From: Lachnospiraceae bacterium
GTDB lineage: Bacteria; Bacillota; Clostridia; Lachnospirales; Lachnospiraceae
DNA: 64,000 nucleotides
Reading direction: 5' to 3'
Assembly (NCBI GenBank): GCA_017624835.1
Contig: JAGAMG010000050.1
Location: 1 to 64,000, forward strand
Under the pieces are notes generated by a model. That model was given only the letters and a program-made list of their open reading frames with translations, was not told the DNA's origin and searched no databases. A program made the translations under genes and the position numbers. Of the stretch, positions 1 to 64,000 are shown one piece after another (position 1 is the first letter of the stretch; each line of letters starts with the position of its first letter).

Positions 1-555
1 TCCGGTGGGGATACTGTACAGAAATCTACACTTATGAAGTCAGGAGCGGATGCACTAAAGAAATCAGCAGATGCTTTAAATAATGATGAACTCTGGGAAA
101 AGAAGAAAATCAAGAAAAAGGATGAAAAGACCGGAGAGGAAGTAGAGGTCGAAGATTATGATTGGGAAGCTATCACAAAGGCTGTGAAATCATTTGTAGA
201 AGATTACAATGATGTTGTGGAACAGGCAGGTGATTCCAATTCAAAAGATGTATTACGCAATGCTGTGTGGATGACAGGAATTACCGAATTCAATGAGAAT
301 ATGCTTTCAAAAATCGGTATTACCGTAGGAAAGGGTAATAAGTTGGAACTGGACGAGGAAGCACTTAAAAAGGCAGACATCAGTTCATTCAAAACACTTT
401 TTACAGGACATAATTCATTTGCTGATAAGGTATCCATGAAAGCAAACAGTATTTCCAATGCAGCAGCAAGAACAAGCGGAACCTATAAGAGCAATGGTAC
501 ATATAATAATGCTTTATCGGAGCTTGTATCAAAGAAGGTAGATGAGGAAGTGTAG
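1..555 (+). CDS. FliD-like protein, C-terminal part (gene enters from left edge)
   Basis: The reading frame is open from base 1, so this is the 3' end of a longer gene; the ATG at 34 is internal by this reading. The visible 184 residues are hydrophilic and helical. The stretch reading LSKIGITV ... LELDEEALKKADIS ... LF ... SFADKVSMKA resembles the C-terminal domain of flagellar filament cap proteins (FliD, FliD_C), where an LxLDxxKL-like segment precedes a terminal helix. The family assignment is inference from this short similarity. A strong intrinsic terminator follows directly, so the gene ends its transcription unit. A possible sigma-28-type promoter and a coiled-coil gene at 7072 may be its former neighbours, with the accessory DNA in between inserted later. 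It could also be another secreted coiled-coil protein. Confidence 0.5.
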   Translation, partial: SGGDTVQKSTLMKSGADALKKSADALNNDELWEKKKIKKKDEKTGEEVEVEDYDWEAITKAVKSFVEDYNDVVEQAGDSNSKDVLRNAVWMTGITEFNENMLSKIGITVGKGNKLELDEEALKKADISSFKTLFTGHNSFADKVSMKANSISNAAARTSGTYKSNGTYNNALSELVSKKVDEEV

Positions 556-560
556 GAGAT

Positions 561-606
561 AAGGCGGGCAGTAATTTGATGAATTTGAATTATTGCTTGC
601 CTTTTG
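561..606 (+). terminator. Intrinsic terminator of the FliD-like gene
   Basis: The arms 561-576 and 588-603 pair as a 16-bp stem (AAGGC with GCCTT outside, two G-U pairs, then GCAGTAATT with AATTATTGC) around an 11-nt loop, followed by a T-run. It closes the transcription unit just before the accessory genes begin. Confidence 0.7.
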
Positions 607-628
607 ATTTATAATATGAGGTGTTAGG

Positions 629-1033
629 ATGATAGAAGAACAAGCTATTTCACGTATTTTTGATTGTTTTTGTAAAGTATGTATAAGAAATGAGTGGATT
701 AGTTATTTAAGAGAACAGAAAAAAATTAAGGAAAGAGAAGTCAGTATTGATGCTGCGAATAAAAAATATCCAGAACTATTTAGGATAGAAGATACATACT
801 CGTCTGATAGCACAGTATATCAAGTACGAGGAATAAAAATATTAGTTCAAGATACCAAATTGGCAGATGCTCTTAGTAGGCTTTCAGAATATAATAGAAA
901 TGTTATTTTGATGTCCTTTTTTCTGGAAGAAAATTGTGAGGAAATAGCAGAATATATGGGAAAGTGTAGAAGTACAATAAGTTTTCAAAGAAAGAAAAGT
1001 TTACAAAAACTTCGTCAATATATGGAGCAATAA
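629..1033 (+). CDS. Sigma-70 region-4-like regulator of conjugative-element type (Orf7-like)
   Basis: This 134-residue protein has a C-terminal half (about 85-132) that reads as sigma region 4: a segment starting LSEYNRNVILMSFF, then EEIAEYMGKCRSTISFQRKKSLQKL, which fits a helix-turn-helix. The N-terminal half resembles the basic region of Tn916 Orf7-type regulators (a KEREVS-like motif). No region 2 is visible, so it is unlikely to be a full sigma factor. GAGGTG lies about 6 bases before the ATG. The next gene starts 3 bases after its stop and is the usual partner (Orf8-like). In Tn916-family elements this pair controls conjugation genes; here no integrase, relaxase or transfer gene is present, so it is probably a leftover of an integrated element. 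Confidence 0.7.
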   Translation: MIEEQAISRIFDCFCKVCIRNEWISYLREQKKIKEREVSIDAANKKYPELFRIEDTYSSDSTVYQVRGIKILVQDTKLADALSRLSEYNRNVILMSFFLEENCEEIAEYMGKCRSTISFQRKKSLQKLRQYMEQ

Positions 1034-1036
1034 TGT

Positions 1037-1273
1037 ATGGGACATGAGAAAAGATTATTAGATTTTGAAATTATACAACAGGCAACTTTGGGAGATGAAA
1101 ATGCGTTGCAGAAAGTGGTTGCACATTATAATGGGTACATAAGAATTTTATCTACTAGAACCTATATTGGCGATGATGGGCGCAAACATTGTGTAGTAGA
1201 TGAAGAAATACGAGGGAGATTACAAGGAAAATTGATGAAAGCTGTTATGCAGTTTAATATAAATAGAAAATAA
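1037..1273 (+). CDS. Helix-turn-helix conjugative-transposon-like protein (Orf8-like)
   Basis: The 78-residue product matches the small Orf8-type proteins that accompany Orf7-like sigma proteins in Tn916-like elements: an N-terminal segment IIQQATLGDENALQKVVAHY, a central YI...LS.RTYIGDDG motif, and a C-terminal VDEEIRGRLQGKLMKAV. This family also resembles a small sigma region 2-type helical bundle. It starts 3 bases after the upstream stop, so translation is probably coupled. Together with the upstream gene it marks a former integrative element; its exact molecular role is not established. Confidence 0.7.
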   Translation: MGHEKRLLDFEIIQQATLGDENALQKVVAHYNGYIRILSTRTYIGDDGRKHCVVDEEIRGRLQGKLMKAVMQFNINRK

Positions 1274-1294
1274 AGCATAGAATATATTATTCCA

Positions 1295-1346
1295 AAAAGG
1301 AGTTGTAAAATTTTACGTTGAATTTTACAGCTCCTTTTCGTATAAT
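1295..1346 (+). promoter_or_regulatory. 18-bp inverted repeat overlapping the toxin-antitoxin promoter
   Basis: Arms 1295-1312 and 1321-1338 are complementary over 18 bp with one mismatch, around an 8-nt loop, and end in TTTT. The structure can act as a terminator for the Orf8-like gene. The same bases contain the promoter of the next unit: -35 TTGAAT at 1318-1323, a 17-bp spacer, and -10 TATAAT at 1341-1346. The right arm lies inside the spacer, which fits an autoregulatory operator for the antitoxin. The dual role is inference. Confidence 0.6.
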
Positions 1347-1393
1347 ATATATGTAAGATGAAGAAACTATATATAAGAAAGGAAGTTGATTTT

Positions 1394-1642
1394 ATGCCCA
1401 ATATATTACCTGTATCAGATTTGAGAAATTATAATGAAGTATTAAAAAATTGTGTGATTGGAGAACCGGTATTTTTAACCAAGAACGGAAGAGGTAAGTT
1501 TGTGGTTATGGACATTGAAGATTACGAGCGTGAAAAGGCAGAGAAGAAGCTGCTTATGAAGTTGCGAGAGGCAGAAGATGCAGTTAAGGATGAAAGTGCT
1601 TGGATGAGTCTGGATGAACTGAAAGCATCTGTTGGGGTATAG
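1394..1642 (+). CDS. Type II antitoxin, Phd/YefM family
   Basis: The 82-residue product begins MPNILPVSDLRNYNEVLK, the typical Phd/YefM N-terminus that dimerises and binds operator DNA. It continues with GEPVFLTKNGRGKFVVMDIEDYE, the conserved strand of this family, and ends in an acidic, probably disordered tail that would wrap the toxin. An earlier in-frame ATG at 1358 exists, but a purine-rich Shine-Dalgarno (AAGGAAG) sits about 9 bases before 1394 and the family homology starts there. The toxin gene starts 3 bases after its stop. The promoter and inverted repeat at 1295-1346 suggest autorepression. Confidence 0.88.
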   Translation: MPNILPVSDLRNYNEVLKNCVIGEPVFLTKNGRGKFVVMDIEDYEREKAEKKLLMKLREAEDAVKDESAWMSLDELKASVGV

Positions 1643-1645
1643 CCT

Positions 1646-1945
1646 ATGATGAAATTACGGATTAATCCTTTAGTTGCAGAGGACTTAAAGAACATTAAAG
1701 AATATATTGCTGAAGACAATGAAGAAATGGCGGTAAAAACTATCCAAGAGATATACATTCGAATCGAGAATATACAACAATTTCCGTATATGGGAGCTGA
1801 CCTTTCTAAAAGAGTTAGCTTCCGGACGGATTATAAGTATGCGATTTCTGGAAATTATGTAGTGCTGTATAGGATTGGAGACGAGTATGTAGAGATTTAC
1901 CGGGTGGTAAATCGGTATCAGGATATTACACAGATTTTTTCTTGA
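1646..1945 (+). CDS. RelE/ParE-family toxin
   Basis: The 99-residue protein has the RelE/ParE layout: LRINPLVAEDLKNIKEYIAEDN (strand 1 and helix), a second helix with IENIQQFPYMGADLSKRV, and the C-terminal sheet with YKYAISGNYVVLYRIGDEYVEIYRVVNRYQD. The P.MG...RV-like segment and the VLYRI strand are typical of ParE-like members, which target gyrase, although RelE-like ribosome-dependent RNase activity cannot be excluded from sequence. A second ATG at 1649 gives a start one residue shorter. It is translated directly after its antitoxin; the operon downstream starts 18 bases later, so some read-through into the kinase gene is possible. Confidence 0.85.
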   Translation: MMKLRINPLVAEDLKNIKEYIAEDNEEMAVKTIQEIYIRIENIQQFPYMGADLSKRVSFRTDYKYAISGNYVVLYRIGDEYVEIYRVVNRYQDITQIFS

Positions 1946-1963
1946 TTTGAAAAAGGGGAACTT

Positions 1964-2569
1964 ATGAATAGAAATGTATATAATGGAAAATTGGTAGCTA
2001 TTGATGGACCTAATGGAGTTGGGAAAACGACAATTATACAAGAACTAAAAAAAGAGTTAGAGAAAAGAGAAATAGATACATATTTTACAAAAGAGCCTAC
2101 AGGGAACGAATTAGGATGTTTTGTAAGGGAATATGCTGAAAAAAGTAAGGGGATAAGTATAGCATGTTTAGTTGCAGCAGATCGTTATCAACATTTGCAA
2201 GATGAGATTATTCCGCAGTTGGAAAAAGGAAAAATTGTTATTACAGATAGATATATACTTTCATCTTTAATTTTACAGAGAATGGATGAAGTGAGTGAAG
2301 AATTCATTATGGAACTTAATAACGAAATTATTCAGCCGGATTTACAGATTGCAGTTTTTGCAGATAGCCAGATAATACAGAGTAGACTTAAGGAACGAGA
2401 TTCGTTAACAAGATTCGAAAAAGATAATAAAACGAATATTGAATTGAAGTACATGGAGCGAGGAATTCAAATATTACAAGAAAAAGGGATTAATGTTTTT
2501 AAACTCGTTAATGATGATGATTTAAAAGGCAATGTTTTCAGAGTGATTCAAGAAATAATAAATTTATAG
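1964..2569 (+). CDS. Thymidylate-kinase-like P-loop nucleotide kinase
   Basis: The 201-residue protein is a P-loop kinase of the thymidylate kinase superfamily. Residues 15-23 form the Walker A motif (GPNGVGKTT), FTKEPTGNELG near 45 corresponds to the dTMP-binding EPGG segment, AADRYQH near 72 and TDRYILSS near 94 are the family DR(Y) motifs, and SRLKERDS near 140 forms the lid. True Tmk enzymes carry EPGGT; here it is EPTGN, so the substrate may not be dTMP. It is the first of five closely spaced genes (gaps of 3-13 bases, or overlap), AT-rich in base composition. In such a setting it probably makes or activates a nucleotide for the radical SAM and UDG-like neighbours. The housekeeping tmk is expected elsewhere in the genome. 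Confidence 0.75.
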   Translation: MNRNVYNGKLVAIDGPNGVGKTTIIQELKKELEKREIDTYFTKEPTGNELGCFVREYAEKSKGISIACLVAADRYQHLQDEIIPQLEKGKIVITDRYILSSLILQRMDEVSEEFIMELNNEIIQPDLQIAVFADSQIIQSRLKERDSLTRFEKDNKTNIELKYMERGIQILQEKGINVFKLVNDDDLKGNVFRVIQEIINL

Positions 2570-2582
2570 AGAGGAATTATTT

Positions 2583-3911
2583 ATGAAAAGATTTGTTTTA
2601 GTAAATTCACCTATATATTGGGAAACTACAAGTGAAGAGGAAGAATATTTGTCTCCTTTGGGATTGGGATATATTGCAACTTACTTGAAAAAGGCTGGTT
2701 TGGAAGTGATACTGTTGGATTGTGTGAAGGAAAAATTAGGAGTAGCGGATATTTTGAAACAAATTTCTTTGCTAAATCCAGAGTTTGTTGGGATTAATGT
2801 TTTTACTCAGAACTATGAATTAGTGAAGCATATTATAGAAAAAATACCAGTGAAGTGTGAGTGTTTTGTAGGAGGGCAAGTTGTTAAGAGCATATATGGT
2901 AATATATTGGATTGGAAGACTAGCAATAAGTTAAATATTATTATTGGAGAAGGGGAATTTATTATTCCAGATATTGTTTTGGAAAGATTTGAAGAAAAGA
3001 TATTCTGTCAGAGAGATAATAAATTGGTGTACAAAGTTGATAAGCATTCACAATATTTCCCAGATGAAATATCAAATATATATTTAGATAGGGAATTTTT
3101 GAAAAATGAGGTCATTGTTAATCATTATGGAGAAAAAGAAGCTTCAATTGTTACGTCTAGAGGCTGTGCGTATGATTGTGCTTTTTGTGGTGGTGCTCGT
3201 GGTTTGAATCAAGATATTACTATACGAATGAGGAGTGCGGAAAGTATTAGGAATGAGATTAAAGAGTTGTTTGATTTATATCCAGATTTACAGAGTATTC
3301 GTATATTAGATGATTTGTTTTTACGGAATGAAGTAAGCATTAGACAGGCTTCGAATATATTCGAGGAATTTCAACAATTACATTGGAGGGGGATGGTTCA
3401 TGCTTTATCGCTTGCCAATTGTTTAGATAAAGTGGAAATATTAAAAAAATGCAATTGCAAAGAGTTATTTATTGGGATTGAGTCAGGTTCGGATACTATT
3501 AGAAAAAGAATTAATAAGGTAGGAAGTATATCGGATATTATAAAAGTTATTAGTAAAATATTAGAATGCGGAATAGATGTTAAAGGATATTTTATGTATG
3601 GATTTCCAGATGAGAGTAGAGAACATATGGAAGAAACATATGATTTGGCATGTAAAATCAAAAAAATATCTGAAATGTATGCAGGGACATTTCGACCGAG
3701 TGTTTTTCAATTTAGACCATATCATGGAACTAAATTGTACAATGAAATAGCTCAAAGTGGAATAGAGATACCCAATTGTCTTTATAATGCTTCGGTATAT
3801 ACAGCAGAGGGAAGAGGCCAGTTTAATTTTAGTTCTGGAAATTATAGTAAAGTATCGGATGAAATATTGGAAGAATATATCATAAAAACACAAAAGATTA
3901 TGGAGGCTTAA
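2583..3911 (+). CDS. B12-binding-type radical SAM enzyme
   Basis: The 442-residue protein has an N-terminal Rossmann-like cobalamin-binding-type domain (about 1-140, with LSPLGLGYIATYLKKAG and a GEGE segment) and a radical SAM domain. Cys195, Cys199 and Cys202 form the CxxxCxxC motif that binds the [4Fe-4S] cluster and S-adenosylmethionine. SIRILDDLFLRN and LFIGIESGSD follow the usual radical SAM barrel order. No DxHxxG motif is seen in the N-terminal domain, so cobalamin may be bound base-off or not at all. Family members methylate or rearrange unreactive carbons, or add thiols. Between a nucleotide kinase and a DNA-glycosylase-fold protein, a nucleotide or nucleobase substrate is a reasonable inference, but nothing in the sequence proves it. 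The gaps to its neighbours are 13 and 3 bases. Confidence 0.8.
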   Translation: MKRFVLVNSPIYWETTSEEEEYLSPLGLGYIATYLKKAGLEVILLDCVKEKLGVADILKQISLLNPEFVGINVFTQNYELVKHIIEKIPVKCECFVGGQVVKSIYGNILDWKTSNKLNIIIGEGEFIIPDIVLERFEEKIFCQRDNKLVYKVDKHSQYFPDEISNIYLDREFLKNEVIVNHYGEKEASIVTSRGCAYDCAFCGGARGLNQDITIRMRSAESIRNEIKELFDLYPDLQSIRILDDLFLRNEVSIRQASNIFEEFQQLHWRGMVHALSLANCLDKVEILKKCNCKELFIGIESGSDTIRKRINKVGSISDIIKVISKILECGIDVKGYFMYGFPDESREHMEETYDLACKIKKISEMYAGTFRPSVFQFRPYHGTKLYNEIAQSGIEIPNCLYNASVYTAEGRGQFNFSSGNYSKVSDEILEEYIIKTQKIMEA

Positions 3912-3914
3912 CTT

Positions 3915-4463
3915 ATGATAGAACAAATAAGAAAGTGTCAAAAGTGTGGATTGTGTTTTAATCAAAAACCACTTTTGGAAGGAAAAAAGGAGTGTCAGAT
4001 TTTTTGGGTTGGTTTATCTGCTAAAATCGTAAAAACTGAAGATGAAATTCCATTATCGCCAGATACGAATACGGGAATGTTGATTAAAAAAATTGAAGAA
4101 ATGTTAGGAGAAGTAGATACATACAAGACGAATTTAGTAAAATGTGTTCCGCTAAATGAACAGAATAAATTAAGATATCCTAATAAGAAGGAGATAGATA
4201 GTTGTTTTGGTAATTTAAAAAAAGAGATTAAAGAATTATCTCCTAGAATTGTCTTTTTGTTGGGCGAAAAGGTATATTCCTCAGTTGAAAAGCATTTCAA
4301 TATAGAATTTGATAAGTGGGACGAATTTAATTATTCGTATAAAGAACACGAAGGGATTTATTATGTTCCTATTCATCATCCATCATACATTTATGTTTAT
4401 AAAAGAAAAAAGATAGAGCAATATGTAGATAGTATAGAAAAACTTGTTAATAGTTTATTGTGA
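3915..4463 (+). CDS. Uracil-DNA-glycosylase-superfamily Fe-S protein
   Basis: The 182-residue product fits the family 4/5-like UDG superfamily. Cys8 and Cys11 (with Cys14 close by) plus Cys77 and Cys97 match the four-cysteine [4Fe-4S] pattern, with the typical TNLVKCVP strand around Cys77. FWVGLSAKI near 30 stands where family 4 enzymes have GEAPG, and His154-His155-Pro156-Ser157 matches the C-terminal HPS motif of the uracil-binding loop. The first motif is altered, so activity on uracil is uncertain. It may recognise a modified base made by the upstream enzymes or act as a nucleoside-processing relative. It begins 3 bases after the radical SAM stop, so the two are probably translated together. 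Confidence 0.75.
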   Translation: MIEQIRKCQKCGLCFNQKPLLEGKKECQIFWVGLSAKIVKTEDEIPLSPDTNTGMLIKKIEEMLGEVDTYKTNLVKCVPLNEQNKLRYPNKKEIDSCFGNLKKEIKELSPRIVFLLGEKVYSSVEKHFNIEFDKWDEFNYSYKEHEGIYYVPIHHPSYIYVYKRKKIEQYVDSIEKLVNSLL

Positions 4464-4475
4464 GAGGGAAGATTT

Positions 4476-4964
4476 ATGAATCATAGTGATACAGGTCTGG
4501 CAGAAAGTGATTTTTTGAAAATTTTATGGGATTACTTTGCTATTCATGCAAACCAAAGAATGCAAATTTTGAATTTTTATATTGTATTGGAAACGTTTTT
4601 TATTACAGGGCTACTTACATTATTTCAATTAGATGGAGAATTGGTTGCATTTCGATTTACTGTTTGTATATCTATCATTTTTTTCTCTTTGATTTTTTAT
4701 GCATTAGATATGAGAACAAAAACGATGATAAAATTTTCAGAAGATGCACTAAAAACAATAGAGCAGAAAAATATTGCTAAATATGGCAATGAGATTATGA
4801 TTTTTAGTATTGAACAAGAAAAAACGTTATATGAGAGAAGATGGAATTGGATTGCCAAGCGTTTTCTCAGTTATTCGAAATTGTTTCGATTGATCTTCCT
4901 CTTTTTTACATTAATTGGGGTGCTGGGTATTGTTTTTGAAATCTATAATATCTGTTGGAAATAG
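4476..4964 (+). CDS. Three-TM membrane protein of unknown function
   Basis: The 162-residue protein opens with LWDYFAIHANQRMQILNFY, then has membrane segments at about 31-52 and 58-79, a charged helical middle (about 85-125) and a third membrane segment at about 138-158. I do not recognise a named family. The layout, with paired helices near the N-terminus and a cytosolic coiled middle, recalls small membrane effectors (SLATT-type) found beside nucleotidyltransferases in defence loci, but no direct homology can be claimed. It lies 12 bases after the UDG-like gene and directly before a nucleotidyltransferase gene. Confidence 0.65.
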   Translation: MNHSDTGLAESDFLKILWDYFAIHANQRMQILNFYIVLETFFITGLLTLFQLDGELVAFRFTVCISIIFFSLIFYALDMRTKTMIKFSEDALKTIEQKNIAKYGNEIMIFSIEQEKTLYERRWNWIAKRFLSYSKLFRLIFLFFTLIGVLGIVFEIYNICWK

Positions 4965-4975
4965 AAAGGTTAAGT

Positions 4976-5362
4976 ATGAATAAAAAAGAAATAATTATTA
5001 GATTGAAAAAAATAGATTTTGATATTAATAGTTATTGGGTGATTGCAGGAGGCGCAATGGTTTTGCACGGGATCAGGAGTGATACGAAAGACATAGATAT
5101 AGCATGCACGACGAAAATGTTTTGTTCTCTTGAAACTAAGGGATATTCTGTTACAAAAAATTCTTTGGGGTATAGAAAAATTTCTTTGGAAGAGGATATA
5201 GAAGTTTTTGAAAATTGGGAAGTTTTAGGAATTGATTATATTGAAGGGATTCCAACTGCAAATATAGAAAGTATTAGGGAAATGAAAATACAAATGGGAA
5301 GAGAAAAAGATTTAGAAGATGTGAAATTGATAGATGATATGCTTATAAAAAGTAAAGAATAA
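4976..5362 (+). CDS. Minimal nucleotidyltransferase-fold protein (AbiEii/MNT-like)
   Basis: The 128-residue protein carries the nucleotidyltransferase signature: Gly25-Gly26 in VIAGGAMVLHG followed by Asp39-x-Asp41 in TKDIDIA, the metal-binding pair of the polymerase-beta fold. The rest is short, giving a single-domain enzyme like the MNT or AbiEii/DUF6036 N-terminal domain. A start at 4955 is possible, but the chosen ATG has GAAAGG 6 bases upstream and begins right after the membrane protein's stop. Related enzymes transfer NMP or AMP to tRNA or to a partner toxin. No HEPN partner is seen, so its target could be the membrane protein or RNA. Confidence 0.7.
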   Translation: MNKKEIIIRLKKIDFDINSYWVIAGGAMVLHGIRSDTKDIDIACTTKMFCSLETKGYSVTKNSLGYRKISLEEDIEVFENWEVLGIDYIEGIPTANIESIREMKIQMGREKDLEDVKLIDDMLIKSKE

Positions 5363-5418
5363 GGAAGTTCTCTTTTTTAAATAATTGGTATGTTTTGGCA
5401 AGTATTAATGATTTTTAA

Positions 5419-5541
5419 AATAGGTGTTATTCGAAATTGTCCGACAATAACTATATACACGTGATATACAAACGGCCTCAAAACCCCAGAAATTATGCGG
5501 TTACCTTAGAAGCGGCTATGACAGCGCAGGGAATTGTGTAA
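5419..5541 (+). pseudogene. Short 3' gene remnant, parent unknown
   Basis: This gene-free stretch (5363-5671) contains one open segment of about 40 codons with protein-like composition, ending in YKRPQNPRNYAVTLEAAMTAQGIV and a TAA. No start codon with a ribosome binding site precedes it, and a stop lies immediately upstream, so it is best read as the tail of a decayed gene. I do not recognise the parent; a mobile-element protein is a guess from the surroundings. The local base composition is less AT-rich than the flanks. Confidence 0.3.
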
Positions 5542-5569
5542 TAGACAAAATTAAATTAAAAAAGTAAGC

Positions 5570-5610
5570 AAACACGCATGGTTGAAGCCTTTCTCCATGC
5601 GTGTTTTATT
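5570..5610 (+). terminator. Intrinsic terminator before the HTH/nucleotidyltransferase pair
   Basis: Perfect 12-bp stem, AAACACGCATGG (5570-5581) with CCATGCGTGTTT (5595-5606), 13-nt loop and a following T-rich tail. It separates the upstream operon from the next unit. Confidence 0.75.
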
Positions 5611-5621
5611 GAGGAATATTA

Positions 5622-5650
5622 TTGACAAATTCACGGTTGGGCGGTAATAA
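5622..5650 (+). promoter_or_regulatory. Promoter of the HTH/nucleotidyltransferase pair
   Basis: -35 TTGACA at 5622-5627, a 17-bp spacer and a -10 like TAATAA at 5645-5650, 22 bases before the ATG at 5672. AGGAGG is at 5659-5664. Confidence 0.6.
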
Positions 5651-5671
5651 TATAAATAGGAGGTAGAGAAG

Positions 5672-6196
5672 ATGAAGATAAAAGCATATTTAAAGGAAAA
5701 TCATATTTCAGTAAGAGAAATGGCGGCAGTTACATCTATTCCGTATTCTACCCTAAATGATATTGTTAACGAAAAAGTAAATTTGGAGGAGTGCCAATAT
5801 AAAACACTGAAGAAAATAGCAGTATTTTTGAAAATCAGTATAGATGATTTGGTATATGAAAAAGAAGATTTTCAAACATTTAGAAATAAGTTGCACCATG
5901 ATTTAAAGTGTAATGATGAAATTGATGTTATGTTGGAGATTCTTGAAAAACGCAGAATTGATCATTACCTATTGCATCAGGATATGTTGAAAGCGATGTA
6001 TTTATTAAGCTTGCTTGATTATTTATCCAAAAAGAATCAGGTTTCGCTGTGTCAGGAGTATTCAAAGCTTAGAAGCCAATCATTGAAAGAACCCTATTAT
6101 GTGGGTGATCGAATAGAAACCCGCAAGTACGAGAACTGCATACCGGAATTTGTAAAACATAATATTTACGAAGGAGATTTATATGATGCAGTATGA
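5672..6196 (+). CDS. HTH (Xre-like) regulator/antitoxin partner of the nucleotidyltransferase
   Basis: The 174-residue protein has an N-terminal Cro/CI-type helix-turn-helix (about 1-62): ISVREMAAVTSIPYSTLNDIV followed by LKKIAVFLKISIDDLV. The rest (about 65-174) is helical with no recognised domain. It overlaps the following nucleotidyltransferase gene by 14 bases, the arrangement seen in AbiE-like and MenAT-like toxin-antitoxin pairs, where the first gene encodes a DNA-binding antitoxin that represses the operon. The promoter with TTGACA just upstream and the terminator before it make the pair an independent unit. Confidence 0.75.
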   Translation: MKIKAYLKENHISVREMAAVTSIPYSTLNDIVNEKVNLEECQYKTLKKIAVFLKISIDDLVYEKEDFQTFRNKLHHDLKCNDEIDVMLEILEKRRIDHYLLHQDMLKAMYLLSLLDYLSKKNQVSLCQEYSKLRSQSLKEPYYVGDRIETRKYENCIPEFVKHNIYEGDLYDAV

Positions 6197-6923
6197 TAAT
6201 GGGCAAAAAACTTTAATCACAAAGGATAATGCATACACGATATTAAAAGCATTTGCTAAAGAATACAAAAAGCAAAATGGGAGTCATGTTCCAACAGAGA
6301 TTGTAATAGTTGGTGGCGGCAGTATATTGCTGAATTATGGCTTTAGAGAGTATACACAGGATTTTGATATTCTGGTTCAGTCCATGGAAATGATAAAAAG
6401 TGTGTCTTATCGAGTTGCAGACCAATATAATCTGCCAAATGATTGGATGAATACGGACTTTTACCACACAGCATCTTATTCGGTTAAATTGCGAGAGGTA
6501 TCGAAGCATTTTTGTTCATTTAATGGTGGAAGTCTGGAAATCAGGACAGTAAATGCAGAGTATTTGATTGCGATGAAAATGGTTTCCGCAAGGGAATATA
6601 GAAATGATATATCGGATATAGTTGGCATTTTGATATATTTGAAAAAGGATGCCCGGGACTTTTCTATGGATAAAATAGATGCTGCTATACAATATCTATA
6701 TGGAGAACCGAAAGAGATTATAAAGGCTGATGTATATGATAGGGTGCGAAAATATGTGCAGCGGTCTGTTTTGGAATTGCAGGAGGAATACAGAATTCTT
6801 ACGCAGATAGAAGATGAAACAAAGAAGGAACTTGCAGCTGTAAATGAAAAATATCCGGATATCGTTACCGAAGATAGTATTGATAATGTAATAAAGAATC
6901 TGCGGAGTAGAAGAGGACGATGA
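6183..6923 (+). CDS. DUF6036-type nucleotidyltransferase (AbiEii-like toxin candidate)
   Basis: The 246-residue protein contains the nucleotidyltransferase core VIVGGGSILLNYGFREYTQDFDILV: the Gly-Gly-Gly turn and the D-x-D metal site near residues 60-62. An AEYLIAMKMVSAREYRNDISDI segment near 125-145 matches the second conserved block of DUF6036/AbiEii proteins (basic residues and D). A coiled C-terminal tail (about 185-245) is rich in Lys and Glu. Members of this group inhibit growth by adding nucleotides to tRNA ends, or act in abortive phage defence. Two consecutive ATGs (6183, 6186) are possible starts; AAGGAG lies at 6171-6176. Confidence 0.75.
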   Translation: MMQYDNGQKTLITKDNAYTILKAFAKEYKKQNGSHVPTEIVIVGGGSILLNYGFREYTQDFDILVQSMEMIKSVSYRVADQYNLPNDWMNTDFYHTASYSVKLREVSKHFCSFNGGSLEIRTVNAEYLIAMKMVSAREYRNDISDIVGILIYLKKDARDFSMDKIDAAIQYLYGEPKEIIKADVYDRVRKYVQRSVLELQEEYRILTQIEDETKKELAAVNEKYPDIVTEDSIDNVIKNLRSRRGR

Positions 6924-6949
6924 ATGGCAAATGGAAATCAAATAATATA

Positions 6950-6977
6950 TTAACATATCCCCTTGATTATCCGATAA
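6950..6977 (+). promoter_or_regulatory. Sigma-28-like promoter candidate
   Basis: TTAA at 6950-6953, 16 bases, then TCCGATAA at 6970-6977 resemble the sigma-28/sigma-D (FliA) consensus TAAA-N15-GCCGATAA. The start codon of the coiled-coil gene is about 95 bases downstream. Between them lies a small palindrome, GATACA-CGGA-TGTATC at 7031-7046. The call is from pattern only. Confidence 0.4.
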
Positions 6978-7071
6978 CTCTATTAAGAACCTATGGTTCG
7001 GAGTAGTTCAGCTATGATAACATTTTAACGGATACACGGATGTATCTCACAAATCATAAGGATGTGATATT

Positions 7072-7659
7072 ATGAAAATTTCAGAGGCAAGGCAACTTTA
7101 TAACACACAGATAAGAGCTTATCGGGAACAGCATACAATTCTTGCGAAGCAGAAGCAGGAATTGGAGCAGAAGATGAATACCACTCCTGATGGGAAAAGT
7201 ATTTATGCCAATGAGGCGGCTGTTTTGGAACTGACTATAGAGGCGGTGACCAAGAAGCAAAATGAATATCAAAATTATATGGATAAGCTTTTGCAGCAGT
7301 GGTCAGCTATAGCCAATATGGTTTCTGCTAAGCAACAGGGAGAGGCCATGGAGGATTATGTGGCGGATATGGGAAAGATTCTGGAGGTTGCCAGAAGACT
7401 TATGAAGGGAGCCATTGTGCCTGCATCCGATGAGCGGAAACTGATGGAATACAGCATGGAGTTGTATCAGACAGCTAAAAATATGGGGGCTTTGGCAAAG
7501 GAAAAAGAAAAGGAAAAGTATGACTCTCTTTGGGAGGATGAGGAAAAGAAGGAGTACGAAGACCCCGTAGAGACTGCTGATAATACGGAAGCTTTCGGAA
7601 TGGGACCTGCCATTGTGGATGTGGCAGATACCATGGCATCGGTTGAAGTACCGGAATAA
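7072..7659 (+). CDS. Coiled-coil protein of unknown function, possibly flagellum-associated
   Basis: The 195-residue protein is soluble and almost wholly helical up to about residue 155 (ARQLYNTQIRAYREQHTIL..., KKQNEYQNYMDKLLQQW, EVARRLMKGAIVPASDERKL, MELYQTAKNMGALA), then has an acidic tail ending TEAFGMGPAIVDVADTMASV. No enzyme motif or signal peptide is visible. I do not recognise a named domain. The upstream sigma-28-like element and the FliD-like gene on the other side of the accessory island suggest a flagellar or surface-related role, such as a chaperone; this is inference. The translation start is supported by AAGGATGTGAT upstream. It lies 24 bases before the glycosidase gene. Confidence 0.6.
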   Translation: MKISEARQLYNTQIRAYREQHTILAKQKQELEQKMNTTPDGKSIYANEAAVLELTIEAVTKKQNEYQNYMDKLLQQWSAIANMVSAKQQGEAMEDYVADMGKILEVARRLMKGAIVPASDERKLMEYSMELYQTAKNMGALAKEKEKEKYDSLWEDEEKKEYEDPVETADNTEAFGMGPAIVDVADTMASVEVPE

Positions 7660-7683
7660 AAAAGCAAAGGAGAAAGAAAACAA

Positions 7684-8943
7684 ATGAGCGAAACAAAAGA
7701 ATTTTTCCCGGATGGAACTCCTATTGATGAATGGTTTTATGACACAAAAGTGCCGACTCTTGAAGAGTTGGGAAAGAAGTATGTATTAACGGATTATCAG
7801 ATCGTTGATGACGGAAGAATTTATACAAAGGAAATTCAGGCGTTAATCGATAAAGTTCATGAAGAGGGTGGCGGTGTGATTGTGGTTCCTCAGGGAACTT
7901 ACATGACGGGCTCTCTTTATTTTAAACAGGGAGTAAATCTCTATGTTGCAGAGGGTGGTGTGCTAAAAGGAAGCAGCGAGATTTATGATTATGATATCAA
8001 GGAAACCCGAATCGAGGGAGAAACCTGTAAGTATTTCACTGCTCTGATTAATGCGGATGGAGTGGATGGTTTTACCATGTGTGGTCCGGGAACCATTGAC
8101 GGAAATGGATTTAAATCCTGGAAAGCCTTTCGTATGAGAAGAATATGGAATCCCAAATGCACCAATAAGGATGAGCAACGCCCCAGACTTGTGTATATTT
8201 CCAACAGCAGTAATGTACTGGTGGCAGATTTGCATTTGATTAATGCTCATTTTTGGACCAATCATATCTATAAATGTCATCATGTAAAATATATTAATTG
8301 CTTTATTTATTCACCTGTGGAACCGGTGAAAGCACCCAGTACGGACGCCATTGATATTGATGTTTGTACGGATGTATTGGTAAAGAATTGCTATATGGAG
8401 GTAAATGACGATGCTGTGGTATTAAAGGGTGGAAAGGGACCCTGGGCGGATACCGCAGAGGAAAATGGCTCCAATGAGAGAATTCTGGTGGAGGATTGTG
8501 TGTATGGCTTTTGCCATGGCTGTCTGACCTGTGGTTCAGAGTCCATACATAACAGAAATATTCTGATTAGAAGAATAAAAGTGCATTCAGGATATAATTT
8601 TATGTGGTTAAAAATGAGACCGGATACTCCCCAGCATTATGAATATATCACAGCAGAGGATATCGAAGGAAAAATAATTAACTTTATTAATATCAATCCA
8701 TGGACTCAGTTTTTTGATTTAAAGGATAGAAAAGATATCCCTTTGTCAATTGCAGATCATATTGTAATGAAAAATTGTAATTGTGAATGTAGTATTTACT
8801 TCAATGTAACCAAGGATGAGAAGCAGTATCTGCTTTCTGATTTTGTCTTTGAGAATTTGAATATTAAGGCGAAAAAAGACGGTTTCAATGAGGATGCAAT
8901 TAAGAATGTTATAGTAAAGAACGTAGTGGTTGATATTCCATAG
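7684..8943 (+). CDS. Glycoside hydrolase family 28 (polygalacturonase-like), intracellular
   Basis: The 419-residue protein is a right-handed beta-helix enzyme of GH28. Conserved sites are visible: S219-T-D221-A in place of the NTDG motif, N241-D242-D243 (catalytic Asp pair), and H278 in CHGCLTCGSES (usually G-H-G-x-S-x-GS). A basic LKMR near 302 stands where the family has RIK. The N-terminal segment VIVVPQGTYMTGSLYFKQGVNL is typical of bacterial exo-acting GH28 enzymes. No signal peptide is present, so it should act in the cytoplasm on imported oligogalacturonides or rhamnogalacturonan fragments. No pectin transporter or other pectinase gene is adjacent, so the substrate is unproven. Confidence 0.88.
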   Translation: MSETKEFFPDGTPIDEWFYDTKVPTLEELGKKYVLTDYQIVDDGRIYTKEIQALIDKVHEEGGGVIVVPQGTYMTGSLYFKQGVNLYVAEGGVLKGSSEIYDYDIKETRIEGETCKYFTALINADGVDGFTMCGPGTIDGNGFKSWKAFRMRRIWNPKCTNKDEQRPRLVYISNSSNVLVADLHLINAHFWTNHIYKCHHVKYINCFIYSPVEPVKAPSTDAIDIDVCTDVLVKNCYMEVNDDAVVLKGGKGPWADTAEENGSNERILVEDCVYGFCHGCLTCGSESIHNRNILIRRIKVHSGYNFMWLKMRPDTPQHYEYITAEDIEGKIINFININPWTQFFDLKDRKDIPLSIADHIVMKNCNCECSIYFNVTKDEKQYLLSDFVFENLNIKAKKDGFNEDAIKNVIVKNVVVDIP

Positions 8944-9023
8944 AGGGAGAAAACCTGGAAATATTCCATAATGTCTAAGGAAAAAGAGGATTCTAAGTGT
9001 CAAGAGAAGAAGAGAATTTTAAG

Positions 9024-9052
9024 TTGACATTTAAAAGAAATAGTATTATTAT
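9024..9052 (+). promoter_or_regulatory. Sigma-A promoter of the aldolase gene
   Basis: Consensus -35 TTGACA (9024-9029), 17-bp spacer and -10 TATTAT (9047-9052). It leaves a leader of about 70 bases before the ATG at 9131. Confidence 0.75.
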
Positions 9053-9130
9053 ATTTAATATGCTTTAGGACTTTAAAGTGTAACGGTTTAAAGCGACAAA
9101 AAGAAGCCGCTTGCCTGATTGGAGGACATT

Positions 9131-10111
9131 ATGGAAAGAAATAATGGAAATTTAATTGCATTCAGACCTGATATTAAGGTAGTTGATTGTACCCTTCGTG
9201 ACGGAGGATTGGTAAATAATTTTGCGTTTTCGGATGAATTTGTAAAGGATTTATATCGCACCAATATTAGAGCCGGTGTTGATTATATGGAATTTGGCTA
9301 TAAGGCGTCCAAGGAAATCTTCAAAAAGGAAGATTACGGAAAGTGGAAATTCTGTGAGGAAGAGGATATTCGTGCCGTTGTAGGAAATAATGATTTTGAT
9401 ATGAAAATTGCCGTTATGACGGATGTAGGAAGAACGGATTACAAGAATGACATTTTGAAGAAGGAAGACAGTGTAATTGATTTGGTTCGTACTGCAACTT
9501 ACATCCATCAGATTCCAACTGCCATTGAGATGATTCAGGATGCCCATGAAAAGGGTTATGAAACTACCGTTAATATTATGGCGATTTCCAAGGTACGTGA
9601 GGATGAATTATGCAAAGGACTTGAGCTTCTGGCAGAATGTGATGTGGATATTATTTATCTGGTGGACAGCTTTGGAGCTTTTTATCCTGAGCAGATACGG
9701 AGACTTACGGATATGTATATGAATATTGCGGAGAAGCATGGAAAGAAGATTGGTATTCATGCACACAATAATCAGCAGTTGGCATTTGCCAATACCATTG
9801 AGGCGTTGACCAATGGTGCAAGCTTACTGGATGCAACAGTAAGTGGAATGGGACGTGGTGCAGGTAACTGTTACATGGAATCCCTACTTGCATTTTTGCG
9901 TAATCCCAGATACAATTTGGTACCGGTTATGGATTTTGTACAGAAGTACATTCAGGCAGAGAAGGATAAGGGAAATGTTTGGGGATATGATATTCCCTAC
10001 CTTTTGACAGGTATTATGAATTCCCATCCATCCTCAGCAATCCGTTTTATGGGAGATAAAAGAGTGGATTACTCAAGGTTTTATCAGGAATTGTTAGACA
10101 ATATGGAATAA
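9131..10111 (+). CDS. DRE-TIM metallolyase-type aldolase
   Basis: The 326-residue protein belongs to the HMG-CoA-lyase-like/DRE-TIM superfamily. V18-D-C-T-L-R23-D24-G-G is the family metal-binding and catalytic motif (DRE variant), and IHAHNN with His210, His212 and Asn213 supplies the other metal ligands. SGMGRGAGN near 240 is the conserved glycine-rich loop. It is shorter than isopropylmalate or homocitrate synthases (about 380-520) and closest in layout to 4-hydroxy-2-oxovalerate aldolases, often annotated as aldolase-catalytic-domain proteins. The substrate is not known. A TTG at 9119 is in frame, but GGAGG at 9121-9125 supports the ATG at 9131. It is a single-gene unit, with promoter at 9024 and terminator at 10122. 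Confidence 0.85.
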   Translation: MERNNGNLIAFRPDIKVVDCTLRDGGLVNNFAFSDEFVKDLYRTNIRAGVDYMEFGYKASKEIFKKEDYGKWKFCEEEDIRAVVGNNDFDMKIAVMTDVGRTDYKNDILKKEDSVIDLVRTATYIHQIPTAIEMIQDAHEKGYETTVNIMAISKVREDELCKGLELLAECDVDIIYLVDSFGAFYPEQIRRLTDMYMNIAEKHGKKIGIHAHNNQQLAFANTIEALTNGASLLDATVSGMGRGAGNCYMESLLAFLRNPRYNLVPVMDFVQKYIQAEKDKGNVWGYDIPYLLTGIMNSHPSSAIRFMGDKRVDYSRFYQELLDNME

Positions 10112-10121
10112 TGATAAACAT

Positions 10122-10168
10122 AAAAGTCATGTAAGTTAAGCGTTTTAACTGTTACATGACTTTTTTTT
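10122..10168 (+). terminator. Intrinsic terminator of the aldolase gene
   Basis: Stem AAAAGTCATGTAA (10122-10134) with TTACATGACTTTT (10152-10164), 17-nt loop and an 8-base T-run. Confidence 0.85.
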
Positions 10169-10219
10169 GTGGTAAAATTAAAAGTGTAGAATAATATGAT
10201 AGGGAAGGAGGGTTTTCTT

Positions 10220-12307
10220 ATGGAACAGTATTTATCAATTTTTTATGGGCTTTCATTTTTGATAGCCGTCATTGCATTTGCTTATGCAGCGTACCTGTAT
10301 TTATGGGTGAAGAAACAGCCACTTAAGAATGGAAAAATCATTGAGGTGGCAGCATTGATTCGGGAAGGCGCCAATACCTTTATGCGCCGGGAATACAAGA
10401 TTCTGGCAATTTTTGCCTCAGTAATTGGGTTGTTGATTTTACTATTTTTACCTACTCCCATCTGGAAGGGAAAGGCTGTGTCCAACATAGCTATGGCACT
10501 TGCTTACATAGCCGGTACGGTTCTTTCTGCAATTGCAGGTAAGATTGGTATTATGGTGGCAAGTCTTTCCAATGGACGTTCAGCAGAGGCGGCGCAGAAG
10601 GGAATTAAGCCGGCTTTCCTCATTGGTTTTAGAGGTGGAGCTGTAATGGGACTGATTGTGGTTGGTTGTTCCCTGTTTGGTGTAGCGGCAGTGCTGATGC
10701 TGGTAGGGGATGCTTCCATTTTGTTGGGCTTTTCCTTCGGAGCAAGCTCCCTGGCTCTTTTTGCTAAAGCTGGTGGTGGGATTTTTACGAAAACAGCGGA
10801 TGTATCTGCAGATTTAACGGGAAAGGTAGAATTGGGAATTCCGGAGGATGACCCTCGTAATCCTGCGGTAATTGCAGATAATGTAGGTGATAATGTGGGA
10901 GATGTGGCAGGTATGGGAGCCGATTTGTTTGATTCCAATGTGGCAGCCATGACCTCTGCAATTGTAATTGCCCAGTCTTTGTCCGGTGGCTCCTTTTCCA
11001 ATGTATCCATGGTCTTTGGGTATGGTGTAATGGGGCTTTTGTCCTCCATTATCGGTATTGCTACAGCACGTATCGGCAAAAATGGTAATCCAACAAAGGC
11101 ATTGAATTCCTCTACTTATGTGACTACTGCTATCTTTATGATACTGACAGCGTTAGCTACCTGGCTGGTTCCGGGATTTTCCTGGAGAATCTGGGGAGCT
11201 GCAACGGTGGGCTTGTTGGTAGGTGTGATTATCGGAATTACCACGGATTACTTTACCGATGATTCCAAACCTATTGTAAGAAAGGTGGCACATGCTTCCC
11301 AGACAGGACCTGCGTTTACCATTCTTTCCGGTGTTGCTTATGGCTTTATTTCCGCAATGCCTGCCATGATTGGTATTGCAATTTCTGCCTTGGCTGCTTA
11401 TAAAATTTGTGAACCCATGGGAGAGGGCTATGCGATATTTGGCATTTCCATGGCAGCGGTAGGTATGCTTTCTATTGTGGGTATGATTATTTCCAATGAT
11501 GCCTATGGTCCCATTGTGGATAATGCCCGTGGTCTTGCAGAAATGGGAGAATTAGGAGAAGAGACCATTCGTATTGCGGATGAATTGGATAGTGCAGGAA
11601 ACACAGTAAAGGCGGTTACCAAGGGATTTTCCATTAGTGCGGCCGGATTGACTGTAATTTCCTTGCTGGGTGCATTTATGTCGGAGGTAAATGCGGCATT
11701 GGCAGAAGCCGGAAGGGAGTTGATTACCGGATTCGATATTATGGATCCCACGGTATTTTTCGGTACTCTTATCGGAGCATCCATTCCTGCGGTTTTCTCA
11801 GCAATGCTGATTCTGGGTGTGGATAAAAATGCTCAGCGCATGGTTGCTGAAATCCATAGGCAATTCCGTGAAATTAAAGGGCTCAAAGAAGGAGACCCTA
11901 AGGCAAAGCCGGAGTATGACAAATGTATTGATATTGCCACAACGGGAGCTTTGAGAGAATTGATTCCTGCAGGTCTCATGAGTATTCTTGCTACGGTTCT
12001 GGTTGGAATGATAGGCGGTGCAAAGGCAGTTGGAGGTTTCCTTTTGGGAAATATTATCAGTGGTCTGTTGCTTGCTTTGTTTATGTCAAATGCAGGAGGC
12101 TTATGGGATAATTCCAAGAAGTATGTGGAAGCCGGCAATGAAGGGGGAAAGGGAAGTACTGCACACAAGGCTGCTGTTATCGGAGATACGGTAGGAGATC
12201 CTTTTAAGGATACAGCAGGTCCTTCCATTAACACACAGATTACGGTGGTATCCTTGGTTGCATCGTTGCTTTCAGCAATTTTTGCTACATTTTCTCTGTT
12301 TGGATAA
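10220..12307 (+). CDS. hppA: Membrane-bound proton-translocating pyrophosphatase
   Basis: The 695-residue protein has about 16 membrane segments, the family's normal size. It hydrolyses pyrophosphate and pumps ions out across the membrane. The substrate-binding loops are present: the DVSADLTGKVE motif, EDDPRNPAVIADNVGDNVGD, and the C-terminal DTVGDPFKDTAGPS. The marker position in GNTVKAVTKG is Lys464, where K+-dependent enzymes have Ala; lysine here is typical of K+-independent H+ pumps (established for this family). An upstream ATG at 10196 is rejected because AAGGAGGG lies 10 bases before 10220. It stands alone between two terminators, suiting a pump that saves energy by using biosynthetic pyrophosphate. 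Confidence 0.95.
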   Translation: MEQYLSIFYGLSFLIAVIAFAYAAYLYLWVKKQPLKNGKIIEVAALIREGANTFMRREYKILAIFASVIGLLILLFLPTPIWKGKAVSNIAMALAYIAGTVLSAIAGKIGIMVASLSNGRSAEAAQKGIKPAFLIGFRGGAVMGLIVVGCSLFGVAAVLMLVGDASILLGFSFGASSLALFAKAGGGIFTKTADVSADLTGKVELGIPEDDPRNPAVIADNVGDNVGDVAGMGADLFDSNVAAMTSAIVIAQSLSGGSFSNVSMVFGYGVMGLLSSIIGIATARIGKNGNPTKALNSSTYVTTAIFMILTALATWLVPGFSWRIWGAATVGLLVGVIIGITTDYFTDDSKPIVRKVAHASQTGPAFTILSGVAYGFISAMPAMIGIAISALAAYKICEPMGEGYAIFGISMAAVGMLSIVGMIISNDAYGPIVDNARGLAEMGELGEETIRIADELDSAGNTVKAVTKGFSISAAGLTVISLLGAFMSEVNAALAEAGRELITGFDIMDPTVFFGTLIGASIPAVFSAMLILGVDKNAQRMVAEIHRQFREIKGLKEGDPKAKPEYDKCIDIATTGALRELIPAGLMSILATVLVGMIGGAKAVGGFLLGNIISGLLLALFMSNAGGLWDNSKKYVEAGNEGGKGSTAHKAAVIGDTVGDPFKDTAGPSINTQITVVSLVASLLSAIFATFSLFG

Positions 12308-12358
12308 TAAAGGGATAAAAATCTTTTTAGAGGAAGAAAAGGGATAGATTCATAGAAA

Positions 12359-12421
12359 AAATAGCATTTTTGTGATAAAGTATTGAAGATAAGACATTTA
12401 TCACAGAGGTGCTATTTTTTT
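12359..12421 (+). terminator. Intrinsic terminator of hppA
   Basis: Two-tier hairpin: AAATAGCA (12359-12366) with TGCTATTT (12410-12417), a symmetric 5-nt internal loop, and GTGATAAA (12372-12379) with TTTATCAC (12397-12404), followed by a T-run. Confidence 0.75.
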
Positions 12422-12445
12422 CAAAGAATAAGGAGCAGGGATATC

Positions 12446-13180
12446 ATGAAAAAAATCATAAAAACCAGCATGTTGACTAGGTATCTGATTAAGTTTGCAA
12501 TCAGAATTACTGTTTTTATTGTAATTTTGGTTATGTATTTGACGGATAAAGCTTCCATGTATCGGCTTATGACTCAGCCTGTCTGGATGGGAATCTCTGT
12601 CATTCATGTTTTATGGCTGGGATTTATGGTAATGATGCTTACACATATTTTCCCGACGGAAAAGCTGTCCATGGCTATACGCAAGGCTGAGAAAAAGAAG
12701 TTTGTAGTGCAGGAAGGGTATTCGGAACCGGAATTATTAAAGTATGTACAGGATCAGAATGTAAAAGCATGGATGGTAATGCTGATATGGCTTTGTTTTA
12801 ATGCGATATTCGGTTTGTTGTATTTGTTTGGTGTATTGGATCATGCGGATTTGCTGATGCTGACGGTATTTTATTTCTTATGTGACTATATTTGTATCTT
12901 GATTTTTTGTCCCTTCCAATCAGGAATTATGAAGAACAGATGTTGCGTGAATTGCAGAATTTATGATTGGGGACATTTTATGATGTTTACCCCCATGCTG
13001 TTTATTCAGAATTTCTTTAGCTGGAGCCTGTTCTTTACTTCCTGTGTGGTATTGATTAAGTGGGAAATTATTTATGCCAAGCATCCGGAACGTTTCTGGA
13101 GCGGCTCCAATAAGAATTTGCAGTGTGTCAATTGTAAGGATAAGATATGTCAGATTAAGAATGGCTTAAAAGGCAGATAA
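12446..13180 (+). CDS. Polytopic membrane protein of unknown function
   Basis: The 244-residue protein has about five hydrophobic segments (about 17-34, 45-65, 110-130, 135-160 and 190-205), basic N-terminal residues, and cysteine pairs near the fourth helix (RCCVNC) and near the C-terminus (QCVNCKDKIC). The cysteine clusters could bind metal on the cytosolic face; that is inference. I do not recognise the family; it looks like the conserved Lachnospiraceae membrane proteins of about this size. AGGAG lies about 10 bases before the ATG at 12446, so an ATG further upstream (12383) is not chosen. Confidence 0.65.
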   Translation: MKKIIKTSMLTRYLIKFAIRITVFIVILVMYLTDKASMYRLMTQPVWMGISVIHVLWLGFMVMMLTHIFPTEKLSMAIRKAEKKKFVVQEGYSEPELLKYVQDQNVKAWMVMLIWLCFNAIFGLLYLFGVLDHADLLMLTVFYFLCDYICILIFCPFQSGIMKNRCCVNCRIYDWGHFMMFTPMLFIQNFFSWSLFFTSCVVLIKWEIIYAKHPERFWSGSNKNLQCVNCKDKICQIKNGLKGR

Positions 13181-13186
13181 AAGTGA

Positions 13187-13215
13187 TTTAAAAACATAGG
13201 AGTTTATGGTATAAT
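13187..13215 (+). promoter_or_regulatory. Weak promoter before the flavodoxin-like gene
   Basis: -10 TATAAT (13210-13215) with a poor -35 (TTTAAA, 13187-13192) at 17-bp spacing, about 50 bases before the ATG at 13268. Confidence 0.4.
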
Positions 13216-13267
13216 TGATGCATTATGGTTTAGAATGGAAGACTAGAAAAAGGAAAGGTATATTGAT

Positions 13268-13888
13268 ATGAAGGTTTTATTGGTAAATGGAAGTCCAAAA
13301 GCAAATGGTTGTACATACACTGCATTGAGAGAAGTAGAGGGTGCTTTGCAAAAACAGGGGATTGAAACGGAAATCATTCAGGTAGGAGCAAAGCCCATTG
13401 CCGGATGTATTGGTTGCGGTGCCTGTGGAAAAACAGGAAAATGCTTTATTGAGGATGGAGTAAATGAGTTTGTGGAAAAGGCAAAGGCGGCGGATGGATT
13501 TATTTTTGGTTCTCCGGTACATTATGCTTCTGCTTCCGGTGCATTGACTTCCTTTTTGGATAGAGCCTTTTATGGGAAGGGAGCAGCCTTTCAGGGCAAG
13601 CCCGGTGCTTGTGTGGTAAGCTGCAGGCGAGGCGGCGCGGCGTCCACCTTTGACCAGATTAACAAATATTTTACCATAAGCTGTATGCCCATTGTATCCA
13701 GTCAGTATTGGAATATGGTACATGGAAACACACCGGAAGAGGTATTGCAGGATTTAGAAGGCTTGCAAACCATGCGTACCCTCGGTAATAATATGGCATG
13801 GCTTTTGAAATGTATTGAAGCAGGAAAAAAGGAAGGAATTACCTTCCCTGAGAGAGAAACGGCAGTTAAGACTAATTTTATCAGATAG
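13268..13888 (+). CDS. NAD(P)H-dependent flavodoxin-like oxidoreductase
   Basis: The 206-residue protein has the flavodoxin-fold FMN-binding loop GSPKANGCTYTAL (residues 8-20), an iron-sulfur-flavoprotein-like cysteine run (GCIGCGACGKTGKC, residues 46-59) and GSPVHYASASGALTSFLDR, the second FMN loop. The family includes NADPH-dependent FMN reductases and quinone or nitro reductases. The cysteine run has CxxCxxC spacing, so an Fe-S cluster is possible, but the usual four-cysteine Isf pattern is not fully matched. The next gene starts 11 bases after its stop, so they are probably cotranscribed. Confidence 0.85.
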   Translation: MKVLLVNGSPKANGCTYTALREVEGALQKQGIETEIIQVGAKPIAGCIGCGACGKTGKCFIEDGVNEFVEKAKAADGFIFGSPVHYASASGALTSFLDRAFYGKGAAFQGKPGACVVSCRRGGAASTFDQINKYFTISCMPIVSSQYWNMVHGNTPEEVLQDLEGLQTMRTLGNNMAWLLKCIEAGKKEGITFPERETAVKTNFIR

Positions 13889-13899
13889 AGAGTAAAGAA

Positions 13900-14613
13900 A
13901 TGGCAGCAAAAAAGTATTACGGAGTCAGAAAAGGAAAAATAACCGGCGTTTTTAATACCTGGGAGGAATGTAAAAAGAGTGTGGATGGTTTTCCGGGAGC
14001 CGAGTATAAGGGCTTTGTGAATTATAGTGAGGCTTGTGAGTATGCAGGAATCACTTCGGCGGGGGAAGAGCAATTGAGTAAAGGCAAAATGACGGATGTT
14101 ATTGAACATAGAGAGAAGGATTTTTCAAAGAAGAAGCTGCTTACCTATGTGGACGGCAGCTTTGACCTCTCCATTTCAAAATATTCCTTTGGCTGTGTGT
14201 TTATTTTGAGTGATGGCAGAATCTATGTGGAATTTGGTAATGGGAATAATCCACAGTCCCTGCAGCATCGAAACGTAACAGGAGAAATGCTGGGAGCAAT
14301 GTTTGCGGTAAAAACAGCTATGATGAATGGTTTTGAGGCGGTAGAGATATGCTATGATTATCAGGGCATTGAAAAGTGGGTTACAGGGGAATGGAGAAGT
14401 AAAACAGAACTGACTCAAAAGTATACTGCTGCAATGCGTGAATGGAGTAAAAGCATTCAGATTACCTTTACTAAGGTTGCAGCACATACTAATGTAAAGT
14501 ATAATGAGCTGGCAGATAAGCTGGCGAAAAGAGGGTTAACTGAGGGAAATGGTGTGCCCAAGGTAAGAAGATTGGAAGAGATGGAATATTATGGAACAGA
14601 TTCGGCTGAATAA
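13900..14613 (+). CDS. rnhA: Ribonuclease H with N-terminal viroplasmin/RHBD domain
   Basis: The 237-residue protein starts with an RNA-DNA hybrid-binding domain (AKKYYGVRKGKITGVFNTWEECKKSV, about 3-45) as in caulimovirus viroplasmin and eukaryotic RNase H1. The RNase HI domain (about 85-230) shows the catalytic residues: Asp in TYVDGS, Glu in TGEM, Asp in CYDYQGI and Asp in NELADKLAK. It degrades RNA in RNA/DNA hybrids. The next gene starts inside its last 23 bases, and the 13268 gene is 11 bases upstream, so these three form one operon. Confidence 0.92.
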   Translation: MAAKKYYGVRKGKITGVFNTWEECKKSVDGFPGAEYKGFVNYSEACEYAGITSAGEEQLSKGKMTDVIEHREKDFSKKKLLTYVDGSFDLSISKYSFGCVFILSDGRIYVEFGNGNNPQSLQHRNVTGEMLGAMFAVKTAMMNGFEAVEICYDYQGIEKWVTGEWRSKTELTQKYTAAMREWSKSIQITFTKVAAHTNVKYNELADKLAKRGLTEGNGVPKVRRLEEMEYYGTDSAE

Positions 14614-15307
14614 ATATTTGGCTCAATGCGGGGTGTGCTCCCGTAGAGAGGCGGACAAGCTGATTGAACAGGGAAGAGTTTTGGTAAATGGCGTACCGGC
14701 TACTGCCGGCATGCAGGTGACGGAAGCAGATGAGATTCAAGTAAATAAGAAAATACTGCAGGGCAGGGCGGAAAAGAAGGTTTTGGTATTTTATAAGCCC
14801 ATAGGTGTTACCTGTACGGAAAAGGATCGCCATGCAGAGAAGATAATAACTGATATGATTCATTATCCTGTGCGGGTAACTTATGCAGGCAGATTGGATA
14901 AGGATTCGGAAGGACTTTTGGTTTTGACTAATGACGGGGACTTGATTGATGCTATGATGCGTGGCGCAAATCGTCATGAAAAGGAGTATATTGTAAGGGT
15001 TGATAAAGAGATAACGGATGTTTTTTTGGAGAAAATGTCAGGAGGAATCTTTTTGAAGGATTTAGAGCTTACAACAAGACCTTGTAAGGTGGAAAAAATC
15101 AGTAAATTTACATTCAGAATTATTCTGACTCAAGGAGTCAATAGGCAAATAAGAAGAATGTGCAGTGAGTGTGGTTTCCGGGTGAAAGGTTTAAAGAGAA
15201 TCCGCGTAATGAATTTGCGATTAGGGGACTTGAAGCCGGGTGAGTACCGGGAAGCTACCCGGGAAGAGTTAACAGAGCTTTATAAAAGTTGCAAAATGTT
15301 AAAATAG
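14591..15307 (+). CDS. rluF: 23S rRNA pseudouridine synthase, RsuA/RluF family
   Basis: The 238-residue protein has an N-terminal S4 RNA-binding domain (RLNKYLAQCGVCSRREADKLIEQGRVLVNG, about 5-35) and a catalytic domain with GRLDKDSEGLLVLTNDG near 99; the Asp in GRLD is the catalytic residue. The C-terminal GVNRQIRRMCSECGF motif is typical of RluF/RluB-type enzymes. RluF modifies U2604 (and U2605) of 23S rRNA in Escherichia coli; which uridine is modified here is uncertain, so the symbol is tentative. The start overlaps the RNase H gene by 23 bases and gives a complete S4 domain. Confidence 0.88.
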   Translation: MEQIRLNKYLAQCGVCSRREADKLIEQGRVLVNGVPATAGMQVTEADEIQVNKKILQGRAEKKVLVFYKPIGVTCTEKDRHAEKIITDMIHYPVRVTYAGRLDKDSEGLLVLTNDGDLIDAMMRGANRHEKEYIVRVDKEITDVFLEKMSGGIFLKDLELTTRPCKVEKISKFTFRIILTQGVNRQIRRMCSECGFRVKGLKRIRVMNLRLGDLKPGEYREATREELTELYKSCKMLK

Positions 15308-15337
15308 GAATTAATTTTTAGAAGGTGGGAGTATTGA

Positions 15338-17305
15338 ATGCAGTCGTCAAAAACGGAACGAATCAAGTATTTAGTGGATAAATTAAATGAAGCTGCAGAA
15401 GCTTATTATGCCAAGGATGAAGAAATTATCAGCAATTATGAATATGATAAATTGTATGATGAATTGGAACAATTAGAGCAGGAGACAGGTTTTGTTTTGG
15501 CAAACAGTCCCACTGTAAATGTTGGCTTTGAAGCAGTGGACGAGTTACCCAAGGAAAAACATGAAAGTCCAATGCTTTCTTTAGGCAAAACAAAAAGTCG
15601 TGAAGAACTGCAAAGTTGGTTGCAAGGAAATCCGGCAATTTTAAGTTGGAAGCTGGATGGACTTACCATTGTATTGACTTATATTGAGGGAAAACTTGCA
15701 AAAGCAGTTACCAGAGGCAATGGAGAAATTGGTGAAGTAGTGACCAATAATGCAAGAACCTTTAAAAATCTGCCGGTAACCATTCCTTATAAAGGGGAAT
15801 TGGTGTTGCGTGGAGAAGCTGTTATCAGCTATTCTGATTTTGAAAAGATTAATCAGGAAATTTCAGAGGAAGATGCCAAGTATAAGAATCCCAGAAATTT
15901 ATGCAGTGGTTCTGTGCGCCAATTAAATAATGAGATTACGGCAAAGAGAAATGTGCAGTTTTTTGCATTTTCTTTAGTGAACATGGGGGAGAATGGCAAC
16001 ACGATTTCAATTAACTCCAAAATGGAACAGTTTGCCTTCTTAAAGGAACAAGGCTTTGCCGTTGTGGAGCATGAGTTGGTAACGGAGGATACGATTTTAC
16101 AGGCAATAGAGAACTTTGAGCACAAGATTGAAACCTATGATATTCCATCGGATGGATTGGTATTATCCTATGAGGATATTGCCTATGGGGAGTCATTAGG
16201 GAGAACTGCTAAATTTCCCAGACATTCCATTGCCTTTAAATGGGCGGATGAGCTTAGGGAAACAAAGCTGGTGGAGATTGAATGGAGTGCCAGCCGTACA
16301 GGACTGATTAATCCGGTGGCAATTTTTGAGCCGGTGGAGCTGGAGGGAACTACGGTGAGCCGTGCATCCGTCCATAATATTAGTATTTTGCGCGGATTGA
16401 AATTAGGGCTTGGTGACACTATTACTGTTTATAAAGCCAATATGATTATTCCTCAGATTGCAGAAAATCTTACCCAGAGTGATACAGTGGAGATTCCAAA
16501 GGTTTGTCCCGTATGTGGACAAGCCACTCAGATTCGACAGATAAATGATGTGCAGTCACTTTATTGCTTAAATGAGAAATGCGCGGCTAAGAGGATTAAA
16601 GCGTTTACCTTATTCGTAAGTCGGGATGCCATGAATATAGACGGTTTGTCCGAAGCCACTTTGGAAAAATTCATTGACAGGGGCTTTATTCAGGAATATG
16701 CTGATTTATTTCATTTGGAGGATTATCGGGAGGAGATTACCCAAATGGAAGGCTTCGGCGAAAAATCCTATCAAAACCTGATACAGAGCATTAATAATGC
16801 CAGAAATACAACACTTCCCCGTTTGATTTATGGTTTGGGAATAGCTAATATCGGTGTGGCTAATGCCAAAATGCTTTGCAAGCATTTTGATTATGATTTG
16901 GAACGAATGCAGAAAGCGGATGTGGAAACTCTCAGCGCCATTGAAGGGATTGGAGAGGTGATTGCTAATGCTTATGTAGATTATATGCAGGATAAGGATA
17001 ATTTACAGAAGATAGCCAGACTTGGACAGGAATTACAAATCGAGGTTCCCAAGGTGGATGCGGATAGCCAGACACTTTCCGGTATGAATTTTGTGATTAC
17101 AGGAAGCTTAAATCACTTTGGCAGTCGTAATGAACTGAAGGATTTGATTGAGCAGAAGGGTGGTAAGGTAACCGGAAGTGTTACCGGTAAGACTACCTGC
17201 TTGATTAATAATGATATTGCATCTACTTCCTCTAAAAATAAAAAAGCTAAGGAATTACAGGTTCCCATATTAACAGAAGAGGATTTCTTAAAGCAATATA
17301 TGTAG
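15338..17305 (+). CDS. ligA: NAD+-dependent DNA ligase, divergent
   Basis: The 655-residue protein joins nicks in DNA using NAD+. Domain order is normal: Ia (EAYYAKDEEIISNYEYDKLYDEL), adenylation with active Lys105 in WKLDG, OB fold, zinc finger (CPVCGQ...CLNEKC), helix-hairpin-helix and a C-terminal BRCT domain (about 575-655). Several well-conserved spots differ from housekeeping LigA: the TRGDGxxGEDVT block reads TRGNGEIGEVVT, and the usual RAGDVIP reads KANMIIP. This suggests a second, divergent LigA paralogue, or a fast-evolving one. AAGGTGGGA precedes the start. It follows the pseudouridine synthase by about 30 bases. Confidence 0.93.
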   Translation: MQSSKTERIKYLVDKLNEAAEAYYAKDEEIISNYEYDKLYDELEQLEQETGFVLANSPTVNVGFEAVDELPKEKHESPMLSLGKTKSREELQSWLQGNPAILSWKLDGLTIVLTYIEGKLAKAVTRGNGEIGEVVTNNARTFKNLPVTIPYKGELVLRGEAVISYSDFEKINQEISEEDAKYKNPRNLCSGSVRQLNNEITAKRNVQFFAFSLVNMGENGNTISINSKMEQFAFLKEQGFAVVEHELVTEDTILQAIENFEHKIETYDIPSDGLVLSYEDIAYGESLGRTAKFPRHSIAFKWADELRETKLVEIEWSASRTGLINPVAIFEPVELEGTTVSRASVHNISILRGLKLGLGDTITVYKANMIIPQIAENLTQSDTVEIPKVCPVCGQATQIRQINDVQSLYCLNEKCAAKRIKAFTLFVSRDAMNIDGLSEATLEKFIDRGFIQEYADLFHLEDYREEITQMEGFGEKSYQNLIQSINNARNTTLPRLIYGLGIANIGVANAKMLCKHFDYDLERMQKADVETLSAIEGIGEVIANAYVDYMQDKDNLQKIARLGQELQIEVPKVDADSQTLSGMNFVITGSLNHFGSRNELKDLIEQKGGKVTGSVTGKTTCLINNDIASTSSKNKKAKELQVPILTEEDFLKQYM

Positions 17306-17377
17306 GAATCATTAGGGAAGAGCGTAGGCTAATTATAATGAAACAGACAATGAGACAGAAAGTATGAGGAGATACCA

Positions 17378-18286
17378 ATGCCAATTAAAACACAGAGCGA
17401 TTTGCCGGCAAAAGAGATATTAGAAAATGAAAATATATTTGTAATGGATGAATTTCGTGCCATTCATCAGGATATTCGTCCGTTGCAGGTATTGATATTA
17501 AATAATATGCCCATTAAGCAGGATACGGAGTTGCAGCTTTTACGTGCTTTGTCTAATACGCCTTTGCAGGTAGATGTTACTTTTATGAATGTAAAAAGTC
17601 ATGTATCTCAGAATACTCCTGCCAGTCATCTGAATAAATTTTATACTACATTGGATGAAATCAGAGATAGAAAGTTTGATGGAATGATTATTACCGGAGC
17701 GCCGGTGGAGGATATTACCTTTGAAGAGGTGGATTATTGGGAGGAAACCTGTGAGATTATGGATTGGGCGGAAACACACGTAACCTCCACTCTGCATATC
17801 TGTTGGGCAGCTCAGGCAGGCTTTTATCATTATTATGGAATCAATAAAGCTCAGCTTCCCGGGAAGCTTTTTGGAGTTTATGAGCATAAGGTTTCCAATC
17901 GAAAGGTTCCTTTGGTGCGAGGGTTTGATGATATCTTTTTAGCACCTCACAGTCGTCATACGGAGACTCCGGCGGCTGCAATCCATGCCTGCAAGGAACT
18001 GACTGTGCTGGCAGAATCCGAAACTGCAGGAGTCTTTCTGGCAATTGCAGAGAACGGAAAGAAAATCTTTGTAAACGGTCATCCGGAATATGATCGTTAT
18101 ACTCTGAATAATGAATATATCAGAGATTTGAATAAGGGATTGCCCATACAGGTTCCCTATAATTATTATCCTGATGATAATCCTCAGGAAAAGCCTCTTT
18201 TGCAGTGGCGTTCCCACAGTAATAATTTGTATAGTAATTGGTTAAATTATTACGTATATCAGGTGACACCGTATGAGTTGCAGTAG
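17378..18286 (+). CDS. metAA: Homoserine O-acetyltransferase (MetA type)
   Basis: The 302-residue protein acylates homoserine in methionine synthesis. Cys142 in HICWAAQAG is the catalytic nucleophile, and NGHPEYD near 235 supplies the His and Glu. Residue 111 is Glu in GAPVE; in this family Glu111 selects acetyl-CoA and Gly111 selects succinyl-CoA (established for Bacillus cereus and E. coli MetA). It should therefore be the acetyltransferase rather than MetA proper. AGGAG lies close upstream. No T-box or SAM riboswitch is visible in the 72 bases before it. Confidence 0.95.
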
Positions 18287-18324
18287 AGGTAAACTTGTAT
18301 GTTTTTGCATAATAATATAATCAC

Positions 18325-18373
18325 TTGACGTACAGAAAATGGTACGTTATAATTGATGTACAGAAAACTGTAC
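18325..18373 (+). promoter_or_regulatory. yefM-yoeB promoter with two palindromic operators
   Basis: -35 TTGACG (18325-18330), 17-bp spacer, -10 TATAAT (18348-18353). ACGTAC (18328-18333) and GTACGT (18342-18347) form one palindrome between the boxes; GTACAG-AAAA-CTGTAC (18358-18373) forms a second just downstream. The GTAC/TGTACA motifs match known YefM-type operators. AAGGAGGTG precedes the ATG at 18396. Confidence 0.8.
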
Positions 18374-18395
18374 GTTGTAATAAGGAGGTGTATTT

Positions 18396-18662
18396 ATGTT
18401 AGCTGTAAATTATACAAATCTTCGTGATAATATGAAAGCCTATATGGATAGGGTTACAGATGATTATGAAACTATGATTGTGACACGCAAAGACAATAAA
18501 AATGTGGTTATGTTATCTGAGGAATCCTATAATAATTTGATGGAAAACGTTTATGTCATGGGTAATAAAGCAAATTATGATTGGTTAATGGAATCCAAGG
18601 CACAGTTAGAGAAAGGAAATATTTCGGTGCAGAATCTTGTTGAGGTAAATACGGATGAATAA
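18396..18662 (+). CDS. yefM: YefM-type antitoxin
   Basis: The 88-residue protein opens with LAVNYTNLRDNMKAYMDRVTDDYETMIVTRKDNKNVVMLSEESYNNLMENVYV, the classic YefM/Phd N-terminal dimer and DNA-binding region, and ends in a short acidic tail that contacts the toxin. The toxin gene overlaps its last 8 bases, so the two are translated together. Two GTAC-type operators overlap the promoter, indicating autorepression. It is distinct in sequence from the Phd-like antitoxin at 1394. Confidence 0.92.
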   Translation: MLAVNYTNLRDNMKAYMDRVTDDYETMIVTRKDNKNVVMLSEESYNNLMENVYVMGNKANYDWLMESKAQLEKGNISVQNLVEVNTDE

Positions 18663-18918
18663 AGTATTTACGGATAATGGATGGAAGGACTATGTTTATT
18701 GGCAGACTGAGGATAGAAAGACATTGAAAAAAATAAACAGTCTGATTGAAGACATATGCAGAAATGGCAATGAAGGTATCGGAAAGCCTGAACCATTAAC
18801 AGGTAATTTAGCAGGATTTTGGAGTAGACGTATTAATGACAAGGATAGGCTGATTTATAAGATCGATGAAAATAATGTGTATATATTAGCTTGTAGATAC
18901 CATTATTGTGACACATAA
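18655..18918 (+). CDS. yoeB: YoeB-type ribosome-dependent mRNA interferase
   Basis: The 87-residue protein matches the YoeB/Txe family: NGWKDYVYWQTEDRKTLKKINSLIEDI, GIGKPEPLTGNLAGFWSRRINDKDRLIYKI, and the C-terminal ACRYHYCD. The catalytic Glu, Arg and C-terminal His-Tyr positions of YoeB are represented by GKPEPL, SRRI and RYHY. It is expected to cut mRNA on the ribosome when the antitoxin is lost. It starts 8 bases before the yefM stop. Confidence 0.93.
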   Translation: MNKVFTDNGWKDYVYWQTEDRKTLKKINSLIEDICRNGNEGIGKPEPLTGNLAGFWSRRINDKDRLIYKIDENNVYILACRYHYCDT

Positions 18919-18933
18919 AGGAGTGAGGAGTAG

Positions 18934-20235
18934 ATGGAAACCATTCAGTACCTGGGACAGGAAATATATGATCTTGCAGATAAAATTTTTCCTATATGTA
19001 GAAGCATTACAGGAGAGGGTGTCAGAAAAACATTAAAAATTATTTCTGATTATATTGAACAGGATGGAATCAAATTGGATATCCATGAAGTGCCCACCGG
19101 TACTCAGGTATTTGATTGGACAGTTCCCAAGGAATGGGCTATTCGTTCTGCATACATAGAAGATAAACAGGGAAAGAAAATTATTGACATGAAGGACAAC
19201 AACCTCCATGTCATGGGGTATTCCATGCCCATTGATAAGTGGGTTACGTTAGAGGAATTGAAGCAGGTGGTTTATACTCAGCCTGACCAGCCGGAGGTAA
19301 TTCCCTATGTTACGTCATATTATAAGGAAAGATATGGTTTTTGCATGAGCAAGAAGCAATTGGATGCTTTGGAGGATGGAGAGTATCACATTTATGTTGA
19401 CAGTGAGCTTTCCCCCGGCAGCCTTACCTATGCGGAACTTGTGATACCGGGAGAGACGGAGGAGGAATTACTGCTTACAAGCTATACCTGTCATCCCTCC
19501 ATGGCAAATAACGAGTGCTCCGGTCCGGTGGTGCTGGCAGCTTTGATGCGTTATGTAAATTCCCTGAAAAACAGAAAATATACCTATCGCTTTGTGTTGA
19601 ATCCGGAAACCATAGGTGCGATTACTTATCTCAGTTGTAATGTTGAACATTTGAAGGAAAAGCTGGTAGCGGGAATCGTCCTATCCTGTGTGGGAGATGA
19701 CAGGGATTATTCCATTATTCATTCCAGATATGCGGATACCATTGCGGACAAATCTTTAACAACCATACTGAATACGAAGCAGACTCATTCTGAGTATTCC
19801 TTTCTGAAGCGTGGCTCTGATGAGCGTCAATACAATGCTCCTGGGATTGAGTTACCCGTTGTGGGCTTTTGCCGCTCCAAGTATGGTGTTTATCCGGAGT
19901 ATCATACATCCGCAGATAATATGGAATTGATTTCACCTTCCGGGCTTCAGGGAGCCTATGAGACTATGGTGCAGTGGATTAATTGCATGGAACACAATGG
20001 AAAATATAGAATGACAGTTCTTGGAGAACCTCAGCTTGGGAAACGTGGTCTGTATCCTACAATCAGTCAGAAGGGAAGCTATAATGCAGTTGCCGCAATG
20101 ACTAATTTTATTGCCTATGCGGATGGAAGAAACGACCTTTTTGATATTGCTCAGATAATTGGTGTTGCGCCCTATGATTTGATTGAAATAAAAGAAAAAC
20201 TGAAAGATAATAAGCTTATAAGCTGGGAGGAATGA
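18934..20235 (+). CDS. DUF4910 aminopeptidase-like protein
   Basis: The 433-residue protein has the DUF4910 layout: an N-terminal lid (IFPICRSITGEGVRKTL), a zinc-peptidase-like core (LLTSYTCHPSMANNECSGPVVLAALMRY near 190, with the H and N/E positions of M28-like enzymes) and a C-terminal winged-helix (about 355-430). PEYHTSADN near 320 supplies a further metal ligand. Family members occur in polysaccharide and natural product loci, and their reaction is often undefined. It is the first gene of a five-gene operon with an AAC(3)-like enzyme, adenylation enzyme, formyltransferase and carrier protein. A role in releasing or trimming an acyl-amino group is inference. Confidence 0.8.
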   Translation: METIQYLGQEIYDLADKIFPICRSITGEGVRKTLKIISDYIEQDGIKLDIHEVPTGTQVFDWTVPKEWAIRSAYIEDKQGKKIIDMKDNNLHVMGYSMPIDKWVTLEELKQVVYTQPDQPEVIPYVTSYYKERYGFCMSKKQLDALEDGEYHIYVDSELSPGSLTYAELVIPGETEEELLLTSYTCHPSMANNECSGPVVLAALMRYVNSLKNRKYTYRFVLNPETIGAITYLSCNVEHLKEKLVAGIVLSCVGDDRDYSIIHSRYADTIADKSLTTILNTKQTHSEYSFLKRGSDERQYNAPGIELPVVGFCRSKYGVYPEYHTSADNMELISPSGLQGAYETMVQWINCMEHNGKYRMTVLGEPQLGKRGLYPTISQKGSYNAVAAMTNFIAYADGRNDLFDIAQIIGVAPYDLIEIKEKLKDNKLISWEE

Positions 20236-20238
20236 GCT

Positions 20239-21075
20239 TTGGATGGAATAGAATTTGATTATAAAGGCTATGTAGAGCTTGCCAATCTGCAAAGTGGGGA
20301 TGTGATTGATGTGGCATCTGATTTGATGAGTATTATGTCCTATTGCAGAAAGCGAAAGCTGGACTTTGATGCAAATAAGTTAATTGATGCTTTAAAGGAA
20401 GCTGTGGGCAAGGACGGAACTGTACTGATACGCGCTTTCTCATGGGATTTTTGTAAAGGTATAGAATTTGATGTAAAAACTTCTCCCAGCAGAGTGGGTT
20501 CCTTAGGAACCATTGCTTTGGGAAGAAGGGATTTTAAGAGAACGGCACATCCCTTATATTCCTGGGTTGTAAGTGGAAAATATGAGCAGGAATTGTTAGA
20601 GTACAATAATATAAACGGGTTGGATGAAAAAAGTATTTTTTCTTTTCTGTATGAAAAATCCGCAAAGCAGGTAAATCTTGGAAATATGGCAAATTCTTCA
20701 TTGACGATTTTGCATTATAGTGAAATAATGGCTAAAGTGCCTTATCGAAAAGAGAAATTCTTTGAGGCTGATTATATTACCTTGGATGGAAAAAGAGAAA
20801 AAAGAAAGTATTCCATGCATGTACGTCCCTTTAATGTTGCAGTAAGTGCAGCACCTCTGGATAGTGAAGAAACTCAGAATGTGTTATGTGAATCCGGTTT
20901 AAAAGCGATATCCATGTTTGATGACAAATTGAAACTTGTTACATACGATTTAAGAGCCACTTCGGATTTTATGATAAGAGATTTAACGGAAAATGAAGGA
21001 AAACTATTTGTAGCAATCAATGGTAAAAATGGTTTTTATACAGACGGGGTAGACTATAGCACCGCTGTTTTCTAA
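20239..21075 (+). CDS. AAC(3)-family N-acyltransferase
   Basis: The 278-residue protein belongs to the aminoglycoside 3-N-acetyltransferase (AAC(3)/YokD) fold: GTVLIRAFSWDF, a segment ending PSRVGSLGTIALGRRDFKRTAHPLYSWVVSGK with the conserved HPLxS, and NLGNMANSSLTILHYSE. The start is a TTG at 20239, 3 bases after the previous stop; GGGAGG lies about 8 bases upstream and no ATG fits this frame. Sequence family does not mean antibiotic resistance: in surface-polysaccharide clusters such enzymes acylate amino sugars. Sitting beside an adenylation enzyme and carrier protein, it could transfer an acyl group from the carrier; this is inference. Confidence 0.8.
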   Translation: MDGIEFDYKGYVELANLQSGDVIDVASDLMSIMSYCRKRKLDFDANKLIDALKEAVGKDGTVLIRAFSWDFCKGIEFDVKTSPSRVGSLGTIALGRRDFKRTAHPLYSWVVSGKYEQELLEYNNINGLDEKSIFSFLYEKSAKQVNLGNMANSSLTILHYSEIMAKVPYRKEKFFEADYITLDGKREKRKYSMHVRPFNVAVSAAPLDSEETQNVLCESGLKAISMFDDKLKLVTYDLRATSDFMIRDLTENEGKLFVAINGKNGFYTDGVDYSTAVF

Positions 21076-21100
21076 AAGAATACACAGGAGATTATTTAAT

Positions 21101-22621
21101 ATGAAAAACTCTGTTTTAGCTTGGTTGGAACATACAGCAAAGGCAATGCCGGATAAGGTTGCCATATGTGATGAAAGAGGAAGCATTACCTATGGTGAAT
21201 ATAGGAATAAAAGTCTTGCAATAGCACGGCAAATTATTTCTGTAAAACGGGAAATGGGAATGGAATTAAAATCTCCCGTTGTAGTTTATTTGGAAAAAGG
21301 ATTAGAGGTTTTGGTTTCCTTTATGGGAGTTGCCTATTCGGGAGGCTTTTATTCACCAATCGATGTGGATATGCCCGAATCACGAATTGATAAAATTTTG
21401 GAGATTTTACAGCCCTCTGTTGTAATTACCACAAAGGAATTGAAGTCCCGTTTTGAGGAGCTAAGCTTTCAGGGAAATTACCTTATATACGAAGAGATAG
21501 AAAGTGAAACTTGTGATGAAGCAGTTGTATCTCCCGTAACGGAAGGGATTATTGACACGGATTTGCTTTATGTATTATTTACATCGGGCTCCACGGGGGT
21601 TCCCAAGGGAGTTTCCATTAATCACAGGTCCGTGATTGATTATATTGATTGGGTGACGGAAACCTTTGAAATAAGCAGTGAAGACAAGTTTGGTAATCAG
21701 GCGCCGTTTTATTTTGATAATTCCATTCTGGATATTTATTCCTGTATGAAGACAGGAGCAACCTTGTATATCATCCCTAAAAAGCTGTTTTTCCAGGCAG
21801 TATTGCTGTTAAACTATATTAAGGACAATGGGATTAATACCATTTTTTGGGTGCCCTCTGCGTTAATTGTGGTTTCTAAATTAAAGGCATTTCGTAATGT
21901 GGATTTGACCGGAACCTTGAAGCGAGTTCTGTTTTGTGGGGAGGTTATGCCCAACAAGCAGTTAAATATATGGAGAAAGTACCTGCCGGATGTAGTGTAT
22001 GCAAATCTATATGGTCCCACAGAAATAACGGATGCCTGCACTTACTATATTGTGGATCGTGAGTTTTCTGACGAGGAACCATTACCCATTGGAATTCCTA
22101 TGAAAAATACAGAAATTCTTGTACTGAATGAGAAGGATGAATTGGTAAAAGAGGATGAAGTGGGTGAGCTTTGTGTACGAGGAACCTCACTTTCCATGGG
22201 GTATTACAATAACCCGGAGAAAACCAGAGAGGCATTTGTTCAGAATCCTTTAAATAAAGCGGTTCCTGAAATTATTTATCGAACCGGAGACCTTGTAAAG
22301 TATAATGAGTTTGGAGAAATCATTTATTTGTCGAGAAAGGATTTCCAAATCAAGCATCTGGGACATCGAATTGAACTTGGAGAAATAGAAACAGCAGTAT
22401 CGTCCTTGGAGGAAGTTACATTATGCTGCTGTCTGTATAATGAAAAAAGACAGGAAATAGTGTTGTTCCTTGATTCCGATTTATCCAGAGAGTTTATTCG
22501 GGAGCGGATAAGTGAGTTGGTTCCTGACTATATGATTCCCGGAAAAGTCAAATATTTAGCAGATATGCCGATTAATGCAAATGGAAAAATTGACAGGGTA
22601 AAACTGAAGGAGATGCTTTGA
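21101..22621 (+). CDS. Stand-alone amino acid adenylation enzyme
   Basis: The 506-residue protein is an NRPS/DltA-type adenylation enzyme. Core motifs in order: LFTSGSTGVPKGV (A3, near 165), YFDNSILDIY (A4), YGPTEITDACTYY (A5), YRTGDLVKYNEFGEI (A7), FQIKHLGHRIELGEIE (A8) and NGKIDR with the catalytic Lys (A10). The A4 and A5 context is nearest to DltA-like enzymes, but the substrate cannot be read from this alone. It should activate an amino acid with ATP and load it on the carrier at 23510. Its stop overlaps the formyltransferase start by one base (TGATG), indicating tight coupling. Confidence 0.88.
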   Translation: MKNSVLAWLEHTAKAMPDKVAICDERGSITYGEYRNKSLAIARQIISVKREMGMELKSPVVVYLEKGLEVLVSFMGVAYSGGFYSPIDVDMPESRIDKILEILQPSVVITTKELKSRFEELSFQGNYLIYEEIESETCDEAVVSPVTEGIIDTDLLYVLFTSGSTGVPKGVSINHRSVIDYIDWVTETFEISSEDKFGNQAPFYFDNSILDIYSCMKTGATLYIIPKKLFFQAVLLLNYIKDNGINTIFWVPSALIVVSKLKAFRNVDLTGTLKRVLFCGEVMPNKQLNIWRKYLPDVVYANLYGPTEITDACTYYIVDREFSDEEPLPIGIPMKNTEILVLNEKDELVKEDEVGELCVRGTSLSMGYYNNPEKTREAFVQNPLNKAVPEIIYRTGDLVKYNEFGEIIYLSRKDFQIKHLGHRIELGEIETAVSSLEEVTLCCCLYNEKRQEIVLFLDSDLSREFIRERISELVPDYMIPGKVKYLADMPINANGKIDRVKLKEML

Positions 22622-23487
22622 TGAAAAGTACTTTGTTCCAAAAGGTAATTGTGATTGGCTATGGAATTGTTACAGGGGATGTCTTAGAGCTTGTGCATGA
22701 AAAGTCATCAGAATATGGATATTGTGTGGAATATATTGAGCATGAAATCCATGAGTTTAATCAGGCAAAGAAATATGCCCAAAAGAATGACATTGTTTGC
22801 AGAACCATACCGGAAAAAGAAGAATTGACAGAGTATTTTGAAGACGGTACAGATTTAAAGACCCTGATAATCAGTGCCAGCAATAATTATTTGTTCCCAT
22901 CCCGATTAGTAGGAAATGAGAATATTACAATTGTGAATTTTCACAATGCATTATTACCGGATTATCCGGGAAGGAATGCTCCCAGCTGGGTAATATATGA
23001 TAATTGTAAATCCACAGGAATCACCTGGCATTATGTGTCAACGGGGATTGATGATGGTGACATTATCATTCAGAAGGAATGTGAAATAGGCGAGGATGAG
23101 CGTGCCTATGAGCTGGTGGCAAAGCTTATGGGGCTTGCATCAGAAGCCTTTGCGGAAGTGTACTGTCAGGTTTTGGAAGGTAAAGCATTTACAAGAAAAC
23201 AAGGAATATCAGAGGCAAGACGAATTTACAAATCCTATGAAATTCCCGGTGAAGGAAGCTTTGAACTGAGTGATACCCCTTGGGATATCTATAAGCTTTT
23301 ACGTTCCATGGATTATGGAAAAAATGATATTTTCCCACAGGCAGTTACTACATACAACAATGAAAAAATAAAGATAAAGAGATATAAGCTCATTAAAAAA
23401 GAAGAGGAGCGGGCAAGCAGTAATGCAATTACCATTCCCTATGATGAGGAAAGAAATCTCTTTATGAAATATGAGACAGTAATATAG
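22621..23487 (+). CDS. Formyltransferase-family protein (10-formyl-THF dependent)
   Basis: The 288-residue protein has the Fmt-type fold. The catalytic triad is recognisable: Asn and His in VNFHNALLPDYPGRNAPSW near 105, and Asp in STGIDDGDIII near 145. The Rossmann start VIVIGYGIVTG is normal. The family includes methionyl-tRNA formyltransferase, sugar N-formyltransferases and the formylation domain of gramicidin synthetase LgrA. It is unlikely to be the housekeeping Fmt because of its operon. The best inference is formylation of an amino group on the carrier-bound substrate, or of an amino sugar. Confidence 0.85.
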   Translation: MKSTLFQKVIVIGYGIVTGDVLELVHEKSSEYGYCVEYIEHEIHEFNQAKKYAQKNDIVCRTIPEKEELTEYFEDGTDLKTLIISASNNYLFPSRLVGNENITIVNFHNALLPDYPGRNAPSWVIYDNCKSTGITWHYVSTGIDDGDIIIQKECEIGEDERAYELVAKLMGLASEAFAEVYCQVLEGKAFTRKQGISEARRIYKSYEIPGEGSFELSDTPWDIYKLLRSMDYGKNDIFPQAVTTYNNEKIKIKRYKLIKKEEERASSNAITIPYDEERNLFMKYETVI

Positions 23488-23509
23488 TTAAAAAGGAGAA
23501 GAAACGAAG

Positions 23510-23737
23510 ATGGAAGAGAAAATTATTGAAATTTTGGCGGAAATTAATGAGGATATTCCTTCCTATGAAGGAGGCAATTTATTTGATGCGGGTCTTTTGG
23601 ATTCCTTAAAGGCAGTGGATTTGGTTGCGGAGTTAGAGGATGCCTTTGATGTTGATATCGATGCTGAGTATGTGACTGAGGAAAATTTTAGAACAAAAGA
23701 GGCTATTATTGCTATGATGAAGAGCATACTTGAGTAG
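23510..23737 (+). CDS. Acyl/peptidyl carrier protein
   Basis: The 75-residue protein is a four-helix carrier. Ser32 in LLDSLKAVDLV is the phosphopantetheine attachment site (normal DSL motif). The sequence is acidic and typical of DltC-like or PCP-type carriers. It is the last gene of the operon that starts at 18934 and is the expected acceptor for the adenylation enzyme at 21101. AAGGAG precedes the ATG. The IS element begins about 60 bases after its stop, so later genes of the cluster might have been lost. Confidence 0.88.
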   Translation: MEEKIIEILAEINEDIPSYEGGNLFDAGLLDSLKAVDLVAELEDAFDVDIDAEYVTEENFRTKEAIIAMMKSILE

Positions 23738-23859
23738 GTTAATAATTTGGGGCATTGCAAGTGGGAGTGCTTTCAATTGCATTAGTAAATACAAACAGGG
23801 GAGTGTCGCAAAATAACTAAATTCTAGTTATGGAGCGACGCTCCTTCCTTTTCTGAAAT

Positions 23860-23906
23860 AAAAATCAGGGAGACCTTCCTCTTTTGAAGTTCCTCCCTGA
23901 TTTTTT
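23860..23906. terminator. Bidirectional terminator in the IS end
   Basis: AAAAATCAGGGAG (23860-23872) pairs with CTCCCTGATTTTT (23893-23905); the A- and T-runs on its two sides allow termination on both strands. It would stop the transposase message (minus strand) and read-through from the carrier protein operon. Confidence 0.75.
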
Positions 23907-23944
23907 GCGTACTTTAATAAAGGTCTCTATTTTTCATGTCATTT

Positions 23945-25567
23945 CTAAGCTGTTTTCAGTGGGAACAGATAACTCTTCAGTCTGTCATTCTGGATTTTGG
24001 CATGGAGTTTATTGATGTTGTACCCAAAACATAGCAAAAGAATCTCCAGTTTTACCTTGGTTTTTCCTCGAAGGAGAAATCTTTGGAAATCATAATCATT
24101 TTTCAGCACTCCAAAGGCTCCTTCCACTTGGATAGAACGATTCATGCGGTATTTGGTTCCGGTTTCGCTCATGATATTTTCATAGGAAATCTGTCTCTGA
24201 CAGATAAAGTTTTTGGATACATACAGCCGCTTGTTTCCCTTTGCTCTGGTGCATTTGTCTTTGCAGGGACAACCGCTACAATCAGAGCATTCATATACTG
24301 TTACTTCCGATTCATAACCATTTTTGCTTTTCTGTTTCTTCACATATAGTGCCGACAATGTTTTTCCTGCATGGCAGGTGTAGGTATCATTTACTTCATC
24401 ATATTTCATGTTTTCACGCTTGCTGATATCCTGTTTGAAGCTTCGCTTTTTCCATTTCTCATAGGTCTGTGGCTTAATGTAAGGAATCTGCTTCTGTTCT
24501 TTTAGATAATCATAAGCCTCTTCACTTTCATAACCGGAGTCGGCAGTAACGCTGGGATAGCGGAACCCCAGCTGTTTTTCCATGTGTTTCAGAAAAGGCA
24601 CCAGTGTCCATACATCATTTCTGTCTTGAAAAATATCTGCGGCAACTATGTATTCACTGTCCACACCTATCTGTACGTTGTATCCCGGTTTCAGCTGTGC
24701 ATTACGCATGTGATCATCCTTCAATATGCAATGCAAATAAATTTGCATAAAGGTAGCGTCCACATCAGTCTTGGAATAACTGTTACGGGTACCAAATCGT
24801 GAGTGGTGCAGGTCATACAAAAGCTGCCTGTCAAGAAATCGCCTAAACAGCTCAAGATAGCGCTGGTGTACACTTTTTCTTTTTCCCCGACCATGCACAA
24901 AAATGACAGTGTGTGAAAGACAGTATTCTTCCAGATAATCTACAATCCTCTGAAGCTCAGTGGTTCTATTTTCCTCGGAAACATGAAAAGATTGCATGTA
25001 CTCACTGTTGAGCATCTGCACTGCCGCTTCTATTCTTGACAACATTTTTTCTTCCCATTTCCCTACGGATTTCTTCCAGACAAAGGTATATTTGTTTGCA
25101 CAGGCTTCCAGCTTGGTACCGTCAATAAATATGGTTTCTTTTGATAATTCCCCCATCTGTGCAAGCCGGCGTACCATCTGATAAAACAAATCTTCACAGG
25201 CATCTGCAAGAAAGCCTGTTCTGAAACGTGCAATGGTACTGTGGTCAGGAGCCTTTTGTCCTGCAAGCAGCCACATGAAATTAATATCCCTACGGCAGGC
25301 AGTCTCAATTCCTCTGGATGAGTAAATATTTTGGGAATAAGCATAGGTAAGAATCTTGAACATGATCTTTGGGTCAACCGCTGGATTTCTGCCCTTGGCA
25401 GAGTAAGCCTGATACAACAAAGTGTAATTAAGTTCCTCCAATTCGTGGCTCAGCAGTCTGACAGAATCATCATTAGGAATCAAACCTTCCAAACAAAGTG
25501 GCAAAACCAGTTGATAAGTTTCACCAAGTTCGATATAATTTTTATGGTGTAATAAGTTACTAGTCAT
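23945..25567 (-). CDS. IS1182-family transposase
   Basis: The 540-residue protein has the IS1182/DDE layout: an N-terminal DUF772 domain (RGIETACRRDINFMWLLAGQKAPDHSTIARFR), then the DDE catalytic core: Asp in TIFIDGTKLEACAN, Asp in VTADSGYESEEAYDYL and Glu in SIQVEGAFGVLKNDYDF. An internal cysteine cluster (CSDCSGCPCKDKCTRAKG) is typical of the family. The reading frame is intact and its length is normal, so the element may still be active. Confidence 0.95.
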   Translation of the reverse strand: MTSNLLHHKNYIELGETYQLVLPLCLEGLIPNDDSVRLLSHELEELNYTLLYQAYSAKGRNPAVDPKIMFKILTYAYSQNIYSSRGIETACRRDINFMWLLAGQKAPDHSTIARFRTGFLADACEDLFYQMVRRLAQMGELSKETIFIDGTKLEACANKYTFVWKKSVGKWEEKMLSRIEAAVQMLNSEYMQSFHVSEENRTTELQRIVDYLEEYCLSHTVIFVHGRGKRKSVHQRYLELFRRFLDRQLLYDLHHSRFGTRNSYSKTDVDATFMQIYLHCILKDDHMRNAQLKPGYNVQIGVDSEYIVAADIFQDRNDVWTLVPFLKHMEKQLGFRYPSVTADSGYESEEAYDYLKEQKQIPYIKPQTYEKWKKRSFKQDISKRENMKYDEVNDTYTCHAGKTLSALYVKKQKSKNGYESEVTVYECSDCSGCPCKDKCTRAKGNKRLYVSKNFICQRQISYENIMSETGTKYRMNRSIQVEGAFGVLKNDYDFQRFLLRGKTKVKLEILLLCFGYNINKLHAKIQNDRLKSYLFPLKTA

Positions 25568-25687
25568 AATTAATTATACCATGAATGGCAGGTTCTTCGG
25601 AGCCTGCTTTTCTATTTTTAGGCATAAAGATGGAGCTGCTGCTCCATAAATGATTACTCATCTATTTTGCAACAGCCCCTTATTGTT

Positions 25688-26545
25688 TTACTTTTGTATA
25701 ATGGAAACGGTAAGAATTCCGTTTTCGCTGTCCGTAGAGGCACTTATTTGAATCGGATCATCGAAAATATTTACAAATTTCAAGTCCTTGGATGGAGAGG
25801 AAATGGTAGCATCCATGCCCTTGGGGATATAGGAAACCTGTAAAGTATGGGGATGACGTTCTGTTGCAGGTACGCCACCGGCCAGCATAGCCGCATAGAG
25901 TGTGGAGGATACCTGACAGATTCCGCCACCATATCCGGTAACATATTTACCATTGCTGATAACAGGAGCTTTTACGTAACCATTTTTAGAGGTTCTGGGT
26001 AAAATAGTCTGGCTGAATGAAAATTCTTCACCGGGTTGCAACTCTACGCCATTAATTCTGGAGGCTGCTAATTCTACATTTGTAGCACGTTGAACAGTTG
26101 CATCATAATTGGTGGAATAGCTACCGATTACATCCGCTGTAGTGGTGGAAGAACTTGTATGTGCAGAGAAAAATTGTTCCACTGCATTTCTGCCTTCTGA
26201 TTTTCCGTGCTGCTCGTAATGTAAACAATAAGAAGAATAGTCCTCTTGAAAGGCAGTCTGTAAATCACTATAATTGTTTCGGTAGATCATACAATTAAAT
26301 TCAGCGCTTCCCGATCGTCCTTCTTTGAGACCATGCTGCAAATAATGGTTATATAAAGCAGCATAATCATATCCGATTGCGTTTTGTAAATCAGGATACG
26401 TATTGTAATAATAATCCATGTCAAAGGTTATATTTGACAATTTTACAGTATTCTTGGCGGCTTCTGCACTTATCACATTACCTGTCAGCATGGAAACGCA
26501 GAGAAGTAACAGGAAGAGTTTTCTGATTATATTTGCTTTTCTCAT
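25688..26545 (-). CDS. VanW-domain secreted protein with N-terminal repeats
   Basis: The 285-residue protein has a signal peptide (about 1-29, ending AEA). Two related repeats follow (about 41-80 and 84-120), each with YPDLQ/YSDLQ...Y..HYL/YEQHGKSEGR. The VanW domain (about 140-285) includes the segments VELAASRINGVELQPGEEFSF and GGGICQVSSTLYAAML. VanW domains occur with vancomycin resistance loci but are mostly cell-surface proteins of unknown role; there is no van gene here. It is monocistronic on the minus strand, flanked by the IS on one side. Confidence 0.88.
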   Translation of the reverse strand: MRKANIIRKLFLLLLCVSMLTGNVISAEAAKNTVKLSNITFDMDYYYNTYPDLQNAIGYDYAALYNHYLQHGLKEGRSGSAEFNCMIYRNNYSDLQTAFQEDYSSYCLHYEQHGKSEGRNAVEQFFSAHTSSSTTTADVIGSYSTNYDATVQRATNVELAASRINGVELQPGEEFSFSQTILPRTSKNGYVKAPVISNGKYVTGYGGGICQVSSTLYAAMLAGGVPATERHPHTLQVSYIPKGMDATISSPSKDLKFVNIFDDPIQISASTDSENGILTVSIIQK

Positions 26546-26612
26546 TATGTAATACCTCGCAAGATGTTTATAGATACTGTAAATATATCATTTCAATGTA
26601 AAAGAGTCAAAT

Positions 26613-27875
26613 TCATAGTTTTTCTGCTAATGCAGCTTTTAGTCGTGCAATTTCTGCATCTTTCTCAGCGATAGATTTGTCTTTCTCAGCGATAGATTTG
26701 TCTTTCTCAGCGATAGATTTGTCTTTCTCAGCGATAGATTTGTCTTTCTCGGCGATAGATTTGTCTTTCTCGGCGATAGATTTGTCTTTCTCAGCGATAG
26801 ATTTGTCTTTCTCGGCGATAGATTTGTCTTTCTCAGAGATAGTTTTCTCCTTTTCAGAGATTGCTTTATCCATTTCAGAAATAGTGTTATCCATTTTAGA
26901 GATGGTATCGTCCATTTCCGAAATTACTTTGGCTTTTTCAGCTATGGTTTCTTTCAATTCTTGACGGAGCTCGTCAATCATCAGGTTTACGGTATTACGG
27001 TCTGCAATTAATAGTGATTCTGAAAACATAGATATCAACTCCTTTGGGTGGTAACGGAAGGCTATAATATCTCGATATAAATCTTTAAAAAAGGGATATT
27101 TTTCGACAATCCGCTGAATATGTAGGGGATTATCTGATGCAAGAAAATATAGCCATGCTTCAAGTTCTGTAAGTTCATTATGGGGGATTTGCAGGAAAAT
27201 ATCAAGAGGAATATATATAAAATTTAATAAATTTTTGATTGGAATATTGCTGTCTAACTGAAATTGAGAGCGATGAATATAATGGTTTGGTTTTTGGGCA
27301 AAAAAAGCTGGACTTTTTTCCATTAGTACAATGACAAAAACCGGTTGCATATCCTTATAGCTAAAGGAATCGCCTGTAGAGGAACGTATATGGTCATATT
27401 GTCGGACAAGTAGATCGGAACCATAGCAAAAGGTGCGTTCTATTGGAAAGTTGTATCCTGTTTTTTGCATTTCTACATTTACCAACGAACCGTCGGTAAG
27501 TTCCACAATAATATCCATTATCATTAGAGACGACTCTGCAGAAAGTCTAATACCTTCTCTGGGAAGAACGCTCCGTACAATTACCTTTTGATTTAAAATG
27601 GCAGAGATAAAATTACTCAGTCTGTTAGGATGAGCTACAGGATGAAAGATTTTATGAAAGAAAGGATCATATGTAATTTTTAAACTTCGATTGCCTATAC
27701 AAAATTCCAATAAAGCTTCCTGTTCTGAGGGGGTTAGGAGCCTATATTTGGATAGTGTCTCTGGCTCCTGGTGAATTTGTTGTAAAACCTCGTCTCGCGT
27801 ACGGGAATCTCCTAGAATTTCCGGTAATGGTTTAATGGGTGGAAATATTAATGATGATGTGTTTTGATACTGCAT
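26613..27875 (-). CDS. Rpn/PD-(D/E)XK nuclease family protein with tandem-repeat tail
   Basis: The 420-residue protein has an N-terminal PD-(D/E)XK_2/Rpn-type domain (about 60-290). FFHKIFHP, MDIIVELTDGSLVNVEMQ (the D...ExQ catalytic set) and ERTFCYGSDLLVRQ are the family motifs. Family members are recombination-promoting nucleases, often annotated as transposases though no transposon is needed. The last 100 residues form a coiled coil that ends in eight near-identical SIAEKDK heptads (encoded by 21-bp DNA repeats). The repeat number probably varies between strains. Confidence 0.85.
   Translation of the reverse strand: MQYQNTSSLIFPPIKPLPEILGDSRTRDEVLQQIHQEPETLSKYRLLTPSEQEALLEFCIGNRSLKITYDPFFHKIFHPVAHPNRLSNFISAILNQKVIVRSVLPREGIRLSAESSLMIMDIIVELTDGSLVNVEMQKTGYNFPIERTFCYGSDLLVRQYDHIRSSTGDSFSYKDMQPVFVIVLMEKSPAFFAQKPNHYIHRSQFQLDSNIPIKNLLNFIYIPLDIFLQIPHNELTELEAWLYFLASDNPLHIQRIVEKYPFFKDLYRDIIAFRYHPKELISMFSESLLIADRNTVNLMIDELRQELKETIAEKAKVISEMDDTISKMDNTISEMDKAISEKEKTISEKDKSIAEKDKSIAEKDKSIAEKDKSIAEKDKSIAEKDKSIAEKDKSIAEKDKSIAEKDAEIARLKAALAEKL
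26659..26826 (-). repeat. Eight tandem 21-bp coding repeats
   Basis: Eight copies of a 21-bp unit (TCTTTCTCAGCGATAGATTTG on the + strand) follow each other without gaps, with a few A/G changes, and encode the SIAEKDK heptad. Less perfect copies lie on the distal side. The size, a multiple of three, keeps the frame if copies are gained or lost. Confidence 0.95.
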
Positions 27876-27885
27876 AAAAATCCTC

Positions 27886-28056
27886 CTAGTAATTATTTTT
27901 GTGTTTAGATGTTACAAATGTTATTCCAAAAGTAATGGATAATCCGCCTAATATAAAACCATAGGCTAATTGTAGTGGATAGCAATGTGCTGTATAGCTG
28001 TAGATAATAATGGCAATACCTAAAAATAGGTACAAAAGGCCATAAATCCAAGGCAC
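27886..28056 (-). CDS. Small two-TM protein
   Basis: The 56-residue protein starting with GTG at 28056 has two hydrophobic segments (IYGLLYLFLGIAIIIYSY and LAYGFILGGLSITFGITFV) and a basic tail. AAAGGAGGTG sits 9 bases before this GTG, so the longer frame upstream (to 28155) is not likely to be used. It precedes the Rpn-family gene by about 10 bases on the same strand and could be cotranscribed. Its function is unknown. Confidence 0.55.
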   Translation of the reverse strand: MPWIYGLLYLFLGIAIIIYSYTAHCYPLQLAYGFILGGLSITFGITFVTSKHKNNY

Positions 28057-28342
28057 ACAAAAACACCTCCTTTGCGAAAAAAACGAATGTATAAAAATGT
28101 AAAATTTTGAAATAAGGAAAAATTGTGGAATCACAATGACCTTAAGAAAATTCACGGCATAGATACCGCGAAGACAAATTTAATCTAGCACATGTTTTTT
28201 GGAGTGTCAAGAAAAACAATGCGGAAAACAAATAAAACAAAAGCGGTAGCTTATTGTGCTTTTGGGGAGTTGTATATTATAATATATTATAAATTCATTT
28301 GATAAGAAGCCTATAGGAACATATCGTTAGAGGAGTCCCAAA

Positions 28343-31300
28343 ATGATTCAACAGCATACAGTCAATCAATTAAAACATTTATTTTTACAGCAGTCCTGCA
28401 TTGATGCATGGACGGAGTATGACAGACAGCTTCATAGTCGTAGTGCCATTGTATGGGACTACATAGTGTTAACAGCCTCCAATGAGGAACAGGCGGCGGT
28501 TTATGAGAGTGAAATCGCATATCGTTTGAGGTGTAATTATTTGCCGGACAGAACCAAGTATCTGGTACTTCCTGACCCGGAAGGGAAACGAGTGGGTTCC
28601 GGTGGAGCCACTTTTAATGTACTTAAAGCTATCGCGGAGAGAGAACAGAAGGATGAAAGTAATTTTTTTAGAAATCTTCGTATTCTGGTAATACATTCCG
28701 GTGGTGACAGCAAAAGAATTCCGCAGTATTCAGCCTGTGGTAAGCTGTTTTCCCCCATACCCAGAAGTCTGCCCAATGGACAGGCATCCACCTTATTTGA
28801 TGAGTTTATGGTAGCCACCTCCCTGATTCCCGGAAGAATGCAGGAAGGTATGCTTGTGATGTCCGGCGATGTGCTGTTGCTTTTTAATGCTTTGCAGATA
28901 GATACCCAATTTTATGGTGCTGCTGCCATTTCTATTAAGGAAGATGTGGAGACAGGCAAGAACCATGGTGTTTTTCTGGGAGATGAAGGGGATAAGGTGC
29001 GCCGTTTCCTTCATAAGCAGTCTGTGGAAGAATTGCAAAATTGGGGTGCGGTAAACAGCAGAAATCAGGTGGATTTAGATACCGGTGCAATTCTAATGGA
29101 CAGGCATATGCTTAAGGCATTATATTCCCTAATTAGCACGGATAATAAGGTTGATATGGAAAAGTTTGGGCAGTTCGTGAATGAGCAGGCGCGTATCAGC
29201 TTTTATGGGGATTTTTTGTATCCGCTGGCATCGGATGCAACTTTGGAGACTTATCAAAAGGAGGCACCGGAAGGCTCTTTTACAAAGGAATTATTTGATT
29301 GCCGTACTAAGCTGTGGGAAGCGTTACATAATTTTCAGTTAAAACTGATTAGTCTTTCTCCGGCAGAATTTATTCATTTTGGCACCACTTGGGAATTACG
29401 GGAATTGGTAACAGAAACAGTGGAGGAATATTCTTTCCTGGGCTGGCAACAGGTGGTCTCCGCCAACGTAGAAACTACTCAAAAAGATTTTGCTTTACAT
29501 AATGTCTTTTTAGAAAAGAATGTGACTGTAAATGCGGGAGCCTATGTGGAAAATTCCTATCTTGGGGAAGGCGTTATCATAGGAAAACAGGCAATTTGTT
29601 CCGGTATTAATATGCCAAAGGGAGCAACGGTACCGGAGAATACGGTATACCATGGATTGAAGCTACAAAATGATAAATTTGTGGTGCGAACATATGGAAT
29701 ACAGGATAATCCTAAGGATACGCTGGAAGGCGGGGGAGCATTTTTGGGCGGCACTCTGACAAAATTTCTGGAAGCAGCTAACTTAAAGGTGGAGGATATT
29801 TGGGCAGAAGAAGACCACTCCCTGTGGAAGGCAAAGCTTTATCCGGTATGTGACACCATAGAAGAATGTTTGGAATTTGCAGATATCTTGGTGCGTATAG
29901 CGCGCCAGGAGGTTTCCACGGCACTTGACGTCAAGTTAGAGCAGTGGAAGGAAAAGGAACGCCTTAGTCTTTATGAGAGCTTTAATAGGGCGGATAGTCA
30001 GGCCATTATCCCATGGAGAGAGCATTTGGCAAATAAAGTACGGGTGGAATGCTTTGTGACGTCATTAATGTCAGAAACACCTGTAAAAGAAGCTCTAAAT
30101 ATATTTTGTGATGGTATTCAGGAGTTAGAGAAAAGCTTACTGTTAGAGCGTTTGGAACAGGCGGAATTTTCAGAAAAAATCCGTTTATATAACGGACTTG
30201 CCTGTGCTTGTGAGGAAAATTTAGGTGTTATGAATCCTCATGAGGCAGAAGGGTTTTTGCAGAAATGCTTCCAAACCATTCAACAGGAAATTGCCCAAAG
30301 TGGAAATGCGAATGGGAGAGAGGATGGAGAAGCCTTACAGATACAAAAGGATGAAGTAAGGATACAATTGCCTGTCAGAGTAAATTGGGGTGGCGGTTGG
30401 ACGGATACTCCCCCCTATTGTAATGAACATGGCGGAGTAGTATTAAATGCTGCCATCAGTCTTCGAGGAAAACTTCCCATCTGTGTAACAGTAAGAAGGC
30501 TTTCAGAGCCGGTGGTTGAACTGGAAAGTCAGGATGTAGGTGCACATGGAATTTATACCCGGATGGAAGAAATCAATAACTGTGGAAATCCCTATGATAA
30601 ATTTGCTCTGCATAAGGCAGCGTTGATAGCCTGTGGCATTATAAGACAGGCGGATGACAGAAAGCTTCAGGATGTATTAACGGATTTGGGAGGTGGCATA
30701 TATTTATCCACTCAGGTAATTGGAGTGCCCAAGGGTTCCGGACTTGGCACCAGCAGTATTTTGTCCGTAGCCTGTGCCAAGGGCTTATATGAGTTTTTGG
30801 GGAAAAAGGCAGAGGAGGAAATCCTCTTTGATGTAGTTCTGTGCATGGAGCAGTTAATGAGTACCGGTGGAGGCTGGCAGGATCAGGTGGGCGGACTTGT
30901 ACCCGGAATCAAAATGATAACCTCCAAGCCCGGAAGCAGCCAACGGTTAAAGGTTGAGTGTGTGACTTTGGCAACTGAAACCTTGCAGGAATTGCAGGAA
31001 CGTTTCACACTAATTTATACAGGGCAACGCAGACTTGCCAGAAATCTTTTACGGGATGTGGTAGGTGGTTACATTGGAAACCGCAAGGAATCCCTGACAG
31101 CCCTAAAGGAAATGAAACGTGTAGCAGCCCTGATGCAGTTTGAGCTGGAGCAGGGAAATGTGGATGCCTTTGCAGAGCTACTAAACCGTCATTGGGAGCT
31201 TTCCGTGCAATTGGATGCAGGCTCCACCAACACCTGTATTGAACAAATATTCCTATCCATTGAAGATATGATAGACGGCAAATTTATTGCCGGAGCAGGA

Positions 31301-31426
31301 GGCGGAGGTTTCCTTCAGGTAATCCTAAAAAAAGGAGTCACCAAAGAGATGCTTCGGGACCGCCTATACAGCATTTTCCAGGACAGTGGTGTGGATGTCT
31401 GGGAATGTGAATTAATTCTTTCCTAA
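28343..31426 (+). CDS. fkp: Bifunctional fucokinase/fucose-1-phosphate guanylyltransferase-like protein
   Basis: The 1027-residue protein is close in plan to Bacteroides Fkp (949 aa). The N-terminal part (about 60-370) has guanylyltransferase motifs: GKRVGSGGATFNVL and HSGGDSKRIPQYSACGKLFSPIP near 119. A left-handed beta-helix segment (about 380-450) follows. The C-terminal GHMP kinase (about 670-1027) shows VRVNWGGGWTDTPPYCNEHGG, GVPKGSGLGTSSILSV near 797 and GGWQDQVGG. In Bacteroides it converts L-fucose to GDP-fucose for surface glycans. The full two-domain layout suggests the same here, but substrate sugar is not proven. The upstream 187 bases hold AT-rich possible promoter boxes. Confidence 0.9.
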   Translation: MIQQHTVNQLKHLFLQQSCIDAWTEYDRQLHSRSAIVWDYIVLTASNEEQAAVYESEIAYRLRCNYLPDRTKYLVLPDPEGKRVGSGGATFNVLKAIAEREQKDESNFFRNLRILVIHSGGDSKRIPQYSACGKLFSPIPRSLPNGQASTLFDEFMVATSLIPGRMQEGMLVMSGDVLLLFNALQIDTQFYGAAAISIKEDVETGKNHGVFLGDEGDKVRRFLHKQSVEELQNWGAVNSRNQVDLDTGAILMDRHMLKALYSLISTDNKVDMEKFGQFVNEQARISFYGDFLYPLASDATLETYQKEAPEGSFTKELFDCRTKLWEALHNFQLKLISLSPAEFIHFGTTWELRELVTETVEEYSFLGWQQVVSANVETTQKDFALHNVFLEKNVTVNAGAYVENSYLGEGVIIGKQAICSGINMPKGATVPENTVYHGLKLQNDKFVVRTYGIQDNPKDTLEGGGAFLGGTLTKFLEAANLKVEDIWAEEDHSLWKAKLYPVCDTIEECLEFADILVRIARQEVSTALDVKLEQWKEKERLSLYESFNRADSQAIIPWREHLANKVRVECFVTSLMSETPVKEALNIFCDGIQELEKSLLLERLEQAEFSEKIRLYNGLACACEENLGVMNPHEAEGFLQKCFQTIQQEIAQSGNANGREDGEALQIQKDEVRIQLPVRVNWGGGWTDTPPYCNEHGGVVLNAAISLRGKLPICVTVRRLSEPVVELESQDVGAHGIYTRMEEINNCGNPYDKFALHKAALIACGIIRQADDRKLQDVLTDLGGGIYLSTQVIGVPKGSGLGTSSILSVACAKGLYEFLGKKAEEEILFDVVLCMEQLMSTGGGWQDQVGGLVPGIKMITSKPGSSQRLKVECVTLATETLQELQERFTLIYTGQRRLARNLLRDVVGGYIGNRKESLTALKEMKRVAALMQFELEQGNVDAFAELLNRHWELSVQLDAGSTNTCIEQIFLSIEDMIDGKFIAGAGGGGFLQVILKKGVTKEMLRDRLYSIFQDSGVDVWECELILS

Positions 31427-31544
31427 AAAAATGTATATTTTTTCCACCTTGTCCATATACTGTAATAAACCATGGTCATTTGCCCAAAATATTAACCTAT
31501 TTATCAAGCGAATGATCATGCAGGAAATAATTAGGAGGCAGAAT

Positions 31545-31784
31545 ATGGCAAGAGGACAAAGAAAGACCTTAGACGAAAAGATTACAGCAAAGCAGGAAAT
31601 GATTGAAGCGTTAATGACACGCATCGAATCCGAGAAGCGAGAGTTAGCAGAACTTTTCGAAGAGAAAAAACGCAAAGAACTAGAATCCGTAAGCGACCTA
31701 ATTGCAGACGCCGGCTTAGAGGTAAGCGAAGTAGCAACCCTACTTCAACAATACCTCCAAACCCGCACCGCCCAGGCTTCATAA
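31545..31784 (+). CDS. Small coiled-coil protein of unknown function
   Basis: The 79-residue protein begins MARGQRKTLDEKITAKQEMIEALMTRIESEKRELAELFEEK and is helical and charged, with an H-NS-like or flexible-loop appearance but no known domain. An earlier ATG at 31431 is not preferred: TTAGGAGG sits 8 bases before 31545. It ends in a terminator shared with the convergent minus-strand gene. Confidence 0.6.
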   Translation: MARGQRKTLDEKITAKQEMIEALMTRIESEKRELAELFEEKKRKELESVSDLIADAGLEVSEVATLLQQYLQTRTAQAS

Positions 31785-31798
31785 AGCCTGGGTTTTTT
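31771..31798 (+). terminator. Intrinsic terminator between convergent genes
   Basis: CCCAGGCTT (31771-31779) pairs with AAGCCTGGG (31784-31792) around a 4-nt loop, then six Ts. The stem lies in the last codons of the small coiled-coil gene. Confidence 0.85.
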
Positions 31799-34700
31799 AC
31801 TTTAGATTTTTCTGTGCCGTAGAAAGCATCAACTTAATACGATTCAACTGATTGACCTCGCTCGCCCCGGGATCATAATCAATAGCCACGATATTGGACT
31901 CCGGATAAGCCTTTCTGAGTGCCTTAATAACACCCTTACCTACCACATGGTTGGGCAGACAGCCAAAGGGCTGGGTACATACAATATTCGGTACATTGTC
32001 ATGAATCAGTTCAATCATTTCACCGGTCAAAAACCAACCTTCTCCGGTCTGGTTACCGATGGATACAATACTTTCTGCATAATTTGCAATTTCACGGATA
32101 GGGGTAGGCGCACTAAAGTGCTTACTCTTTTTGTATTCCTTGGTAGAAGCTCCCTGTACCAGATGTTCAATTGTCCAAATACCGATGGAGCAAAGCTTGG
32201 CAGCTTTCTTACTGGTACCCAAATGCTCTGCTTTATAAAGCTGGTTATAGAAGCAGTAAAGCATAAAACCTAATAAGTCGGGAACTACAGCCTCTGCTCC
32301 TTCTGCCTCCAAAAGCTCTACCAGATGATTGTTGCCTGCCGGAGAGAATTTTACAAGAATTTCTCCTACCACACCAACCCGGGGCTTTTTTAGGTCTTCC
32401 TGAATGGGAATGGCGTCAAAGTCCCTGATAATCTGGCGACAAAGGGAATTGAATTTCAGTAAATTCAAATGCTTTGCGGTAACAAATTCCTGTACCACCT
32501 TTAGCCATTTTTGATGTACTGCATTTACACTGCCGGGAGTAATCTCATAGGGGCGCATGCGGTAAACACAGCGCATGAAAATATCACCAAAAGCGGCACC
32601 AACAGCAGCACGCATCAACAAATCCACATTCATATGAAAGCCGGGATTGGTTTCAATCCCTCCAAGATTCAGGGAAATAACAGGAATCTGTTCCATACCT
32701 GCTTTTTTCAGGGCGCGGCGAATAAAGCCTATGTAATTGGTGGCACGGCAGCCACCGCCGGTCTGTGTCATAATCACTGCAGTTTTATTTAAATCATATT
32801 TACCGGAAAGCAGTGCCTGCATAAGCTGTCCCACCACCAAAAGGGAAGGATAGCAGGCATCATTATTTACATATTTCAGTCCAATGTCAATGGCCTGTTT
32901 ATCAGCATCATTTAGCACCACAAAATTATAACCGCAGGCGCGAAGTGCAGGTTCAATAATGTCAAAATGAATGGGCGACATCTGGGGACAGATAATGGTA
33001 TATTCCTTGCGCATTTCCTCGGTAAAGGATACTCGCTCAATAGCGGAGGAACGTATGGTACGCTGTTTATTCAGTTTTTCCCTGACACGGATTGCGGAGA
33101 GCAGGGAACGAATACGAATACGTGCCGCTCCCAAATTGTTAACCTCATCAATTTTCAGGCAGGTGTATATTTTGTCCGAGCCGGAGAGGATATCGTTTAC
33201 CTGGTCGGTGGTAACTGCATCCAGACCGCAACCGAAGGAGTTTAACTGAATCAAATCCAGATTATCCACTGTTTTTACATAGCTTGCTGCTGCATAAAGG
33301 CGTGAGTGGTACATCCATTGGTCGGATACAATCAAGGGGCGTTCCGGCTTCGCAAGGTGGGAAATAGAGTCCTCGGTAAGTACTGCCAAATCATAGGAAG
33401 TAATTAATTCAGGAATACCATGATTGATTTCCGGGTCAATGTGATAAGGTCGTCCCGCAAGAACAATGCCACGTTTGCCGGTTTTCTCTAAATATTTTAA
33501 TACTTCTTCGCCCTTCTTTTGCATATCCTTGCGGGCATTATTAAGCTCCGTCCAGGCTGCTATGCAGGCTTCTGTGATTTCAGAGGAAGGAATTTCCTTA
33601 AATTCTTTGGAAAGCGCTTCTGTTATAGTTCCCAAATCACGGAAGGACATAAACGGATTGCGGAAGTTGATTTGACCCGCTGTAATTTCCTCCACATTAT
33701 TCTTGATATTCTCAGAATAGGAGGTAACGATGGGACAGTTGTAATGGTTGTTGGCATCTTCAAACTCATTTCTCTCGTAGAAAAGAGCCGGATAGAAGAT
33801 AAACTGAACCCCCTGCTTAATCAGCCAGGTTACATGGCCGTGGGCAAGCTTTGCCGGATAGCATTCGGATTCACTGGGAATGGACTCAATACCAAGCTCA
33901 TAAATTTTGCGGTTTGAGCTGGGGGAGAGAACAACCCGGTATCCCAATTTGGTAAAGAAGGTAAACCAGAAGGGATAGTTTTCATACATATTCAGGACTC
34001 TTGGAATACCCACAATTCCTCTGGGAGCCTGATCCGCATCCAATGGCTCGTAGGAGAAGAGTCGTTTCATTTTGTATTCAAATAAATTAGGTACATTGTT
34101 GGCATTTTTCTGACCGCCGATGCCACGTTCACAGCGGTTGCCGGAAATAAACTGACGGCCACCGGAGAATTTATTGATGGTAAGACGACAGCTGTTGGTA
34201 CAGCCACGGCATTTTGCCATGCTGGTTTCAAATTTTAAATCACAGATTTTCTGATAGGAGAGCATGGAGGTCTCATAGCCCTCTTCATAATGCTCTCTGG
34301 CAATCAAAGCCGCACCAAAAGCGCCCATGATACCTGCAATATCCGGACGGATTGCCTCACAATTTGCAATCTTTTCAAAGCTTCGAAGTACTGCATCATT
34401 ATAAAAAGTACCGCCCTGTACAACGATATTGCGTCCAAGCTCGGAGGCATCGGATACCTTGATAACCTTAAATAATGCGTTCTTGATAACGGAATAAGCA
34501 AGTCCTGCGGAAATATCTGCAACGGAGGCTCCTTCCTTCTGTGCCTGCTTTACCTTGGAATTCATAAATACGGTACAACGGGTACCCAAATCAATGGGAT
34601 GCTCTGCAAAAAGAGCCTCACCGGCAAAATCCTGAACACTGTAATTTAAAGACTTGGCAAAGGTTTCGATAAAGGAACCACAACCGGAGGAGCAGGCCTC

Positions 34701-36035
34701 GTTTAACTGTACACTGTCCACGGTCTGGTTTTTAATTTTAATACATTTCATATCCTGACCGCCAATATCCAAAATACAGTCTACCTGAGGATTAAAGAAA
34801 GCAGCAGCATAGTAATGAGCAACGGTTTCCACTTCTCCGTCATCCAATAGGAAAGCCGCTTTCATCAATGCTTCACCGTAGCCTGTGGAGCAGGAACGAA
34901 CAATTTTTACGCCCTCGGGAAGTTTAGAATAAATTTCCTTTAAGGAGCGGATAGCAGTTTTTAAGGGGCTGCCATCATTACTGGAGTAAAAGGAATAGAG
35001 CAGGGAACCGTCCTCTCCAACCAATGCAATTTTGGTAGTAGTGGAGCCTGCATCAATCCCCAGGAAGGCATTACCCTGATAATCAGCTAAGTTTGCAGTG
35101 GTTACATGGTGCTTTCCATGACGATTCTTGAAGGCTGCGTAATCACTTTCAGAAGCAAAGAGAGGCTCCATTCGCTCTACTTCAAATTCCATCTTAATAT
35201 CGGAAGAAAGCTTATTTACCATTTCTTCCATGGTAAAAGAAACCTCCTCCTTAGCGTTCAGCGCAGAACCGATAGCGGCAAAGAGATGGGAATTGTCCGT
35301 ATCAATAATATGCTCATCGTCCAATTTTAAGGTGCGGATAAAAGCTGCCTTTAATTCTGACAAAAAGTGAAGAGGACCACCTAAGAATGCCACATGTCCG
35401 CGGATTGGCTTACCGCAGGCAAGACCGCTGATGGTCTGGTTTACCACTGCCTGAAAAATAGAAGCGGAAAGGTCTTCCTTGGTAGCCCCTTCATTAATAA
35501 GGGGCTGGATATCTGTTTTGGCAAATACACCGCAGCGAGCTGCAATGGTGTATAAGGATTTATAATTTTTGGCGTATTCATTTAAACCGGAAGCATCCGT
35601 TTGAATCAGGGAAGCCATCTGGTCGATAAAGGAACCGGTGCCTCCGGCACAGATACCGTTCATACGCTGTTCCACATTACCGCCTTCAAAATATATGATT
35701 TTGGCATCTTCTCCACCGAGCTCAATAGCAACATCGGTCTGGGGAGCAAGCTCTTTTAAAGAGGTAGCAACAGCTATTACCTCTTGGGTAAAAGGAACCT
35801 CTAAGTGGTTAGCCAAAGTCAGACCGCCGGAGCCGGTAATCATGGGGTGGAGTGTCAGATTGCCCAATTGCTTGTAAGCCTTTTGAAGCAATCCTGCAAG
35901 GGTTTCTTTAATATTTGCATAATGACGCTCATAATCGGAAAATAAGATCTCATGAGCCTTGTCTAAAATTGCAATCTTGACAGTGGTAGAACCGATATCA
36001 ATGCCAAGAGTAGCAGTTTTGTTTTGGTAATTCAT
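31797..36035 (-). CDS. Giant 2-hydroxyacyl-CoA dehydratase activase-related protein
   Basis: The 1412-residue protein has two ASKHA-fold ATPase modules of the BadF/BcrD/HgdC type (about 1-310 and 330-590): [15 protein letters not shown] and [16 protein letters not shown] are their phosphate-binding loops, and [10 protein letters not shown] and [13 protein letters not shown] carry the conserved cysteines for a [4Fe-4S] cluster. A DUF2229 domain (about 640-870) and a C-terminal 2-hydroxyacyl-CoA dehydratase-like region follow. Such proteins use ATP to drive electron transfer to a partner, but this large form has no known substrate. The start is set by a Shine-Dalgarno before 36035; promoter at 36089. 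Confidence 0.9.
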
Positions 36036-36088
36036 AAATTTATGTACATCCTTTCTGGAACATAGAACAAAAAACGACATTACTTGGT

Positions 36089-36117
36089 ATTATACGCCAC
36101 TAGTTTTCAAAAATCAA
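36089..36117 (-). promoter_or_regulatory. Promoter of the dehydratase activase gene
   Basis: On the minus strand: -35 TTGATT (36117-36112), 17-bp spacer, -10 TATAAT (36094-36089), about 55 bases before the start codon. Confidence 0.75.
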
Positions 36118-36209
36118 CAAAACATGTAGAATGGTAAGTGTAAAAGTTTTGTTAAGAAAATGGGAAAATTTTCAAAAAAGAAAAATTTCATTAAAAAATC
36201 TTTGCTTAG

Positions 36210-36238
36210 TTTACTTATGGACGGGGGAATGATAGAAT
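36210..36238 (+). promoter_or_regulatory. Promoter of the rhomboid-like/sigma-like operon
   Basis: -35 TTTACT (36210-36215), 17-bp spacer, -10 TAGAAT (36233-36238), about 60 bases before the ATG at 36299. It is divergent from the activase promoter. Confidence 0.55.
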
Positions 36239-36298
36239 ATATTCGTGTGTGTAATAAAAGTATGCATGGACATGTTATATGGAGGCAATTGAAATAAA

Positions 36299-37150
36299 AT
36301 GAGCAAATTTGAGAAGAAATTTGGAAAATATGCAATACAAAATCTTACCTTAATTATTATCATGTGTTATGTGGTGGGATATATTATATGGTTGATAAAC
36401 GGAAGCTTTTTAAACTATCTGACTTTGGATCCCTATCAGATACTGCATGGACAGGTTTGGAGGCTGGTGACATGGGTCATTGTGCCACCGGGTTCTTTTG
36501 ATTTATTTACAATCATTATGCTGTATTTTTATTATAGTCTGGGAACCGCGTTGGAGCGTACCTGGGGAACCTATAGGTATAATGTTTATATTCTTTCCGG
36601 TATGTTGTTTACGGTGCTGGGAAGCTTCTTGTGCATGGGGTATTTATATTTGTTTGCTGGAGAAAGTCTGGCTGTGGCGGAAAGTGCAGCAAGAGTTTTT
36701 GCCTGGGGAAGTCAGGCTTTTAGTACCTACTATATTAATTTATCCATTTTTTTGGCGTTTGCAGCTACCTATCCCGATATGCAGGTGCTTTTGATGTTTG
36801 TTATTCCTGTGAAAATGAAATGGATGGGTATTTTAGATGCAGTGCTGATGGTATTCAGTTTTATTTCAGGTGAAACCTTTACCAGATTTGCCATTGTGGC
36901 ATCCCTGCTTAATTTTATCGTATTCTATCTTACCTCCAGGCGGGTAATTGTTTCACCTAAGCAAATGAAGCGTAGGGCAGAGTTTAAACAACAGGTTCGG
37001 AGAAGTGCGGCTGTAACCAAGCATAAATGTGCTATTTGCGGAAGAACGGATGAGGATGATTCAACTTTGGAATTCCGCTTCTGTTCCAAGTGTAACGGAA
37101 ATTATGAATATTGCCAGAATCATTTGTTTACACATGAACATGTGAAATAG
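36299..37150 (+). CDS. Rhomboid-like membrane protein with C-terminal zinc ribbon
   Basis: The 283-residue protein has about six membrane segments. GQVWRLVTW near 51-59 and GTALERTWGT near 82-91 match rhomboid-family landmarks, but the catalytic GxSG serine motif and the partner His are not seen, so it is probably an inactive rhomboid relative. After the last membrane segment comes a basic linker and a Cys/His ribbon (about 244-275, CAIC ... CSKC ... CQNHL) likely to bind zinc. A sigma-like gene lies about 170 bases downstream on the same strand, so cotranscription is possible. Confidence 0.7.
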   Translation: MSKFEKKFGKYAIQNLTLIIIMCYVVGYIIWLINGSFLNYLTLDPYQILHGQVWRLVTWVIVPPGSFDLFTIIMLYFYYSLGTALERTWGTYRYNVYILSGMLFTVLGSFLCMGYLYLFAGESLAVAESAARVFAWGSQAFSTYYINLSIFLAFAATYPDMQVLLMFVIPVKMKWMGILDAVLMVFSFISGETFTRFAIVASLLNFIVFYLTSRRVIVSPKQMKRRAEFKQQVRRSAAVTKHKCAICGRTDEDDSTLEFRFCSKCNGNYEYCQNHLFTHEHVK

Positions 37151-37317
37151 TGAGCCTGGCAGCTGCAAATGCCATGCTTGCATGAGCGATTGCAGATATC
37201 AGGCGAGCGTACAGCATAAGTAACGGAAAGCGAAGCTTGGAGTTACGCATGCGGCAGCTGCGGGAGCTTCGAAGAAGCGGAGCAGTTGATTTCGCATATG
37301 TAGAGAAAGGAATAGAT

Positions 37318-38049
37318 ATGAACAAAGAAGTTTTATTTGCCAAAACATTGGAGGAAGTGCGCAGTCTTGCCAAGGAACAGGGAAACTGTGTCAGTGAAGA
37401 ACAGGTTCAGGAGGCTTTCGCACCTCTTAATTTGGATAATGAACAGCTACAGATGGTATTTGAGTATCTGGTAAAGCATAAGGTTGGTATCGGACAGCCT
37501 GTAAATCCTGAGGATTATTTGACGGATGAAGAACGGAATTATTTACAGGATTATCTGGATGAAATAGCTGCACTGCCAAAGTATACCCAGGGAGAGAAAG
37601 AAGCCTGTATTATTTCTGCCATGGCAGGGGAAAGCTTTGCCCAAAACCGTTTGGTGGAAATGTATCTGGAAAATGTAGTGGATATTGCCAAGCTTTATTC
37701 CGGGCAAGGTGTGTTATTGGAAGATTTAATCGGAGAGGGGAATGTGGCACTTGCCTTCGGAACCGGAATGCTGGGAAGCCTTGAAAAACCTGAGGAAGCT
37801 GACGGAATGTTGGGCAAGCTGATTATGGATGCCATGGAAGAATGTATTCAGGAAAATGCTTCCAATGAGAAAGCGGATTTAAAGGTAGTGGATAAGGTTA
37901 ATAAGGTAATGGAAAAGGCAAAGGAGCTTTCAGAGGATTTACACCGAAAGGTATCGGTACAGGAGCTTGCGGATGAAACGGGCATGTCTGTGAAAGCTAT
38001 TCAGGATGCAGTGCGGATGAGTGGTTTTCAGATTGACTACATTGAGTGA
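37318..38049 (+). CDS. Sigma-70-like protein lacking the -10 and -35 reading regions
   Basis: The 243-residue protein resembles primary sigma factors in part. Region 1.1-like sequence is at the start (VSEEQVQEAFAPLNLDNEQLQMVFEYLVKHKVGIG), then 1.2 (YLTDEERNYLQDYLDEIAAL) and 2.1-2.2 (AQNRLVEMYLENVVDIAKLYSGQGVLLEDLIGEGNVAL). The 2.3-2.4 segment that melts and reads the -10 box is replaced by unrelated sequence (GTGMLGSLEKPEEADG). A region 3-like HTH (RKVSVQELADETGMSVKAIQDAVRM) follows and the protein ends without region 4. It may bind RNA polymerase or an anti-sigma without recognising promoters; this is inference. GAAAGG precedes the ATG at 37318. Confidence 0.75.
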   Translation: MNKEVLFAKTLEEVRSLAKEQGNCVSEEQVQEAFAPLNLDNEQLQMVFEYLVKHKVGIGQPVNPEDYLTDEERNYLQDYLDEIAALPKYTQGEKEACIISAMAGESFAQNRLVEMYLENVVDIAKLYSGQGVLLEDLIGEGNVALAFGTGMLGSLEKPEEADGMLGKLIMDAMEECIQENASNEKADLKVVDKVNKVMEKAKELSEDLHRKVSVQELADETGMSVKAIQDAVRMSGFQIDYIE

Positions 38050-38064
38050 TAGGAGCGGTCAAAT

Positions 38065-38484
38065 ATGCAAAAGACCATATACGAAGATAAAAAATACAGT
38101 ATGCAGGATGTGGGAACCTTGTACATAGGTTCTAAATATACCCTAAATGAAATTTTGGATGCAGAAGATATTACGTTTAAGTTTCGGCTGATTGTGGAAC
38201 GCTATATTTTGCCTGAGGCTGATTTAGAGGATACCTTAGAAACCCATCTGTATTATCTGGAACCCAAAAGCTTTGTGGTAAAGATATATAAACAGTTAAA
38301 GGCTCGTGTAAAGGTAAATATGCTTGAAGACAAGAAAGGTCTTCTTGGCGGCAGCAAAATGCAGTATGTAACAAAACTGCTAAAGATAGAAGAGTTGGCA
38401 GCCATGTCTTTGGAAGAAAAAAAGGAAAAGGGTGTGGTAGTGCAGGAGCTTAGTATGAGTAAGCTGGCGCTGATGTCCTTTTAG
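38065..38484 (+). CDS. Conserved protein of unknown function
   Basis: The 139-residue protein starts 15 bases after the sigma-like gene and is soluble, with mixed alpha/beta composition (YIGSKYTLNEILDAEDITFKFRLIVERYIL, then LETHLYYLEPKSFVVKIYKQLKARVKV). I do not recognise a domain. The tight spacing suggests it acts with the sigma-like protein. Confidence 0.6.
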   Translation: MQKTIYEDKKYSMQDVGTLYIGSKYTLNEILDAEDITFKFRLIVERYILPEADLEDTLETHLYYLEPKSFVVKIYKQLKARVKVNMLEDKKGLLGGSKMQYVTKLLKIEELAAMSLEEKKEKGVVVQELSMSKLALMSF

Positions 38485-38529
38485 CTAATTTGATAAAATC
38501 AGAAATGTGATAGAAATGAGGAGCGGAAA

Positions 38530-41448
38530 ATGAAAATTGAAGAGCTTTCAAGCTATGAAGTCATAGAGAAAAGAGAAATAAAGGATATCAATAGTGTAAC
38601 CTACCTGTGCAGACACAAGAAAACCGGTGCAAAGGTAGCTTTGGTGTCCAATGACGATGACAATAAGGTGTTTTATATCGGTTTCCGTACACCACCGAAA
38701 AATTCTACCGGAGTGGCACATATTTTGGAACATTCCGTGCTCTGTGGTTCGAAAGAATTCCCTGTTAAGGATCCCTTTGTGGAGTTGGTAAAAGGTTCCT
38801 TAAATACCTTTTTAAATGCCATGACCTATCCCGATAAGACCATTTATCCGGTAGCAAGCTGTAATGATAAGGATTTTCAGAATCTGATGCATGTGTATCT
38901 GGATGCGGTATTTTATCCCAATATCTACAAGAATGAGTCCATTTTCCGCCAGGAGGGCTGGCATTACGAGCTGGAAAGTCCTGAGGATGAGCTTACCATT
39001 AATGGTGTAGTTTACAATGAAATGAAGGGCGCATTTTCTTCTCCCGATGATGTGTTGGAGCGGGAAATGATGAATTCCCTTTATCCGCATACTACTTACG
39101 GCTGTGAATCCGGCGGTGACCCGGAGGTGATTCCTGAGCTTACTTATGAGGAGTTTTTGGATTTCCACAGAAAATATTATCATCCTACCAACAGCTATAT
39201 TTATCTTTACGGCAATATGGACATGGCAGAAAAGCTTACCTTTATTGATGAGCATTATTTATCTGCCTTTGAAAAGCAGGAGATTGACTCTGAAATTGGA
39301 GAGGAACCTAAGTTTTTGACTCCTGACCATATTGTAAAGGAATATCCCATTAATGAGGACGAGGATGAGGAGGAGAATACCTATTTGTCCTTAAATATTG
39401 CTGTGGGAGACAGTCTTGACAGGGAATTATATGTAGCGTTTCAGATATTGGATTATGCCCTTTGCTCCGCGCCCGGAGCACCCTTGAAGCAGACTCTTGT
39501 GGATAAGGGTATCGGTAAGGATGTATACAGCATTTATGAGAATGGTATCAAGCAACCCTATTTCAGCGTGGTGGCAAAGGATACCTCCATCAGTAAAGAA
39601 GAAGAGTTCCTTGCTTCCATAGAGGAAGTATTACAGAAGATTGTAAAAAATGGCTTTGATGAAAAGGCATTGTTGGCGGGAATCAATTATTACGAGTTCA
39701 AATATAGGGAGGCTGATTTTGGTTCCTATCCTAAGGGTCTGATGTATGGATTACAGGTGCTGGATAGCTGGCTTTATGAGGAAACAAAGCCCTTTGTTCA
39801 TATTGAGGCAAATGCTACCTTTGCAGCTTTGCGTGACAAGGTAAAAAGTGGTTATTTTGAGGAACTTGTACAGAAATATCTTTTGGAAAATACCCATCGC
39901 AGTGTAGTAATTCTGAAGCCCAGGAAAGGGCTTTTAGAAGAGCAGGAGGCAGCCTTGAAGGATAGGCTGGCGGCTGTGAAGGCGGCAATGTCACAGGAAG
40001 AAATTCAGGATGTGATTGAAAAATTCCGTAAACTGAACGAGTTCCAAGAGACGGAGGATTCCAAGGAGGATATAGAAAAGCTTCCGTTATTAGAGCGTAG
40101 TGATATGAAGAAGGAAGCCAATGGTTTTGATAATGAAGTGCGTAGTATTGGGGACACCACCCTCTTGTATCACAACCTGTTTACTAACGGAATCGGTTAT
40201 CTGCGACTGATATTTAAATTGGATGAAATACCGGGAGAATATTTCCCCTATATTGGTTTATTAAAGGGATGCCTTGGATTATTAAATACAGAGAATTACA
40301 AGTATGGTGATTTGTTTAATGAAATGAATCTGATTACCGGTGGTATGGCGGCGGTAAATAATGCCTATGGGGATGTGCAGGATTTGGATGCCTGTCATGT
40401 AACCCTGGAATTAAAGACCAAGGTGTTATATCCCAATTTGGAAAAGGCAATCGCCTTGATGCAGGAAATCATTCTGACCAGTGATTTCACGGATACCAAG
40501 CGTCTGGCAGAAATTTTGGCAGAGGGGAAATCCCGTATGCAGGCGCAAATGATTTCCGGTGGTCATAGTGTGGCTGCAGGACGTGCCATGTCCTATGGCA
40601 GTGTATCCGGTGCAATCAGTGAAATGCTTTCCGGTATTCCGTTCTATCGATTAACCGCTCATTTGGATGCTCATTTTGAGGAGGAAAAGGAACAACTGGT
40701 GGCAAAATTACAGGAGCTTGCCAAAATGATTTTCCGCAAGGAGAATCTGATGGTGGACTTTGTGGGGGATGAAAGCGTTTTGCCACAGTTAAATACGCCT
40801 ATTGAGCATTTGAAAGAGGCTTTATATTCCTGCCCGGTAAAAAAAGAGCATTTTGTACCTAAATTGTCAAAAAAGAATGAAGGCTTGATGACCTCCGGTC
40901 AGGTGCAATATGTATGTCGTGCAGGTAATTTCCGTAAAAAAGGGTTGCCTTACAAGGGGACACTTAGGGTGTTAAAGGTAATGATGGGGTACGAATATCT
41001 GTGGGTAAATGTCAGAGTAAAGGGCGGAGCTTATGGTTGTATGTGTAACTTTGGCAAGTCCGGTGACAGTTACTTTGTGTCCTACAGAGATCCCAATCTT
41101 GGAAAGACCATTGAGATTTATGAGAAAGCAGCAGAGGCAATTGCAGGCTTTACTGCGGACGAACGCACCATGACTCAATATATTATCGGTGCTATCAGTG
41201 ATTTGGATATGCCTATGAATCCTGCGGCAAAGGGATTACGCTCTTTAAGCGCATATATGACAGGAGTAACGGAGGAAATGATGCAAAAGGAGCGTGATGA
41301 GCTTCTTGCAGCGACGCAGGAGGATATCCGGAAATTGGCAGCATATATCCGTGCTTTTATGGAGCAGGATTACCTTTGTGTGGTAGGAAATGCCAATAAA
41401 ATTAAGGAAGAAGAAAAATTATTTATGGAAATTGCGAACCTTTTGTAG
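38530..41448 (+). CDS. M16C-family zinc metallopeptidase (PreP/Cym1-like)
   Basis: The 972-residue protein carries the inverted zinc motif His64-x-x-Glu67-His68 (HILEH) with the downstream Glu in NEMKGAFSSPDD near 165. The size and the M16C_associated middle (about 460-720) match PreP, the presequence or oligopeptide protease. No signal peptide is visible, so it should degrade peptides in the cytoplasm. AGGAG lies before the start; it is 45 bases downstream of the previous gene and may be in the same transcription unit. Confidence 0.92.
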   Translation: MKIEELSSYEVIEKREIKDINSVTYLCRHKKTGAKVALVSNDDDNKVFYIGFRTPPKNSTGVAHILEHSVLCGSKEFPVKDPFVELVKGSLNTFLNAMTYPDKTIYPVASCNDKDFQNLMHVYLDAVFYPNIYKNESIFRQEGWHYELESPEDELTINGVVYNEMKGAFSSPDDVLEREMMNSLYPHTTYGCESGGDPEVIPELTYEEFLDFHRKYYHPTNSYIYLYGNMDMAEKLTFIDEHYLSAFEKQEIDSEIGEEPKFLTPDHIVKEYPINEDEDEEENTYLSLNIAVGDSLDRELYVAFQILDYALCSAPGAPLKQTLVDKGIGKDVYSIYENGIKQPYFSVVAKDTSISKEEEFLASIEEVLQKIVKNGFDEKALLAGINYYEFKYREADFGSYPKGLMYGLQVLDSWLYEETKPFVHIEANATFAALRDKVKSGYFEELVQKYLLENTHRSVVILKPRKGLLEEQEAALKDRLAAVKAAMSQEEIQDVIEKFRKLNEFQETEDSKEDIEKLPLLERSDMKKEANGFDNEVRSIGDTTLLYHNLFTNGIGYLRLIFKLDEIPGEYFPYIGLLKGCLGLLNTENYKYGDLFNEMNLITGGMAAVNNAYGDVQDLDACHVTLELKTKVLYPNLEKAIALMQEIILTSDFTDTKRLAEILAEGKSRMQAQMISGGHSVAAGRAMSYGSVSGAISEMLSGIPFYRLTAHLDAHFEEEKEQLVAKLQELAKMIFRKENLMVDFVGDESVLPQLNTPIEHLKEALYSCPVKKEHFVPKLSKKNEGLMTSGQVQYVCRAGNFRKKGLPYKGTLRVLKVMMGYEYLWVNVRVKGGAYGCMCNFGKSGDSYFVSYRDPNLGKTIEIYEKAAEAIAGFTADERTMTQYIIGAISDLDMPMNPAAKGLRSLSAYMTGVTEEMMQKERDELLAATQEDIRKLAAYIRAFMEQDYLCVVGNANKIKEEEKLFMEIANLL

Positions 41449-41542
41449 TTTTTGTCGTTTATATAGATGAAGGCAGCAGTGGTAAGCCTTTGACACGCTG
41501 CCTAACCTATTAAATCAAAGCGAGCATAAGGGAGGAAATGTT

Positions 41543-42601
41543 ATGAGAGGGTTACAAAAGAATCGGTATGGAAAAATAAGAAGTAGTATGGTTGTGGCAG
41601 TTATGCTGTTAGCATTTACCGGCTGTGGCAGCGGTAGTTATAAATCCGCAGATTCAGCGGCATCTGCGCCTATGGCGGAAGCACCCATGGAAAATGCTGC
41701 GGGACTATTGGACTATGGCTATGCAGAGTATGAAGTGACAGAAGAATATGCCCAGATGCAAACAGAAGGTGCTGCGGATGTTGCGCAAACCGAGGGCAAT
41801 GTCCCTGTGGAAGTAACGGAGCGAAAACTGATTAAAACTGTGGATATGAACGTGGAAACCCAGAGCTATGATGAGTTGCTTACTACCATCCAAAGTCAGG
41901 TAACAGAGCTTGGCGGTTACATAGAAAGTATGAATACCTATAACGGTAGTCGTTATTATGATTATAATCCTACCAGAAATGCAGATATGACAATCCGTGT
42001 TCCCAAGGAAAAGCTGGATGCTTTTTTGAATACAGTATCCGATATCAGCAATGTGGTAAGACGTTCTGACAATGTGGAGGATGTCACTTTGGCTTATGTG
42101 GATTTGGAAAGCCACAGGGATGCTCTCAGAACGGAGCAGGACAGACTTTTGGAACTTTTGGAAAGGGCGGAAACGGTAGAGGATATTATTACTATTGAGC
42201 AGAGACTTTCCGATGTAAGATATCAGTTGGAAAGTATGGAATCCCAGCTGCGTACCTTTGACAATCAGGTGGATTACAGTACTGTATATTTGTCCATTGA
42301 AGAAGTGGAGGTATTTACCCCTGTAGAGGAAGAATCTGTATGGGAAAGAATTTCCGGTGGATTTATGGAAAGTCTTGACAATATAGGCAATGGTTTTGTA
42401 GAATTTGGTATCTGGTTTGTGATTCATATTCCTTATCTGGTGGTATGGGCAGTAATCATAGGAGCATTTATCTGTTTGCTTGTATGGTTGATTAAGCATT
42501 CTACCAAGCCCCCTAAGAAGTCTGTAAACAACGCTTACGGACAGGAAAATGGAAAACAGAATGCAGGAATAGAGGAAACAAAAGCAGGAAAACAAGAATA
42601 G
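41543..42601 (+). CDS. DUF4349 lipoprotein
   Basis: The 352-residue protein has a lipoprotein signal (LLAFTGC, Cys near 28), a low-complexity linker, and a DUF4349 domain (about 90-270) with KTVDMNVETQSYDELLTTI, a coiled segment and VDYSTVYLSIEE. A C-terminal membrane helix (about 292-315) and a basic tail follow. In Clostridia this family is surface-associated and of unknown role. AGGAGG precedes the start. The upstream 94 bases contain an inverted repeat (AGGCAGC/GCTGCCT, 41471-41503) without a T-run. Confidence 0.85.
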   Translation: MRGLQKNRYGKIRSSMVVAVMLLAFTGCGSGSYKSADSAASAPMAEAPMENAAGLLDYGYAEYEVTEEYAQMQTEGAADVAQTEGNVPVEVTERKLIKTVDMNVETQSYDELLTTIQSQVTELGGYIESMNTYNGSRYYDYNPTRNADMTIRVPKEKLDAFLNTVSDISNVVRRSDNVEDVTLAYVDLESHRDALRTEQDRLLELLERAETVEDIITIEQRLSDVRYQLESMESQLRTFDNQVDYSTVYLSIEEVEVFTPVEEESVWERISGGFMESLDNIGNGFVEFGIWFVIHIPYLVVWAVIIGAFICLLVWLIKHSTKPPKKSVNNAYGQENGKQNAGIEETKAGKQE

Positions 42602-42638
42602 AAATACTAAATAGAATGCAAGAACAGGAGCGGGATGC

Positions 42639-43556
42639 ATGAGTGAAAATGCAGCATTTAAATCAGGTTTTGTAACCTTAATCGGAAGACCTAATGTAGG
42701 AAAATCTACTTTGATGAATAAGCTTATCGGACAGAAGATTGCCATTACCTCCAATAAGCCTCAAACCACCCGTAACCGTATTCAGACCGTATTGACTCTG
42801 GAAGAAGGTCAGATTGTTTTTTTGGATACGCCGGGTATTCATAAGGCAAAGAATAAGCTGGGAGATTACATGGTAAATGTGGCAGAGCGGACACTGAATG
42901 AGGTGGATGTGATTTTGTGGCTGGTGGAGCCTACTACCTATATCGGTGCAGGAGAACGTCATATTATTGAACAGCTGAAAAAGACCAAAACTCCTATTAT
43001 TTTGGTTATTAATAAGGTAGATACAGTAAAAAGAGAAGAGGTTTTAACCTTTATTGATGCCTATAGAAATGAACTTGATTTTATGGAAATTGTACCTGTT
43101 TCTGCATTGAAGGGGGAAAACACAGATACCTTAATTAAATGCATTATGAAATATCTGCCCTATGGTCCGGCATTTTATGATGAGGATACTATAACAGATC
43201 AGCCCATGCGTCAAATCGTGGCGGAGCTTATCAGGGAAAAGGCACTTCGGCTTTTGTCCGAGGAAATTCCCCATGGTGTGGCAGTAAGTATTGAGAGCAT
43301 GAAGGAGAGGAAAAACATTTGTGATATAGAAGCCACTATTGTCTGTGAACGTGATTCCCACAAGGGAATTATCATTGGTAAGGGTGGACAAATGTTAAAG
43401 AAAATCGGTTCCCAGGCTCGTCCGGAAATCGAAGATATGCTGGAAATGAAGGTAAATTTACAGCTTTGGGTTAAGGTAAAGAAGGATTGGCGTGACAGTG
43501 ATTTCCTTCTGAAAAATTTTGGATATAATCCAAAAGATATAGACCTTTACGAATAG
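42639..43556 (+). CDS. era: GTPase Era
   Basis: The 305-residue protein has the Era layout: G1 GRPNVGKST, G3 DTPG, G4 NKVD, and a C-terminal KH domain (GVAVSIESMKERKN, then IIIGKGGQMLKKIGSQA) that binds 16S rRNA. It matures the small ribosomal subunit. It is followed by yqzL and recO, a typical Firmicutes order. Confidence 0.97.
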   Translation: MSENAAFKSGFVTLIGRPNVGKSTLMNKLIGQKIAITSNKPQTTRNRIQTVLTLEEGQIVFLDTPGIHKAKNKLGDYMVNVAERTLNEVDVILWLVEPTTYIGAGERHIIEQLKKTKTPIILVINKVDTVKREEVLTFIDAYRNELDFMEIVPVSALKGENTDTLIKCIMKYLPYGPAFYDEDTITDQPMRQIVAELIREKALRLLSEEIPHGVAVSIESMKERKNICDIEATIVCERDSHKGIIIGKGGQMLKKIGSQARPEIEDMLEMKVNLQLWVKVKKDWRDSDFLLKNFGYNPKDIDLYE

Positions 43557-43574
43557 AAAAAGAAAAACTGCAAA

Positions 43575-43605
43575 CCCTAATCTTAGTTTACAAAGCAGAT
43601 TAGGG
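43575..43605 (+). promoter_or_regulatory. Hairpin masking the yqzL ribosome binding site
   Basis: CCCTAATC (43575-43582) pairs with GATTAGGG (43598-43605) around a 15-nt loop. The GGG run of the right arm is part of the GGGGG Shine-Dalgarno just before the ATG at 43616. It would hide the ribosome binding site of the small gene in the mRNA; the role is inference. Confidence 0.45.
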
Positions 43606-43615
43606 GGCGCAGAAG

Positions 43616-43801
43616 ATGCAGAATATAAATTACTGGAAGCAGTTTGAAAGTACTGGAAAAATCGAAGATTATTTATCTTATCGCAGCTGTTTTTCGGCAA
43701 GCGAGGAGCAGCTGCCAAATCCTGCAAAGGAGAATGCCCATGCCGGAATTCATATGTGTAACAGGAATGATATTGAAACAGACGCCTATCGGGGAATATG
43801 A
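43616..43801 (+). CDS. yqzL: YqzL-like small protein
   Basis: The 61-residue product has INYWKQFESTGKIEDYLSYR, close to the conserved core of YqzL, the small protein encoded between era and recO in Bacillus and Clostridia. The rest of the frame reads into the recO start in another frame and is less conserved, so the true protein may effectively be the first 30 or so residues plus a tail. GGGGG is 8-12 bases upstream. It overlaps the recO start by 62 bases. Confidence 0.7.
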   Translation: MQNINYWKQFESTGKIEDYLSYRSCFSASEEQLPNPAKENAHAGIHMCNRNDIETDAYRGI

Positions 43802-44390
43802 TAGGCGTATTTGTCTTTTAACAAAAGAACGTGGGAAAATATCGGCCTTTGCCAGAGGAGCCAGAAGACCGGGCAATCGTCTGGCTGCCGCTACCAATCC
43901 TTTTTCTTTCGGAACCTTTAAGCTATATGAAGGCAGGGATTCCTATACGGTGTCGGAGGCAGATATTCAGAATTATTTTGAAGAGCTGATGACGGATTAT
44001 GAAGGAGCTTATTATGGTATCTATTTTGCTGAGGTGGCAGATTATTATGCCAGGGAAAATAATGATGAAAGAGAGCTTTTAAAGCTGCTGTATCAGTCTC
44101 TGAGAGCTCTCTGTGCCCCGGCGCTTCCCAATCCCTTGGTAAAATGCATTTTTGAATTAAAGGCTATTGCAGTAAACGGAGAGTTCCCGGGAATTCCCAC
44201 GGACAGAAAGTTGGAGGAGTCTACTCAATATGCCATTCACTACATAGCAGAGAGTCCGGTGGAAAAGCTGTATACCTTTACAGTAACGGATACTGTGCTT
44301 GTAGAACTGAAGCAGGTGGCAAAGGAATACCGAAAACGTTTTATGGATAGGAAATTCAAAAGTCTTGAAATACTGAAAACTCTATGTTAA
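43740..44390 (+). CDS. recO: DNA repair protein RecO
   Basis: The 216-residue protein begins MPEFICVTGMILKQTPIGEYDRR, the OB-fold start of RecO, then RRPGNRLAAATNPFSFGTFKLYEGRDSYTVSEADIQNYF. The C-terminal helical region follows without the CxxC zinc pair of some RecO proteins. It loads RecA on gaps with RecF and RecR. AAAGGAG lies 7 bases before 43740; the earlier in-frame ATGs (43644, 43734) lack a proper spacing. It overlaps the yqzL frame. Confidence 0.92.
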   Translation: MPEFICVTGMILKQTPIGEYDRRICLLTKERGKISAFARGARRPGNRLAAATNPFSFGTFKLYEGRDSYTVSEADIQNYFEELMTDYEGAYYGIYFAEVADYYARENNDERELLKLLYQSLRALCAPALPNPLVKCIFELKAIAVNGEFPGIPTDRKLEESTQYAIHYIAESPVEKLYTFTVTDTVLVELKQVAKEYRKRFMDRKFKSLEILKTLC

Positions 44391-44426
44391 AATCGGATAT
44401 GGCTGTATGCCTTTGAAGGAGAGTGT

Positions 44427-45044
44427 ATGAAAAATAGTAGAAAAATGCTGGTTGGTTTGTCTTTCTGCACCTTGATGTTTGTTGGGTGTGGGGCTGCAAA
44501 GCTTCCGGAGACTATAGGGACTACCACCATCTCCATTGATAAGGATGGGGGAATTACGTCCTATCTGGTAGAAGAATTTAATAAAGAATATTATGATGTA
44601 TCGGAGCTGCAGAAGATGGCAGCAGAGGATGTGGCTGCTTATAATGCAGAGCATCAGGATGGGGAGATTCCCCTGACTTTGGTAGAGGTAAGTGAACTGA
44701 CCGGAGAAAATGCAGGTAAGGTGATGGTGCAGCATAAGTATAACAGTGAGGAAGCTTATGCGGAATATAACGAGGGTGAGTTTTTCTATGGGACCGTGGA
44801 GGAGGCCTTGCTTGCGGATTATGATTTATCCGCCCTGCTTTTAGGGGTAAAGGATCAGATTCCGTTGGGACAGGAAATGCTCATGGAGAAACCCGACAAA
44901 ACCTATATTCTGATTACGGATGCAAAGGGTGTTATTTACTGTCCAAGAAAGATAACGCATGTAAGTGATGACGTGATTTATCAGGAGGATGGCAGTGTGG
45001 ATACCACCCAGTCTGCGGGTGTGGTTGTAGTACTGATGAAATAA
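44427..45044 (+). CDS. Lipoprotein of unknown function
   Basis: The 205-residue protein has a lipobox (LMFVGC, Cys near 21) behind a basic start and short hydrophobic run, so it is membrane-anchored outside the cell. The mature part is acidic with a repeated alpha/beta pattern (TISIDKDGGITSYLVEEFNKEYYD). I recognise no domain; it resembles lipoproteins found beside recO in Lachnospiraceae. AAGGAG precedes the start; the gap from recO is 36 bases. Confidence 0.7.
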   Translation: MKNSRKMLVGLSFCTLMFVGCGAAKLPETIGTTTISIDKDGGITSYLVEEFNKEYYDVSELQKMAAEDVAAYNAEHQDGEIPLTLVEVSELTGENAGKVMVQHKYNSEEAYAEYNEGEFFYGTVEEALLADYDLSALLLGVKDQIPLGQEMLMEKPDKTYILITDAKGVIYCPRKITHVSDDVIYQEDGSVDTTQSAGVVVVLMK

Positions 45045-45092
45045 GATATGTGAAGTAAAAAATATTTTATACGGAAAGGTATGGTAATAAAA

Positions 45093-46481
45093 ATGGAAAA
45101 GACAATGGACAAAATCGTAGCATTGGCGAAAGCGAGAGGATTTGTATATCCCGGTTCTGAAATTTACGGTGGTCTGGCAAATACATGGGATTACGGTAAT
45201 CTGGGCGTTGAGCTTAAGAACAATGTAAAGAGAGCATGGTGGCAGAAGTTTGTTCAGGAAAACCCTTATAATGTAGGTGTGGACTGTGCAATTCTTATGA
45301 ATCCCCAGACCTGGGTTGCCAGCGGACATCTGGGCGGTTTCTCCGATCCTTTAATGGATTGTAAGGAATGTCATGAGCGTTTCCGCGCAGATAAGCTGAT
45401 TGAGGATTTCTGCGCAGAAAATAATATTGAACTTACTGAAAGTGTGGATGCATGGAGCAATGAGCAGATGAAGAATTTTGTGGAAGAGCACAACATTCCC
45501 TGCCCTACCTGCGGAAAGCACAATTTTACCGATATTCGTCAGTTTAATCTGATGTTTAAAACTTTTCAGGGTGTTACTGAGGATGCAAAAAACACTGTAT
45601 ACTTAAGACCTGAAACTGCGCAGGGTATTTTTGTAAACTTTAAGAATGTACAGAGAACCTCCCGTAAGAAGATTCCTTTCGGTATCGGTCAGATTGGTAA
45701 GTCCTTCCGTAACGAGATTACTCCCGGTAACTTTACCTTCCGTACCAGAGAATTTGAACAGATGGAGTTGGAGTTCTTCTGTGAGCCCGGAACGGATATG
45801 GAATGGTTCCAGTATTGGAGAGCATTCTGTCGTGATTGGTTGCTTGCATTAGGTATGAAGGAGGATGAAATCCGTCTCCGTGACCATTCCCCTGAGGAGC
45901 TTTGCTTCTATAGTAAGGGTACTACCGATATTGAATTCTTATTCCCCTTCGGTTGGGGCGAACTGTGGGGTATTGCTGACAGAACTGATTATGACCTGTC
46001 CCAGCATGCCAATACCTCCGGTGAGGATATGACCTACTTTGATGATGAGAAGAAGGAAAAATACATACCTTATGTTGTTGAGCCTTCTTTGGGTGCAGAC
46101 CGTGTAGTTCTGGCATTCCTTTGTGCAGCTTATGATGAGGAAGAATTGGAGGGTGGCGATATGCGTACCGTTCTTCGTTTCCATCCTGCACTTGCACCTG
46201 TTAAGATTGGTGTGTTACCTCTCAGCAAAAAGCTTAATGAAGGTGCTGAGAAGATTTTCATGGAATTATCCAAGAAATATAACTGCGAATTTGATGATAG
46301 AGGAAATATCGGTAAGAGATATCGTCGTCAGGATGAAATCGGTACTCCTTTCTGTGTTACCTATGACTTTGAATCTGAGACTGACGGCTGCGTAACTGTA
46401 CGATTCCGTGATTCCATGGAGCAGGAGCGAGTTGCTATTGCAGATTTAGATGCTTATTTTGCAGATAAATTTACTTTCTAA
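45093..46481 (+). CDS. glyS: Glycine-tRNA ligase (single-chain, eukaryote-like type)
   Basis: The 462-residue protein is the alpha2-type Gly[29 protein letters not shown] (motif 1 area), [12 protein letters not shown] and [30 protein letters not shown] (motif 2) and [10 protein letters not shown] (motif 3) are present. It charges tRNA-Gly. The ATG at 45093 gives the family N-terminus; one at 45081 is only 1 base from the Shine-Dalgarno. No T-box leader is seen in the short upstream region. Confidence 0.96.
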
Positions 46482-46501
46482 TAAATGAATGCATATTTGG
46501 G

Positions 46502-46530
46502 GAGCAGAATGGAGGTTCTGCTCTCTTTGT
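46502..46530 (+). terminator. Intrinsic terminator after glyS
   Basis: GAGCAGAA (46502-46509) pairs with TTCTGCTC (46516-46523) around a 6-nt loop, followed by the T-rich TCTTTGTGT. A TATAAT at 46532-46537 lies right behind it but has no good -35. Confidence 0.6.
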
Positions 46531-46552
46531 GTATAATAATTGAGGTATAGGG

Positions 46553-49500
46553 ATGGACAAGAGAGAAATTTTTCAAGTATTGGGAATTGAAGAGACAAAG
46601 GATGAAGGAATCATTAAAAAGGCTTATAGGGAAAAGCTTTCCGTAACCAATCCGGAGGATAAGCCGGAGGAGTTTAAACGTCTTCGTACCGCATATGAGG
46701 AAGCGGTGCGTTTGGCGAAAGAACCGGAAGAAGAACAGCATTTGGAAGAAGAGGATACCACACCTTCCGGCTTGTGGCTGCGTAAGGTGGAGCAGGTATA
46801 TAGCAGACTTAATACCAGAACGAATATTGCATGCTGGAAAGAGCTTTTTGCAGAAGAAATTTTTCTGTCCTTGGAGGAAGAAGAAAATTGCCGTATCAAA
46901 TTACTGCGTTTTCTGATGGAAAATTACAGACTGCCAACCGTGATTTGGAGACTTTTGGATGAAAAAATAAATATTTCTAAGGATTCTTCTGCATTGAAGG
47001 AGCAATTTCCGGCAGAGTTTATTAATTATATTGTGGTAAAATGTGACAGGGGAGAGGATATTGACTTTTCCTGCTTTGAGGGGGCGGAGGATGCAGACTA
47101 TGATTTGTTTATATCCTACTATGACCGTTGCTGGCGGGCTTTGCAGGCAGGGGAGCTTTCCCAGGCGGAAGAATTTATAAAGAATGCGGATGATTTACAT
47201 ATTTTTCACCCTGTCATAGAGATTTGTCGTGCAGAATTGCTTGAAAAGCAGGAAAAGCTGCAGGAGGCAATTACTGTTTTAAAAGAACTTTGGGAGAAAT
47301 ATCCGGAAGATGTGATGGTTGGCTACAACTATGCTGAAATGCTATGGCGAAGTGACAGGAAGGAAATGGCGGCTTCTGTTTTTGAACAGTTGAAGCAGAA
47401 TGATGAAAAGCATTATATGGCAAATGTACATTTGGCAGATTGGTATTATACCTTGGGCAGGTATGAGGATGCCAAAAAGTGCGCCAAAGAAATCATGGCA
47501 GTGGGTGCATCGGATAGCTTTATGGAGCTGGTTGCCAAGATAAATCATGAGCTGGAAAAGGACATGGAAAAAAGCTTTCGCGAAAACAGGGATGTGGAAA
47601 CGGGCTTGGAGCTGTGTTCCTGTTATTTGCAGGATGGAAGATATGAAAAGGGTGCTATTTTTGCTTCGGATATGGAACGAATCATTCCCGAGGATAAAAA
47701 GGCAATCTATTATGGTCTGCTTGCCAAATTCTATGTGGAGGGTGCGGACTATGAGAAGTGCCTGGAAATGGCAGAACGTTGGGAAAAGGCTCTGTTTGAG
47801 AAAATGAAAGCGGAGGAGTCTGAGGAGGAGAGAGAAAAGGATGCGGAGCGTATCCGACAAACCCATATTATCAGGATGCAGTGTTATCGTAATATGGGCT
47901 ATGTGGATGCCAAGTATTTTGAGGATGCCATCAGAGAGTGTGAGCTGATTGAAAAGGATTCCGAAAGAGATTTTCATTTAAAGCTGGAGATGGCTAATAT
48001 TTATAAGGAGATGGGAGAGTATGAGAAGGGATTGGAGATTCTTCAAAGATTAATTGATGAGCATCAGATTCATGCAGCCCATGCCAATGCCCAGGAGATT
48101 TACCGCAGAATGTGGAATGCTCAGGGCGTGGTGGACGAAGGACGCCAATGTATTTACTATTTCCCCGATTATGTGAAGGCTTATGAGCATATTGCAAGGG
48201 TATATCTTGATTTGAAGTATACCGAGGATTTAAAGGCCTTGCTGGAGGAGGCTTCTCAGAATCAGATAGAGAGTCCCATGCTGGAGGCTTATCGTTATCA
48301 GATGGAGCGGACAGAAGAGATACCAAGTGAGGATGTACTCAATGAGAAGATAGACGAGTTACGAGAAAAGTATGTGGGTAAAATAGAGGAAGGAAAGATG
48401 AAATATTATGAGAAAGGTCTTCCTCTGGTAACGGAGTATTTTTATTGGTATCCCGGGAGCTATATGCTGGTGGAGAGAGGAAATTTCCATCAGGCGGCAG
48501 GGGAATTGGAATTAGCCAAAAAAGATTACGAAAAAGCATTGTCGGAAAATCCGTCAAACCCCTATGCCTGGAATGCCCTGCATCATATTCACAAGGAGCA
48601 GGGGGATTTTGAACAGGCAATGGTTTGCCTCAGAAAAGCAATTCTGTTCTTCGGCGAGGAGGCGCAACCCGGACTCTATGCTGATATGGGAAATCTGTAC
48701 AGTCTCATGGGCTATTATGGGAAAGCACTAAAGTCCTATATGCTATTTTCTGATAAGGTGGGTTCCCGTGCCAAGAGAATGCCCTATTACATGAGCAAGA
48801 TGGCAGATTGTATGGCTAGAATGGGGCAGATAGAGGATGCCTTGGAGCTGATTGAAGGTGCCTATGCTGACAATTTGGAAATGTACAGCCGATTGGTGGT
48901 TCTGTGTTTGCAAACCAATGAAGCCAAGAAAGCTAAGAATTATCTGGAACGCTGGCGTAAGGAGCTTACTGCAAGCAGTAAATATGTAAATAATCAGAAA
49001 TATCAAAACTATTACAATAATCAGGGATGGTGTGAATTGGTATTTGGTACGGGAAGCAAGGCGATGGAATTTTTTGAAAAAACCATTCAGTCCAAGGGTC
49101 CCGATATTTCCATCTGCGAGTCTTATTGTGATATGATATTTGCCTGTATCCTATGTGGGGATGATAACAAGGGTAAGCTTTATAGTGCCAAATTAAGAGA
49201 TTGGCGGGAACGAGAAAAGAAAGAGGGCTTGTGTGAATACCTTCGTAGACCAAAGGAACGTCTACATTTGGAAATTTTAGCAGAATACTATGTGAAAAGT
49301 CTGGAAGAATTAGAGGCTATGCTTGATGAGGAAGAAAACTGTGGTATTTGTAGAAGCTGCACCAATTGCGTTTGTATGGAAATGGAAGGAGTAAGGATTC
49401 TCCTGATGCTTCGCAAGGGGGAGACAGAAGCTGCTCTTACCCGGGTAAAAGCAAATTTGGAAAAGCATCCTTTGGATGAGTACATGAGAGCTATTTTACA

Positions 49501-49792
49501 TATCTGTGAGGACGGTGTGAAGGTAGTTCCTTATTCCGTGAATGCACCTAAGGCGTATAGAGAGACGGGTGATGCGTTAGCTGAAAAGTCTTCGCAGGAG
49601 GAAGCGGATGCAAGTCAGGGCGAAGTGCCCGCACATGGAGAAAATGAACTACATGTGAATGAGGAACGGGTATCGGAACAGACTGTCAGGGGAAATATGG
49701 GACAGACGGATGAGATGGATAAGTACCGGAAGAAAAGCTGGTGGGCTAAATATCAGGCATTTTTGGAAAAACATAAAAAACATAAGAAATAA
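46553..49792 (+). CDS. TPR protein with degenerate J domain
   Basis: The 1079-residue protein opens with a J-domain-like segment (about 1-50, starting MDKREIFQVLGIEETKDEGIIKK, then YREKLS). The HPD tripeptide essential for Hsp70 stimulation is replaced by NPE. The rest (about 130-900) is mostly tetratricopeptide-type helical repeats, followed by a cysteine cluster (Cys930, 933, 936, 939, 941) and a basic C-terminus. It ends 28 bases before an HscC-like Hsp70 gene, paralleling E. coli HscC with its J-protein partners DjlB and DjlC. It is likely a client-binding cochaperone for that Hsp70, though the missing HPD makes true J activity doubtful. Confidence 0.75.
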   Translation: MDKREIFQVLGIEETKDEGIIKKAYREKLSVTNPEDKPEEFKRLRTAYEEAVRLAKEPEEEQHLEEEDTTPSGLWLRKVEQVYSRLNTRTNIACWKELFAEEIFLSLEEEENCRIKLLRFLMENYRLPTVIWRLLDEKINISKDSSALKEQFPAEFINYIVVKCDRGEDIDFSCFEGAEDADYDLFISYYDRCWRALQAGELSQAEEFIKNADDLHIFHPVIEICRAELLEKQEKLQEAITVLKELWEKYPEDVMVGYNYAEMLWRSDRKEMAASVFEQLKQNDEKHYMANVHLADWYYTLGRYEDAKKCAKEIMAVGASDSFMELVAKINHELEKDMEKSFRENRDVETGLELCSCYLQDGRYEKGAIFASDMERIIPEDKKAIYYGLLAKFYVEGADYEKCLEMAERWEKALFEKMKAEESEEEREKDAERIRQTHIIRMQCYRNMGYVDAKYFEDAIRECELIEKDSERDFHLKLEMANIYKEMGEYEKGLEILQRLIDEHQIHAAHANAQEIYRRMWNAQGVVDEGRQCIYYFPDYVKAYEHIARVYLDLKYTEDLKALLEEASQNQIESPMLEAYRYQMERTEEIPSEDVLNEKIDELREKYVGKIEEGKMKYYEKGLPLVTEYFYWYPGSYMLVERGNFHQAAGELELAKKDYEKALSENPSNPYAWNALHHIHKEQGDFEQAMVCLRKAILFFGEEAQPGLYADMGNLYSLMGYYGKALKSYMLFSDKVGSRAKRMPYYMSKMADCMARMGQIEDALELIEGAYADNLEMYSRLVVLCLQTNEAKKAKNYLERWRKELTASSKYVNNQKYQNYYNNQGWCELVFGTGSKAMEFFEKTIQSKGPDISICESYCDMIFACILCGDDNKGKLYSAKLRDWREREKKEGLCEYLRRPKERLHLEILAEYYVKSLEELEAMLDEEENCGICRSCTNCVCMEMEGVRILLMLRKGETEAALTRVKANLEKHPLDEYMRAILHICEDGVKVVPYSVNAPKAYRETGDALAEKSSQEEADASQGEVPAHGENELHVNEERVSEQTVRGNMGQTDEMDKYRKKSWWAKYQAFLEKHKKHKK

Positions 49793-49820
49793 ACATAAAA
49801 AATAAAGGATTGAAAGCAAA

Positions 49821-51509
49821 ATGATAGTAGGAATTGATTTGGGAACAACAAACAGTCTGGTTGCTTATTTTACAGAAGAAGGTCCAAAGATTATTCCAAA
49901 CAGATTGGGAAAGAATATTACCCCTTCTGTGGTAAGTGTGGATGAAGAGGGAAATGTATATGTGGGAGAAACAGCCAGGGAACGTATGAGTCTGTATCCC
50001 GACAGTGTTGCCATGACCTTTAAACGAAGCATGGGAACGGATAGGGATTATGTTTTAAGCGGGAAAAAATTTAAGGCGGAGGAATTGTCTGCCATGGTGC
50101 TTCGAGCATTGAAAGAGGATGCGGAAAGCTATTTGGGAGAAGAGGTTACGGAAGCTGTTATCAGTGTGCCTGCTTATTTTGATGATAAGCGAAGAAAAGC
50201 AACCAAGCGGGCAGGAGAATTGGCAGGTCTTAAGGTGGAGCGCATGATTTCTGAGCCCACCGCTGCAGCAGTGGCTTACGGCTTGTATGATAAAACTAAG
50301 GATACAAGGTTTTTGGTATTTGACTTAGGTGGGGGAACCTTTGATGTTTCCATTTTGGAGCTGTATCACAACATTTTGGAGGTACGTGCCGTAGCAGGAG
50401 ATAATTATTTGGGTGGTGAGGATTTTACTCAAGTAATGGAAAAACTGTTTTTACAAAAAGCTAAGCTTCAATTACAAAATTTATCGGAAAAGGAGCAGGT
50501 GCGTCTGCGCCGCAATGCGGAAAAAGCAAAATGTACCATCAGTGAAAAGGAGAAGGTAACTATTTCATTACTTTGTAAGGAGGAAACAAAGGAAGCGGAA
50601 ATTACCTATAAGGAATATGCGGATGCCTGTGAAGATTTATTAATGAAAATCCGGGAGCCTGTAAAAAAGAGTCTGGCGGATGCCGGTTTAAAGCTGGGAG
50701 ATATTGATGAAATCCTGCTCATTGGTGGTGCCACCAGATTGGGTGTGGTAAGAGACTTTTTGATACATCTCTTTAGGAAATTCCCGGATACCACACTAAA
50801 TCCCGATGAAACGGTTGCTTTGGGAGCAGCAATACAGGCAGCTATGAAGGAACGACGGGAAGAGGTAAAAGAAGTAATCCTCACGGATGTATGCTCCTTT
50901 ACTCTTGGCACGGAAGTGGTGGTGGAGTATGAGGAAGGAAAATTTGAGGACGGAAGATTCTGCCCCATTATTGAACGAAACACCGTAATTCCTGCCAGCC
51001 ATACAGAACGCTTATATACTGTAAGGGATAATCAGGAAAAGGTAAGAGTCCGGGTATTACAGGGGGAAAGTCGGTTCGCAAAAAATAATCTGTATTTGGG
51101 AGAAATGGAGATTAAGGTACCGAAGGCACCAAAAGGACAGGAGTCCATTGATGTAACCTATACCTATGACATTAATTCCTTGTTAGAAGTAGAGGTAAAG
51201 GTGGTTTCCACCGGAGTTACCCAGAAAATGATTATTAAGGGACAGGATAACCAGATGACCGATGAAGAAATTGCAAAGCGCATGGAGGAATTGGCTTATC
51301 TGAAAATTCAACCCCGTGATTATGAGGAAAATCGTCTGGTGCTGCTTCGGGCAGAAAGAATGTATGAGGAATCTTTAGGAGAACGCAGACAGAAGCTGGA
51401 TCGTTATATTACAGCCTTTGAGGCTGCCTTAAAAAGAGGAGAGCATGATGAAATCAGGGAACTTCGGGAGGAATTGAATGATTTTCTGGAGGAAGAGGAC
51501 GAATATTAG
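49821..51509 (+). CDS. hscC: HscC-type Hsp70 chaperone
   Basis: The 562-residue protein has Hsp70 motifs: GIDLGTTNSLVAYF (phosphate 1), FDLGGGTFDVSIL (phosphate 2), and LIGGATRLGVVRDFL (adenosine). VPAYFDDKRRKATKRAGELAGLKVERMISEPTAAA is typical of HscC. The C-terminal part is short (substrate domain about 380-500, then a coiled tail), so it is smaller than DnaK. HscC members are specialised chaperones with J partners. The upstream TPR/J-like gene is the likely partner. Confidence 0.88.
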   Translation: MIVGIDLGTTNSLVAYFTEEGPKIIPNRLGKNITPSVVSVDEEGNVYVGETARERMSLYPDSVAMTFKRSMGTDRDYVLSGKKFKAEELSAMVLRALKEDAESYLGEEVTEAVISVPAYFDDKRRKATKRAGELAGLKVERMISEPTAAAVAYGLYDKTKDTRFLVFDLGGGTFDVSILELYHNILEVRAVAGDNYLGGEDFTQVMEKLFLQKAKLQLQNLSEKEQVRLRRNAEKAKCTISEKEKVTISLLCKEETKEAEITYKEYADACEDLLMKIREPVKKSLADAGLKLGDIDEILLIGGATRLGVVRDFLIHLFRKFPDTTLNPDETVALGAAIQAAMKERREEVKEVILTDVCSFTLGTEVVVEYEEGKFEDGRFCPIIERNTVIPASHTERLYTVRDNQEKVRVRVLQGESRFAKNNLYLGEMEIKVPKAPKGQESIDVTYTYDINSLLEVEVKVVSTGVTQKMIIKGQDNQMTDEEIAKRMEELAYLKIQPRDYEENRLVLLRAERMYEESLGERRQKLDRYITAFEAALKRGEHDEIRELREELNDFLEEEDEY

Positions 51510-51529
51510 GAAATGCTCCCTAGAAATGT

Positions 51530-51558
51530 TTGACAAGCGTACAAATAAAATCTATAAT
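51530..51558 (+). promoter_or_regulatory. Sigma-A promoter of alaS
   Basis: -35 TTGACA (51530-51535), 17-bp spacer, -10 TATAAT (51553-51558): full consensus. The leader is about 35 bases, so there is no room for a T-box. Confidence 0.9.
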
Positions 51559-51599
51559 TAGATTGTTTTAGTCGTAATTTAGTTTTGGAGGATAAAACC

Positions 51600-54254
51600 A
51601 TGAAACCAATTGGTGTAAATGAATTGAGAAGAATGTACCTTGATTTCTTTGAGAGCAAGGAGCATTTAAAAATGAAAAGCTTTTCTCTGGTGCCTCATAA
51701 TGATAACAGTCTGCTGATTATCAACTCCGGTATGGCACCTTTAAAGCCTTACTTCACAGGACAGGAAATTCCCCCCAGACGCAGGGTTACTACCTGTCAG
51801 AAATGTGTTCGTACAGGCGATATTGAAAATGTTGGTAAGACTGCACGTCACCTTACCTTTTTTGAAATGCTTGGTAATTTCTCCTTTGGAGATTACTTTA
51901 AGCATGAGGCGATTGCCTGGAGCTGGGAGTTTTTAACTGAGGTTGTGGGAATGGAGCCTGAAAGATTATATCCTTCCATCTATTGTGAGGATGATGAGGC
52001 TTTTGATATCTGGACTAAGGAAATTGGTGTTCCCGCGGAAAAAATTACCCGTTTCTATCGTGATGAAAACGGCGACTGTGATAACTTCTGGGAGCATGGC
52101 GCAGGTCCCTGCGGTCCCTGTTCTGAGATTTACTATGACAGAGGTATCAAGTATGGCTGCGGAAAACCTGACTGTAAGGTGGGCTGTGACTGTGACCGCT
52201 TCATGGAAGTATGGAATAATGTATTTACTCAGTTTGAAAGCGACGGAAACAGACATTATACCGAGCTTGACCAAAAGAATATTGATACCGGTATGGGTCT
52301 GGAGCGTCTGGCAGTGGTAGTACAGGATGTGAATTCTGTATTTGATATTGATACCATGAAGGCAATCCGTGACCGCATCTGTGAAATTGCAGGAGTGAAA
52401 TATCAGGAGGATGATGCAAAGGATGTATCCATTCGTCTTATTACTGACCATATTCGTTCCTCAACCTTTATGATTAGTGATGGTATTATGCCTTCCAATG
52501 AAGGACGCGGTTATGTGCTTCGTCGTTTGATTCGTCGTGCCGCAAGACATGGAAGACTTCTTGGTATTGAAGGAAAATTCTTGGCAAACTTAAGCCAGAC
52601 TGTAATTGCAGAGTGTAAGGATGGTTATCCTGAGCTTGCTGAGAAGCAGTCCTTTATCTTGAATGTACTGACTCAGGAAGAGGACAAGTTTGACAAGACC
52701 ATTGATCAGGGCTTGAGCATTCTGGCAGAGATGGAAGCAGAAATGCAGGAGAAAGGAAGCACTGAGCTTTCCGGCGAGAATGCATTTAAATTATATGATA
52801 CCTATGGGTTCCCTCTTGACTTAACAGAGGAAATTCTGGCAGAAAAAGGATTTACTATTGACCAGGCTGGCTTTGGCGTATGCATGCAGGAGCAGAAGGA
52901 CAAGGCTCGTAAAGCACGTAAGGTGACCAACTATATGGGCGCTGATGTAACCGTATATGAGTCCATTGACCCTAGCATTACCACAGAGTTTGTAGGCTAT
53001 GATAGATTACAGCATAATTCTAAGGTAACTGTATTAACCACAGATTCTGAAATTGTTGAGGCGCTTACTGACGGACAGATTGGTACCATTATTGTAGAGG
53101 AGACTCCTTTCTACGCTACCATGGGTGGTCAGAATGCGGATACCGGTGTGATTACCACCGCGGACGGTAGCTTTGAAGTAAAGGATACTGTGAAGCTTTT
53201 GGGCGGTAAGGTAGGACATATCGGAACGGTAACCAAGGGAATGATTAAGGTAGGGGATACCGTAACCTTGACCGTAAATTCCACCAATCGTTTAGATACC
53301 TGTAAGAACCACAGTGCAACTCATTTGCTTCAGAAGGCGCTTCGTGAAGTACTTGGTACCCATGTTGAGCAGAATGGTTCCTATGTGGATGGTGAGAGAC
53401 TTCGTTTCGACTTTAGCCACTTTGCAGCCATGACCAAGGAAGAACTTGACAAGGTAGAAGCGATTGTTAATGAAAAGATTGCAGAGAGTATTCCGGTTGT
53501 AACTGAGGTTATGAGTATTGAGGATGCTAAGAAAACAGGAGCAATGGCCCTCTTTGGTGAGAAATACGGTGAGACCGTGCGTGTAGTAAAAATGGGTGAT
53601 TTCTCTACCGAGCTTTGTGGTGGTACCCATGTAAGTAATACTGCTGTGATTACAGCCTTCAAGATTCTTTCTGAGAATGGTGTTGCTGCGGGTGTACGTC
53701 GTATTGAAGCCCTGACAGGTAATGGTGTATTCAATTACTACAAGAATATGGAAGCAATTGTAGAGGCTGCAAGTAAAGTGATGAAAGCAACTCCCGCTAC
53801 CTTGGTAGAAAAGTGTGAGCATACTTTGGCAGAATTAAAGGCAGTTAATTCTGAGAATGAATCTTTAAAGAGCAAGGCTGCAAAGGATGCCCTTGGAGAT
53901 GTCATGAATCAGGTGGTTGAAGTTAAGGGGATGAAGCTGCTTGCAACCAGCGTGGACGGTGTAGATATGAACGGGCTTCGTGACCTTGGCGACCAGCTGA
54001 AGGAAAAGCTGGGTGATGGTGTGGTAGTGCTTCTTTCCAATCAGGACGGAAAGGTAAATATGATTGCCATGGCTACGGATGCTGCTGTAAAAGCAGGTGC
54101 ACATGCAGGCAATCTGATTAAAGGAATTGCAGCACTTGTTGGCGGTGGCGGCGGTGGCCGTCCCAATATGGCACAGGCAGGCGGAAAGAATCCTGCAGGT
54201 ATTAAGGATGCTATTGCAGAGGCTGCGAAGGTTCTTGAGAGCCAATTAAATTAA
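51600..54254 (+). CDS. alaS: Alanine-tRNA ligase
   Basis: The 884-residue protein has the AlaRS catalytic core (VNELRRMYLDFFESKEHLKMKSFSLVP), the editing domain with HSATHLL and CGGTH zinc sites, and a C-terminal DHHA1 domain (GGGGGGRPNMAQAGG near 850). It charges tRNA-Ala and removes mischarged Ser or Gly. GGAGG lies before 51600; an in-frame TTG at 51585 overlaps it and is rejected. Confidence 0.97.
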   Translation: MKPIGVNELRRMYLDFFESKEHLKMKSFSLVPHNDNSLLIINSGMAPLKPYFTGQEIPPRRRVTTCQKCVRTGDIENVGKTARHLTFFEMLGNFSFGDYFKHEAIAWSWEFLTEVVGMEPERLYPSIYCEDDEAFDIWTKEIGVPAEKITRFYRDENGDCDNFWEHGAGPCGPCSEIYYDRGIKYGCGKPDCKVGCDCDRFMEVWNNVFTQFESDGNRHYTELDQKNIDTGMGLERLAVVVQDVNSVFDIDTMKAIRDRICEIAGVKYQEDDAKDVSIRLITDHIRSSTFMISDGIMPSNEGRGYVLRRLIRRAARHGRLLGIEGKFLANLSQTVIAECKDGYPELAEKQSFILNVLTQEEDKFDKTIDQGLSILAEMEAEMQEKGSTELSGENAFKLYDTYGFPLDLTEEILAEKGFTIDQAGFGVCMQEQKDKARKARKVTNYMGADVTVYESIDPSITTEFVGYDRLQHNSKVTVLTTDSEIVEALTDGQIGTIIVEETPFYATMGGQNADTGVITTADGSFEVKDTVKLLGGKVGHIGTVTKGMIKVGDTVTLTVNSTNRLDTCKNHSATHLLQKALREVLGTHVEQNGSYVDGERLRFDFSHFAAMTKEELDKVEAIVNEKIAESIPVVTEVMSIEDAKKTGAMALFGEKYGETVRVVKMGDFSTELCGGTHVSNTAVITAFKILSENGVAAGVRRIEALTGNGVFNYYKNMEAIVEAASKVMKATPATLVEKCEHTLAELKAVNSENESLKSKAAKDALGDVMNQVVEVKGMKLLATSVDGVDMNGLRDLGDQLKEKLGDGVVVLLSNQDGKVNMIAMATDAAVKAGAHAGNLIKGIAALVGGGGGGRPNMAQAGGKNPAGIKDAIAEAAKVLESQLN

Positions 54255-54292
54255 TAAGCGTTTTAGATTTGTAAAAGAGAAAGGGATAACCT

Positions 54293-56179
54293 ATGAAAGA
54301 ACAGAATGCTTTGCCAACGATAGGGACGAAAAGGTTAGTTAAAATTTCGCCGGGATTAGCTGTCTGTTTGAAATGCCTGATTACGGTCTGGGCACTTTCA
54401 GGGGAATCCCTTTCTTTAATGTTGTCCGGCTATTCCATGGATGTACCGGGAGTGAAGTACATTTTTACGGTATTGGATTCTCTTGACGGATGGGGCATTG
54501 AGAATCTGTTTATGGCACTGGGATTGGGAACGGTATTTTATTTGGTTCGTGACAGGCAGAAAAATCCGGGAGTGACGGTACTGAGTCTTTTCTTTGCAAT
54601 CTGCACGGTGTTTGGAATCAGCTATGCAAAGACGGATAGCTGGGATTGTATTTTCCTGTTTAAGATGCAGTTCCTGTTGGCAGTTTTTGTGATGTTAGGA
54701 TATTATTTTGCTTACAAAAACTGTATTTTATTTGTGGCTTATATATTCGAACAAAAGAAGGAATGGTTGCGTAGGGAAACAAAAGGAAAGCTGGAAGCTT
54801 TTTTGTTTGAAAAAAGACCATTTGGGGGAGCTTTGCTTGGCTATTTTGTATTAGGCTTACCTTGGCTGATTTCCTTTTTTCCGGGAACTCTACAGTGGGA
54901 TGCCCATGCGCAGCTTTGGATGGATTTAGGAGTTGTGGAAAAAACAGGACATTTCCCGGTGGCAATGACAGAATATATGGGTGCATGTATGAACCTTGGA
55001 AGAATTCTGCTTCATTCGGATACAGCGGGTCTGTTTTTCTATACCGGAACACAGTTCACCTTACAAATAGTGGTATTTTCCTATGCCAATTATGTATTAT
55101 GTAAGTTAAAAGCACCTGTGATATTGCGTTGGTTTTCTGTCATTTATTGGGGAGTGTTTCCCTATTTTCCGATTTGGGGATATACAATGGTAAAGGATAC
55201 CATGTATTATATATTTGTAATGCTATGGGTGGTTGCCTTTATTGATATTCTAAGTAAGGATAAGGAAAGGGCCGCATGGTGGCAGTGGGCAGTATTCGTG
55301 GTTTCCGCATTGGGGATAGTTTTCAGCCGAAATGATGGAAGATATGTAGTGGTGATAAGCATATTAGCATGGGCAATCATATATCGAAAATATTGGAAGC
55401 TGTATTTGATTAGTATTTCCCTTTGTCTGGTGGCAATCTTTTTGGTGGATGAAGTTTATATGCCGGCTATGGGGATTGCGGAAGGAGCTAAGGGAGAAAT
55501 GCTTTCCATTCCCTTACAGCAGACTGCCAGATATTTAGGGGAGCATTTGGAAGATGTCACACCTGAGGAAGCAGAAGTGTTACAGCGGGGCTTTACCATA
55601 GATTTGGAACAAATTGCCAATGCTTATAACCCTGTTATCTCGGATTCTGTAAAAGGAAGCTTTGTAAAGTATCCGGATGGAGCATATCTGAAAGCTTATT
55701 TCAAAGTATGGTTTCAGCAGCTATTAAAGCACCCGGATACCTATGTACAGGCATTTTTAAATCAGGTGTATGGGTATTTTTATCCCAATGTGCACAATTA
55801 TGGCGATTATTTAGGGGTTTTTTATATTGGCAATGGGGATAAATGGCATGACGGAACCTTGGACATTGAATATGTGATTGAGAATAATTGGGGAAGAAGA
55901 ATTTTAGAGGAAGCCTTACATGTAGCAGAAAAAACACCGGTAATAGGTTTGTTGCTCAGTGCCGGATTACATGTTTATTTGTTGTTGGGACAGTGTACGT
56001 TTTTGTTTGTAAAAAGAAAGAGAAAAGACATGGCGATATTTATTCCGGAGATTTGTGTATTGTTGATATGTATTGCTTCTCCGGTAAATGCCTATTTAAG
56101 ATATTTGATGCCGGTTATGGTCTTGTTACCTGTTACAGCGGCATGGTGCTTTGGATTCACAGATTATGAGGAAGTATAA
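54293..56179 (+). CDS. DUF6020 polytopic membrane protein (GT-C-like)
   Basis: The 628-residue protein has about 12 membrane segments. The extracytoplasmic loop with SFFPGTLQWDAHAQLWMDLG near 195 and the WGYTMVKDTMYY segment near 298 are DUF6020 features, with acidic residues placed as in GT-C-fold glycosyltransferases. It may transfer a lipid-linked sugar outside the membrane. The next gene (DUF6056) starts one base after its stop, so the two form a unit. Function is not established. Confidence 0.75.
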   Translation: MKEQNALPTIGTKRLVKISPGLAVCLKCLITVWALSGESLSLMLSGYSMDVPGVKYIFTVLDSLDGWGIENLFMALGLGTVFYLVRDRQKNPGVTVLSLFFAICTVFGISYAKTDSWDCIFLFKMQFLLAVFVMLGYYFAYKNCILFVAYIFEQKKEWLRRETKGKLEAFLFEKRPFGGALLGYFVLGLPWLISFFPGTLQWDAHAQLWMDLGVVEKTGHFPVAMTEYMGACMNLGRILLHSDTAGLFFYTGTQFTLQIVVFSYANYVLCKLKAPVILRWFSVIYWGVFPYFPIWGYTMVKDTMYYIFVMLWVVAFIDILSKDKERAAWWQWAVFVVSALGIVFSRNDGRYVVVISILAWAIIYRKYWKLYLISISLCLVAIFLVDEVYMPAMGIAEGAKGEMLSIPLQQTARYLGEHLEDVTPEEAEVLQRGFTIDLEQIANAYNPVISDSVKGSFVKYPDGAYLKAYFKVWFQQLLKHPDTYVQAFLNQVYGYFYPNVHNYGDYLGVFYIGNGDKWHDGTLDIEYVIENNWGRRILEEALHVAEKTPVIGLLLSAGLHVYLLLGQCTFLFVKRKRKDMAIFIPEICVLLICIASPVNAYLRYLMPVMVLLPVTAAWCFGFTDYEEV

Positions 56180-56180
56180 T

Positions 56181-57692
56181 ATGAAGGACAGAAGAAAAAT
56201 TAGCAGCTTGCTTATTTATTGTGCATGCATTATAGCGTTGGTGATTGTGGTATTTCCCCTTCTTTACATTGCACAGTATGACTATCCCAGTGCAGATGAT
56301 TGGAGCTTTGGGGTATACGGGTATCAGGCTTTGCAAAGGGGAGAAGGTATTTGGGGAGTAATCAGAGCTACCATGCAGAGTGTGGCACATCAATATATGA
56401 ATTGGGAAGGCAGGTTTTCCGCAGTGTTTTTGGGGTCTCTTCAGCCCGGAATCTGGGGAGAAAAATACTATGGAATGGTTGCCTGGTTAATGCTGGGAGC
56501 CATCATTTTTGGGGAATTATACTTGTTCTATTCTCTGTTTGAAAATGCGGAGGATAAAGGAGTAAAATGGTTTAGTATACCCATTGTAATACCGGCTCTT
56601 ATTTTGCAAATATTGTATTGCCCTGCGCCGGAGGAAAGCTTTTATTGGTACACCGGTGCAGTAAATTATACTTTTGTATATGGACTGTCTTTGATGTTGC
56701 TGGGAGTATTTGCCAAGCTTGCCCGGAAGGAATATAGCGTAGGAAAAAGGGTTGGCATGACGATTATTGCAATTGTTTTGTCCATTTTGGTTGGTGGAAA
56801 TAATTTTGCAACAAGTTTATCATGCTTTCTGATTTTATTTCTGTTAACAGTGTTGTTTGCAATTTGGAATAAACCTGCATTTAAAAGAACTTGGTTTTTG
56901 GTAGTGATTGTATTGGGAGCTCTTTTACTCTCCATTTTTGCGCCCGGAAATACCAGTAGAATTAATAGTAATTTTAACGGAGAAACAGGAAATGCCATAG
57001 AAGCAATTATTTCATCCCTGATTCGTTCCTTTACAAATATTTATTCCTGGCTTACAAATGGGAAGGTATTCCTGATGATTTTGTTTGTTCTGCCATTTAT
57101 ATGGGTGGCTGTAAAGAGAATGACATATCAGTTTAAACTTCCGGGGATATTTACGCTTCTTACATTTGGTGCATATGCATCACAAATTACTGCAACCCTA
57201 TATGTTGATGGAACAACCGGTGGCGGTAGAATGGCAGCAATTTTATTTTATTCCTGCTATGTCTGGCTGATAGCAAATCTTTGTTATTGGATGGGATGGG
57301 TAAGTAAAAAGGAAAATAAAGGAAAGCATCTGTTAAATAAGCTGGAAGCGGTTTGGGAAAAATATAGTCTGATTTATTGTGCTCTTATTGGAGTATTGTT
57401 GGTGGGAATTATCTATACAGCGGATTTGCGTCAGCTTACCAGCTATAGAGCCTACAGAGATTGGAGACAGGGATGGGCAAAGCAGTATGCGGCAGAATGG
57501 GATGCCCGTTTGGAGGTTTTACATGATGCTTCCATAAAAAATGTAGAGTTTCAACCTTTATCTCCGGCAGCGTCACCGGAGCTCCTGATATACACGGATT
57601 TACAGGATGAGAAAGGTTATGTGTGGGTAAATTATGCCTGTGCGGAATACTATGAGAAGGATTCTGTAATGGTAATCCCTCCTCAAAATTAA
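56181..57692 (+). CDS. DUF6056 polytopic membrane protein (GT-C-like)
   Basis: The 503-residue protein has about 11 membrane segments. QYDYPSADDWSFG near 37 and YMNWEGRFSA near 77 are typical of DUF6056, the D-D pair resembling the catalytic loop of GT-C enzymes. The start at 56181 has AGGAAG 7 bases upstream; two ATGs further upstream are rejected. It follows the DUF6020 gene without a gap, so they probably work on the same surface glycan. Confidence 0.72.
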   Translation: MKDRRKISSLLIYCACIIALVIVVFPLLYIAQYDYPSADDWSFGVYGYQALQRGEGIWGVIRATMQSVAHQYMNWEGRFSAVFLGSLQPGIWGEKYYGMVAWLMLGAIIFGELYLFYSLFENAEDKGVKWFSIPIVIPALILQILYCPAPEESFYWYTGAVNYTFVYGLSLMLLGVFAKLARKEYSVGKRVGMTIIAIVLSILVGGNNFATSLSCFLILFLLTVLFAIWNKPAFKRTWFLVVIVLGALLLSIFAPGNTSRINSNFNGETGNAIEAIISSLIRSFTNIYSWLTNGKVFLMILFVLPFIWVAVKRMTYQFKLPGIFTLLTFGAYASQITATLYVDGTTGGGRMAAILFYSCYVWLIANLCYWMGWVSKKENKGKHLLNKLEAVWEKYSLIYCALIGVLLVGIIYTADLRQLTSYRAYRDWRQGWAKQYAAEWDARLEVLHDASIKNVEFQPLSPAASPELLIYTDLQDEKGYVWVNYACAEYYEKDSVMVIPPQN

Positions 57693-57731
57693 ATTTGTAA
57701 GAAAAAATATTTTAGAAAATACAAAAAACTG

Positions 57732-57759
57732 TTGACGACTGAAAAAAATGTGATATAAT
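57732..57759 (+). promoter_or_regulatory. Promoter of rpsU
   Basis: -35 TTGACG (57732-57737), 16-bp spacer and -10 TATAAT (57754-57759), about 80 bases before the ATG at 57847. Confidence 0.8.
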
Positions 57760-57846
57760 GTGAAATGTGCATGTGTAGAAATGTGCATAGAGAATAACCC
57801 AATCAGTCGTGTTACTAGAGGGACTGAAGGGAGGTCGGGTGTAGTC

Positions 57847-58023
57847 ATGTCAAACGTAATCGTAAAAGAAAACGAGACTTTAGATAGCGCTTTACGTCGC
57901 TTTAAGAGAAGTTGTGCTAAGGCTGGTATTCAGCAGGAGATTCGTAAGAGAGAGCATTACGAGAAGCCAAGCGTAAAACGTAAGAAAAAATCTGAAGCAG
58001 CAAGAAAACGTAAATATAACTAA
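57847..58023 (+). CDS. rpsU: Ribosomal protein bS21
   Basis: The 58-residue protein begins [27 protein letters not shown] and ends in a basic run typical of bS21. It has its own promoter and terminator. GGGAGG is about 13 bases before the start; nothing nearer fits. Confidence 0.96.
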
Positions 58024-58031
58024 AAAACGTT

Positions 58032-58059
58032 AAGTCCCCGGTATTTTACCGGGGACTTT
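58032..58059 (+). terminator. Intrinsic terminator of rpsU
   Basis: Perfect 12-bp stem AAGTCCCCGGTA (58032-58043) with TACCGGGGACTT (58047-58058), 3-nt loop, short T-run. Confidence 0.85.
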
Positions 58060-58138
58060 CTGCGCTTATATTGAGTTCTTAAAGAAATTAGGAATATATT
58101 GGGCTGCATATCCATATTCTTTAGTAAGAAAGATTGGG

Positions 58139-59323
58139 ATGTGTAGCTTTTTTATGTATTGGAAAAGAAAGATAACAGCCATTGTGCTGAGTGTGGTAAT
58201 AAGCGTGTTGTGTGCGGTGCCCGTGCCTCAGGTTCAGGCACAGGTGGCAGTGGCAGCACCATCGGTAATTTTGTTGGAGAGTTCTACCGGACAGGTGATT
58301 TTTGAACAAAATTCCACGGAGAGGAGAAGTCCCGCAAGTATTACAAAGATTATGACATTGTTACTGGCTTTTGAAAATTTAAAAGAAGGAAAAATAAAAT
58401 TAGAGGATCAGGTAATGACCAGTCAGCATGCCAGCTCCATGGGCGGTTCCCAGGTGTTTTTGGCGGAAGGGGAGGTACAGACCCTTGATACCATGCTGAA
58501 ATGTATTGCAGTGGCTTCGGGAAATGATGCAAGTGTGGCTGTGGCAGAGCATATTGCAGGCAGTGAGGAGGCATTTGTTGGATTGATGAATGAAAAAGCA
58601 GCAGAGCTTGGTATGAATGATACCCATTTTGAGGATTGTTGTGGGCTAAGTAATTCGGATAATCATTATACTACTGCAAAGGATGTGGCAATTATGTCAA
58701 GGGAATTGACCACAAAATATCCGGAGGTTTTTCAGTACACTACCATTTGGATGGAGGATATTACCCATGAGACCAGACAGGGAACCTCGAATTTTACTTT
58801 GAGCAGCACCAATAAGTTGTTAAAGCAGTATCAATGGGCAACAGGATTGAAAACAGGTTCCACGGATAAGGCAAAGTATTGTCTATCTGCAACTGCCAGT
58901 AAGGATGGCATTGATTTGATTGCAGTAGTAATGGGTGCGCCGGATCATAAGGCACGGTTTCAGGATGCACAGGCACTTCTAAATTATGGCTTTGGTGTGT
59001 GTAGTTTGTACATAGATGAAAACAAGGAAGCTCTTCCACAAATATCTGTGGAGGGTGGTGTGGAAGAACTGGTGGAAGTAAAGTATCAGGGAGAATTTCG
59101 CTATTTGGATACCGAGGGGAATGCTCTTGAACAAGTGGAAAAGGTAATTGAACTTCCGGAAAGTGTAGCTGCTCCGGTGGAAGAAAATGGGGTGGCAGGT
59201 AGCGTTCATTATCTGTTAAACGGAGTGGAAATCGGAACTGTGCCCATTCTGTTTAGTCAAGGTGTATCAAAAGCTTTATATCGGGATTATTTGAAACAAA
59301 TTTTTGAAATGTACCTTTTGTAG
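58139..59323 (+). CDS. dacF: D-alanyl-D-alanine carboxypeptidase (DacF/DacA family)
   Basis: The 394-residue protein is a class-A-like low-molecular-weight PBP. The signal peptide (about 8-36) is followed by the active-site Ser67-x-x-Lys70 (SITK), the Ser127-Gly-Asn129 (SGN) and the KTGS motif near 240. A PBP5_C-type beta domain and a C-terminal amphipathic end follow. It trims the peptidoglycan stem pentapeptide at the outer face. A second ATG at 58154 is possible. A paralogue is at 61815. Confidence 0.92.
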   Translation: MCSFFMYWKRKITAIVLSVVISVLCAVPVPQVQAQVAVAAPSVILLESSTGQVIFEQNSTERRSPASITKIMTLLLAFENLKEGKIKLEDQVMTSQHASSMGGSQVFLAEGEVQTLDTMLKCIAVASGNDASVAVAEHIAGSEEAFVGLMNEKAAELGMNDTHFEDCCGLSNSDNHYTTAKDVAIMSRELTTKYPEVFQYTTIWMEDITHETRQGTSNFTLSSTNKLLKQYQWATGLKTGSTDKAKYCLSATASKDGIDLIAVVMGAPDHKARFQDAQALLNYGFGVCSLYIDENKEALPQISVEGGVEELVEVKYQGEFRYLDTEGNALEQVEKVIELPESVAAPVEENGVAGSVHYLLNGVEIGTVPILFSQGVSKALYRDYLKQIFEMYLL

Positions 59324-59334
59324 GTGGTGGAATT

Positions 59335-60294
59335 ATGATATACTGTACCCGGATAAAAGCCCCTATTTATAGGGAAAGAAACTATAAGATGTTAACGAAC
59401 AACAGATATCAGAAAGAGGCGTCCATGTGGGATATAGTGATTACACTTATAAGTATTATAATATTGGTATTATTATGGGTTATGCTATATGATACCAATC
59501 GTTTTGTGATAACCAGTCATATCTTTTCGGATAAACGAATCCGCAAGGCTGCCCGGGCAGTGGTGCTTGCGGATTTGCATAATAAAAGCTATGGAAAGAA
59601 TAATGAAAAGCTGTTGGAGGCTATAGCAGAATGCAAACCGGATTTTATCTTGGTGGCAGGGGATATCCCCACGGCAAAGCCGGGAACAAGTCTGGAGGTA
59701 GCCATTCATTTGATGCAGGAATTGGGAAAAATGTATCCTGTCTATTACGGTAGTGGGAATCATGAGCATCGTTTGAAGCTCTATCCCGATAAATATGGGG
59801 ATATGGCTTCTCGTTATGAAAAGGCACTTGCAGAAGCCGGAATTCACAGATTGGTCAATCGACATGAGGTGTTAGAGGACTGTAATATTACGGTATACGG
59901 TTCGGAAATTGACCGGTTTTATTATAAGCGGTTTGGGGTGCAGGATATGAAAGCGGAATATCTGCCCCAGCTCTTAGGACAACCATCGGAGAATGAATAT
60001 ACTATTTTGCTTGCCCATAACCCGGATTATTTTCCGAAGTATGCTGAGTGGGGAGCGGATTTAGTATGTGCCGGACATGTGCATGGTGGGATGGTGCAAA
60101 TTCCATTTTTGAAAAAAGGGGTTGTATCACCCAATGTGAGATTATTTCCGAAGTATGATGGTGGAATGTTCAAGGAAGGAAGGACAACTATGCTGTTAAG
60201 CCGTGGCTTGGGTGTGCATACCATACCTGTCCGCTTGTTTAATCCGGGAGAACTGCTGGTGGTGGACTTTGTACCTTGGGAGGACAAGGCGTAG
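59335..60294 (+). CDS. Membrane-anchored metallophosphoesterase
   Basis: The 319-residue protein has a single membrane segment (about 33-52) and a calcineurin-like phosphoesterase domain. The metal-ligand motifs are DLHN, GDI, GSGNHEHR, LAHNPDY and GHVHGG. The usual first motif is DxH and is preserved as DLH. A relative, B. subtilis YkuE, acts outside the cell. AGGTGGTGG precedes the ATG at 59335; ATGs at 59389 and 59425 are also in frame and could be used. Confidence 0.85.
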   Translation: MIYCTRIKAPIYRERNYKMLTNNRYQKEASMWDIVITLISIIILVLLWVMLYDTNRFVITSHIFSDKRIRKAARAVVLADLHNKSYGKNNEKLLEAIAECKPDFILVAGDIPTAKPGTSLEVAIHLMQELGKMYPVYYGSGNHEHRLKLYPDKYGDMASRYEKALAEAGIHRLVNRHEVLEDCNITVYGSEIDRFYYKRFGVQDMKAEYLPQLLGQPSENEYTILLAHNPDYFPKYAEWGADLVCAGHVHGGMVQIPFLKKGVVSPNVRLFPKYDGGMFKEGRTTMLLSRGLGVHTIPVRLFNPGELLVVDFVPWEDKA

Positions 60295-60389
60295 AAAGAT
60301 ACGGGAACACATGTTTTCCTTGAAAAAGAAAGCTAAAAACATTACAATGTTAACTAGTGTTTTTAGGCAAAAAGAGTAAAGAGGTTGTT

Positions 60390-61133
60390 ATGGCAATTCC
60401 TGTAAAGTTAGAAGCCTTTGAAGGTCCCTTGGATCTTTTGCTTCATTTAATAGAAAAAAACAAAATAGATATTTATGATATTCCGATTGTGGAGATTACA
60501 GAGCAATATTTAGATTATATCAAGCAGATGAAGGACAGAGATATGAATATCATGAGTGAATTCCTGGTAATGGCAGCCACTCTGATTGATATAAAATGCA
60601 AAATGCTCCTGCCCAAAGAGGTAAATGAAGAGGGAGAAGAGGAAGACCCCAGAGCCGAATTGGTTCAAAAGCTGTTGGAATACAAAATGTATAAATATAT
60701 GTCCTTTGAGCTTCGTGACCGTCAGGTGGATGCCGCCAGAAATTTGTACCGGGATCAAAAGCTGCCTGAGGAGGTTGCTGCCTATCGTCAGCCTATTAAC
60801 TACGAGGAGTTGGTAGGCGACATGAACTTAAGCAGACTTCATGAGATTTTTAAATCCATTGTCCGCAAGCAGGAGGATAAAATTGACCCTATCCGCAGTC
60901 AATATGGCAAGATTGAAAAGGATGAGGTTGACATGGATGCAAAGACTTTTTATGTGGAGGCCTATGCCAGAGAACATAAAAGCTTTAGCTTTCGTAAGCT
61001 TTTGGAAAAGCAATCCAGCAGAATGGAGATTATCGTTACCTTTCTGATTATTCTGGAATTAATGAAGGTTGGAAAAATCAGTATCAGTCAGGAACATATA
61101 TTTGATGATATTTTCATTACGTCAAATTTGTAG
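60390..61133 (+). CDS. scpA: Segregation and condensation protein ScpA
   Basis: The 247-residue protein begins MAIPVKLEAFEGPLDLLLHLIEKNKIDIYDIPI, the kleisin N-terminus that binds SMC, and ends in a winged-helix (ITFLIILELMKVGK). It builds the SMC-ScpAB complex for chromosome segregation. A start at 60357 lacks a ribosome binding site; AAAGAGG precedes 60390. scpB follows about 48 bases later. Confidence 0.95.
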   Translation: MAIPVKLEAFEGPLDLLLHLIEKNKIDIYDIPIVEITEQYLDYIKQMKDRDMNIMSEFLVMAATLIDIKCKMLLPKEVNEEGEEEDPRAELVQKLLEYKMYKYMSFELRDRQVDAARNLYRDQKLPEEVAAYRQPINYEELVGDMNLSRLHEIFKSIVRKQEDKIDPIRSQYGKIEKDEVDMDAKTFYVEAYAREHKSFSFRKLLEKQSSRMEIIVTFLIILELMKVGKISISQEHIFDDIFITSNL

Positions 61134-61181
61134 GAACTGTTTAGAAAAATGCAAAAATAGAAGAGGTACAAGAGGTAGAGA

Positions 61182-61751
61182 ATGGAACAGGCAAGAGCAG
61201 AAGCTATTATGGAAGCGATTCTTTTTGCAATGGGAGAATCTGTGGAAATCAGCAAGCTGGCAGATATCATAGAGTTAGATGTAAAGAGTACGAAAAAGAT
61301 TTTGAAGGAAATGGAAGAAAAATATCAGCAGGAAGATAGAGGAATCTATCTGACACAGTTTGATAATGCGGTACAGCTTTGTACCAAGGCTGAAATGTAT
61401 GAATATCTGATTAAAATTGCAAAATCACCCAGAAAGATGACCTTGACGGATACGGTGTTGGAGACCCTTTCCATCATTGCTTATAAGCAGCCGGTAACCC
61501 GTGTGGAAATAGAGCGCGTACGTGGCGTAAGCTGTGATCATGCCATTAATAAACTGTTGGAGTATGATTTGATTACCGAATTGGGCAGATTGGATGCCCC
61601 GGGACGTCCTCTTTTATTCGGAACCACGGAACAGTTTTTGCGTTGCTTTGGTGTGAAGAGTCTTGAGGAGCTTCCGGAATTAAATCCGGTACAGTTGGAG
61701 GAATTCAAGCAGCAGGCAGAGGAAGAGGTGCAGCTGCAGCTTGATATTTAG
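61182..61751 (+). CDS. scpB: Segregation and condensation protein ScpB
   Basis: The 189-residue protein has two winged helices: EAILFAMGESVEISKLADII and RKMTLTDTVLETLSIIAYKQPVTRVEIERVRGVSCDHAINKLLEYDLI. It is the dimeric ScpB that closes the SMC complex with ScpA. The ATG at 61182 has a purine-rich AGAGGTAGAGA upstream. Confidence 0.95.
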   Translation: MEQARAEAIMEAILFAMGESVEISKLADIIELDVKSTKKILKEMEEKYQQEDRGIYLTQFDNAVQLCTKAEMYEYLIKIAKSPRKMTLTDTVLETLSIIAYKQPVTRVEIERVRGVSCDHAINKLLEYDLITELGRLDAPGRPLLFGTTEQFLRCFGVKSLEELPELNPVQLEEFKQQAEEEVQLQLDI

Positions 61752-61814
61752 ACCGTTATACATAAAACAATAAGAAAGCCTCATATATTATTAAAAAACC
61801 GGGATGATTGAAAC

Positions 61815-63194
61815 ATGCTGAGAAAAAGAATAATAGGGGGCTCTTTTTGTGCCCTTTTTTTGATGGCTGCAATTATTTTACTGGGACAACAGGAACATTT
61901 TTTCCCTGCCGGGGGAACGGAAATTGTTCAGGAAGAAGCTAAGACCCAGGATACAACGGAAAGGATGGAGGAAAAGCTACAATTATTTGCTACCTCGGCG
62001 GTTCTTATGGATGCCAAGACCGGAAGAGTTCTGTATGGAAAAGCAGAGGATACACCGATGGCTATGGCAAGTACTACTAAGATTATGACTTGTATTACGA
62101 TTCTGGAGCATGTAGAGGATTTGACAGAGAAGCTGACCGTTTCCGCTTATGCTGCTTCCATGCCCAAGGTGAAGCTGTACATAAAAAAGGGAGAGCAATA
62201 TCCGGTACGGGAGCTTTTGTTTTCCCTGATGTTGGAATCCCACAATGATTCTGCGGTGGCGTTGGCAGAGTATGTGGGAAAGCAATACTTAAGTGAGGAA
62301 CTGAAAAATAAGGATACGGCAGAATTTACCAAGGAGGAAAGTAAATTGGCGGTAGCAGCCTTTGCAAAGCTGATGAATGATAAAGCAGTGGAGCTTGGCT
62401 GCAAGGATACTTGGTTTATCACGCCAAATGGATTGGATGCCACGGAAAGCGTTACCTTGGAGAATGGAAGCGTTGTAGAAAAGGAACATCATACTACGGC
62501 AGCAGAGCTTGCCAGAATCATGTCCTACTGCATTTTGGAATCTCCCAAACGGGATGTGTTTTTAGAAATTACAAGAATGCCTTCTTATTCCTTTGTAGAA
62601 AACGGCAGGAGCTTTACCTGCACCAATCATAATTTCTTTTTGTCAATGATGGATGGTGCGCTTTCGGGAAAAACCGGTTTTACCAATAAAGCAGGATATT
62701 GTTATGTTGGAGCCTTAGAAAGGGAGGACAGAACCTTTATTGTGGCGTTGCTTGCCTGTGGCTGGCCCAATAATAAAAGCTATAAGTGGAGTGATACCAG
62801 AGAATTAATGGAGTATGGTCTGGAAAATTATGATTACCGGGAATTTCAGCCTCAGGTTGAATTAAAGGATATCTTTGTGGAAAATGGAGTGGTGGAGCAG
62901 GGAACACCCTATGATACAAAATATGTTTCCCTGTATGGAGAAAATCTGGAGGAGCCCATAGAAATATTGGTTTCGGAGACGGAGGAGATTGTGGTCAGAG
63001 TGGAGCAGGAGGAAAAATTCACGGCTCCTGTGTCTAAAGGAGAAGAAGCCGGAACAGTGTCCTATTTTTTGAAAGAAAAGACCGGGGAAGAGATATTGCT
63101 GAAACAGCAACCTCTCTATATTTCTGAAGATGTGTCGGAACTGAATTTTGAATATATTTTGTGGTATGTGGCGGATAAATACTGTTTGTTTTAA
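61815..63194 (+). CDS. dacB: D-alanyl-D-alanine carboxypeptidase, second copy
   Basis: The 459-residue protein has a membrane-anchor or signal segment (about 5-25), an acidic linker, and the PBP active sites: Ser86-x-x-Lys89 (STTK), SHN in LESHNDSA and KTG in SGKTGFTNKAGY. The C-terminal part (about 340-459) is a PBP5_C-like beta domain. It differs from the copy at 58139 in length and by having a longer linker. The symbol follows Bacillus convention and is tentative. Confidence 0.88.
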   Translation: MLRKRIIGGSFCALFLMAAIILLGQQEHFFPAGGTEIVQEEAKTQDTTERMEEKLQLFATSAVLMDAKTGRVLYGKAEDTPMAMASTTKIMTCITILEHVEDLTEKLTVSAYAASMPKVKLYIKKGEQYPVRELLFSLMLESHNDSAVALAEYVGKQYLSEELKNKDTAEFTKEESKLAVAAFAKLMNDKAVELGCKDTWFITPNGLDATESVTLENGSVVEKEHHTTAAELARIMSYCILESPKRDVFLEITRMPSYSFVENGRSFTCTNHNFFLSMMDGALSGKTGFTNKAGYCYVGALEREDRTFIVALLACGWPNNKSYKWSDTRELMEYGLENYDYREFQPQVELKDIFVENGVVEQGTPYDTKYVSLYGENLEEPIEILVSETEEIVVRVEQEEKFTAPVSKGEEAGTVSYFLKEKTGEEILLKQQPLYISEDVSELNFEYILWYVADKYCLF

Positions 63195-63222
63195 AATGTT
63201 TTTTGTTAAGATTTGTAAAAAA

Positions 63223-63254
63223 ATGCAATTCGTTCTTTGCGAGTTGCATTTTTT
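63223..63254 (+). terminator. Intrinsic terminator after the second carboxypeptidase
   Basis: ATGCAA (63223-63228) pairs with TTGCAT (63244-63249); inner TCG/CGA pairs extend the stem with mismatch. A 6-base T-run follows. Confidence 0.75.
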
Positions 63255-63368
63255 GTGTTATACTGTTAAGGATATAATCATGGGGGCATTTGCGTTGTTG
63301 GTAAATGTAAGTGCTTTCCCTGTTAATCAGTTTTTATTTTTTATAATATAAATGGAGGGCATGAAAGC

Positions 63369-64000
63369 ATGAGTACTACTTCAAAAGCGAGTCAAAGAAT
63401 AGCTGCTTTACTCGATGACAACAGTTTCGTTGAAATCGGCGGACTTGTAACAGCAAGAGCAACTGATTTTAACATGAAACCAAACGAAACTCCTTCTGAT
63501 GGATGTATCACCGGATACGGAGTAATTGACGGTAATCTTGTGTATGTGTACAGCCAGGATTCTTCTGTTATGAACGGAACCATTGGTGAAATGCATGCAA
63601 AGAAGATTTCCAAACTTTATGACCTGGCTATGAAAACAGGCGCACCTGTTATCGGTTTAATCGATTCTGCAGGTTTAAGATTACAGGAGGCAACTGATGC
63701 ACTTGAGGCATTTGGTGAGATTTACTTAAAGCAGACTTTAGCATCCGGTGTGATTCCTCAGATTACAGCAATCTTTGGAACCTGTGGCGGTGGTCTTGGT
63801 CTCTTCCCTACCATGACTGATTTTACTTTCATGGAAGAGAAGAATGCAAAATTATTTGTAAATGCTCCTAATGCATTGGATGGCAATGAGGTTAGCAAGT
63901 GCAACACTGCAGCTGCTGCATTCCAGGCAGAGGAAGCAGGCATTGTTGATGTGGTAGCTGATGAAGCAACCATTCTTTCCCAGATTAGAGCTTTGGTAGG
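63369..64000 (+). CDS. Carboxyltransferase subunit (biotin-dependent (de)carboxylase alpha), partial
   Basis: The first 210 residues are visible; the gene runs off the right edge. MSTTSKASQRIAALLDDNSFVEIGGLVTARA and GVIDGNLVYVYSQDSSVMNGTIGEMHAKKISKLYDLAMKTGAPVIGLIDSAGLRLQEATDALEAFG match the acyl-CoA carboxyltransferase N-domain. It could be a methylmalonyl-CoA or glutaconyl-CoA decarboxylase alpha chain, or an acyl-CoA carboxylase. GGAGGG lies at 63354-63359, 9 bases before the ATG. Confidence 0.88.
   Translation, partial: MSTTSKASQRIAALLDDNSFVEIGGLVTARATDFNMKPNETPSDGCITGYGVIDGNLVYVYSQDSSVMNGTIGEMHAKKISKLYDLAMKTGAPVIGLIDSAGLRLQEATDALEAFGEIYLKQTLASGVIPQITAIFGTCGGGLGLFPTMTDFTFMEEKNAKLFVNAPNALDGNEVSKCNTAAAAFQAEEAGIVDVVADEATILSQIRALV

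Follow-up and report, generated by a model that had tools for sequence, protein, structure and literature searches.

The window analysed here is a 64,000-nucleotide stretch of DNA from a Lachnospiraceae bacterium. Five open reading frames, all on the + strand, were confirmed at positions 1964-5362 with gaps of 13, 3, 12 and 11 bases, which reproduces the arrangement of the initial annotation (five same-strand genes spaced by 3-13 bases), as well as the toxin-antitoxin pair that it had placed upstream. The GC content of the operon region is 30.1%, compared with 41.2% for window positions 7000-64000. The features are as follows.

1394-1945, + strand: YefM/ParE-type toxin-antitoxin pair, a neighbour outside the module (Pfam PhdYeFM_antitox, 1.1e-10; ParE_toxin, 2.6e-12)
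1964-2569, + strand: nucleotide kinase of thymidylate-kinase-like type, in a clade apart, core gene 1 (201 aa; Pfam Thymidylate_kin, 1.3e-32)
2583-3911, + strand: radical SAM protein (rSAM) with an N-terminal cobalamin-binding-type domain, core gene 2 (442 aa; Radical_SAM, 3.7e-20; B12-binding, 1.2e-12)
3915-4463, + strand: Fe-S UDG-fold protein, family-4-like and in a clade apart, core gene 3 (182 aa; Pfam UDG, 4e-15)
4476-4964, + strand: 8xMP-like accessory membrane protein, a local addition outside the conserved core (162 aa; Pfam PF24838)
4976-5362, + strand: accessory small single-domain nucleotidyltransferase-type protein, a local addition (128 aa from ATG; motif by eye)

The five genes had been proposed to form one system, whose homologues should lie together in other genomes. 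We followed the rSAM gene to the best 80 of 270 relatives on genome contigs, a set that includes near-copies (L015/L016, L026/L027, L038/L039) and in which L008, L009, L013 and L014 apparently represent the same contigs as L027, L015, L039 and L041, the lengths of the contigs being identical. A glycosylase-fold gene adjoins the rSAM gene in 77 of these 80 loci, 70 of which show a gap or an overlap of no more than 61 bases, and a kinase gene is found within 700 bases of the rSAM gene in 43 of the 80. The glycosylase-fold partners comprise 54 family-4-like UDGs, 3 divergent UDGs and 20 AlkA-like HhH proteins; in one locus, L055, rSAM and UDG are fused. Three loci have no such partner, namely L064 (contig end), L018 (UDG fragment only) and L066 (chimeric contig), and by eye the rSAM of L066 runs into a tail resembling PdxA. 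No kinase lies inside 700 bases in 34 of the 54 UDG loci, which implies that the kinase is either non-essential or supplied from elsewhere. The rSAM distance matrix correlates with that of the UDG (r 0.78, n=47) and with that of the kinase (r 0.77, n=41), values reached in both cases by 0 of 2000 permutations. Altogether, these data show that the kinase, rSAM and glycosylase genes form a genuine unit and are passed on together.

The expected co-occurrence was therefore found for three of the five genes, and the notion of a five-gene system is too wide, because not one of the 80 loci has the 8xMP or the nucleotidyltransferase gene of the window within 5 kb of rSAM; we rejected the five-gene unit. 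Each of the two is present in 2 of 378 family genomes, our own included, and the further genomes carrying them (G349, G207) are not among the UDG-bearing ones. The 8xMP assignment has a Pfam E-value of 1.9e-6 and 28.1 bits, just under the cut-off of 30. The nucleotidyltransferase, for which the ORF list places a TTG start at 4955 while 128 aa are counted from the ATG at 4976, has no significant Pfam match; its label is based on a GG..G.R..T.DIDI motif seen by eye and on weak similarity, spanning 26 residues with an E-value of 0.002, to the DUF6036 protein encoded at 6186-6920. In the second copy, the nucleotidyltransferase is joined to a GNAT-like part (by eye).

Hosts of the module span many bacterial phyla, one archaeon and one prophage-like contig, in which it sits between replication and packaging genes (labels by eye), and some small genomes carry it too, G517 (1.1 Mb) being an example. 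Within the family it is patchy (3 of 397 genomes, our own included). Because of this patchy spread and the prophage-like copy, the three-gene unit is apparently mobile.

The window kinase scores 113.9 bits against TIGR00041 (cut-off 83.25) and displays the P-loop DGPNGVGKTT, EPTG where canonical enzymes have EPGG, and Val70 at the position of the stacking aromatic. We compared 44 locus kinases, retaining the L066 row and the opposite-strand L037 and L058 and removing the near-copies L016 and L038, with 37 canonical enzymes. The P-loop acid is absent in 43 of 44 locus kinases (N, G or S instead) and is D/E in 37/37 canonical ones; the GG of EPGG, present in 37/37 canonical kinases, is replaced; position 70 is Val in 37 of 44 and Tyr in 36 of 37, respectively. 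Concomitantly, Arg74, Arg96 and Gln105 are retained in 44/44 locus kinases. The sole locus kinase with a P-loop acid, L067, lies 2.7 kb from its rSAM gene and looks like a housekeeping enzyme. In the tuberculosis enzyme, Asp9 contacts the sugar OH, Phe70 stacks, and Arg74 and Arg95 make further contacts (PMC3619541), and we infer from the alignment that these contact columns are the ones compared here. On this residue comparison, the locus kinases are shown to have lost the acid predicted to bind the dTMP sugar OH and the aromatic predicted to stack on thymine. In an unrooted tree, built with 20 of the 37 canonical kinases and omitting L067, a single branch with 99/99 support splits 43 locus kinases from the 20 canonical ones. 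The residue losses and the tree exclude a housekeeping Tmk, and the altered EPGG motif of the initial annotation is borne out against the canonical set.

The UDG-fold protein was modelled with AlphaFold2 at a pLDDT of 94.2, and Foldseek returned 4zbx as its best match (E 2.5e-11, TM 0.77). It carries GLSAK for GExPG and PL for PF, while Asn73, His155 and four cysteines are retained. When 49 locus sequences were compared with 30 canonical family-4 UDGs, the motif-I Glu was replaced by Leu in 47/49 and the stacking Phe by Leu in 49/49, both residues being present in 30/30 canonical proteins; an earlier 54-row set contained one row with Phe at the Leu47 position. Asn73 and His155 are present in 49/49 locus sequences, and the Fe-S cysteines in most (C8 and C11 in 44/49, with 5 gaps; C77 in 45/49; C97 in 47/49). 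The base-recognising Asn is N82 in the S. tokodaii UDG (PMC11078745). NCBIfam scores stay below the cut-offs (55.5 vs 250; 45.9 vs 125.3). These residue tests exclude a housekeeping UDG and confirm the altered motif 1 reported earlier. With substrate-contacting residues lost from both kinase and UDG, the earlier suggestion of a non-standard substrate is, as a prediction, strongly supported. The loss of the motif-I Glu also means that proteins of the UDG clade may lack glycosylase catalysis altogether.

The alternative AlkA-like HhH partner matches E. coli AlkA (1diz) at a profile E-value of 1.6e-8, with GPW and D213, which we take to be the catalytic Asp, invariant (n=19); one of six scanned proteins gave a Pfam HhH-GPD match (E 0.0067). 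A NUDIX gene was found in 15 of the 80 loci, all of the HhH type, in an actinobacterial form whose order is HhH-rSAM-kinase-NUDIX on the three Streptomyces plasmids inspected. That two unrelated DNA-glycosylase folds occupy one slot points to base excision from DNA. The module could serve the repair of a DNA lesion, with rSAM and glycosylase sharing one damaged base and the kinase recycling the nucleotide, by analogy with spore photoproduct lyase plus base excision. The two folds, the fusion in L055 and the persistence of the UDG partner where the kinase is missing would all fit; however, the spread over so few family genomes is unusual for repair, membrane partners recur, and a kinase with a re-made pocket stands beside rSAM in more than half of the loci, and we regard this explanation as very improbable.

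Other kinds of membrane protein are repeatedly found next to the core. One family, TM+GG-L-FFG, adjoins it in 10 Bacteroidota/Ignavibacteriota loci, with related proteins in 3 Bacillota loci and on the prophage-like contig, and KwaA/KwaB-type genes adjoin rSAM-UDG in L026, L027 and L059; none of the latter is in the window, and membership in Kiwa was rejected. The proposal that the membrane protein acts as effector thereby gains some support. Conceivably, rSAM (with the kinase) makes a nucleotide signal sensed by the linked membrane protein (8xMP, TM+GG-L-FFG or KwaA/KwaB), the UDG fold being a non-enzymatic, base-binding regulator. At least three kinds of membrane protein recur and the motif-I Glu is gone, as such a signal-and-effector scheme would have it; against it, a membrane gene was recognised in just 16 of 80 loci (10 + 3 + 3, a count made without a systematic membrane search) and the scheme does not readily account for an AlkA-like glycosylase taking the place of the UDG, which makes it quite unlikely, if a shade less so than lesion repair.

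XRE-ImmA/PIN and restriction-type genes are also among the neighbours of the core. At 1e-15, flanking ORFs matched 130 PADLOC families compared with 42 for controls, the flanking set being a hand-picked 124 of 183 ORFs (Bacteroidota XRE/PIN/membrane genes and others omitted) and the control set 124 of 185 ORFs taken from arbitrarily chosen Clostridia stretches (18 of 19 used), unmatched by phylum or place. A role in defence, as first proposed, is plausible as a candidate function that the neighbours suggest. Within PADLOC, the candidate system PDC-M51 matches the window rSAM (PDC-M51A, 5.1e-13) and kinase (PDC-M51B, 2.6e-13), and PDC-M51A matches 54 of 65 rSAM relatives at 1e-5. The match is non-specific, because PDC-M51A gives the window protein 46.6 bits but other, longer proteins, encoded in 96 of 249 genomes by frames of 524-680 aa, 106-171 bits. 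Ten other PDC-M51A loci (L095-L104, about 1.5 kb each side) had no UDG or HhH and one weak kinase match (1.7e-4). We did not accept that the module is already catalogued as PDC-M51. No PADLOC model matched the window UDG, and PHROGs gave no family for either rSAM or UDG; a DefensePredictor figure legend lists UDG in a predicted system (PMC13092281).

Brig1, a proven anti-phage glycosylase (PMC11078745), belongs to the UDG superfamily and shares with the window UDG its nearest structure, the S. tokodaii family-4 UDG. The UDG/HhH protein may likewise excise a modified base peculiar to phages, with rSAM and kinase processing or sensing phage nucleotides (e.g. hydroxymethyl-dUMP) and making them recognisable, and the prophage-like contig does bear the module amid replication and packaging genes. 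Brig1, however, is a single gene that sufficed alone (PMC11078745), in whose paper, as far as the accessible text goes, the term radical SAM is absent, whereas the module UDG has conserved partners and an apparently different pocket (by role, Leu47 and Asn73 for Tyr121 and Glu147 of Brig1). The tight rSAM-UDG pairing and fusion would be left without obvious purpose, and we consider such restriction of modified phage DNA unlikely.

The window rSAM has a CxxxCxFC motif at 195-202 and the cobalamin rSAM architecture of the OxsB/AlsB group. OxsB and AlsB (oxetanocin A, albucidin) are among the precedents for the scheme favoured below, and the OxsB residue under the cobalt is Asn186 (PMC13331322); they share about 16% identity with the window protein and have different partner genes. 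By sequence alignment, the Asn is not found in the module proteins, which have Phe74 in 48/48 of the UDG clade and Leu in 17/17 of the HhH/divergent-UDG clade. The rSAM tree falls into two distant halves (branches 2.55 and 1.62), whose members may differ in their product.

Viperin with CMPK2 in eukaryotes and the prokaryotic viperins likewise pair a radical SAM enzyme with a nucleotide kinase; viperin yields a modified nucleotide, which stops viruses from replicating, and 15% of bacterial viperin genes adjoin a CMPK2-like kinase gene (PMC11249213). Likened by its described gene content, thmA-C of Photorhabdus also combines an rSAM, a nucleoside kinase and a nucleotide triphosphatase; its thymidine analogue is built into DNA and the triphosphatase gives self-resistance (PMC12691670). 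Unlike the kinase here, thmB is described as homologous to abmG, a nucleoside kinase, and not as a thymidylate kinase, and the accessible text of that paper names no glycosylase. The module might be a compact antibiotic cluster for a secreted nucleoside like 4'-thiothymidine, glycosylase and NUDIX providing producer self-resistance, a reading to which thmA-C and the Streptomyces plasmids lend weight. Yet neither a dedicated phosphatase nor an exporter was seen next to the core on unsystematic inspection, a prophage-like contig and small genomes also carry the module, and the KwaA/KwaB, XRE-ImmA/PIN and restriction-type neighbours suit defence better. Antibiotic production is unlikely too, though marginally less so than the Brig1-like scheme.

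We favour, as a reading with a fair way to go before it could be called probable, a poison-nucleotide module with built-in self-protection. The rSAM would alter a nucleotide of the thymidine or deoxyuridine type at a sugar or base carbon, by methyl transfer or other radical chemistry. The kinase, whose pocket may now do without a 3'-OH and without stacking on a flat base while keeping the pyrimidine- and phosphate-binding arginines, would phosphorylate this product, eventually to the triphosphate. On entering replicating DNA, phage DNA above all, the altered triphosphate would damage or stop replication; the glycosylase-fold partner would excise the altered base from DNA, and the NUDIX hydrolase of the actinobacterial form would destroy the free triphosphate. 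Variable membrane proteins, here 8xMP, may be optional effectors or regulators. Several points count against this poison-nucleotide scheme: its chemistry is read from folds and residues alone, the UDG has no motif-I Glu, most UDG loci have no near kinase, a direct rSAM-UDG fusion is not needed by simple make-then-excise, the rSAM halves are distant, and NUDIX genes and HhH Pfam matches are few. By analogy, the proposed module is comparable to viperin, to OxsB and to the 4'-thiothymidine cluster, but would add self-protection at the level of DNA.

Our searches of an open-access library listed no paper describing an rSAM, kinase and glycosylase operon. More tentatively, and on balance rather doubtfully, the core may be an immune module of pan-prokaryotic range that has escaped description so far, a DNA counterpart of viperin in which a cobalamin-type rSAM and a re-tuned thymidylate kinase poison phage DNA replication through an altered thymidine-type triphosphate, while a dedicated glycosylase, independently drawn from at least two unrelated folds (UDG and AlkA-like HhH), cleans host DNA. 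If true, a DNA-directed, self-protected branch would join the viperin-type nucleotide-poison defences, and genome searches could find naturally occurring thymidine analogues that stop DNA synthesis, together with matching excision enzymes. Even without a defence role, the residue changes make the sharp prediction that kinase and glycosylase are both specialised for one altered pyrimidine nucleotide.

The core lies within a stretch of five genes:

1964–5362, one strand: five genes separated by intergenic gaps of 13, 3, 12 and 11 bases

The GC content of this stretch is 30.1%, against 41.2% in window 7000–64000. The same-strand, closely spaced genes in AT-rich DNA described in the initial annotation are borne out. 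Pfam recognises a thymidylate kinase, a B12-binding radical SAM protein (rSAM) and a UDG-superfamily protein; the 8xMP-like membrane protein scores slightly under the cut-off, and the fifth gene, encoding a small nucleotidyltransferase-type protein, is labelled from a motif only. According to Pfam, the five genes are preceded by a sigma-70 region-4 protein and a YefM/ParE-type pair and followed by an HTH protein and a DUF6036 nucleotidyltransferase. The latter two (5672–6923, with a weak AbiEii match for the DUF6036 protein) are possibly an independent toxin-antitoxin-like pair. In another genome, an 8xMP relative adjoins a divergent gene with purine-nucleoside-phosphorylase-like and HAD-like features by eye (L214:468–3097), on the same inspection a further nucleotide-linked setting for 8xMP.

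An rSAM alignment was scanned against 84,980 species genomes, and the best 80 of the 270 relatives it gave were retained; since the query was the rSAM sequence alone, the neighbours are free of selection. Among these best 80 of 270, a glycosylase-fold gene overlaps the rSAM gene or lies within 500 bases of it in 77 loci (54 UDG, 3 divergent UDG-like and 20 HhH, an AlkA-like partner in the place of UDG), the gap or overlap being at most 61 bases in 70 of the 77; it is on the opposite strand in three (L030, L059 and L082). The remaining three loci comprise one at a contig end (L064), one with a UDG fragment (L018) and one on a probably chimeric contig (L066). A kinase is found within 700 bases of the rSAM in 43 of the 80 loci (20/54 with UDG, 3/3 with the divergent form, 19/20 with HhH, plus L018). 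Of the five families whose co-occurrence in other genomes the initial annotation proposed to check, three (kinase, rSAM and glycosylase) recur together. Fifteen of the 80 loci also have a NUDIX gene, every one of them of the HhH type.

Distances between rSAM proteins correlate with those between their UDGs (r 0.78, n=47) and between their kinases (r 0.77, n=41), and the partner type tracks the rSAM tree, on which one change accounts for HhH and one for divergent UDG. In a Christensenellaceae genome, rSAM and UDG are joined as one 603-residue frame (L055:7001–8809). Elsewhere the rSAM frame is in two pieces (L051:7001–8330 and L070:1504–2810) or continues into what by eye is a PdxA tail (L066:6965–8653). 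The PADLOC candidate system PDC-M51 also pairs rSAM-type and kinase-type models, with weak and unspecific matches to the window proteins; at the 10 loci matched by its rSAM-type model PDC-M51A (L095–L104), no UDG or HhH neighbour was found within the ~1.5 kb searched on each side, and there was one weak kinase match.

The bacterial hosts include Bacillota, Bacteroidota, Actinomycetota, Alphaproteobacteria, Gallionella, Campylobacterota, Ignavibacteriota, Cyanobacteriota and Patescibacteria-type genomes, and a Woesearchaeota archaeon is found as well. Its own genome counted, the UDG occurs in 3/397 genomes of the window's family and the rSAM in 3/391 genomes of its class. On a prophage-like IMG/VR contig the order is membrane gene, kinase, rSAM and UDG, next to genes judged by eye to be primase, terminase and portal genes; nine more rSAM loci on 'viral' contigs all belong to the actinobacterial type: kinase and NUDIX accompany the rSAM in 9/9 and HhH in 8/9, the exception (L131) starting too near the contig end. 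This distribution pattern suggests that the core is a mobile module. A UDG of the module clade (39% identity, L004:675–1151) is encoded near the end of fecal phage scaffold MT836204, where no rSAM is visible beside it.

We compared 44 locus kinases with 37 canonical clostridial thymidylate kinases and found divergence at most substrate contacts. The P-loop acid, D/E in 37/37 canonical enzymes, is N, G or S in 43/44 locus kinases; Tyr at position 70 (36/37) is replaced by Val in 37/44, and Tyr at position 104 (37/37) gives way to Leu in 30 and Val in 5, being kept in 9. The GG of the EPGG motif, whose alteration had been pointed out from the window sequence, is invariant in the canonical set and lost in the locus kinases, while Arg74, Arg96 and Gln105 are retained in 44/44. 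Contacts described for the tuberculosis enzyme include Asp9 with the sugar OH, Phe70 stacked on thymine, and Arg74 and Arg95 holding base and phosphate (PMC3619541); by alignment, we take these to occupy the same columns in the locus kinases. The substrate would then be a thymidine-like monophosphate with a changed sugar, a changed base or both. A single branch (99/99) of an unrooted tree parts 43 locus kinases from 20 canonical ones, and the locus kinases group together irrespective of the accompanying glycosylase type. No other Pfam Thymidylate_kin protein was found in the window's genome (85% complete); the family is present in only 4/20 genomes of its genus, two of these proteins apparently being module kinases.

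The UDG pocket is likewise changed. Against 30 canonical family-4 UDGs, the motif-I Glu is Leu in 47/49 locus UDGs, extending the motif 1 change noticed at first in the window protein alone; the stacking Phe is Leu in 49/49 and a YKR motif is gained after HPS, while Asn73 and His155 stand in every one of them and the four cysteines are largely conserved. In S. tokodaii UDG, roles have been assigned to F55, the stacking Phe, and to N82, the Asn (PMC11078745). The predicted structure (pLDDT 94.2) matches family-4 UDG and UdgX. The loss of a stacking aromatic from kinase and UDG alike would be consistent with a base that is bulky or not flat. Of the other kinds of partner, the HhH protein of Actinomycetota has a profile match to E. 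coli AlkA (E 1.6e-8), Pfam HhH-GPD being detected in only 1/6 HhH proteins scanned. The alphaproteobacterial partner has a weak Pfam UDG match (0.0022), and a profile comparison aligns it to the UDG clade with a probability of 92% (E 5.6e-7).

In many Bacteroidota loci the genes before the core encode an XRE-ImmA peptidase and a protein with weak PIN similarity, often together with a membrane protein. The XRE-ImmA/PIN-like pair, which we take to be RosmerTA-like, lies directly upstream in L033, L034, L035, L037, L040, L042, L044, L045, L047, L049, L050, L053, L058, L061, L066 and L068; the L034 XRE-ImmA protein is RmrA-like in PADLOC (4.5e-50). This membrane protein family occurs in 10 loci, with profile-profile relatives in 3 Bacillota loci (probability 92%) and on the prophage-like contig (80%), these two not matching each other. 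KwaA- and KwaB-type Kiwa genes adjoin rSAM-UDG in two phyla (L026 and L027, near-identical Lachnospiraceae, and L059, Campylobacterales); the association may be genuine or coincidental. Long genes flanking the module in L022 and L036 may, judged by length, encode type I restriction subunits. When 124 flanking and 124 control proteins, a rough control, were compared by PADLOC at 1e-15, the matches listed included GajB, type I and type II methyltransferases and KwaA (2 each) and the unspecific mad2 (7) for the former, and mad2 (2), AbiEii, mad6, PD-T4-6 and MkoA (1 each) for the latter. We consider the chances of a defence role for the module to be about even.

The likeliest working of the core, which we put forward tentatively, would be a poison-nucleotide module with self-protection by the glycosylase. 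The reading draws on the re-made kinase pocket, on the filling of one slot by two unrelated DNA-glycosylase folds, most easily explained by removal of an unwanted DNA base, and on a known layout of nucleotide-poison pathways: a radical enzyme paired with a nucleotide kinase, as in the described viperin/CMPK2 (PMC11249213) and thmA-C (PMC12691670). Three things count against it: the UDG lacks the motif-I Glu, loci of the UDG group often have no kinase, and rSAM and UDG can occur fused. The principle of a radical SAM enzyme and a kinase making a nucleotide poison is already known; we found no description of the trio with a glycosylase in the open-access literature searched, and as far as that literature goes, the novelty lies in the pairing with a glycosylase, in DNA as the target that this implies, and in the kinase and UDG clades with their rebuilt pockets.
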